DNA from: Candidatus Aminicenantota bacterium
GTDB lineage: Bacteria; Acidobacteriota; Aminicenantia; Aminicenantales; Aminicenantaceae
DNA length: 34,810 bases
Direction of reading: 5' to 3'
NCBI GenBank assembly: GCA_004377005.1
Contig: SOIV01000271.1
Coordinates: forward strand, 1-34,810
Below the pieces are notes generated by a model. It saw nothing but the letters and a program-made list of their open reading frames with translations. It did not search any database and was not told the origin of the DNA. Positions 1-34,810 of this stretch are shown here, one piece after another. The stretch's first letter is position 1. Each line of letters begins with the position of its first letter. The translations under genes and the position numbers were made by a program.

Positions 1-40
1 CCGATTTTGCAGCTCGTCAGTATTTTCACTTTATTATAAG

Positions 41-100
41 GTGGGTTTGATAAATAAAACCCCTGTACAAATGGGTGGGTTTGATAAATCAAGCTCCTAC
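41..100. repeat. Two tandem imperfect palindromes (GTGGGTTTGATAAAT-type), intergenic repeat family
   Basis: gtgggtttgataaat occurs at 41-55 and 75-89; each continues into an imperfect inverse arm (aaaacccctgtac; caagctcctac). A degenerate relative lies at 8601-8626. Confidence 0.7.
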
Positions 101-199
101 GTAAACAAGACAGATTAATGAAATCTAAAAAAAAACATTAAAGTGTTTGCAAATATAAATTAATTTTTATAAAATTTATGCCTTTATTTACATAGGAGC

Positions 200-544
200 A
201 TGACAGAACTTTTCCTCGTTTTCTTAGTTTTTGGCCTCCTGGGTATTGTAATGCTCTTTATGAATAAGCTCCTGGGACCCAGGAGCACTAATCCCACAAA
301 GGAAACTCCGTTTGAGTGTGGAAGTCCTTACCTCCAGGAAGAGATCACTCCTGTTCCGATTAAGTTTTCTCTTGTCGCTTTTATTTTTCTTCTTTTTGAC
401 ATCGAAGTAGTATTTTTCTTTCCCTGGGCTCTTGTCTTCAAAGAAATGGGATTAACTGCATTGATTGTCATGTTTGCCTATATTTTTGTTATTGTCATAG
501 GATTTATCTATGCCTGGAAAAAAGGCGCTTTTGTCTGGGATTAA
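200..544 (+). CDS. nuoA: NADH-quinone oxidoreductase subunit A
   Basis: 114 aa, three hydrophobic segments, NPTKETPFECGSP and FLLFDIEVVFFFPWA motifs typical of NuoA. Confidence 0.95.
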   Translation: MTELFLVFLVFGLLGIVMLFMNKLLGPRSTNPTKETPFECGSPYLQEEITPVPIKFSLVAFIFLLFDIEVVFFFPWALVFKEMGLTALIVMFAYIFVIVIGFIYAWKKGAFVWD

Positions 545-638
545 GAGAGACGGATAAAATTGAAATATGGATAGTAACTGGTCACTTGTAACTGGCGATG
601 AGGGACCAGTAACGAGGGATCAATAAAGAAGGTAGCAT

Positions 639-1112
639 ATGATAGGAAACTTTGTCACAACTAGATTCAATTACATACTGGGATGGGCTCGGAAGTATTC
701 TCTTTTTCATTATCCTTTTATTACAGCGTGTTGTGGAATGGAATATATGTCTACCGCCGCCTCCCATTTTGACTGGGACCGCTTTGGGACCGGCTGGACA
801 AGATTTTCACCTCGTCAGTCTGACATGCTCGTGGTCTGCGGAACAATCTCTCATAAGTTAGCACCAGTACTCCGAACAGTCTATGACCAGATGACCGAGC
901 CCAAATGGGTCATGGCTTTTGGCACTTGCGCTGTGAGCGGCGGCATCTACGACAATTATGCCGTTGTTCAAGGAAGTGACCGTATTATCCCTGTGGATGT
1001 TTACATTCCTGGGTGTCCACCGCGACCGGAGACAGTTTTGGATGGCTTGATAAAGTTACAGGAAAAAATTCAAAAGCAAGAGCAAGAGTGGAGATGGAAA
1101 AAAAGAAAGTAA
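639..1112 (+). CDS. nuoB: NADH-quinone oxidoreductase subunit B
   Basis: [25 protein letters not shown] motifs (cluster N2 ligands). Confidence 0.95.
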
Positions 1113-1573
1113 TAGAAGAACTAAAACAGAAATTTTCAGAAAAGATAAAAGGGGTTCCTGTTCAGCTTGGAGATGAAATTCTCCTCATCGAAAGGGATTC
1201 CCTTCTTGATATTGTCCAATTCTTGAAAGATAAGCCTTATTCCTACAGCATGCTTCTCGACCTCACCTGTGTCGACTATAAAGGTCAAGAGCCGCGCTTC
1301 GAGATGGTTTATCATCTGTATTCTATTCCCAATGTACAGCGTTTAAGAATCAAGGTCAGTCTCTCAGAGAAAGACCTCAGGATTGATTCCCTGGCATCGC
1401 TCTGGAAAAATGCCAATTGGCTGGAGAGAGAAGTCTTTGACATGTTTGGAGTGGATTTCAAAGGGCATCCTGATTTAAAACGAATTTTCATGTATGACGG
1501 GTTTGAGGGCTATCCTCTGCGTAAGGATTATCCTCTGCGCAAACGCCAGCCAAGGATTCAGTTGAGAAAATAA
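1094..1573 (+). CDS. nuoC: NADH-quinone oxidoreductase subunit C
   Basis: [48 protein letters not shown]. The ORF opens at 1013, but the ATG at 1094 ([13 protein letters not shown]) gives a normal NuoC N-terminus and only a short overlap with nuoB. Confidence 0.93.
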
Positions 1574-1574
1574 G

Positions 1575-2903
1575 ATGACGACAAGAATTCAAAAAGAAGC
1601 CAGCAAAGAAAGCCTTCTTCTAAACATGGGACCTTCTCATCCAGCCATGCACGGGACCATCCGGATAATGCTCGAGCTTGACGGGGAGCGGATTCTCAAT
1701 TCAGAAGTCGAGGTAGGATACTTGCACAGAGGTTTCGAGAAAATATGCGAGAACAGGACTTATTTCAACCTGCTTCCCTATACGGACAGGATGAATTATG
1801 TCTCTCCTCTAATCAATAACCTTGGTTATGTGATGACAGTAGAGAAGATGCTGGGCATCGAAGCTCCTGAGCGGGCGCAGTACATTCGAGTCATAATGAG
1901 TGAGCTCTCGCGTATCTCTGACCACCTAACATGTCTGGCAGCCATGGCCATGGAGTGCGGGGCTTTTACTGTTTTCCTCTACAATGTGAAAGCTCGTGAA
2001 TATATCTGGGATGTTATCGAAGAGACAACTGGCGCCCGCATGACAACTTCCTATATCCGGATAGGCGGGGTTAGAGCCGATCTTCATCCCGGTTATAAAG
2101 CGGTTCTTAAGAAAGCGATTGTGGAGACAAGGAAAGTTTTAAAGGATATTCGTGGTCTCCTTGATAAGAACATAATTTACCTGAATAGAACAAGAGATAT
2201 AGCAATTGTTTCTCCAGAGACAGCCATTTCCTATGGGTGGACTGGCCCCTGCCTTCGCTCCACAGGCGTTTATTATGATGTCCGCAAAGCTTCCCCTTAT
2301 GCGGTTTATGACCAATTGGATTTTGAGGTTCCTTTGGGCGAGCGAGGGGATAACTTTGACAGATACATGGTTCGGATGAAAGAGATGGATCAGAGCCTCC
2401 GGATCATTGAGCAAGCCATGGAAAAAATGCCAAGACCATCTCCGTCCAAGCTTATGGTTGAGGCCCTCGAGCCAGCCGAGGCGATCAAGGCCTCCAGAAC
2501 AAAAAGAGTTGAGAAAGAAATCAAGCTCTCTCCCAATTTAGAAGGCTCAGAAAGAGGAAAATACCTGGATATTCTCGGCACAGATAAAAAATATGTCGTT
2601 CCTCCCAAAGAGGATACATACACCTCGATCGAAGGGATTATTAATCACTTTAAATTTTTCATGAGGGGTCACGGCATAAGACCTCCCAAAGGGGAAGCTT
2701 ATTTTTCTGTGGAAGGTGGAAACGGTGAGCTTGGCTATTACATTGTTTCAGACGGCACTGACAGGCCGTATCGCCTTCATCTGAGGGCCCCTTGTTTTCA
2801 CATCGTTTCTGCCCTGGAAGAAATGATCAAGGGGCACTATATAGCCGATATTATTCCTACTTTTGGCTCGACGAATATGATAGGAGGAGAGTTAGATAGA
2901 TGA
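1575..2903 (+). CDS. nuoD: NADH-quinone oxidoreductase subunit D
   Basis: NMGPSHPAMHG, VGYLHRGFEK, GELGYYIVSDG, RLHLRAPCF; C-terminus GSTNMIGGELDR. Confidence 0.95.
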   Translation: MTTRIQKEASKESLLLNMGPSHPAMHGTIRIMLELDGERILNSEVEVGYLHRGFEKICENRTYFNLLPYTDRMNYVSPLINNLGYVMTVEKMLGIEAPERAQYIRVIMSELSRISDHLTCLAAMAMECGAFTVFLYNVKAREYIWDVIEETTGARMTTSYIRIGGVRADLHPGYKAVLKKAIVETRKVLKDIRGLLDKNIIYLNRTRDIAIVSPETAISYGWTGPCLRSTGVYYDVRKASPYAVYDQLDFEVPLGERGDNFDRYMVRMKEMDQSLRIIEQAMEKMPRPSPSKLMVEALEPAEAIKASRTKRVEKEIKLSPNLEGSERGKYLDILGTDKKYVVPPKEDTYTSIEGIINHFKFFMRGHGIRPPKGEAYFSVEGGNGELGYYIVSDGTDRPYRLHLRAPCFHIVSALEEMIKGHYIADIIPTFGSTNMIGGELDR

Positions 2904-3373
2904 GCCCAGAGTTCTCAGAGAAGACAAAGAAAAAAATCGAGGAAATTGTTGCCCGCTACCCTCAAAAAGAAGCTGCTATTCTTCCAATTTTGCATATAAC
3001 CCAACAAGAATTCGGCTCTATTTCTGCTGAGGAAGAAAAGCTGGTAGCTCGAATTTTAGGAATAAAACCTATCAGTGTGAGAGAACTCGTGACTTTTTAC
3101 ACCATGTTCCCTAAGGAATCTTTAGGAAAATATCACATTCAGGTCTGTTCTAACCTGAGCTGTTCTCTTCTAGGAGCAGGTAATTTCGTTGATTATTTAG
3201 TAGAGAAATTAGGGATTAAGCCTGGAGAGACAACGCCCGACAAAAAATTCACTCTATCGACAGTTGAGTGTTTAGGTGCCTGTGAGCGGGCTCCCTGTAT
3301 GATGATAAATTTTAATTACTACGGTGAGATGGATCCAAAAAAAGTTGATGAAATTTTGGATGGTTTGAAATAG
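2900..3373 (+). CDS. nuoE: NADH-quinone oxidoreductase subunit E (2Fe-2S)
   Basis: CSNLSC...VECLGACERAPCM ligand pattern; 4-bp overlap with nuoD. Confidence 0.95.
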   Translation: MSPEFSEKTKKKIEEIVARYPQKEAAILPILHITQQEFGSISAEEEKLVARILGIKPISVRELVTFYTMFPKESLGKYHIQVCSNLSCSLLGAGNFVDYLVEKLGIKPGETTPDKKFTLSTVECLGACERAPCMMINFNYYGEMDPKKVDEILDGLK

Positions 3374-3377
3374 GAAA

Positions 3378-4616
3378 ATGAAGGAAAAGGTTTTAACCGA
3401 ACATTTTGGGCTTGAAAATCTGTACAAAATAGATGTGTATCAAAAGCAGGGAGGGTATCGAGCTACGGAGAAAGCGCTAAAGAAAATGAAGCCGGAAGAA
3501 ATTCTGGAAGAAGTGAAAAAGGCTAATTTGAGAGGAAGGGGCGGCGCAGGTTTTCCGGCTGGAGTAAAGTGGAGTTTTGTTCCTGACACGGATAAGCCAA
3601 AATACCTATGCGTCAACGCTGATGAGGGAGAACCGGGAACTTTTAAAGATCGCTACATTATGAGCCATAATCCCCATATGCTGATCGAAGGGATTATCAT
3701 CACCTCTTTCTGTGTGGGTATCTCTGTTGCTTTTATTTATATTCGGGGCGAATATGAAGCCATAGCCTTGAGACTTGAACAGGCCATCTCAGAAGCATAC
3801 GAGAAAGGATTTTTAGGAAAAAACATCCTGGAGAGTGGTTTTGACCTGGATGTTTTTGTGCACCGCGGTGCTGGGGCCTATATCTGCGGTGAGGAAACCG
3901 CGCTCCTGGAATCGCTCGAAGGCAAACGGGGAAATCCCCGGCTGAAGCCTCCTTTCCCAGCTTCTGTTGGTCTTTTTCAATGTCCAACTGTTATAAATAA
4001 TGTTGAAACTATCTCCAACATCTCTCATATCATACTTAATGGTGCGGAATGGTTTATCAAACAAGGGCTTCCAAAAGACGGAGGAACCAGAATTTTTGGC
4101 GTAAGCGGCATGGTCAAGAATCCAGGAATCTACGAGCTGCCCCTCGGAACCAGCCTGAAAGATATCATTTTCAAACATGCCGGAGGAATGAAGGAAGGCA
4201 AAAAATTGAAGGCTGTTATTCCAGGGGGAATGTCAGCACCTATTTTAACAGCAGATGAAATAAACATAAAGATGGATTTTGACTCCCTGGTCGAGGCAAA
4301 TTCTATGCTCGGTTCTGCCGGCATCATCGTCATCGACGACAAGACCTCTATTCTTGATGTCCTAAAGGTAGTCACAAAATTTTATTCCCATGAGTCATGC
4401 GGCCAGTGCACTCCCTGCCGGATCGGAAATTCATGGATAAATAAAATAGTCAAACGCATAGCAGAAGGAAAAGGAAAGAAAGAGGATATCGATAGCATTT
4501 TACGGTTGGCTTCAAATATCGAAGGGAACACTCTTTGCCCTTTAGGAGATGCTGCAGCCATGCCTATTCTTTCCATCACCAAGAAGTTCAGGAAGGAACT
4601 TGAATCTCATTTATAG
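3378..4616 (+). CDS. nuoF: NADH-quinone oxidoreductase subunit F
   Basis: GRGGAGFPAGVKWSF, NADEGEPGTFKDR, GAGAYICGEETALLESLEG, ESCGQCTPCRIG. Confidence 0.97.
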   Translation: MKEKVLTEHFGLENLYKIDVYQKQGGYRATEKALKKMKPEEILEEVKKANLRGRGGAGFPAGVKWSFVPDTDKPKYLCVNADEGEPGTFKDRYIMSHNPHMLIEGIIITSFCVGISVAFIYIRGEYEAIALRLEQAISEAYEKGFLGKNILESGFDLDVFVHRGAGAYICGEETALLESLEGKRGNPRLKPPFPASVGLFQCPTVINNVETISNISHIILNGAEWFIKQGLPKDGGTRIFGVSGMVKNPGIYELPLGTSLKDIIFKHAGGMKEGKKLKAVIPGGMSAPILTADEINIKMDFDSLVEANSMLGSAGIIVIDDKTSILDVLKVVTKFYSHESCGQCTPCRIGNSWINKIVKRIAEGKGKKEDIDSILRLASNIEGNTLCPLGDAAAMPILSITKKFRKELESHL

Positions 4617-4622
4617 GGTTAA

Positions 4623-6203
4623 ATGCAGGAGAAAACGAACGAGATGATAAAGATTTTCATAGATAAAGAGCCCGTAGATGCGGAGGAAGGCACGACTGTG
4701 TTGAAAGCCGCAGAGCGAGCGGGGATTCACATCCCTCATCTATGTTATCATCCTGCTTTTCCGCCAGAGGGAAGCTGCCGTATGTGTCTTGTCGAGATTG
4801 AGGGCTTTCCCAAGCTTGAGCTGGCTTGCTCGACGGTGGTGAAGGAAGAGATGAAAATCTCGACAAAAAGCGAAAGGGTCGTTGAAGCCAGAAAAGCAGT
4901 GTTGGAATTTCTGCTGGCAGAACACCCCCTTGATTGTCCCATCTGCGATAAAGCTGGAGACTGTAAACTCCAGGATTATTACGACGAATACGGACTTTTT
5001 GAAAGCCAGTTTAAAGAGGCGAAAGAAAAAAGAGAGAAAAAATTAAAGATCGGAAAGAGCCTCATTCTTGATCAAGAAAGATGTATTCTCTGCACTCGCT
5101 GCGTCCGGTTTCTAAAAGAAGTGACCAAAACACAGGACCTTGGCGTATTTCACCGCGGAGTCCATTCAAGTGTTAATATTTATGAAGGGGCTTCTGTTGA
5201 AAATAATTATTCAGGCAATTTAGCTGAGATCTGTCCGGTGGGTGCCATCACCGATGAAGATTTCAGGTTTAAGACGCGCAGTTGGTTTTTAAAAGAAGGA
5301 GAGTCCATCTGCCCCCTCTGCAGTCGTGGCTGTAACATTTTGATCGAATATCACCCGGGTTTTTCCCGTTTCGAGCTGCCAAAAAGAGTCTACAGGATTA
5401 AAGCCAGAGAAAACCCTGAGGTCAACGGTTTCTGGATCTGCGATCGCGGTCGATATGGTTATTCATACCTTGATGAGCGTAGAGCTGATCAAATTATCAT
5501 GAATAAGAAAGAAGGGGAGAATGAGCTTACCTGCGAAAATATCTCCAGGCACCTTGGAGAAAAAATAAAAAACTTGTCTTCCGCCAGGAAGACCTCCGGA
5601 ATTGCCCTAATTCTTCATACCTGGCTTTCGAATGAGGAACTATTTCTCCTTCATGAAATCTTTAAAAATGACCTTAAAGTAGAAAAGATATTCTTTGCAG
5701 ACCTCCCTGATGGAGAAGCAGACGGATTTTTACTTACATCAGAACCTAGCCCTAATAGAAGAGGAGCTCAAGAAATAGGTTTTGATATAAAGACTGTGGA
5801 TTTAGGCGCCTTGGCTGACGGAACGGATTTTCTCCTCGCCTTTGGTCCTTTTCTTTCTGGACTTTTCAGTTCGAAAGACCTCAGAGGTGCTCTGGATAAG
5901 ATAAAAACAAAAGTACTTTTCTCCTCCAATTCGAATGAGTTGAATTCTCTTTTCGATGTAGTCATTCCCGTAGCTTTAATTGCTGAAAAGGAGGGTTCCT
6001 TGACGAATGTGGAAGGTATAGTCCAGGGTTTTCAACCTGTTCTAGAACCGCCCGGAGAAAGTCTGCCCGAATGGAAAGTGCTTTCCGACCTGGGTAAGGA
6101 ATTGGGAATGGATTCCAAGTTCTACAGTGAATTCACGTCTCCTGAAGCAATTTTAAGCGAGATGGGAAAGAAAATTCCTTTTTTCAAGAAAAAAAATGAC
6201 TGA
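4623..6203 (+). CDS. nuoG: NADH-quinone oxidoreductase subunit G, short form
   Basis: N-terminal 2Fe-2S (CYHPAFPPEGSCRMCLVEIEG), HPLDCPICDKAGDCKLQD, CILCTRCVRF, CPLCSRGCN; 526 aa. Confidence 0.93.
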   Translation: MQEKTNEMIKIFIDKEPVDAEEGTTVLKAAERAGIHIPHLCYHPAFPPEGSCRMCLVEIEGFPKLELACSTVVKEEMKISTKSERVVEARKAVLEFLLAEHPLDCPICDKAGDCKLQDYYDEYGLFESQFKEAKEKREKKLKIGKSLILDQERCILCTRCVRFLKEVTKTQDLGVFHRGVHSSVNIYEGASVENNYSGNLAEICPVGAITDEDFRFKTRSWFLKEGESICPLCSRGCNILIEYHPGFSRFELPKRVYRIKARENPEVNGFWICDRGRYGYSYLDERRADQIIMNKKEGENELTCENISRHLGEKIKNLSSARKTSGIALILHTWLSNEELFLLHEIFKNDLKVEKIFFADLPDGEADGFLLTSEPSPNRRGAQEIGFDIKTVDLGALADGTDFLLAFGPFLSGLFSSKDLRGALDKIKTKVLFSSNSNELNSLFDVVIPVALIAEKEGSLTNVEGIVQGFQPVLEPPGESLPEWKVLSDLGKELGMDSKFYSEFTSPEAILSEMGKKIPFFKKKND

Positions 6204-7281
6204 AACATTAAATGAAATGTTAATAATATTCATCAAGATTGTCTGTGCTCTGGCCTGGCTCCTTGGACTTACTCTGTTCCTGACCTGGCTGGAGAGAAAA
6301 GAGAGTGCACTTATCCAGGACAGGCTTGGCGCGAACAGAGCTTCAATCTTTGGAATACGTATCATCGGTCTTTTCCAGCCCATTGCCGATGCCATTAAAA
6401 TGATTTTTAAGGAAGATTTTGTGCCTTCCTTCTCCAGGAAATTTCTCCACACGATGGCTCCTTTCATCTCTTTCTTTTTTGTGGCTATCACGATTGCGGC
6501 GATCCCTTTTGGAGATAATCTGCGTATTGGAAACCGGACTATACACCTCCAGATACTGGATTTTAATGTAGGGCTTTTGTTTATCCTGGCTATGTTGTCT
6601 CTGGGAATATACGGTATTATTATCAGCGGTTGGGCTTCTAATAACAAGTATGCTCTCATCGGAGGACTGAGAGGAGCTGCTCAGATTATCTCTTATGAAG
6701 TAGCCCTGGGATTGTCTCTCATAGGCCTGATCATGGTCTATCCATCTTTGAGACTTTCAAGCATTGTCCTCTATCAGGGGGAGCTCCTTTTTGGGTTCCT
6801 TCCAAAATGGGGGATTTTTCTCCAACCCCTGGGATTCGTTATCTTTCTTTTTGCTGCTCTTTCCGAGACAAAAAGAGCTCCCTTTGATCTTCCAGAGGGG
6901 GAATCTGAAATCATAGGATTTTTCACAGAGTACAGTGGGCTTAAATGGGGCCTTTTCATGATGGTTGATTTCATGGAAGTCATCATTGTCTCCACTTTGC
7001 TCACCACTCTTTTCTTTGGAGGCTGGCAGGTTCCTTGGTTGGCTTCGGACGGATTTCACTTCCCGTGGGGAGGAGAATTGTTGCTTTCTCATGTGGTCGT
7101 TGTTCTCTTGCAGGTCGCAGCTTTCAACATAAAAGTTTTCTTTTTCTGCTGGCTTCAGATTTTGATCCGCTGGACCTATCCTCGGTTTCGTTATGACCAG
7201 CTTATGGATTTTGGCTGGAAATTGCTTATTCCTTTAAGCTTGGTTAATATCATCGGAACAGGCATTATAATGACGCTCTAA
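6196..7281 (+). CDS. nuoH: NADH-quinone oxidoreductase subunit H
   Basis: WLERKESALIQDRLGANR, ETKRAPFDLPEGESEIIGFFTEYSGLKWG, multiple TM segments. Confidence 0.95.
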   Translation: MTETLNEMLIIFIKIVCALAWLLGLTLFLTWLERKESALIQDRLGANRASIFGIRIIGLFQPIADAIKMIFKEDFVPSFSRKFLHTMAPFISFFFVAITIAAIPFGDNLRIGNRTIHLQILDFNVGLLFILAMLSLGIYGIIISGWASNNKYALIGGLRGAAQIISYEVALGLSLIGLIMVYPSLRLSSIVLYQGELLFGFLPKWGIFLQPLGFVIFLFAALSETKRAPFDLPEGESEIIGFFTEYSGLKWGLFMMVDFMEVIIVSTLLTTLFFGGWQVPWLASDGFHFPWGGELLLSHVVVVLLQVAAFNIKVFFFCWLQILIRWTYPRFRYDQLMDFGWKLLIPLSLVNIIGTGIIMTL

Positions 7282-7282
7282 A

Positions 7283-7756
7283 ATGATAAAAGCACTGGGA
7301 TATTTCATCGAGATAATCAGGGGAATTTTTATCACAACCCGTCATTTTGTTGTGAATCTGTTCTTCCGCTGCCTGGCAGTTCTGGGGATAAAGACGAAGA
7401 GAAAGGGATCTGTGACCATTCAGTACCCTGAACAAAAAAAAGAGATCGCTTCAAGACACCGGAGTTTGCACCGTCTCATGACCAGACCAGATGGCAAACC
7501 TCGCTGTGTGGCCTGCATGCTGTGTGTTACGGTTTGTCCTTCTGAATGCATATATGTTGAGGCAGCTGAGGACCCTGATCCTGAAATCCAGAAATATCCT
7601 GCCAAGTTTATCATCGATTTAAGCCGATGTTGCTTCTGCGGGTTTTGTGTCGAAGCTTGTCCGGAAGATGCCATCCGTATGGATACTGGGAATGTCGAGT
7701 TTGCCCAGTACAGCCAAGAGGATATGATCTATGACCTTGATAAGCTCATCGGATGA
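7283..7756 (+). CDS. nuoI: NADH-quinone oxidoreductase subunit I (2x4Fe-4S)
   Basis: CVACMLCVTVCPSECI and CCFCGFCVEACPEDAI. Confidence 0.95.
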   Translation: MIKALGYFIEIIRGIFITTRHFVVNLFFRCLAVLGIKTKRKGSVTIQYPEQKKEIASRHRSLHRLMTRPDGKPRCVACMLCVTVCPSECIYVEAAEDPDPEIQKYPAKFIIDLSRCCFCGFCVEACPEDAIRMDTGNVEFAQYSQEDMIYDLDKLIG

Positions 7757-8604
7757 CAATCGACAGGATTTCCTTAGGTCAGTTTGAAATATACGGCTTG
7801 AGAGACGGCTTTTTTTTTCTAGATGGGGGGGCTATGTTCGGGGTCGTTCCTAAAACTCTCTGGGAAAAGAAATTCCCTGCTGATGAAAAAAACAGGATTA
7901 AGCTAGCCTTAAATTCTATCTTGATAAAAACGGCAAAAGAGTTAATCCTGGTTGAAACAGGAATCGGCGGTGACCTAGACCCGAAATTTTACGACTATTA
8001 CTCTGTGGAGAGAAAACCTGGACTTGTGCTTTCTCTTGAGAAACTGGGATATCAGGCTGAAGATATAGATCTTGTCGTAAACACCCATCTTCACTTTGAT
8101 CATTGTGGAGGGAACACCTCAAAAAACGAAAAAGGGGAAGATGCCCCTACATTCCCCAAAGCAAGATACATAATTCAGAAAGGAGAATGGGAGGACGCTC
8201 TTCATCCAAGCGAGAGAGATAAAGCCAGCTATTTAGAACAAAATTTCCTGCCTCTGGAAAAATACGGGCTTCTTCAGCTTGTGGACGGAAACAAGAAAAT
8301 CTCAGAGGGAGTTGAGGTCATTGTTGTACCCGGGCATACTGCCCATCATCAGTGTCTGAAGGTTAGCAATGGGGGAAAAGTTTTTTTCTTCCTGGGAGAT
8401 TTGGTTCCGACTTCAGCTCATGTAGGGTTGTCTTACATCATGAGCTATGATCTTTTTCCCCAGCAGACATTGGAGAATAAGAGGGAATACTTCGAGCAGG
8501 CTATCGAAGAAGACTGGATACTTGCATTTAATCATGATCCAGAGCACTTTTTTGGCAAGGTCAAAAAAGTAAACAACAAATATACATTCGAGGCTCTCCT
8601 GTAG
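7753..8604 (+). CDS. Metallo-beta-lactamase-fold hydrolase
   Basis: NTHLHFDHCGG, VPGHTAHHQ, FFLGDLVPT; 4-bp ATGA overlap with nuoI. Confidence 0.88.
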   Translation: MTIDRISLGQFEIYGLRDGFFFLDGGAMFGVVPKTLWEKKFPADEKNRIKLALNSILIKTAKELILVETGIGGDLDPKFYDYYSVERKPGLVLSLEKLGYQAEDIDLVVNTHLHFDHCGGNTSKNEKGEDAPTFPKARYIIQKGEWEDALHPSERDKASYLEQNFLPLEKYGLLQLVDGNKKISEGVEVIVVPGHTAHHQCLKVSNGGKVFFFLGDLVPTSAHVGLSYIMSYDLFPQQTLENKREYFEQAIEEDWILAFNHDPEHFFGKVKKVNNKYTFEALL

Positions 8605-8626
8605 GGGCTTAATTCATCATACACAC
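8601..8626 (+). repeat. Degenerate member of the palindromic repeat family at 41-100 (opposite orientation)
   Basis: gtaggggcttaattcatcatacacac vs reverse complement of 75-100 gtaggagcttgatttatcaaacccac (21/26 by eye). Confidence 0.5.
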
Positions 8627-8642
8627 ATTTTTTATCTCTAAG

Positions 8643-8876
8643 TGGGGTCAGGTCTTGTTTTTTGCCTGTCTCAAAAATCTCATACAAACGCATTATAATT
8701 TTATTACAAGAATGAATACGACATAGATATTTCCTATCTTCAGGATGAGATTGCTGCGCACCTCTGTCCATTTATAAAAAGAGTAAAAAGAGAGGGGTTG
8801 TGCGTTGTACAGTGCATTAGTATAAATTGTAAATTGCGTTTGTATGGGTAAAAGTAAAAAACAAGACCTGACCCCA
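8643..8876. mobile_element. Non-autonomous foldback/MITE-like element with 21-bp perfect terminal inverted repeats
   Basis: tggggtcaggtcttgtttttt (8643-8663) vs aaaaaacaagacctgacccca (8856-8876); second inner inverted pair catacaaacgca (8681-8692)/tgcgtttgtatg (8835-8846); no transposase inside. Confidence 0.7.
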
Positions 8877-8956
8877 CCATGAGTAGGAGAACGTCCCCCA
8901 GTAACTCAGTAATTGACAATTGATATCGGAGAATTGATAATTATTAAAAGAAAGAA

Positions 8957-9421
8957 ATGAGTCTAAAAGAATACAAGAAGAAAAGAGATTTTAAGAAAAC
9001 TCAAGAACCTGGAGAAACAAAAACAAAAAAGAGATCCGAAGGGCTAATTTATGTTATCCAGGAGCACGATGCCTCTCATCTCCATTTTGATTTACGCTTA
9101 GAGGAAGATGGCGTGCTTAAGAGCTGGGCAGTTCCCAAATCGCCTCCTCAGGAAGAAGGAATAAGAAGGCTGGCTATCGAGACAGAAGACCATCCTTTAG
9201 GCTATGAAGATTTTGAAGGCATAATTCCTAAAGGTGAGTATGGAGCAGGAAAAGTCAAGATTTGGGACATTGGCGATTATATTCCTCTTGAGACAACCGT
9301 GTCAAAGAGAATTATAGATATAAACGGCAAAAAAATGCGCGGAAGATATTGTTTAATAAAGCTAAAACCTAAAGATCCAAAAGATAAAAATTGGCTTTTT
9401 TTTAGACTTAAAAATAAATAG
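8957..9421 (+). CDS. Stand-alone DNA ligase D-type 3'-phosphoesterase domain protein
   Basis: YVIQEHDASHLHFDLRLEEDGVLKSWAVPKSP, HPLGYEDFEGIIPKGEYGAG characteristic of the LigD PE domain. Confidence 0.88.
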   Translation: MSLKEYKKKRDFKKTQEPGETKTKKRSEGLIYVIQEHDASHLHFDLRLEEDGVLKSWAVPKSPPQEEGIRRLAIETEDHPLGYEDFEGIIPKGEYGAGKVKIWDIGDYIPLETTVSKRIIDINGKKMRGRYCLIKLKPKDPKDKNWLFFRLKNK

Positions 9422-9560
9422 GGGACAGGCTACTTTTTGATGTAAAAGTAAATATGGATGAAAAAAGGCAACTTTCTTACTTTTTGTGCAAAAAGATACA
9501 GAAAAAGAAATATGTCCGTATTTACACACGAAATAAGAGACAGAAAAAGTAGCCTGTCTC
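9421..9560. mobile_element. Second short foldback/MITE-like element
   Basis: ggggacaggctacttttt (9421-9438) vs aaaaagtagcctgtctc (9544-9560), one mismatch; inner arms also partly complementary. Confidence 0.65.
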
Positions 9561-9598
9561 TTTTTAATTTATTTTAATTTTATTCGAAAGGATGAAAA

Positions 9599-9763
9599 AT
9601 GAAGGAAGATACTGAGAAAATATCCTGTCATGTTTGTAAAAAGATAATCCCAAAAGCAGCTGCCCTCCACTCAGAAGGTCAGGAATATGTCGTCCATTTT
9701 TGCAACGTTGAATGTATGGATTATTGGAAAAAAGATAAGGAGAGTAAAAAGAAAAAAGAATAA
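9599..9763 (+). CDS. Small Cys-rich putative metal-binding protein (YHS/TRASH-like)
   Basis: 54-aa ORF MKEDTEKISCHVCKKIIPKAAALHSEGQEYVVHFCNVECMDYWKKDKESKKKKE; CxxC...CxxxC pattern; RBS-like cgaaagg upstream; too short for the ORF track. Confidence 0.65.
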   Translation: MKEDTEKISCHVCKKIIPKAAALHSEGQEYVVHFCNVECMDYWKKDKESKKKKE

Positions 9764-9889
9764 ATATACTGCTTGGCTATATTGTCGCTCGAACATAATT
9801 CTTAATGAGTGGATAATAAAGATAACAATTTCATAACTGAGAAGTCTCTTGCAATGAGAGCTTCTAACTGAATCTTAAAAGGAGGGATC

Positions 9890-10150
9890 ATGGGTGAGGA
9901 TATGAATCCGGAAGAAATGAAAGAGATGGAGCAGAAAGTCATTGGAATGTGCATCTGCCTAAGCTGCCCGACATATGTTCAAGGAGCTGATCCTATAGGA
10001 TATTGTTTTCCGACAATCGGCAAGAATGTAAAGATCGTTGAAGAAGATCAGTGTATTTGCCTTGCATGTCCTGTTTTTGCCCAACAGTCGCTAACAAAAA
10101 CATTTTTCTGCACACGCGGCTCTGAAAAGGAGCAAAAAGGGGGCGCATAA
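9890..10150 (+). CDS. DUF2769-like Cys-rich small protein
   Basis: Duplicated C-I-C-L-x-C-P motif (CICLSCPTY...CICLACPVF); aaggagg RBS upstream. Confidence 0.7.
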   Translation: MGEDMNPEEMKEMEQKVIGMCICLSCPTYVQGADPIGYCFPTIGKNVKIVEEDQCICLACPVFAQQSLTKTFFCTRGSEKEQKGGA

Positions 10151-10316
10151 GAAATATTCCGAAGAGAGAAAATTATATCTCTATGAGTTAAATTATTAGA
10201 CAGGAAAGCAAAAATAAAAAAGGGGGGATTAAATTGTTGTTTGCATTTTTCTAACAATTGACATATTCATTTAAAAAATGATCGTCTCTAATAACGAGCC
10301 TGGATTATTCACGGAT

Positions 10317-10404
10317 CGAGTTTGCCGCAGATGTGAGGCACAGGGTATGCGGCTGTGGTTCTCCACTGCAAATGCCCTGTAACGAAGCAGATGCGGTGAA
10401 ATCG
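10317..10404. other. Strongly structured intergenic element (two-level hairpin): repeat or ncRNA
   Basis: Outer stem cgagtttgccgca (10317-10329)/tgcggtgaaatcg (10392-10404); inner stem acaggg (10340-10345)/ccctgt (10375-10380); apical gtgg-ttct-ccac (10355-10366). Confidence 0.6.
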
Positions 10405-10572
10405 GCCCGCCCGAAGGGTAAATTATGACGACATATAATAAAAAGAAACACATTTGAGACCGGTTGAATGTTCTGCTAGAGGTAAGATCAGCGTAACGAG
10501 CAGATATCAATGAAAATAAATATTGGTGTCGGCATAATTAATGAATAAATCAGGCTAGTTGAAGGATAGGAA

Positions 10573-11355
10573 ATGAAAGTAATTGATCTGGAGGATAAAC
10601 ACAAAGAATTATATTTTGTCTGCCTTGAAGATTGGTCTGAGGAGATGAAAGAAGGCGGGAGCCATAAAGAGGTCTGGTACAATAAAATAAAGAACAAGAA
10701 CCTTCGGGTAAAACTGGCAACGGATGATTACGGAATGGTTGGGGGAATGATCCAATACATGCCTATTGAACACGCTTTCGCCGAAGGGAAGGACCTCTAT
10801 TTCATCCATTGTATCTGGGTTCATGGGTATAAGAAAGGAAGAGGAAACTTTCAGAAGAAGGGGATGGGTAAGGCTCTGCTCCAGGCTGCTGAAGATGATG
10901 CAGAAGCAAGGGGAGCAAAAGGTATTGTCGCCTGGGGAATTTCCATGCCGTTCTGGATGAAAGCCTCCTGGTTCAAAAAGCATGGATACGAAAAGGTAGA
11001 CAAAGTGGGGATGCGGGTTCTGCTGTGGAAACCTTTCACGGCTGATGCTATTCCTCCCAAATGGATAAAGGAAAAGAAAAAGCCGGAAGCTTCATCCGAT
11101 AAAGTAACAGTGACTTCATTCCGTAACGGATGGTGTCCTGCCCAAAACATCGTTTTCGAAAGGGCAAAGCGGGCTTCTCAGGAGTTTGGAGATAAAGTAG
11201 AATTTCGAGAGATCGACACTTTGGATAGGGATGTCTTTTTAGAATGGGGTATCGCTGATGCGCTGTTCATAGATAATAAACAGGTGCGAACAGGCCCGCC
11301 TCCTTCCTTTGAGAAAATAAAGAAGAAAATAGCAAGAAGAGTTAGAAAATTATAA
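10573..11355 (+). CDS. GNAT-family N-acetyltransferase with YoaP-like C-terminal domain
   Basis: GxG-like acetyl-CoA segment KKGMGKALLQAAEDDAEARGAKGIVAWG; C-terminal VTSFRNGWCPAQNIVFERAKRAS...FIDNKQVRTGPPPSFEKIKK. Confidence 0.75.
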   Translation: MKVIDLEDKHKELYFVCLEDWSEEMKEGGSHKEVWYNKIKNKNLRVKLATDDYGMVGGMIQYMPIEHAFAEGKDLYFIHCIWVHGYKKGRGNFQKKGMGKALLQAAEDDAEARGAKGIVAWGISMPFWMKASWFKKHGYEKVDKVGMRVLLWKPFTADAIPPKWIKEKKKPEASSDKVTVTSFRNGWCPAQNIVFERAKRASQEFGDKVEFREIDTLDRDVFLEWGIADALFIDNKQVRTGPPPSFEKIKKKIARRVRKL

Positions 11356-11374
11356 CCTGACCTTTTTGATGTTT

Positions 11375-11433
11375 TTATAACTGTAGGTTATAAAATATTA
11401 AAAGAATTCAAAAAATTATAACTCTGAGTTATA
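11375..11433. promoter_or_regulatory. Paired palindromes TTATAAC-N5-GTTATA(A), candidate operator
   Basis: ttataac-tgtag-gttataa (11375-11393) and ttataac-tctga-gttata (11416-11433), plus a half site ttataac at 11350-11356. Confidence 0.45.
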
Positions 11434-11516
11434 TTTAATATGTTTGAATTAGTATGGAATATAATTAGAAAACATTAAGAACTCTCGAATAAGGAGTCTA
11501 AGTCTGAAAAGAGGAG

Positions 11517-12743
11517 GTGAAAATACCGATGAGCAGTTCATATTCGTTCAGTAAAATAGGAAGCTTTGCCAAATGCAAATTACAGTATAAATACAGATAC
11601 ATTGATAAACTACGTCTTAGAGTTGAGACTATAGAAGCATTTATGGGCATTATAGTCCATGAAGCTTTGAAAGAGTTTTATGATTTCGTGAAAAACAAAA
11701 TAATTAAGCCTAAAAAATGGCTCCTTTATAAATATGATGAATTATGGAAAAAAGACTACAATGACTCGATTAAAATTATGAAAAAAGAATTTTCTGCAGA
11801 AGACTATTATGAAAAAGGGAAAAAATGCTTGATGGATTATTATGAAGAGTATAAGCCTTTCGACCAGACAAAAATTGTGAAAACAGAAGAGTCTGTTTTT
11901 TGCAAGCTAAAACAAGATTCCCAGGAATATAGATTTACCGGAATAATTGACCGCCTAGACTGGAACGATAAAGAAAAAATATTCGAAATCCATGATTATA
12001 AGACTTCTGCGACACTAATGACTCAAGAGGAGGCGGGCCAGGATTTTCAACTGTCCCTATATCAACTTGCTCTGCTCAGCAGGTGGCCAGAAGCTGAAAA
12101 GACAAAACTTATCTGGCATTTTCTTCTTTTTAATAAACAGATCGAATCTTCGAGGACAAAAGAACAGTTAATGGAAATACAGAGTATCGCTGTAGATAAG
12201 ATAAAGGCAATCGAAGCTTGTGAGGAATTTCCTCCCCATAAGAGTGTCCTCTGTGATTGGTGTGATTTTCAGCAGATCTGCCCGCTCTGGAAGCATCCGA
12301 AGAAGATGGAAAAGCTGGACGAGAACAAATACAGAAAAGATCCAGGAGTGAAATTAGTAACTTGCTACTCAGAGTTAGAAGAGGAAAAAAAACAACTAAA
12401 AGCGAAAATATCAGAAATCGAGCAGGAACAGGCCAAAATAGCAGAAGCTGCCGTAGAATTTGCTGAGAAAGAAGGCAGCTTGGTCATAGATGGACCTGAT
12501 AAGCAGCTGGTCGTGACAGTGAAAGAAGAACTCGGTGCGCCATCTCGAAAGGAAGATTCGGAGAAGTGGGAGGGATTACGAAATATTTTAATAGAGAGTG
12601 ATAAATATGTTGATGTATCAATTGTAAATAGTAGTATGTTGAACAGGATGCTAAAAAGCTGGCCTCAAGAATTCATCGATAAAATAAAGGGCTTCCTAAG
12701 CAAAAAGACAATAAAGAAGGTGGATTTAAAGAACAAAACGTAA
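11517..12743 (+). CDS. PD-(D/E)XK (RecB/Cas4-like) nuclease-family protein with putative Fe-S cluster
   Basis: SYSFSKIGSFAKCKLQYKYRYIDKL N-terminus, FEIHDYKTS...QDFQLSLYQLAL nuclease motifs, C-terminal CDWCDFQQICPLW. Likely start is the ATG at 11529 after aggaggtg. Confidence 0.83.
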   Translation: MKIPMSSSYSFSKIGSFAKCKLQYKYRYIDKLRLRVETIEAFMGIIVHEALKEFYDFVKNKIIKPKKWLLYKYDELWKKDYNDSIKIMKKEFSAEDYYEKGKKCLMDYYEEYKPFDQTKIVKTEESVFCKLKQDSQEYRFTGIIDRLDWNDKEKIFEIHDYKTSATLMTQEEAGQDFQLSLYQLALLSRWPEAEKTKLIWHFLLFNKQIESSRTKEQLMEIQSIAVDKIKAIEACEEFPPHKSVLCDWCDFQQICPLWKHPKKMEKLDENKYRKDPGVKLVTCYSELEEEKKQLKAKISEIEQEQAKIAEAAVEFAEKEGSLVIDGPDKQLVVTVKEELGAPSRKEDSEKWEGLRNILIESDKYVDVSIVNSSMLNRMLKSWPQEFIDKIKGFLSKKTIKKVDLKNKT

Positions 12744-12778
12744 GAAACAATCAGTAAAACAGATTAATACGATCTAAC

Positions 12779-13324
12779 ATGGATAAAGATAAAGATAAAA
12801 AAATGGATAATAAAGGGAGGGCTTCGAGTATGTTAATCCCAACAATAGTCATGGCTGTTTTTGCCATTATTCTCCTTTACATCGGATATTCAAAAGGGGA
12901 GGGTCAGCATATCATCGGCCTAAAATACGCCCTCAGGATGATAGCGCAGATTCTTCCCTTATTGATTTTTGCCTTTATCATGGCTGGCATGATTCAGACT
13001 CTTCTGCCCCGTGAACTCATATCCAAGTGGATAGGGGAGGAATCTGGCCTGCGCGGGATATTAATCGGCACTCTTGCGGGGGGGATAACTCCTGGCGGGC
13101 CCTATGTAAGTTTGCCGGTTGCGGCCGGATTTCTGCGTGCTGGGGCCGGAGTGGGAACCATGGTCGCCTTTGTGACAGCCTGGTCATTATGGGCAGTTAG
13201 TCGTTTGCCCATGGATATCGGGATATTGGGGTGGAAATTTACAGTTGCCCGCCTCGCCTGCACCTTTTTCTTTCCCCCGATTGCTGGCTTGCTGGCCCAG
13301 CTGTTTTTTTCAGGTTTTAAGTGA
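12779..13324 (+). CDS. Half-size permease of the DUF318/YraQ-like type
   Basis: 181 aa membrane protein with GTLAGGITPGGPYVSLPVAAGFLRAGAGVGTMVAFVTAWSLW. Confidence 0.65.
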   Translation: MDKDKDKKMDNKGRASSMLIPTIVMAVFAIILLYIGYSKGEGQHIIGLKYALRMIAQILPLLIFAFIMAGMIQTLLPRELISKWIGEESGLRGILIGTLAGGITPGGPYVSLPVAAGFLRAGAGVGTMVAFVTAWSLWAVSRLPMDIGILGWKFTVARLACTFFFPPIAGLLAQLFFSGFK

Positions 13325-13486
13325 ATATTCGTGGGGATATCATTTTTAGGGAATTTTTTAAAAATTATTACGTAATTAGTTTTGAAGATTGAATTCTAGC
13401 GCAGTGACGGAAAGGACTGAAATTAAAAAATAAAAGCCGTTTAGCATAGAACAGATTAACTATAAATACAAAGAAGGAGAGAAGAG

Positions 13487-15601
13487 TTGAAAAAGAAAAA
13501 ATCATACATTAAATTCCTGTTTTTCATACTTACTCTGTCAATTATTGGCTCTGCCCCGCTGCCGGGCGAGGAAAGAATAAGCAACGTCCGCTATGAAATT
13601 TGGGTAGAGCTGGATGATCAAAACAAAATGCTCCACGGAAAAGAAAATATTACCTGGCACAATAACACTCGAGATGATGTCCAGGATATGTGGTTTCATC
13701 TTTACTACAATGCTTTTAAAAACGAGAAAAGCACCACGATTCAGGAATCAAAAGAAGAATGGTTTGGAGAGTTTGGCATAGAGATAAAAGAAGGTAGATG
13801 GGGTTGGGTAGATGTCACCAGTATTAAGCTGGCTGATGGCCCGGATTTAAAGCCGACTATGGAATTTATCACCCAAGACAAACCCGTTCATCCAGGCGAC
13901 CAGACAGTCATGCGAGTGTGTTTTCCTGAGCCCGCAAAGCCAGGCGAGGAGGTTCATCTTCAACTTGAATTTGAGTCAAAAATTCCAAGATCGGTTCATC
14001 GCTCAAGCTATTACCAGAATTCTTATTTTATCGCCCAGTGGTTCCCGAAGCCCGGCGTCTACGAGGAAGGGAAAGGCTGGAACTGTCATGAGTATCATCT
14101 AAACTCTGAATTTTATGCAGATTTTGCAGAGTTCACTGTTCATATCACCGTGCCTGAAGATTTTAAGGTGGGGGCCTCAGGCAAACAGATAAAAACTGTT
14201 CCTGATGATGAGAAAAAAACAGTAACTTATACTTATTACCAGGAAAATATTCATGATTTTGCCTGGACAGCAGACCCTGATTTCATCAAAGTCGAGCGTA
14301 ATTTTATCGCAGATAAAGAAGTAAGCCTTGAAGAATACGAAGAAGTCGCCCGCATGCTTCAGCTTCCCCTGGAAGAGGTAAAGCTTCCTGATGTCAAGAT
14401 GATTCTTCTCATAGAACCCGAGCATAAACGACAGATCGACCGCCATTTTAAAGCCTTGAGGATGGCCATAAAGTATTACGGCCTCTGGTATGGTCCGTAT
14501 CCTTATGAAACCGTGACCATGGTTGACCCTCCTTTCAGGACTCGCAGCGGAGGAATGGAATATCCGACCTTTTTCACCGCCGGGACACGTATCTTAACAA
14601 GCAAAAAGGTGCTTTCTCCTGAAGGAGTTATTGTCCACGAGTTCGGACACGGATACTGGTATGGGTTATGTGCGAATAATGAATTCGAGGAGGCATGGCT
14701 TGATGAAGGGATCAACAGCTATTCTGATGGAAAAGTTTTAGCTGTAGCATACGGACCGAGTGCCATACCTATGTCGTTTAAAAGGATTCCTCTCTCCTGG
14801 TTTTGTAAACTTCCTGAATACTACAACTATGAATTAGAGAGGGCTGCGGCAATAAATGTTGTGGAGCTGGATCCGATTACGACTGTTTCCTGGAAATTTC
14901 ATGACAGAGGAAGCTACGGATTAAACGTCTATGATCGTGCCTCTGTCTGCTTACATACTCTGGAAGGATTGGTTGGAGAAGAGATGATGCTCCGAATTCT
15001 GCGAACATTTCAGATGCGTTTCCGATACAAGCATCCCCAGACCCAGGATTTCATCGATGTCGTTAATGAAGTAACAGGAAGAGATCTGAGCTGGTTTTTT
15101 GAAGAATTGTTTTTTGGTACTTTAAACTTTGATTATGGGATATCTTCAGTCGCATCTAAAGAGAAAAAAAAGTATGTTCGAGGGGTTTTTGATGTCGATG
15201 GGAGAAAAGAAGAGATTACTTCAAAGAGAATAAAAAAAATGGAGAAAGAAGATAAAAAATCCGACGATAAAAAGTATTACGTCACAGAGGTAAAAGTCAG
15301 GCGGTTTGGTGAAGCCCGGGTGCGGGGCGATACAGTTATGAAACTTAAAGTCGTATTTGAAGATGGCTCAGAAGAAGTAATAAACTGGAGAGGACAAGAA
15401 AGATGGAAAAAGTTCACTTTTGAAAAGCCGGCAAAGGCCAAGTATGCTCAGATCGATCCAGACAATATCTGGCTTGTTGATTCCAACCTAACAAATAATA
15501 GTCTCAAGAGGAAGCCGTCTCGAAAGGGTATTTTTAAGGTGGCCACTGAACTTCTCTTCTTAATACAGAATTACCTTCAATGCGCCGCGTCCCTAATCTG
15601 A
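13487..15601 (+). CDS. M1-family-like zinc metallopeptidase, secreted
   Basis: Signal peptide, GGMEYPTFF, HEFGHGYWYGLCANNEFEEAWLDEG (HExxH-18-E); TTG start after aaggag. Confidence 0.9.
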   Translation: MKKKKSYIKFLFFILTLSIIGSAPLPGEERISNVRYEIWVELDDQNKMLHGKENITWHNNTRDDVQDMWFHLYYNAFKNEKSTTIQESKEEWFGEFGIEIKEGRWGWVDVTSIKLADGPDLKPTMEFITQDKPVHPGDQTVMRVCFPEPAKPGEEVHLQLEFESKIPRSVHRSSYYQNSYFIAQWFPKPGVYEEGKGWNCHEYHLNSEFYADFAEFTVHITVPEDFKVGASGKQIKTVPDDEKKTVTYTYYQENIHDFAWTADPDFIKVERNFIADKEVSLEEYEEVARMLQLPLEEVKLPDVKMILLIEPEHKRQIDRHFKALRMAIKYYGLWYGPYPYETVTMVDPPFRTRSGGMEYPTFFTAGTRILTSKKVLSPEGVIVHEFGHGYWYGLCANNEFEEAWLDEGINSYSDGKVLAVAYGPSAIPMSFKRIPLSWFCKLPEYYNYELERAAAINVVELDPITTVSWKFHDRGSYGLNVYDRASVCLHTLEGLVGEEMMLRILRTFQMRFRYKHPQTQDFIDVVNEVTGRDLSWFFEELFFGTLNFDYGISSVASKEKKKYVRGVFDVDGRKEEITSKRIKKMEKEDKKSDDKKYYVTEVKVRRFGEARVRGDTVMKLKVVFEDGSEEVINWRGQERWKKFTFEKPAKAKYAQIDPDNIWLVDSNLTNNSLKRKPSRKGIFKVATELLFLIQNYLQCAASLI

Positions 15602-15618
15602 AAGGAAAGGAGAAGGAA

Positions 15619-16485
15619 ATGAAAATTCTTAATACATTCGAAAAAGGATTTCAAACCACCAATAAAAGATTAAAAATGGTGGTTTATCTGTGGCTCATAA
15701 ATTTTATATATTCAGTGCTGCTCGTCACTCCTGTTTATTTTTTGCTAAAAAAAGATTTATCCGGCTCGCTCATGGCTGACCAGATAATAAAAGGGACGAG
15801 CTTACTATGGCTGGGTGATATCATATATAAATATCAGGATGTATTTCCGGCCCTGGTGGGATGGTTTCTTATCCCGGGAATTTTCTTCATGCTGCTCTAT
15901 ATTTTCCTGTATGGAGGCATAATCGGCAGGATTGCTGCCCAGGATGAGAAAATGAAAATGACAAGTTTTCTGGCTGATTGCAGCAAGTATTTCTTCACCT
16001 TTTTAAGGGTTTTCTTGATATCGCTCGTAGCCTATTTAGTGGTTTTTGGAGGCATTCACAGTATTATTTCTGCTTTATTTAACCTTTGGAAAAAAAGCGC
16101 CTCAACAGAATGGCCGCTTATTCTTTCATCCATTCTTGAGTTTCTGATTCTGGTTCTCCTTTTTTCGATTGTAAGGATGTTCTTTGATTATGTCAGAGTG
16201 AGACTTGTGGTTGAGAAGAGCAAGAAGACGATAAGAGCAACGCTCCTCAATGTAACTTTTATCGGAAAACGGTTTTTTAAGGCCTGGTTTCTGTATCTTC
16301 TCGTAGGATTGATTACTGCTGTTTTTGGCGTTATTTATCTTGCTGTATACCAGCTTTTACCAAAGATAGGGATTCTCCTGATTGTGGGCTTTATCTGGCA
16401 GCAGACGTATGTCCTCTCGAGAATGTGGACGAAAATATTGTTCTATTCTACAGAGTATCATTTCTTAAATTTTCATAAAGAGTAA
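15619..16485 (+). CDS. Multi-pass membrane protein of unknown function
   Basis: Several hydrophobic segments; ATG at 15619 preceded by aaaggagaagg (ORF opens at 15580). Confidence 0.7.
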   Translation: MKILNTFEKGFQTTNKRLKMVVYLWLINFIYSVLLVTPVYFLLKKDLSGSLMADQIIKGTSLLWLGDIIYKYQDVFPALVGWFLIPGIFFMLLYIFLYGGIIGRIAAQDEKMKMTSFLADCSKYFFTFLRVFLISLVAYLVVFGGIHSIISALFNLWKKSASTEWPLILSSILEFLILVLLFSIVRMFFDYVRVRLVVEKSKKTIRATLLNVTFIGKRFFKAWFLYLLVGLITAVFGVIYLAVYQLLPKIGILLIVGFIWQQTYVLSRMWTKILFYSTEYHFLNFHKE

Positions 16486-16606
16486 GCTCAGGATAATATT
16501 TATTCCAAATTTCTTACATCCCAAAACGAACCTTTTTGGACTATAGTGCGTCTATAAGGTTAAATGGTGCATCTTAATGATTTATATAATATTTAAGGAG
16601 GAGTCT

Positions 16607-17467
16607 ATGAAATTAAAGAAAGTATTTGCAATCATTCCTTTTTTCGCTCTTTTGATTTTGTTCCTTTCTTCCCTTCCTCTCACCGCTGAAGCTTCCTCTG
16701 GTTCTGGTGACATTCTTTCTGCACTTTTCGGCAAGGAAGAAAGTGAAGAATTCTCCAGGGTATTGCCCCTAAAACCTGGTGGAACTTTTAATCTCAAGAA
16801 CGTAAACGGTTCCATCACCATCACGACCTGGAAGGAAGACAAAGTAGACATTAAAGCCCTGAAAACTACCAAGGGCGATCCTGATAAGCTGAAGGAAGTA
16901 AAAATTGAAGTAGAGGCAACCACAAACTCTGTATCTGTAAATACAATCTTTCCCAAATGGAAAAATATTAGAGTAAGCGTAAATTATGAAGTTAAAGTTC
17001 CCCAGGGAGTAAATCTCGGTAAAGTAAGATCAACAAACGGAAGTGTTTACATAACTGGGCCGGTCGGACATACTAACGCCTCTACCACTAACGGAAGAAT
17101 TGAGCTGGATGGGGCAAAAGGCACTATATCCCTTTCCTCCACCAACGGAAGAATAGAAGCAGTGAATATTAGAGGAGAACTTGATGCACACACAACAAAC
17201 GGGACGATTGTGCTGGAGATGCTTTCTTTTGAGGACACAATAAAAGCAAAAACCACGAATGGCAGTATTACTCTAAGGGTTGGTTCTTTAGAGAAAGTTA
17301 ATGCTGATTTTAATGCCAGAACAGTAAACGGAAGTATATCTTTGGATTTACCTGTTACTCTTAAAAGTATGAAAAAATCAAGACGCAGTCTTGAAGGTCA
17401 AATTGGTCAGGGAGGACCTGAGATCTCGCTCAGGACAACAAACGGTTCGATTAAGATTACAAAATAA
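16607..17467 (+). CDS. DUF4097-like secreted beta-strand repeat protein
   Basis: Signal peptide, repeated (T/S)TNG(S/R)I motifs; ATG at 16607 after aaggagg. Confidence 0.78.
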   Translation: MKLKKVFAIIPFFALLILFLSSLPLTAEASSGSGDILSALFGKEESEEFSRVLPLKPGGTFNLKNVNGSITITTWKEDKVDIKALKTTKGDPDKLKEVKIEVEATTNSVSVNTIFPKWKNIRVSVNYEVKVPQGVNLGKVRSTNGSVYITGPVGHTNASTTNGRIELDGAKGTISLSSTNGRIEAVNIRGELDAHTTNGTIVLEMLSFEDTIKAKTTNGSITLRVGSLEKVNADFNARTVNGSISLDLPVTLKSMKKSRRSLEGQIGQGGPEISLRTTNGSIKITK

Positions 17468-17783
17468 GAATTTAGTTCTTCTCTTTCTTCAAAATAAACA
17501 GAAAGCAATCATTTCATCCATCTATACCTTCTAGACTTTGAGATAATCCTTCTTAATTAGGGCTATATATTAACAGTAGTCTTATTTCGAAGCAATTGTT
17601 CTCTTATATTGTTAGTGGACGAATAAATGAGCAATATGAATTTATAACAAAAAAGGGGCCTTGAATGAAGGGGGATATCCCGATTTTATGTGTCCCCATT
17701 TTAAGTTTTCTTTTTTCTTTTTGCCATAAGGATTTGAGTCCGATATAATTACGAACTACATAAAATTAATTTGGAGGTAAAGC

Positions 17784-19322
17784 ATGAAGTTTAGAGGTTA
17801 TTTTGTCGAAGACATACCTCGTCGAAAATTTCTCAAGATGAGCCTTAAAGGAGGAATTGCGCTGGCAGCAACGCCTGCTCTTATGACAGAACTTTTATCT
17901 TATAAGGGCTCAGAAAAAGCTGGAGCTAAGTTGACGCTGGATCCTCAAATCCTGAAAAAAACCATAAAGCATGCCCTTGAAAAAGGTGGTGAATTTGCAG
18001 AGGTATACGTGGAAAACAGAATTTCTCGCAGTATATTGATGGAGGAATCTAAATTCAAGAGTGGAGTATTCGCCTTAAGTCAGGGCGCAGGCGTAAGAGT
18101 CATATCTGGAGATAAGACTGGATATGCATACACAGACGATATCACCGAAGAGAAGCTCATGAATGCTGCTGAAGACGCCTCTTTTATTGCCAGAGGGACT
18201 AAAGCAACAGGCCCTGTGGATTTAAAGAAAGCCAAAAGGAAATCTTTTATTACAGTCAAGCTTCCTCTTGAAGGAGTGGCAGACGAGAAGCGCCTCGAGG
18301 TTATGAAGCGAGCCAACCAGGCTGCTTTGGATTATGACCCAAAAATTAAGATGGCTTCAATCAGCTATTATGATGAGACCAGAGGCAGAACCGTTGCCAA
18401 TAGTGAAGGACTCCTGTTGAGTGATGAGCTGCCGCTTCTGTTCTTTATCGTTCAAACCCTGGGCGTTGGAAAAGACACTCGCCATATGGGACGAGAGAGA
18501 CTCAGCCGCCATTCTGGATTTGAAATGTTTGATGAAGTCAGTCCCGAAGAGGTAGCGCAAACATGTGCTCGAGAATCAATTGCCATGCTTGAGGCCAAAG
18601 ATGCTCCGGCAGGAATAATGGATGTTGTCATGCAAAACGGATGGGGCGGCGTTCTTATCCATGAGGCTGTAGGGCATCCTCTGGAAGGAGATGGTATCGC
18701 CAGGAAGACCGGAGTTTTTACGAGCAAGATGGGAAAGAAAGTGGCCAGTGATGTTTTTACCATGGTGGATGATGGAACTTTGCCCAATTTCAGAGGAACT
18801 ACAAATTTTGATGATGAAGGAACCCAAATGAAGCGGAATGTTTTGATAAAAGATGGAGTTCTTATGAAATACATGACCGATATACTTTCAGCAAAGCAGC
18901 TGAAAATGGAGCGTACCGGAAATGGAAGGCGCGAAAGTTTCCGTTACATCCCGATTCCTCGTATGACAAATACTTTTATCGAAAAAGGGAAGGATAAACC
19001 TGAAGATATTCTCGCCTCCACCAAGAAAGGTTTGTATGTCCAGAGCCTTAGCGGAGGAAGTGTTAATCCCATAACAGGGATGTTCAATTTTACCTGCCGC
19101 GAAGCTTACTTGATTGAAGACGGAAAGAAGACGACTCCTGTCAAGGGAGCAACTCTTATCGGAAGCTGCCTGGATGTCATCGTAAACGTAGATGCGGTCG
19201 GGGATAATCTTGCTTTTGGTCCAGGAATTTGTGGTAAGGGACAGGCAGCCGAGGTATCGGCCGGACAGCCCACTGTGAGGATTCGTGGCATAAACGTGGG
19301 CGGCAGCAGGGCAAGAAGATGA
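17784..19322 (+). CDS. tldD: TldD-like metalloprotease with twin-arginine-type N-terminus
   Basis: HEAVGHPLEGDG zinc motif, GVLMKYMTD; N-terminal PRRKFLKMSLKGGIALAATPAL. Confidence 0.88.
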   Translation: MKFRGYFVEDIPRRKFLKMSLKGGIALAATPALMTELLSYKGSEKAGAKLTLDPQILKKTIKHALEKGGEFAEVYVENRISRSILMEESKFKSGVFALSQGAGVRVISGDKTGYAYTDDITEEKLMNAAEDASFIARGTKATGPVDLKKAKRKSFITVKLPLEGVADEKRLEVMKRANQAALDYDPKIKMASISYYDETRGRTVANSEGLLLSDELPLLFFIVQTLGVGKDTRHMGRERLSRHSGFEMFDEVSPEEVAQTCARESIAMLEAKDAPAGIMDVVMQNGWGGVLIHEAVGHPLEGDGIARKTGVFTSKMGKKVASDVFTMVDDGTLPNFRGTTNFDDEGTQMKRNVLIKDGVLMKYMTDILSAKQLKMERTGNGRRESFRYIPIPRMTNTFIEKGKDKPEDILASTKKGLYVQSLSGGSVNPITGMFNFTCREAYLIEDGKKTTPVKGATLIGSCLDVIVNVDAVGDNLAFGPGICGKGQAAEVSAGQPTVRIRGINVGGSRARR

Positions 19323-19347
19323 ATAAATCGAGAGAAAGGAGATAATC

Positions 19348-20682
19348 ATGGACTATAAAGGATTATCAGAACAACTTGTTAAGAAATGTTTGAAGCTGGG
19401 CGCCGATGAAGCAGAGGTTTACATAGAATCAGGACGTAACCTCAACATCAGAGTGCGCAACGGGGAAGTAGAAACGGTTCAGGAGGCAGGTTCTCACGGC
19501 GTCGGTTTTAGAGTCTTCGTCCAAAAAAGGATGGCTTTTTCAAGCTGCAATGATTTTTCAGATAAAGCCCTGGAGAATTCTATAGAAAGTGCAGTCAGGT
19601 TTGCTAAGAACACGACTCCTGATGAGAATAATGTGCTTCCTGATGATAAAGGGATAACAAAAGTTGGAATGCTCTACGATCCCCAGATAAGCCAGATCCC
19701 TAAGGAGAAGAAAATAGAGATGGCCAAGAAAGTAGAGAAACTAGCTATGAAAGACACCCGTATCACAAAGAGCAGCGGTGCCAGCTACTCAGAAGGAGAA
19801 AAAGAGATTTTCCTGGCTAACTCGAACGGGTTGAGTAAGAGTTCAAAAATTTCGGTTTGTTCTTATGGCGTTTATGTTGTGGCGGAGAAAGGAGAGCAGA
19901 AATCTTCAGGAGGGGAGTACTGTTCGAGGCGGTTTTTTGCTGATTTGAAGCCACCCGAAGAAATCGCAGAAAAAGCAGCAAAAGAGGCTTATGAAATGCT
20001 CGATCCTCAAATGGTCGAAACGCAAAAAGCTACGGTTATTTTTGATCCTGATGTGGCCAGGGCAATTTTAGGAGGAATTTTAGCTGCCATAAACGGTGAG
20101 CGTGTTCTTCAAGGAAGAAGCTTTCTGGCAAAAAAGATGAACCAGAAGATTGCCTCAGAATTGATAACGATCATCGATGATGGCACCAGGCCAAAAGGAT
20201 TGGGTAGCAAGCCCTTTGATGGAGAAGGCGTCCCGACTCAAAAAAGGATAATTGTCGATCGAGGCATCCTTAAGGGTTTTATGTATAACACCATCGTTGC
20301 TAAAAGAGCAGGTGTGAAGAGCACTGGAAATGCCTCAAGACGCGGTTTTACAAGTCTGCCGGGTATTGGTGCCCATAATTTTTACATGGGAGCAGGAAAG
20401 AGCTCTTGCGATGAAATTATCAAGAAGACAGAAAAGGGGCTTTTGCTTAAGGGTGTTACCGGTTACGGCATAGCGTCGGTCAGCGGAAATTTCAGCGGAG
20501 GAGCTTCTGGTTTTTGGGTAGAAAACGGGAAGATAGCCTTTCCGGTGAGAGGTTTGACCATAGCCGGATCCGCATTTGAAATGCTTAATAATATCGATAT
20601 GGTTGGAGATGACCTTGACTTAACTCGAAGCTTCACAGCCCCCACATTCCGCATCAAGTCAATGCAAATTGGAGGCAAATAA
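19348..20682 (+). CDS. pmbA: TldE/PmbA-like partner protein
   Basis: TldD/PmbA family organisation, no HExxxH motif, lies directly downstream of tldD. Confidence 0.85.
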   Translation: MDYKGLSEQLVKKCLKLGADEAEVYIESGRNLNIRVRNGEVETVQEAGSHGVGFRVFVQKRMAFSSCNDFSDKALENSIESAVRFAKNTTPDENNVLPDDKGITKVGMLYDPQISQIPKEKKIEMAKKVEKLAMKDTRITKSSGASYSEGEKEIFLANSNGLSKSSKISVCSYGVYVVAEKGEQKSSGGEYCSRRFFADLKPPEEIAEKAAKEAYEMLDPQMVETQKATVIFDPDVARAILGGILAAINGERVLQGRSFLAKKMNQKIASELITIIDDGTRPKGLGSKPFDGEGVPTQKRIIVDRGILKGFMYNTIVAKRAGVKSTGNASRRGFTSLPGIGAHNFYMGAGKSSCDEIIKKTEKGLLLKGVTGYGIASVSGNFSGGASGFWVENGKIAFPVRGLTIAGSAFEMLNNIDMVGDDLDLTRSFTAPTFRIKSMQIGGK

Positions 20683-20699
20683 AAAAGGGACATATAAAA

Positions 20700-20717
20700 G
20701 GGGACAGGCTACTTTTT
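20700..20717 (+). repeat. Solo arm of the ggggacaggctacttttt repeat
   Basis: Identical 18-mer to 9421-9438, between two convergent genes. Confidence 0.65.
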
Positions 20718-20722
20718 CTTTT

Positions 20723-23380
20723 TTATATATTCCAGCGAAAGGAAATTTTTATTAAGAAAATATTATCTCCTGGAGCTGTAAACAGGTCTCCCATATCACG
20801 TCTGAAATTGAAATCTCCGGGATTTGCCTCGTCCGCGCGATTCTGTGTCCAGACAAAATAGAGTATAGAACCAGGCAAATACTCCCACCTCAGAACAATG
20901 GTGCCTCGGAGGGATTTGAAGTTAAAATCTGGATTCTCAAAAGAAAAAACTGGTGCTGGTCCAGGCCCATCAGGATCAACTGAATATTCTTCATCGGAAT
21001 CGGAATAAGAGATCGTGGATCCGTCTTCGCCAAAGAGATTGTACTCATATTTTTTTGGACTGGCGAGTTCTTTGAATTGGTTATACTTTCCTACTGCCAG
21101 AAGAGGCTGGAGATAGAGCTGCAAGCTCAACCTGGGGGTGAAAGTCCAGTCCAACCTGATGTTGCTTGATAGCATTCTCTGAAAATAGCCGCCAAAAACG
21201 TATCGACTTCCAAATGTTTCAGCCATCAACGGATCATCCACTTTAGTTACCCATTGGATACTCGATTTTCGAACATAATAGCCCGGGCCAAAAGAGAAAC
21301 TGATGTTTGTCCTTGGTTTCCAGCGTAGAGAAACATCGCCGCTCCAGCTGTAGCCATCTGTTGGCCTTGAATAGTAATTTTCGTGCGCTGAAATAACTAT
21401 TGGTTTCCGGCTGTCAGTACTGAAGCCGAGGTTAATCTGATAGCCGGATGGAATGAGGGCTAGAGGCCCTCCTCTTGTTAAAGTGTTGCTGATGGTTTTG
21501 GGATTATAGGCAAACATCGTGTTAAATCGCCAGTAATTTAGAAATTGGCCGTCAGCAGCAACCAGATATCCATCCCAGGTTTTATTACCGCCAAAGTCAT
21601 AGTTTCGGAAAGGTCCGCCGATAATATTCCAGTTGCGGAAGATTTTTCCCGGGTGGGGCCAATAATAGCCGAGAAGAAGATGGGCGTTGATTGTGTCAGA
21701 GGTTCCATGTTGGAATCCGACATCATTCGGGTCAAAACCTGGAGACAGCGCACCAAAAGCCGCATTAAAAAGAAAATTACCCTTTTGCTTGTTTATATAG
21801 AATCTTCCCCCCCAGCCGCTGAGAGAAGTCGCTTCTTCGTTCACCTCAACATGGGTAGCATCCGGCCGCTGGTAATAATGTAGAGAAGATTGTTGTAACT
21901 CCAGAATTGTTGTTTGGCTTCCTTCGACCCGGGTACCCCCAATCCAGCCGCCAGTAACCCAGGTTTTATTCTTATCAAGAAACGTCCAGCCATCAATGGC
22001 CAGAGAGAAAGCATTTTTGTTTAAAATGCCCTCAAGGTTTTCATTACTTAAATCCCGGACAACAGAGGTGGCAATAAAGCCGAGCCCTTGTTTTCCCTCA
22101 TTAAACTCTCTCAGAGTCCTGAGCACTCCATAATAAGAAAAAGGTTCCACTTCTTCTTTAAAGCGTTGTCCGTCAGAATCAATCTCCGCATATTCCCTCG
22201 CCGTCAGGGCATTGATGAATCCTATGTTCCAGCCTTTTCCTACTTTACCTGTGAGTTTAAAGGCACCTAATATTGTCGACCTGTCAGGAAAATTCACATG
22301 GCCGTCCTGTTCGACATCGCCCTGGGGAGCCCTGCCAATCCGGCGGCTGTAGAAGAAAGAAGGCGAGCTCCAGTTTATATTGGCATTGCTGGTCGCTCCC
22401 CCTCGGCCAAACTGGTCAAAGATATTTGAACCTTCGATAAAAAACGGTCTCTTCTCCGAAAAGTATGTTTCATAATCACTCAGGTTGATCACAGCCGGGT
22501 CAACCTCAACCTGCCCGAAATCAGGATTAACGGTTGTATCCAGCATTAAGTTGCTTTTTAATCCGATCTTAAGGTCGAATCCTGTATTTCCTAAATATTT
22601 ATTTCCTGTCTCAAAAGGGTTGCCTGACTCTTCAGGGCTGTATTGAGCCTGGACAACAGAGTAGGGAAGGAACTCAATGAGCCGGCCAGGACGAATATCC
22701 TGGATTCCCAAAAGTTTGGCAAAATGGGAGACATAGCCGCTGTCTTCTTTGGGAACCCAAACAAAGCCGATTCTCTCGTTTTTCCGCTTGATAACTCTGC
22801 GAAAATTCACTCCCCATACATATTCATCTTTCTTCGGAAAACGCAGTTGATTATAAGGGATTCTGATTTCAACAGTCCAACCTTCCTCATCGATCAGAGC
22901 TTTCCATTCCCAGATACCATCCCAGGTCGAATCATTCCATTCATCATTTAAAAGTGTCCAGTCAACGATGGAGCCGGCAGGATTTACAGCAAACTGGTAA
23001 CCGGAGCGCCGGTCATAATAGGGATCTACAGCAAATATAAACCAGTCAGAGTCGACAAAATCATCCCGGCGTCCCAATCGGCTTGTAATCAATTCCGGCT
23101 GCGAATCATACAGGCGAGCAGCCACATAAAGAGATTTTTCGTCATACGCTACCCAGACCTTAGTTTTTTCAGTGGGCTGGGCGCCGTCAGTCGGATCAGA
23201 CTGGATAAAGTCACTGTATCCTTCTTCCTGCCAGGCTGTTTCCTCTAAAACACCATCAATATTAATTGGTCCGTTGGCTCGGATAGCGTGAACAGTCTTT
23301 TGTGCTTGAGGAGTGGGGGGCTGAGCTAATAAAAATAACGGTAATAATAGAATAACTATGATTGCAGACTTTTTCCCCAT
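20723..23380 (-). CDS. DUF5916 protein (N-terminal CBM9-like domain plus C-terminal outer-membrane beta-barrel-like region)
   Basis: Signal peptide, INIDGVLEETAWQ, ATSNANINWSSPSFFYSRRIGRAPQG, YFSEKRPFFIEGSNIF. Confidence 0.87.
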   Translation of the reverse strand: MGKKSAIIVILLLPLFLLAQPPTPQAQKTVHAIRANGPINIDGVLEETAWQEEGYSDFIQSDPTDGAQPTEKTKVWVAYDEKSLYVAARLYDSQPELITSRLGRRDDFVDSDWFIFAVDPYYDRRSGYQFAVNPAGSIVDWTLLNDEWNDSTWDGIWEWKALIDEEGWTVEIRIPYNQLRFPKKDEYVWGVNFRRVIKRKNERIGFVWVPKEDSGYVSHFAKLLGIQDIRPGRLIEFLPYSVVQAQYSPEESGNPFETGNKYLGNTGFDLKIGLKSNLMLDTTVNPDFGQVEVDPAVINLSDYETYFSEKRPFFIEGSNIFDQFGRGGATSNANINWSSPSFFYSRRIGRAPQGDVEQDGHVNFPDRSTILGAFKLTGKVGKGWNIGFINALTAREYAEIDSDGQRFKEEVEPFSYYGVLRTLREFNEGKQGLGFIATSVVRDLSNENLEGILNKNAFSLAIDGWTFLDKNKTWVTGGWIGGTRVEGSQTTILELQQSSLHYYQRPDATHVEVNEEATSLSGWGGRFYINKQKGNFLFNAAFGALSPGFDPNDVGFQHGTSDTINAHLLLGYYWPHPGKIFRNWNIIGGPFRNYDFGGNKTWDGYLVAADGQFLNYWRFNTMFAYNPKTISNTLTRGGPLALIPSGYQINLGFSTDSRKPIVISAHENYYSRPTDGYSWSGDVSLRWKPRTNISFSFGPGYYVRKSSIQWVTKVDDPLMAETFGSRYVFGGYFQRMLSSNIRLDWTFTPRLSLQLYLQPLLAVGKYNQFKELASPKKYEYNLFGEDGSTISYSDSDEEYSVDPDGPGPAPVFSFENPDFNFKSLRGTIVLRWEYLPGSILYFVWTQNRADEANPGDFNFRRDMGDLFTAPGDNIFLIKISFRWNI

Positions 23381-23588
23381 ATGATAGCTCCTTGTGCAAG
23401 ATCGCTAATTAAAAAAATATTATTATTCATCAGGTTCATTTATTAATACGTCAAAAAATACAAAAAGGATGCATATATATCTAATACGCATCAAAATACT
23501 TTTTGTTTACAAAAATAGCGAAGAACGCTAAAAAAGGAAGGCCTTGCGGAACACAAGCTTTAAGAAAAGGAGATAATGATTCCTTTTT

Positions 23589-25361
23589 TTACTTTAAGGT
23601 CACTGTTTTCGAAAGGTATCCACCTTTGAGGGAATCGTAGATTATTTTTATACTGCCTTTTCCTTTGACCAGCAAGCGGTAGTCGACCTTGCCAAAACCG
23701 GGAACTCCTGATTCAATCCAAATGAAATCTTCGCGAGTTTTGACTTTTCGCGTAATTCCACGGAAACGATCAGTCAACTGGCCTGAGGCAAGAAGTTTGA
23801 CATCCTTCCCCTCAACTTTGATCCGATCCGCGCGATGCAGCTTTTTCTCATGAGCCATAGCAGAGATAGAAGGAGTTACTCTGGTATTTTTGACAGAGAT
23901 ATCTATTTGATAGAGGTTCCTCTCCAGCTTTTTAACTGCTAATTTATCAAAAGCGAGACGAGGCAGTTGGTCAGCATGGAAGAGACAGAAGGCTGCATTA
24001 CGGTGGCAGGTATCAGCCAACTGGAAAAGAGGCGGCACCCTGGTTCCGTAGATTTTAACTCCGCCAATTTCAATATCGCCGTAGAGAGGATGCTTATACG
24101 GTGTCCAATCAGAAAATTGTTCGCCTAAAAGCACCAGGTCATGGTAAGTCATTTCTTCAAGTCTTTCTGCAAGGGAACGCATTCTCCTTAGCTCCTCATC
24201 TTCTTCTTGCTCACCCGTTTCTTGCCCGCCCACAGGAAAGAAAAAATATGGATCCATATCTAACTCGTTGCTGAAGGTGTAAATGCCAAGAACGCTGTAA
24301 AGGAAATCAATGCTTCCGCCATAGACTGTGTACAGATCCTTGTAAACAATTAAATAGTTGTAGCCAGGAATAATTTTTTCACCTTTTTTCCCGATGTAGT
24401 CATAGATTTTTTTATCAGCTATGGGATATTCACCCATATTTTTTGCCCCGGGTCCTCTAAGAATCATACCGCCGGTATTGTGGAAATTTTGTCCCCCCAT
24501 AATGTTTGGATGGGCGAGAAGGAAATCGCGGGTGGCTTTTGTCTCCGGAAAGCAGAAGGGATAGTCGCCTGCGCCACGCTGGACATAATTGGGCTGCCAG
24601 TTAAAAGCGTAATTGCGGTTCATGTCATATCCACCAAGTCCGTCCTCGTTTATGCGGCCATCACCATCGTTGTCGATTCCTTCATCGTCTAAAAGGGTAT
24701 ATTCACCTTTTTCTCCCGGTCTTACAGGAATCATAACTCTGGGATCATCAGGATGGGCTTTGTAACGACCATTCGGGTCTTTTTTTCTCATTTGGGTGAT
24801 GAAACCGTCTCCATCCAGATCTTCAGGTCCGTCTTCATCCGCAACACCGTCGCGGTCACTATCGTATGGAATGAGCCCTGTACGATATGCTTCTGCCTTG
24901 TTGATGAAGTAATCGCGGCTGTCGGGATTCATGGTAAGTATTAAATAGAATGCTTTTTCATCAAGCAGGCGAGTGGCAAGCTCTGTCTTTCCATAATTCT
25001 TCAGCAGATACCAGACTGCATATAAAGCGACCTCTGTTCCCTGAATCTCATTGCCGTGTATGTTGCCGTCAATGTAAAAGCCAGGTTTATGCACTGCTGG
25101 CCCCGTCTTAGGATTATTGAGAATAACAGCCCAAATATCGCGTCCCTGATGCGATTTTCCGAGTGATATAACTTTCATTAACTGCGGATTGGCTTTTTCC
25201 AGAGCCTTAAGGGCTTTTGTGAGTTCTGCATGGTCATAAAAATGGTCAAAAGAAAGCTTAACCTCAGCCGCAGATATCGTTTTTGGAGTAAAGAATGTTA
25301 GACAAAGAACAGTGCCGATAAAGACTAAAAAGATTTTATTTTTACGCATTTTTTCCTCCAT
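23589..25361 (-). CDS. M14-family zinc carboxypeptidase, secreted
   Basis: Signal peptide, NIHGNEIQGTE (HxxE), DMNRNY, GGQNFHNTGG, TFSNELD; Asp-rich DxDGDG inserts. Confidence 0.92.
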   Translation of the reverse strand: MEEKMRKNKIFLVFIGTVLCLTFFTPKTISAAEVKLSFDHFYDHAELTKALKALEKANPQLMKVISLGKSHQGRDIWAVILNNPKTGPAVHKPGFYIDGNIHGNEIQGTEVALYAVWYLLKNYGKTELATRLLDEKAFYLILTMNPDSRDYFINKAEAYRTGLIPYDSDRDGVADEDGPEDLDGDGFITQMRKKDPNGRYKAHPDDPRVMIPVRPGEKGEYTLLDDEGIDNDGDGRINEDGLGGYDMNRNYAFNWQPNYVQRGAGDYPFCFPETKATRDFLLAHPNIMGGQNFHNTGGMILRGPGAKNMGEYPIADKKIYDYIGKKGEKIIPGYNYLIVYKDLYTVYGGSIDFLYSVLGIYTFSNELDMDPYFFFPVGGQETGEQEEDEELRRMRSLAERLEEMTYHDLVLLGEQFSDWTPYKHPLYGDIEIGGVKIYGTRVPPLFQLADTCHRNAAFCLFHADQLPRLAFDKLAVKKLERNLYQIDISVKNTRVTPSISAMAHEKKLHRADRIKVEGKDVKLLASGQLTDRFRGITRKVKTREDFIWIESGVPGFGKVDYRLLVKGKGSIKIIYDSLKGGYLSKTVTLK

Positions 25362-25362
25362 A

Positions 25363-27414
25363 TTATTGAAGGACGACCGTCGTCGTCACAGTGTCAAGCT
25401 TTGGAGTTTTAGCAGATATCGTGATTTTTGAACCTTTTCTACCTCTTATTGTCCATTCCGCCTTTTTTGTATCTCCGCTTCCTCCGATAGAGGGGATGCT
25501 AACTAGCGAGTGCCCGGAAAAGATATACTGCCCTTTGCTTGTTTTGAGCTGAACTCTTATTGGCCAGGAAGTTCTTGCTCGTACTCCCTGGGCGGTTGAA
25601 GTCGGAAACCAGCCAGTATTGGTGAAGTATGCCGTAACCTGATACAGGCCATCTTCAAGAGCTTCGACCTTGGTCTCTTTTATCTCAAGACGGGGAAGAC
25701 GACCCATTAGATCAATATAGAAATCGGTATGGAAGGCGATCGTCTTTTCTATTTCAAATGGGGGAGGTGTCGTTTTCAAAAAAGGGATAAATCCGCCTAT
25801 CTCCACATTGCCTAAGGTCGGGTGTTTGTAAGGCTTCCAGTCAACAAATCCTTTTCCCTTGAGTACCGAATCAGACCACTTAAGAATGTAGGAATCGGGA
25901 TGTTCGCCTTCTTTGACTGCGGGTCTTTGGGGCATTTTTTCCATCATCTGGACCATCCTTTCAGGCGTGACTCGTCCGGATTTTACCATGTTCATTAACA
26001 TCGAGGCGTTGAAATTTGGCGGGGCACCCTGTTCTTTGAGAAAAGCTGCAATCTTTTCCTCGCCAAGTGCCAGGAATTCTTCAGACGACATGGATTTCAG
26101 TTTTTCAACTGTCAAAGCATCCTTAGCTTCAGGTTCTTTCTCAGGCTCTGGTATTCCCCATAGATCTGAAGAAAAGACCTGGACGCCATACTGGTAATAG
26201 CAGTAGGCAATAAAGGACCCTTTGCCTACACCTTTGGCTTTTTTTTCTGGATAGGCGAGCTTTGCTTTTTTCAATCCATCTTTGTAATCTTTCTGAACCG
26301 CTTCTATGTACGGACTATCTTTTTTGTCGATGCTCATGGCAGGTCCCAATCCGAGGAACATGGCTATCATGCTTTCATTGATTTCCATGCCTCCGAAAAT
26401 TGGCATCTCCTTAAGGATGTTTATGAGTTCCTTCATGTCGTATTCTTTATCGGCCTCCAATCCAAGAAAAGAGGCAAAACGCTGGGGAACTTTGACTTTA
26501 GCTCCGGCTACCTTTGCCCGGCCTGTTTGCTGGAGATTGAGAAATGTGTTTTCAGTTGAGAAATTCAAGACCATCGCTATGTTAGGGTGGGAAACGAGAA
26601 ATTTTACAAGAGCAATTGTTTCTTTTTGAGAGACCGGCCAGAGGCCGGCAGCTTTGACATAATACTCAAAGTCATGGGGGAAATTACGGTTTATTTCAGC
26701 CCCTCCGGGAGGATCTTCGTTGTAGTTTCCATCCATATCATTGTCCAGTCCCTCTGTGTAGATTTTATAAATTCCTTTTTCGCCTTTCTTCGGGTCAGCC
26801 TTTCGCATTAAACGAGGTTCCTTTGGATCTGGAATCATTTGCCCTTCTGGATCTTTGACTCTCATTTGAGTGATAAGACCGTCTTTGTTCAGATCGTCAG
26901 GGCCATCCTCATCGATTAATTCATCTAAATCATCATCAACGGGATTATTATTCCTCCGACGCTCAATACGTATTCGAGCAAAGAAGCTATAGGCAGCATC
27001 AGGATTAAGGAGCGGAGCTACATAGACCGTTCTTCTTTCGAGAAGTGATGTAATTTTGCTGTCAGAGCCGTATTTGGTCAAAAGTTTCTGGATGAGCGAG
27101 AGAGCGGCTTCGGTTCCTACTGGGTGAACACCTTCTATGTTTGCCGATACGAACACAGCCGGCCTGGAATCAGGATCAGGACTGCCCTTAGCGGGCGCGG
27201 CAATTCGAAAGACAAACAAATCATTTTTTCCTGAGCTCTTTCCGATGCTTATGACTTTAGTAAGCTGGGGGTACTTTGAACTCCAGGATTTAAGAAAAGA
27301 ATTGACTTCTTTTGGCGTGTGGTAGATGTCAAAAGAAAGTTCTCCTGGTTGAGCAGCAAGAACAAAAGCCATGCTCAAGAAAAGAAAAAGAGAGCAAATC
27401 AGACGATGAGACAT
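25363..27414 (-). CDS. M14-like paralogue with altered active-site motifs, secreted
   Basis: Colinear with the previous protein: NIEGVHPVGTE, EINRNFPHDF, VLNFSTENT, VFSSDLWG; signal peptide. Confidence 0.85.
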   Translation of the reverse strand: MSHRLICSLFLFLSMAFVLAAQPGELSFDIYHTPKEVNSFLKSWSSKYPQLTKVISIGKSSGKNDLFVFRIAAPAKGSPDPDSRPAVFVSANIEGVHPVGTEAALSLIQKLLTKYGSDSKITSLLERRTVYVAPLLNPDAAYSFFARIRIERRRNNNPVDDDLDELIDEDGPDDLNKDGLITQMRVKDPEGQMIPDPKEPRLMRKADPKKGEKGIYKIYTEGLDNDMDGNYNEDPPGGAEINRNFPHDFEYYVKAAGLWPVSQKETIALVKFLVSHPNIAMVLNFSTENTFLNLQQTGRAKVAGAKVKVPQRFASFLGLEADKEYDMKELINILKEMPIFGGMEINESMIAMFLGLGPAMSIDKKDSPYIEAVQKDYKDGLKKAKLAYPEKKAKGVGKGSFIAYCYYQYGVQVFSSDLWGIPEPEKEPEAKDALTVEKLKSMSSEEFLALGEEKIAAFLKEQGAPPNFNASMLMNMVKSGRVTPERMVQMMEKMPQRPAVKEGEHPDSYILKWSDSVLKGKGFVDWKPYKHPTLGNVEIGGFIPFLKTTPPPFEIEKTIAFHTDFYIDLMGRLPRLEIKETKVEALEDGLYQVTAYFTNTGWFPTSTAQGVRARTSWPIRVQLKTSKGQYIFSGHSLVSIPSIGGSGDTKKAEWTIRGRKGSKITISAKTPKLDTVTTTVVLQ

Positions 27415-27642
27415 TCCTACCTCCTTTTTTGGAGTTTATTGGATGAAAAAAACTAGCATATAAATTAATCCTCACGAGAAAAGAAAGAAAAAGCTATCAT
27501 TTAATTCTTCGATAGTAAAGAAAAAAAAGTAAAAAGTCATAAAATTATTTTCTTTTCCAATAATTTTATATAGAATAGAATGTTTTTCCTAAAAAGCATT
27601 TTTTTAACTCAAGGAAATTCTTTAAACGAAAAAGGAGAAGTC

Positions 27643-30600
27643 ATGAAGAAAGCCAGCTTATTTGTCATCCTGGGAATTATTCTCTCTTTTATTTGTTTTT
27701 CTCTGGATACATACGGACAGAGCGCTGATAAAATCGGCAAATTGTATGAGAAAATCAAATGGAGATGCATCGGACCTGCAGTTATGGGAGGCCGCACAGT
27801 GGATATCGATGTCGTAGAAAAAGAGCCTTGGATTATCTACGCAGCCATAGGTCCGAGTGGCGTCTGGAAATCAGTGAATAACGGCATCACATGGGCGCCT
27901 GTTTTTCATAAAGAAAACACAGTCTCTGTGGGTGATATTGCTATCGCTCAATCTCATCCGGACATTATCTGGGTAGGAACAGGAGAAGCAACATGTAGGA
28001 ACAGTGTCACCATAGGGGATGGCGTGTATAAATCCATCGATGGAGGAAAGAAATGGAAGAACATGGGCCTTAAAAATACCCGCCATATTAGCCGAATAGT
28101 AATTAATCCCGGAGATCCGAATATTGTCTATGTGGCTGCTATGGGACATCTATGGGGCCCGAACAAGTGGCGGGGCGTCTATAAAACTATGGACGGCGGA
28201 AAAACATGGAAGAAAATTTTGTATATAAACGAAGATACTGGCGTTGCAGATTTAGCCATCGATCCTTCAGACAGCCTCACTCTTTATGCTGCTACCTACG
28301 AACACCGCCGGCTTCCCTATTATTTTTCAAGCGGTGGTCCAGGGAGCGGGCTTTATAAGACAACAGATGGTGGAGGAACCTGGACGAAGCTTACAGAGGA
28401 TTTACCAGAAGGAGTGATGGGAAGAATAGGAATCGATGTTTCCCGGAGTAATCCTAATGTCGTTTATGCCCTTATCGAACACGAGGATGGTGGAATCTGG
28501 CGTTCAGAAGATAAGGGGAAAAGCTGGAAAAGGACCTGCGACAACGAAACCTATAAGCGGGTAAATTCCAGGCCTTTTTACTACAGCCAGATTCGCATTG
28601 ATCCGGGCGATGATAAGGTCATTTATGTTTTCTCTGGAGGATCCTATGTCTCAAAAGACATGGGCAAGAAATTTAAGCCAATTTCTGGAGGAACCCATCC
28701 TGACCATCATGCTCTCTGGATAGATCCATCCAATCCTCTTCACCTGATCGATGGAAATGACGGCGGTATAGATATCACTTACGATGGTGGGAAAAACTGG
28801 CATCCTATCCAGCACATGGCTCTGGCTGAAGTTTACCAGATTGGGTTTGATATGAGAAAACCATATTATGTCTACTGCGGCTTGCAGGACAACGGCAGTT
28901 GGGGAGGACCGAGTGCCAGCATAGACACTGCGGGGATTACAAACGCTGATTGGTATACGATAGGTGGAGGAGACGGATTTTACGCTCAAGTAGATCCCAC
29001 TGACCCAAATATCATTTACAGAAACTATCAAATGAATGGATTGTCGCGTTTTGATTTGAGGATTAAAATAGGCAAAGCTGTCAGACCCCAAGCTTCTATC
29101 AAAGAACCTCCTTATCGTTTCAACTGGAATTCACCAATTTACATTTCCCCTCATGACCCGAAAACTGTTTATACAGGAGGAAATTATTTATTCAAGACCA
29201 CCAATGGCGGGCATAGTTGGGAAATAATCAGTCCGGACCTTTCAACGAATGACCCAAAGAAGCAAAAAGATTCGGGCGGTTCCATAACCAAGGATAATAC
29301 CGGAGCTGAAATCCATTGTACGATAATCACTATTTCTGAATCACCTGTAGAGAAAGGAGTCATCTGGTGCGGAACTGACGATGGAAATGTCCAGATAACT
29401 CGTGATGGCGGGAAAACATGGAAAAATGTTGTAAAGAAAATTAAAAACCTTCCTCCGAACACGTGGTGCTCTCGTATCGAAGCATCCCATTTTGAGGCAG
29501 GGACAGCCTATGCTGCTTTTGATGGCCATCGCCATGATGATTATGGAACCTATGTTTATAAAACCACGGATTACGGCAACACCTGGAAATCCATCAAGGG
29601 AAACCTGCCTTTTGGTTGGGTACATGTAATTCGGGAGGATTTGAAAAACAAAAACCTTCTTTTTGTAGGGACAGAATTCGGGATTTATGCCTCCCTTGAC
29701 GGTGGCCTAAGCTGGTTTTCGCTCAAGAATAATTTGCCGACCGCGTCTGTGCGGGACATTGCTATACATCCTCGAGAGAATGATCTGATTATCGGAACGC
29801 ATGGGATGGGAGTTTGGATCATGGATGACATTGCTCTTCTCCAGGAGATGACAGAAGAAGTATTTAATTCTGGCTCTTACTTGTTTAATATCCGGCCTTC
29901 AACTCAATTTCTGCGGTCAACCACTCGCGAATATTTCAGCAAGCAGATTTATGCTGCTAAAAACCCTTCTTTCGGTATGACCATAACCTCTTACTTTAGA
30001 ACGAAGCCCGAAGAGAGGCCTGAAGTTTTTATAAAAGACAGTAAAGGCGATACAATATTCAAACTCAAGCTTTTAAAAAGAGAAGGTATTCAGAAAAATA
30101 CGTGGAACTTGCGGTATGTTCCTAAGACAAAGGAAGGAAAAGAGATTAAGTCCTCAGGTATAGGGTTTATCGAATCGCCTTTTGTTGCGTCCGGAGAATA
30201 TACGGTTGAATTGGTAGTCGGAGACCAGAAACTGATGAAAAAAGGAATTGTTTACCCCGATCCAAGGTTTCAAATGAAAGAGGAAGAAAGAATTGTCCAG
30301 AGCGATAAAATCGTTGAAGTCATGGCTCATTCAAAGAAAATGGGCTTATCTGTCACAGCTACAAATAATATAAGGCGGCAGCTTGAGAAGTTGGATAAAG
30401 CGCTGAAGGAAAAAGAAGACACTCCAGAAATTGTTCGAACTGCCCTCAAAAATTTTGATGAGAAATTTGCCAAGTTAGAAGAAGAAATCATGCCCAAGGG
30501 ATTCGGATACAGAGGCTCCATGGAAATGGCTCTCAGGGGAGGTTCTCTTTCCCAACTGGTTATGATGTTAGGCGCGTCCATCTCAGGGTATCCGTCAGTC

Positions 30601-30765
30601 CCGACAAAGACAGAGTTATCCCAGCTTAAGGAATTATCAGAAGCTGTGAATGCACTTGTCAGTAAGTTTAATGAATTTATGAGTGTGGAAATCCCTAAGT
30701 TGAATGAGATTCTGGAAGAGCACAGCCTCAAACCCCTTAAAGCCCCAAAAAAAGTTAGCCTATAA
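27643..30765 (+). CDS. BNR/VPS10 (sortilin-like) repeat secreted protein
   Basis: Repeated S/TxDxGxxW motifs (SIDGGKKW, TMDGGKTW, TTDGGGTW, SEDKGKSW); ATG at 27643 after aaaggag, then signal peptide (ORF opens at 27580). Confidence 0.88.
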   Translation: MKKASLFVILGIILSFICFSLDTYGQSADKIGKLYEKIKWRCIGPAVMGGRTVDIDVVEKEPWIIYAAIGPSGVWKSVNNGITWAPVFHKENTVSVGDIAIAQSHPDIIWVGTGEATCRNSVTIGDGVYKSIDGGKKWKNMGLKNTRHISRIVINPGDPNIVYVAAMGHLWGPNKWRGVYKTMDGGKTWKKILYINEDTGVADLAIDPSDSLTLYAATYEHRRLPYYFSSGGPGSGLYKTTDGGGTWTKLTEDLPEGVMGRIGIDVSRSNPNVVYALIEHEDGGIWRSEDKGKSWKRTCDNETYKRVNSRPFYYSQIRIDPGDDKVIYVFSGGSYVSKDMGKKFKPISGGTHPDHHALWIDPSNPLHLIDGNDGGIDITYDGGKNWHPIQHMALAEVYQIGFDMRKPYYVYCGLQDNGSWGGPSASIDTAGITNADWYTIGGGDGFYAQVDPTDPNIIYRNYQMNGLSRFDLRIKIGKAVRPQASIKEPPYRFNWNSPIYISPHDPKTVYTGGNYLFKTTNGGHSWEIISPDLSTNDPKKQKDSGGSITKDNTGAEIHCTIITISESPVEKGVIWCGTDDGNVQITRDGGKTWKNVVKKIKNLPPNTWCSRIEASHFEAGTAYAAFDGHRHDDYGTYVYKTTDYGNTWKSIKGNLPFGWVHVIREDLKNKNLLFVGTEFGIYASLDGGLSWFSLKNNLPTASVRDIAIHPRENDLIIGTHGMGVWIMDDIALLQEMTEEVFNSGSYLFNIRPSTQFLRSTTREYFSKQIYAAKNPSFGMTITSYFRTKPEERPEVFIKDSKGDTIFKLKLLKREGIQKNTWNLRYVPKTKEGKEIKSSGIGFIESPFVASGEYTVELVVGDQKLMKKGIVYPDPRFQMKEEERIVQSDKIVEVMAHSKKMGLSVTATNNIRRQLEKLDKALKEKEDTPEIVRTALKNFDEKFAKLEEEIMPKGFGYRGSMEMALRGGSLSQLVMMLGASISGYPSVPTKTELSQLKELSEAVNALVSKFNEFMSVEIPKLNEILEEHSLKPLKAPKKVSL

Positions 30766-32265
30766 TTTTATTTCAGGGAGGGAACTTATACCGCACGCTT
30801 TGGCATCGGAATCCATAATTTTTCGAAGCTCTTGAAGGATATCGTCATCCAAAAGAGAGGGGGGATTTTCTTTAAGAAGTCTTTCTACTTCTTCTGAAGC
30901 CCTGTCAGCAATTGATTTTTTTCCAAGCGAAACCCAATAGTCGTAGGTATCACGGTCTATTATTGCAGGAAAGGTATGTTCCTCCCTGTACCATTTTCGG
31001 GTGTGGGGCATGGTTAAAAACTGGGTTTCCTGGGTAAAGCCCTCGAATAGATTTTTAGCAATAGGCTCGTCCCGTTGAGAAATCCCTTCTATCGCTCTGC
31101 AGGCCATGCTGCAGATCTCATTATCCACTACTAGCTTTTCCAGACTCTGGCAGCTTTCAAAGTTCATCATCCCCGGACCTGAGATAACGTTAACACCGGA
31201 GAGCGCTGCCATGACAGCTCCAATTCCAGTTTCCAATCCTGCCTGAGAGTCATTGATTTTCGAATCACTCAATCCCATGTAAGCATGGGTAGGAAGGTTT
31301 AGATATTTTCCAATCTGGGTATAGGCAGAATCAATCATCATTGTCTCTATGGCTCCCATCGGAGTTGTTCCTTTTCTCATATCAAAACTGGATGGGGAGC
31401 CTCCAAAAATAACAGGAGCTCCTTTTTTTGCAAGTTGCGTGATAACTAACCCTGAGAGATTCTCTGCTACATGCTGGACAAGAGTTCCGGCAATGGTCAC
31501 TGGAGATGTTGCTCCAGTCATCCCCATAGAAATAAGCTCTGAAGGAATTCCTGCCCGGGCACAATCAATAAGGCTCTGGGTGGTTAGATTGCTCCATTTC
31601 AGAGGAGGGGAGGGGCATGCATCAAAAATAGCCAGGGGTTTTTCGGCCAGGTTTTTTTCTCCGCCTCTTACCGCAGCAAGCATATCATGCATTGGCTTGA
31701 ACCCTTCAACCCGGAATGTTCCGGTAACAACAGGTTTTGCCGAGAATTGAAGCCCTATATATAAGCGGTAGCTATCAGAGATTAGATCCGGAACATCGGA
31801 GCTTACAATTCCAGTGCTCTGAAAGTCAAAGTGCTCTAGACAATCCGTGAGGCGACAGAACTTAACCAGGTCTTCGCTTACAGCCTTCCTTTCCACTGAT
31901 GTTTTATGGTCGAGGATCGTGATTGCAGTTGATCCCGGGTCAAAATGGACATGATCCTTTCCCACTATGAATTCTTTTTCTCCTGTTCGGTCATATAATC
32001 TGATTATTGAAGGCGAGGAGGAAAGGGAATCCTCTGCAAGCTGTTGGGTGATGTAGACCCTTTGGGCTTGCTCATCAACTCTCATTCCGGCTTCCTTAAA
32101 AAGCTTTAAGGCTTCTTCGTTTTCGACAAACACTCCTTGTTTCTCGAGGATTTCGTGGGCTTCCTCAATTATTTTTTGGATAAATTCTTTACTTAAAAAT
32201 TCCAATTTAGGTCTTATTGTTTTAATCATGCATCTTTCCTTTAAATTCCATTTTTTTTCTATCAA
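30760..32265 (-). CDS. MttB-superfamily (trimethylamine methyltransferase-like) protein, no in-frame stop (non-pyrrolysine)
   Basis: EEAHEILEKQGVFVENEEAL, HFDPGSTA, GGSPSSFDMRKGTTPMGAIETMMIDSA, GLSDSKINDSQAGLETG, SGPGMMNFE. TTG at 32265 overlaps the upstream stop; ATG at 32229 is an alternative start. Confidence 0.9.
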   Translation of the reverse strand: MIEKKWNLKERCMIKTIRPKLEFLSKEFIQKIIEEAHEILEKQGVFVENEEALKLFKEAGMRVDEQAQRVYITQQLAEDSLSSSPSIIRLYDRTGEKEFIVGKDHVHFDPGSTAITILDHKTSVERKAVSEDLVKFCRLTDCLEHFDFQSTGIVSSDVPDLISDSYRLYIGLQFSAKPVVTGTFRVEGFKPMHDMLAAVRGGEKNLAEKPLAIFDACPSPPLKWSNLTTQSLIDCARAGIPSELISMGMTGATSPVTIAGTLVQHVAENLSGLVITQLAKKGAPVIFGGSPSSFDMRKGTTPMGAIETMMIDSAYTQIGKYLNLPTHAYMGLSDSKINDSQAGLETGIGAVMAALSGVNVISGPGMMNFESCQSLEKLVVDNEICSMACRAIEGISQRDEPIAKNLFEGFTQETQFLTMPHTRKWYREEHTFPAIIDRDTYDYWVSLGKKSIADRASEEVERLLKENPPSLLDDDILQELRKIMDSDAKACGISSLPEIKL

Positions 32266-32876
32266 GAAACCTTAGGACTATGCCTTCTCGTTGAAAGTTT
32301 TTGTTCTTTGTAAAAATTTATTCGAAAGGAAACGGACTTTCGAGGTACCATCATACAGGACTCTGTTAGGCGGACTCCGATGTCGGCTGCTGGCAGCATC
32401 CGGAAGATAAATCGCTGTTCCTTTATATCCCATTTTCCGTAGCCTGGGCTAAATCTTTTGCTCGGCCATAAATTCATCTCTCTTGCTTTCTCTGCCAGTA
32501 TTCGATCGGATTGGATAGCCACCTCTTCAGCCGCTTCAGAACCTAAGGCGTCCAGGATTAAAGCTCTCGTCATTTCATTTTTTTCCATAAGTTTTTTGAT
32601 TTCTCGTTCGAGTTCGGGTCCTATAGTACAGATACAAATTGCAACTTTCTCAGCGTCCTTAAAAATAAGATGCTTGTTCGTTTCATCATAACCGACGATC
32701 GTGTAGATGGATGCAGGATGGAGGAGATAATCTAGCTTCTCTTTTTCTTCTGTAATAAGACTTTTTATCGGTTCTTTTATTTCTGTGGGTCTTTTTTTGT
32801 ATCCTATAAGTCTTAAGATCCTTTTCTCATCGAATTCGACTGTGAAATTTTCGATTTTTTCTACAGGTCCAAACAT
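32262..32876 (-). CDS. Stand-alone vitamin-B12-dependent methionine synthase activation-domain-like protein
   Basis: RFSPGYGKWDIKEQRFIFRMLPAADIGVRLTESCMMVPRKSVSFRIN typical of Met_synt_B12. Confidence 0.87.
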   Translation of the reverse strand: MFGPVEKIENFTVEFDEKRILRLIGYKKRPTEIKEPIKSLITEEKEKLDYLLHPASIYTIVGYDETNKHLIFKDAEKVAICICTIGPELEREIKKLMEKNEMTRALILDALGSEAAEEVAIQSDRILAEKAREMNLWPSKRFSPGYGKWDIKEQRFIFRMLPAADIGVRLTESCMMVPRKSVSFRINFYKEQKLSTRRHSPKVS

Positions 32877-32885
32877 GGCCAGCTT

Positions 32886-33536
32886 TTATTCTCCAATCAG
32901 TTTTTTGGTAATTCTTACGGCAACCATGGCATTTTCTCCGTATCCATTGGCTCCTATATCATCAGCCCATTGTTGATTTACCGGAGCACCTCCCACTAAA
33001 ACTTTATACCGGCCAGCGAGATTTTTCTCCTTGAGCATTTCTATGACTTTTTTCTGTCCGAGCATGGTTGTTGTTAAAAGAGCAGAAAGGCAGATGAAAT
33101 CAGCATTTTCTGCCTCTGCTTTTTCAATGAATTTTTCAAGTTTCACATCTGCTCCGAGGTCAATTACCTGAAAACCATTGGCTGCAAGCATCGAAGCTAC
33201 AAGGTTTTTGCCTATATCATGAATATCCCCCTCAACTGTGCCTATAACGACTTTTCCTTTGGATTTTGCCGAAATCTGGGCTTTTTCGAGTTCAGGCTGG
33301 AGCACTCTCATAGCTCCTTTCATACATTCAGCACTGGTTATAAGCTCTGGCAGAAAATATTCTCCTTTTTCCCACAATTCCCCAACTTTTTCGATTCCTG
33401 GCACATAGCCTTTATCTATGACTTCGTTGAGATCCAGTCTCTGTTTAATGGCCTCATTAGCCAGAGCCTCGGTTTCGTCTTTATTCCCTTCGACTATAGC
33501 CTTTCCCATTCTTTTGAGTATCTCTTCTTTGTTCAT
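32886..33536 (-). CDS. Corrinoid-binding protein (MtbC/MttC-like)
   Basis: GTVEGDIHDIGKNLVASMLAANGFQVIDLGADV (DxHxxG), LLTTTM, VGGAPVNQQWADDIGANGYGENA. Confidence 0.95.
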   Translation of the reverse strand: MNKEEILKRMGKAIVEGNKDETEALANEAIKQRLDLNEVIDKGYVPGIEKVGELWEKGEYFLPELITSAECMKGAMRVLQPELEKAQISAKSKGKVVIGTVEGDIHDIGKNLVASMLAANGFQVIDLGADVKLEKFIEKAEAENADFICLSALLTTTMLGQKKVIEMLKEKNLAGRYKVLVGGAPVNQQWADDIGANGYGENAMVAVRITKKLIGE

Positions 33537-33989
33537 GCTCTCTCCTAATGCGCAGAAAAATATTTAAAAGAGCCAAATGATAATATTTATTGAGTAATCT
33601 TGCAAGGAAAGATCTTCCAGCCATACCTGCATGCAATATTCCAGAGCCTGGTAAAGCTTGACCTCAGGCTTGATCAACTGATGGCGCGGGTGAATCGGCT
33701 CTTTTGCGAGGGGACGATGATGACGCACTTCGCTACTCTTGTATAATGATTATCATGCCGGAGGACACACTTATTGAAGACATGTCTGCATTTGCCTTTA
33801 AATATTGAAATCAGGTTTTGACTTTAAGTTTTTTATTCATATAGAGGGGTGAGTCTGAAGGGGTGGGAAAACAATCACAAATATCACCACAAAAATCATC
33901 TTTAGGGGTCATTTACTTATGAATTCGCTTAGATAATCATGCGTATGTTGTATTTAACGCGACTATTTTATTAGAAAGGAAGAAGGATA

Positions 33990-34526
33990 ATGAAAATGAT
34001 CATCAGAAATGGACTTCGGGTCCGACACTTTTTCAGTACCAAAAGCGTAGATGGAAGAGCTAAGGTTTCCCGTCATCCCTTGCCTAGGAAAAAGCTGGTT
34101 CTTGTCTTTTTATCGGCACTGCTTCTAATCATGGCAGGTTTGTTTGAGAGTTGTAATCTTTTCCAAACCGCACAAGAATGGGTGCTTGTGAATCAAATGG
34201 GCGATACCGCAACCGTGACAGTTCCGGCAGGCACTTACACAAGCACGTTTACTGAAACTAGTAATAGTAATGGATGGTATGTTTATATTTCCGGTATGGA
34301 TCCCATCCGTTTAACCATAGGAGGAAGTATAAGTGGTACCAACTGGAGATTTGTGGGCCTTACAGGCAGCGGCCCTCAAGTAAATGTTATTGGAAGCGGG
34401 ACTGGAACTTCCGATGCTGCCTTCCCAGATAGTAATTCGGTCAGCGGCACAGTAACGATAAATACACAAAGTCCACTAGGTGCGACCAGTGGTACCGGTT
34501 CTTGGAGTGGGTCGAGGACGAAGTAA
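33990..34526 (+). CDS. Hypothetical secreted Thr/Ser/Gly-rich protein
   Basis: ORF with a hydrophobic segment KKLVLVFLSALLLIMAGLFESC followed by a low-complexity T/S/G-rich tail; start codon uncertain. Confidence 0.5.
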   Translation: MKMIIRNGLRVRHFFSTKSVDGRAKVSRHPLPRKKLVLVFLSALLLIMAGLFESCNLFQTAQEWVLVNQMGDTATVTVPAGTYTSTFTETSNSNGWYVYISGMDPIRLTIGGSISGTNWRFVGLTGSGPQVNVIGSGTGTSDAAFPDSNSVSGTVTINTQSPLGATSGTGSWSGSRTK

Positions 34527-34700
34527 ATCTCCTTATTATAAAAGATAGGAATTTCAACCTTTCGGAAAAAATCAGGTGAAGATAAATCATCTGTAAATCG
34601 TTTCGTGCATCGGATCTCATATCTAAGATAAAGGGCGGGCTGTTAACAGCTAATTAAACCTTTATTCTAATTATTGCCAAAGAATAATCTTATTCAACAT

Positions 34701-34757
34701 AAAGGTGCATAATTAACATAATTTATGAATAATCCAGGTTATATATTATGCGCCTTT
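34701..34757 (+). terminator. Possible intrinsic-terminator-like stem-loop
   Basis: aaaggtgcataat (34701-34713) vs attatgcgccttt (34745-34757), one mismatch, followed by a T run; the 31-nt loop is long for a terminator. Confidence 0.35.
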
Positions 34758-34810
34758 TTTTTTGCAGCAAATCCTTTCTAGACTATTGTAAGGCTTACTC
34801 AAAATATCCT

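Follow-up and report, generated by a model that had tools for sequence, protein, structure and literature searches.

The window, here the whole 34,810-nucleotide stretch of contig SOIV01000271.1 from a Candidatus Aminicenantota bacterium, carries two neighbouring genes of the M14 metallocarboxypeptidase family. The downstream gene encodes an enzyme with the intact zinc motif HxxE. The upstream gene, termed pseudo-M14, reads ExxH at the same place. This raises the question whether the zinc ligands were exchanged within a functional metal site, whether the gene is decaying or whether its product serves the active enzyme next door.

Results

Pseudo-M14 has the M14 fold and a replaced active site

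The family assignment was first tested with Pfam, which found M14 in pseudo-M14 and in the active neighbour. For pseudo-M14 the Peptidase_M14 profile (PF00246) scored 91.5 bits against a curated cut-off of 21.6, and the match covered only the profile positions 2-121 of 286, the N-terminal half of the domain. NCBIfam had no model or name for either protein. Structure prediction placed both proteins in the M14/carboxypeptidase fold. The AF2 model of pseudo-M14 reached a mean pLDDT of 90.7, which predicts the M14 fold with confidence, and its best PDB matches were all carboxypeptidases (carboxypeptidases A; E 2e-15, TM by target at most 0.67). The model of the active enzyme likewise predicted a carboxypeptidase fold, with a better superposition than that of pseudo-M14. 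Annotation at the Pfam level labels both genes as zinc carboxypeptidases and is to be taken with caution. The features of the two genes are collected in Table 1.

Table 1. Features of the pseudo-M14 gene and of its active partner (window positions)
Feature	Position	Strand	Basis or remark
Pseudo-M14 gene, 683 aa	25363..27414	minus	ORF; degenerate M14 domain with inserts, a signal peptide and a C-terminal beta domain
Probable Sec signal peptide, residues 1-21, ...FVLAA/Q	27352..27414	minus	read from sequence
E94-G95-V96-H97, aligned to the zinc motif (HxxE)	27124..27135	minus	codons GAA GGT GTT CAC
Asp-rich insert, DDDLDELIDEDG...DNDMDG	26713..26937	minus	sequence; common to pseudo-M14 and the active partner
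N242-R243-N244 (NRN), equivalent to CPA Asn144-Arg145, substrate carboxylate binding	26683..26691	minus	sequence
H247, specific to the pseudo family	26674..26676	minus	clade A 27/27, B 61/62, C 22/25, D 4/4
S286, aligned to the third zinc ligand (His196)	26557..26559	minus	ungapped alignment, NFSTENT 26545-26565
D417, aligned to the general base (Glu270)	26164..26166	minus	FSSDL 26161-26175 aligned to FSNEL
Helical insert	25912..26127	minus	not in the active enzyme; at least one sequence of clade A (L037) lacks it as well
Active M14 metallocarboxypeptidase, directly downstream of pseudo-M14	23589..25361	minus	ORF, Pfam, structure prediction
H102-G-N-E105, intact zinc motif of the active M14	25047..25058	minus	codons CAC GGC AAT GAG
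NFHNT, third zinc ligand of the active M14	24474..24488	minus	sequence
FSNELD, general-base Glu of the active M14	24258..24275	minus	sequence

The first-pass annotation had claimed that ExxH faces HxxE without gaps, and the codons for EGVH and HGNE confirmed this. A slip of the alignment at EGVH was considered and rejected; the motif is ungapped and a predicted helix begins right after it in both proteins. The third His had been assigned to the NFSTENT segment, which was found again: the ungapped alignment puts the His of NFHNT over S286, whereas a gapped variant leads to E288. The predicted strand ends favour S286. Neither S286 nor E288 is a conserved metal ligand across the clades described below. 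The proposed replacement of the catalytic Glu by Asp also held, and the NRN motif and the Asp-rich insert are kept as described. The insert is near-invariant across the pseudo family and, from its sequence, probably binds calcium. H247 characterises the entire pseudo family, and the active enzyme of the window lacks it. Thus pseudo-M14 lacks the HxxE motif, the third His and the general-base Glu of an active M14 enzyme, and it retains the Asn144-Arg145 anchor.

Pseudo-M14 is conserved and under purifying selection

The conservation was analysed in 136 loci, which gave 103 distinct pseudo proteins and 109 active M14 proteins; the genomes sampled were mostly MAGs. An HxxE-type motif was present in none of the 103 pseudo proteins, and H[G/A/S]xE was intact in all 109 active partners. 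When a tree was built leaving out the motif columns, the HxxE proteins and the pseudo proteins were still separated by a branch with an SH-aLRT support of 88. The closest named relatives of pseudo-M14 are from Candidatus Aminicenantes MAGs. More distant ones occur in other Acidobacteriota, in Bacteroidota (Maribellus, Draconibacterium, Prolixibacteraceae), in Fodinibius and in Chlorobiota, Calditrichota, KSB1 and Zixibacteria.

Within the pseudo family, clade A contains the protein of the window (19 non-redundant rows, support 100). It has H at position 97 wherever a row covers the site, and E, rarely D, at position 94, with one Q in the wider set. Some of the rows called clade A were not placed by the tree and were labelled by H97 itself; the conservation of H97 in this clade therefore rests on the motif-free tree and on the score gap. 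Chance is a poor explanation for a His that persists in every orthologue of a clade with 58% mean pairwise identity, in a gene under purifying selection. In clade C, the second deep branch, E/D...H is found in 19 of 25 sequences, and the small clade D reads [VAE]..H. Clade B (62 sequences from Acidobacteriota including Aminicenantes, Bacteroidota and others) mostly keeps E or D at 94 and has V, T, N, I, L, Y, A or S at 97 instead of H. When the active enzymes serve as outgroup, the most parsimonious ancestor of the pseudo family has ExxH, because H97 recurs in deep sister clades. It is likely that the pseudo family started from ExxH and that H97 was lost in B.

A decaying duplicate without function would account for the missing catalytic residues. 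Several results contradict it. Between the gene of the window and a 94%-identical orthologue the dN/dS ratio was 0.17, close to the 0.15 of the active gene in the same two genomes, and pseudo-M14 is under purifying selection. The frames are open in nearly all genomes, clade A has 98 invariant columns in 27 sequences with a mean pairwise identity of 58%, and the family is found in several phyla. Decay was rejected by the dN/dS and the conservation, and we regard its probability as negligible. As an M14 homologue without catalytic residues that is under selection, pseudo-M14 is a probable M14 pseudopeptidase.

ExxH is probably not an exchanged zinc site

The alternative that E94 and H97 bind zinc or another metal in exchanged order, together with another third ligand, would give pseudo-M14 a metal-dependent activity or a structural metal. 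It draws on the two residues, which are both conserved throughout clade A and in most of clade C, and on E288, which is invariant in clade A and could be the third ligand there. In addition, a variant M14 metal motif that still binds metal exists in Csd4, which reads QxxE...H (PMC4220969). The place of the third ligand is, however, S or G in nearly all pseudo sequences, most of the family has D, N or P instead of the general base, and E288 is missing from clade C, which likewise reads ExxH.

E94 and H97 should vanish together if they were joint ligands. In clade B H97 is gone and the acidic residue at 94 stays, whereas in clade D H97 stays with V or A at 94 (3/4 sequences). Six phylogenetically independent changes of H97 had no matched change at 94, a number too small for a strong test. 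No Asp, Glu or Cys was found to track H97 across the clades except D160, which lies in the Asp-rich insert and is N in clade B. The only His that does so is H562, which is distant in sequence and located in a C-terminal helix.

The swapped zinc site was thus rejected as the favoured reading, D160 and H562 being the only candidate ligands among the tracking residues, and we consider it very unlikely. The first-pass suggestion of an altered metal chemistry finds no support, the third ligand and the general base having been lost throughout the clades. Along with ExxH, clades A and C retain the polar residues Y115, D160, N242, R243, N278, Q408, H562 and T605, which are lost in B; this set resembles a binding pocket more than a metal site. 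ExxH is probably the fixed form of a degenerate pocket and not an exchanged zinc site.

A related reading of the conserved residues is that the ExxH pocket and the Asn-Arg pair of clades A and C form a new ligand site without zinc that switches or guides the active M14. The ligand may be a peptide C-terminus, a loop of the partner or another metal. We consider this specific proposal rather unlikely. If it is true, the pair would be a regulated two-subunit M14 carboxypeptidase, a kind that was not found in the open-licence literature searched.

The pseudo gene is paired with an active M14 gene

In the window, 1 nt separates the stop codon of pseudo-M14 from the first ATG of the active M14 ORF. 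The real start is suggested to be the ATG at 25349, 13 nt past the pseudo stop, because GGAGG sits just before it. We then asked how regularly the two genes occur together. A same-strand active M14 gene adjoined the pseudo gene in 96 of 103 loci, and the other 7 pseudo genes lie less than 370 bases from the end of the locus or contig. Where the contig allowed a check, the pseudo gene was directly upstream of an M14 gene with intact HxxE in 96/96 cases. Conversely, active matches at E<=1e-110 in 60 related genomes adjoin a pseudo gene, save at contig ends.

Among 396 genomes of the phylum, a pseudo match was found in 58, an active match in 54 and both in 53. The non-shared cases comprise a pseudo fragment at a contig end beside the active gene (G076), a shorter active frame (G080), and contig ends that cut the active gene (G148) or the pseudo gene (G137). 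Two further genomes (G081, G138) were rejected as exceptions; they carry a different, single M14 with intact HxxE. Contig ends aside, the active subfamily was not found without the pseudo gene in the 60 related and the 396 phylum genomes.

The distance matrices of the pseudo and active proteins correlated with r=0.92 (permuted maximum 0.13). This shows co-inheritance, not contact, because linked genes are inherited together vertically either way and the mirror-tree correlation is uninformative on contact. The two paralogous genes lie side by side, as in systems of the heterodimer type.

Some loci depart from the simple pair. At L102 (7905-9641 and 9608-11335) two consecutive active M14 genes, not one, come after the pseudo-M14 gene. 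At L173 (1969-3957) one TAG breaks the pseudo-M14 frame in an otherwise intact pair, which may reflect a sequencing error, decay or read-through. L146, L151 and L152 carry tandem M14 pairs in which the upstream member also has HxxE, the third His and Glu (THGNE.../...HTS/TTELW), and both genes of each pair have Asp-rich stretches. These are possibly extant relatives of the state that preceded inactivation. Such tandem pairs with the zinc motif in both members, found in related genomes, suggest that the two genes may have been paired before the pseudo family became inactive.

Proposed role of pseudo-M14

Pseudo-M14 is probably a partner and not a decaying gene because both genes stay together across several phyla. 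The analysis is best explained by a role in binding or as a partner. The reading that we favour, and hold to be reasonably probable, is that pseudo-M14 is a conserved, exported, non-catalytic partner subunit of the active M14, obligate and probably heterodimeric. It would have arisen when an M14 enzyme was duplicated, earlier than the spread of the pair over several phyla. With its three zinc ligands and the general base replaced, it would not hydrolyse peptides; a weak or different activity is possible. It would bind the active enzyme and could complete or cap the substrate cleft, stabilise the enzyme or present the substrate. In clades A and C the Asn-Arg pair with E94 and H97 may serve to hold the C-terminus of a peptide or a partner loop.

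Pseudo-M14 might instead bind peptides or cell-wall fragments on its own and share the operon through one substrate, with no complex formed. This is unlikely, though it has some weight. The genes adjoin on one strand with almost no gap, and the Asn-Arg pair, the anchor of the substrate carboxylate, is retained in clades A and C. The strict linkage of the two genes could reflect a shared substrate. Against independent binding stand the strict adjacency and gene order, with neither partner seen alone, and clade B, which is still paired although it has lost the Asn-Arg pair and H97. The first-pass annotation was borne out in part: its pseudo-carboxypeptidase, conserved and encoded in one operon with the active enzyme, is well supported by sequence conservation, by selection and by the adjacency in many genomes. 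Its other part, an altered metal chemistry, was not supported, with the ligands lost and 94 and 97 varying independently.

Comparison with known systems

The M14 carboxypeptidases of PF00246 (A/B/T and M/D type) and pseudo-M14 have in common the fold, the N-terminal half, the NRN motif and a probable export, whereas pseudo-M14 is without HxxE...H and the general-base Glu and has the Asp-rich and helical inserts. The known M14 pseudopeptidases are AEBP1, CPXM1, CPXM2, CPD domain III and Ecm14 (PMC11266112, PMC7706225). They also have the M14 fold and have lost active-site residues, but they are eukaryotic, and none of them is encoded by a gene of its own that pairs with one for an active M14. 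H69 is present in all of them and E72 in all but CPD-III (A72), and none reads E69/H72 (PMC11266112, Table 2). A recent review on inactive metallopeptidases names only eukaryotic M14 pseudopeptidases, four from vertebrates and one characterised in yeast (PMC11266112). Within M14 the nearest functional analogue is CPD, where the inactive domain III is joined to two active M14 domains in one chain (PMC11266112). Csd4 is, like pseudo-M14, a bacterial M14 protein with an altered metal motif, but it has retained the E and the third H and is an active, metal-binding enzyme (PMC4220969).

Outside M14, two-subunit M16B peptidases consist of two homologous chains with the motif in one of them: MPP alpha/beta, TTHA1264/TTHA1265 and SPH2681/SPH2682 (PMC12731061). 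As in the M14 pair, the subunits are encoded by separate genes, which are neighbours in the Thermus case (PMC12731061). Family and fold are different, and the heterodimers are proven there, whereas that of the M14 pair is putative. In Helicobacter pylori, the M23B proteins Csd1 and Csd2 form a heterodimer of an active zinc peptidase and a metal-free degenerate homologue (PMC5053510). Unlike the M14 pair, they have the LytM fold and dimerise via helical domains that are not seen here. In the open-licence literature searched nothing specific was found on Aminicenantes M14 or on bacterial active/pseudo M14 pairs. Pseudo-M14 represents a widespread bacterial family, each member with an active partner next door, that includes the cultured genera Maribellus and Fodinibius. 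The pair offers a simple system for what an inactive M14 subunit does for an active one.

Other genes of the window

The M14 pair is flanked downstream by a gene for a DUF5916 protein (20723-23380, minus strand) and upstream by a divergent gene for a Sortilin/Vps10-BNR repeat protein (27580-30765, plus strand). In three other loci (L058, L066, L068) an ORF of like length and divergent orientation is found at the latter place. An MTTB-family methyltransferase gene without an in-frame stop extends over 30760-33536 on the minus strand, with a gene for a B12-binding corrinoid protein nearby; the two are likely to form a methyltransferase system of the methylamine or betaine type. A respiratory complex I (nuo) gene cluster is located at 1575-7281 on the plus strand.
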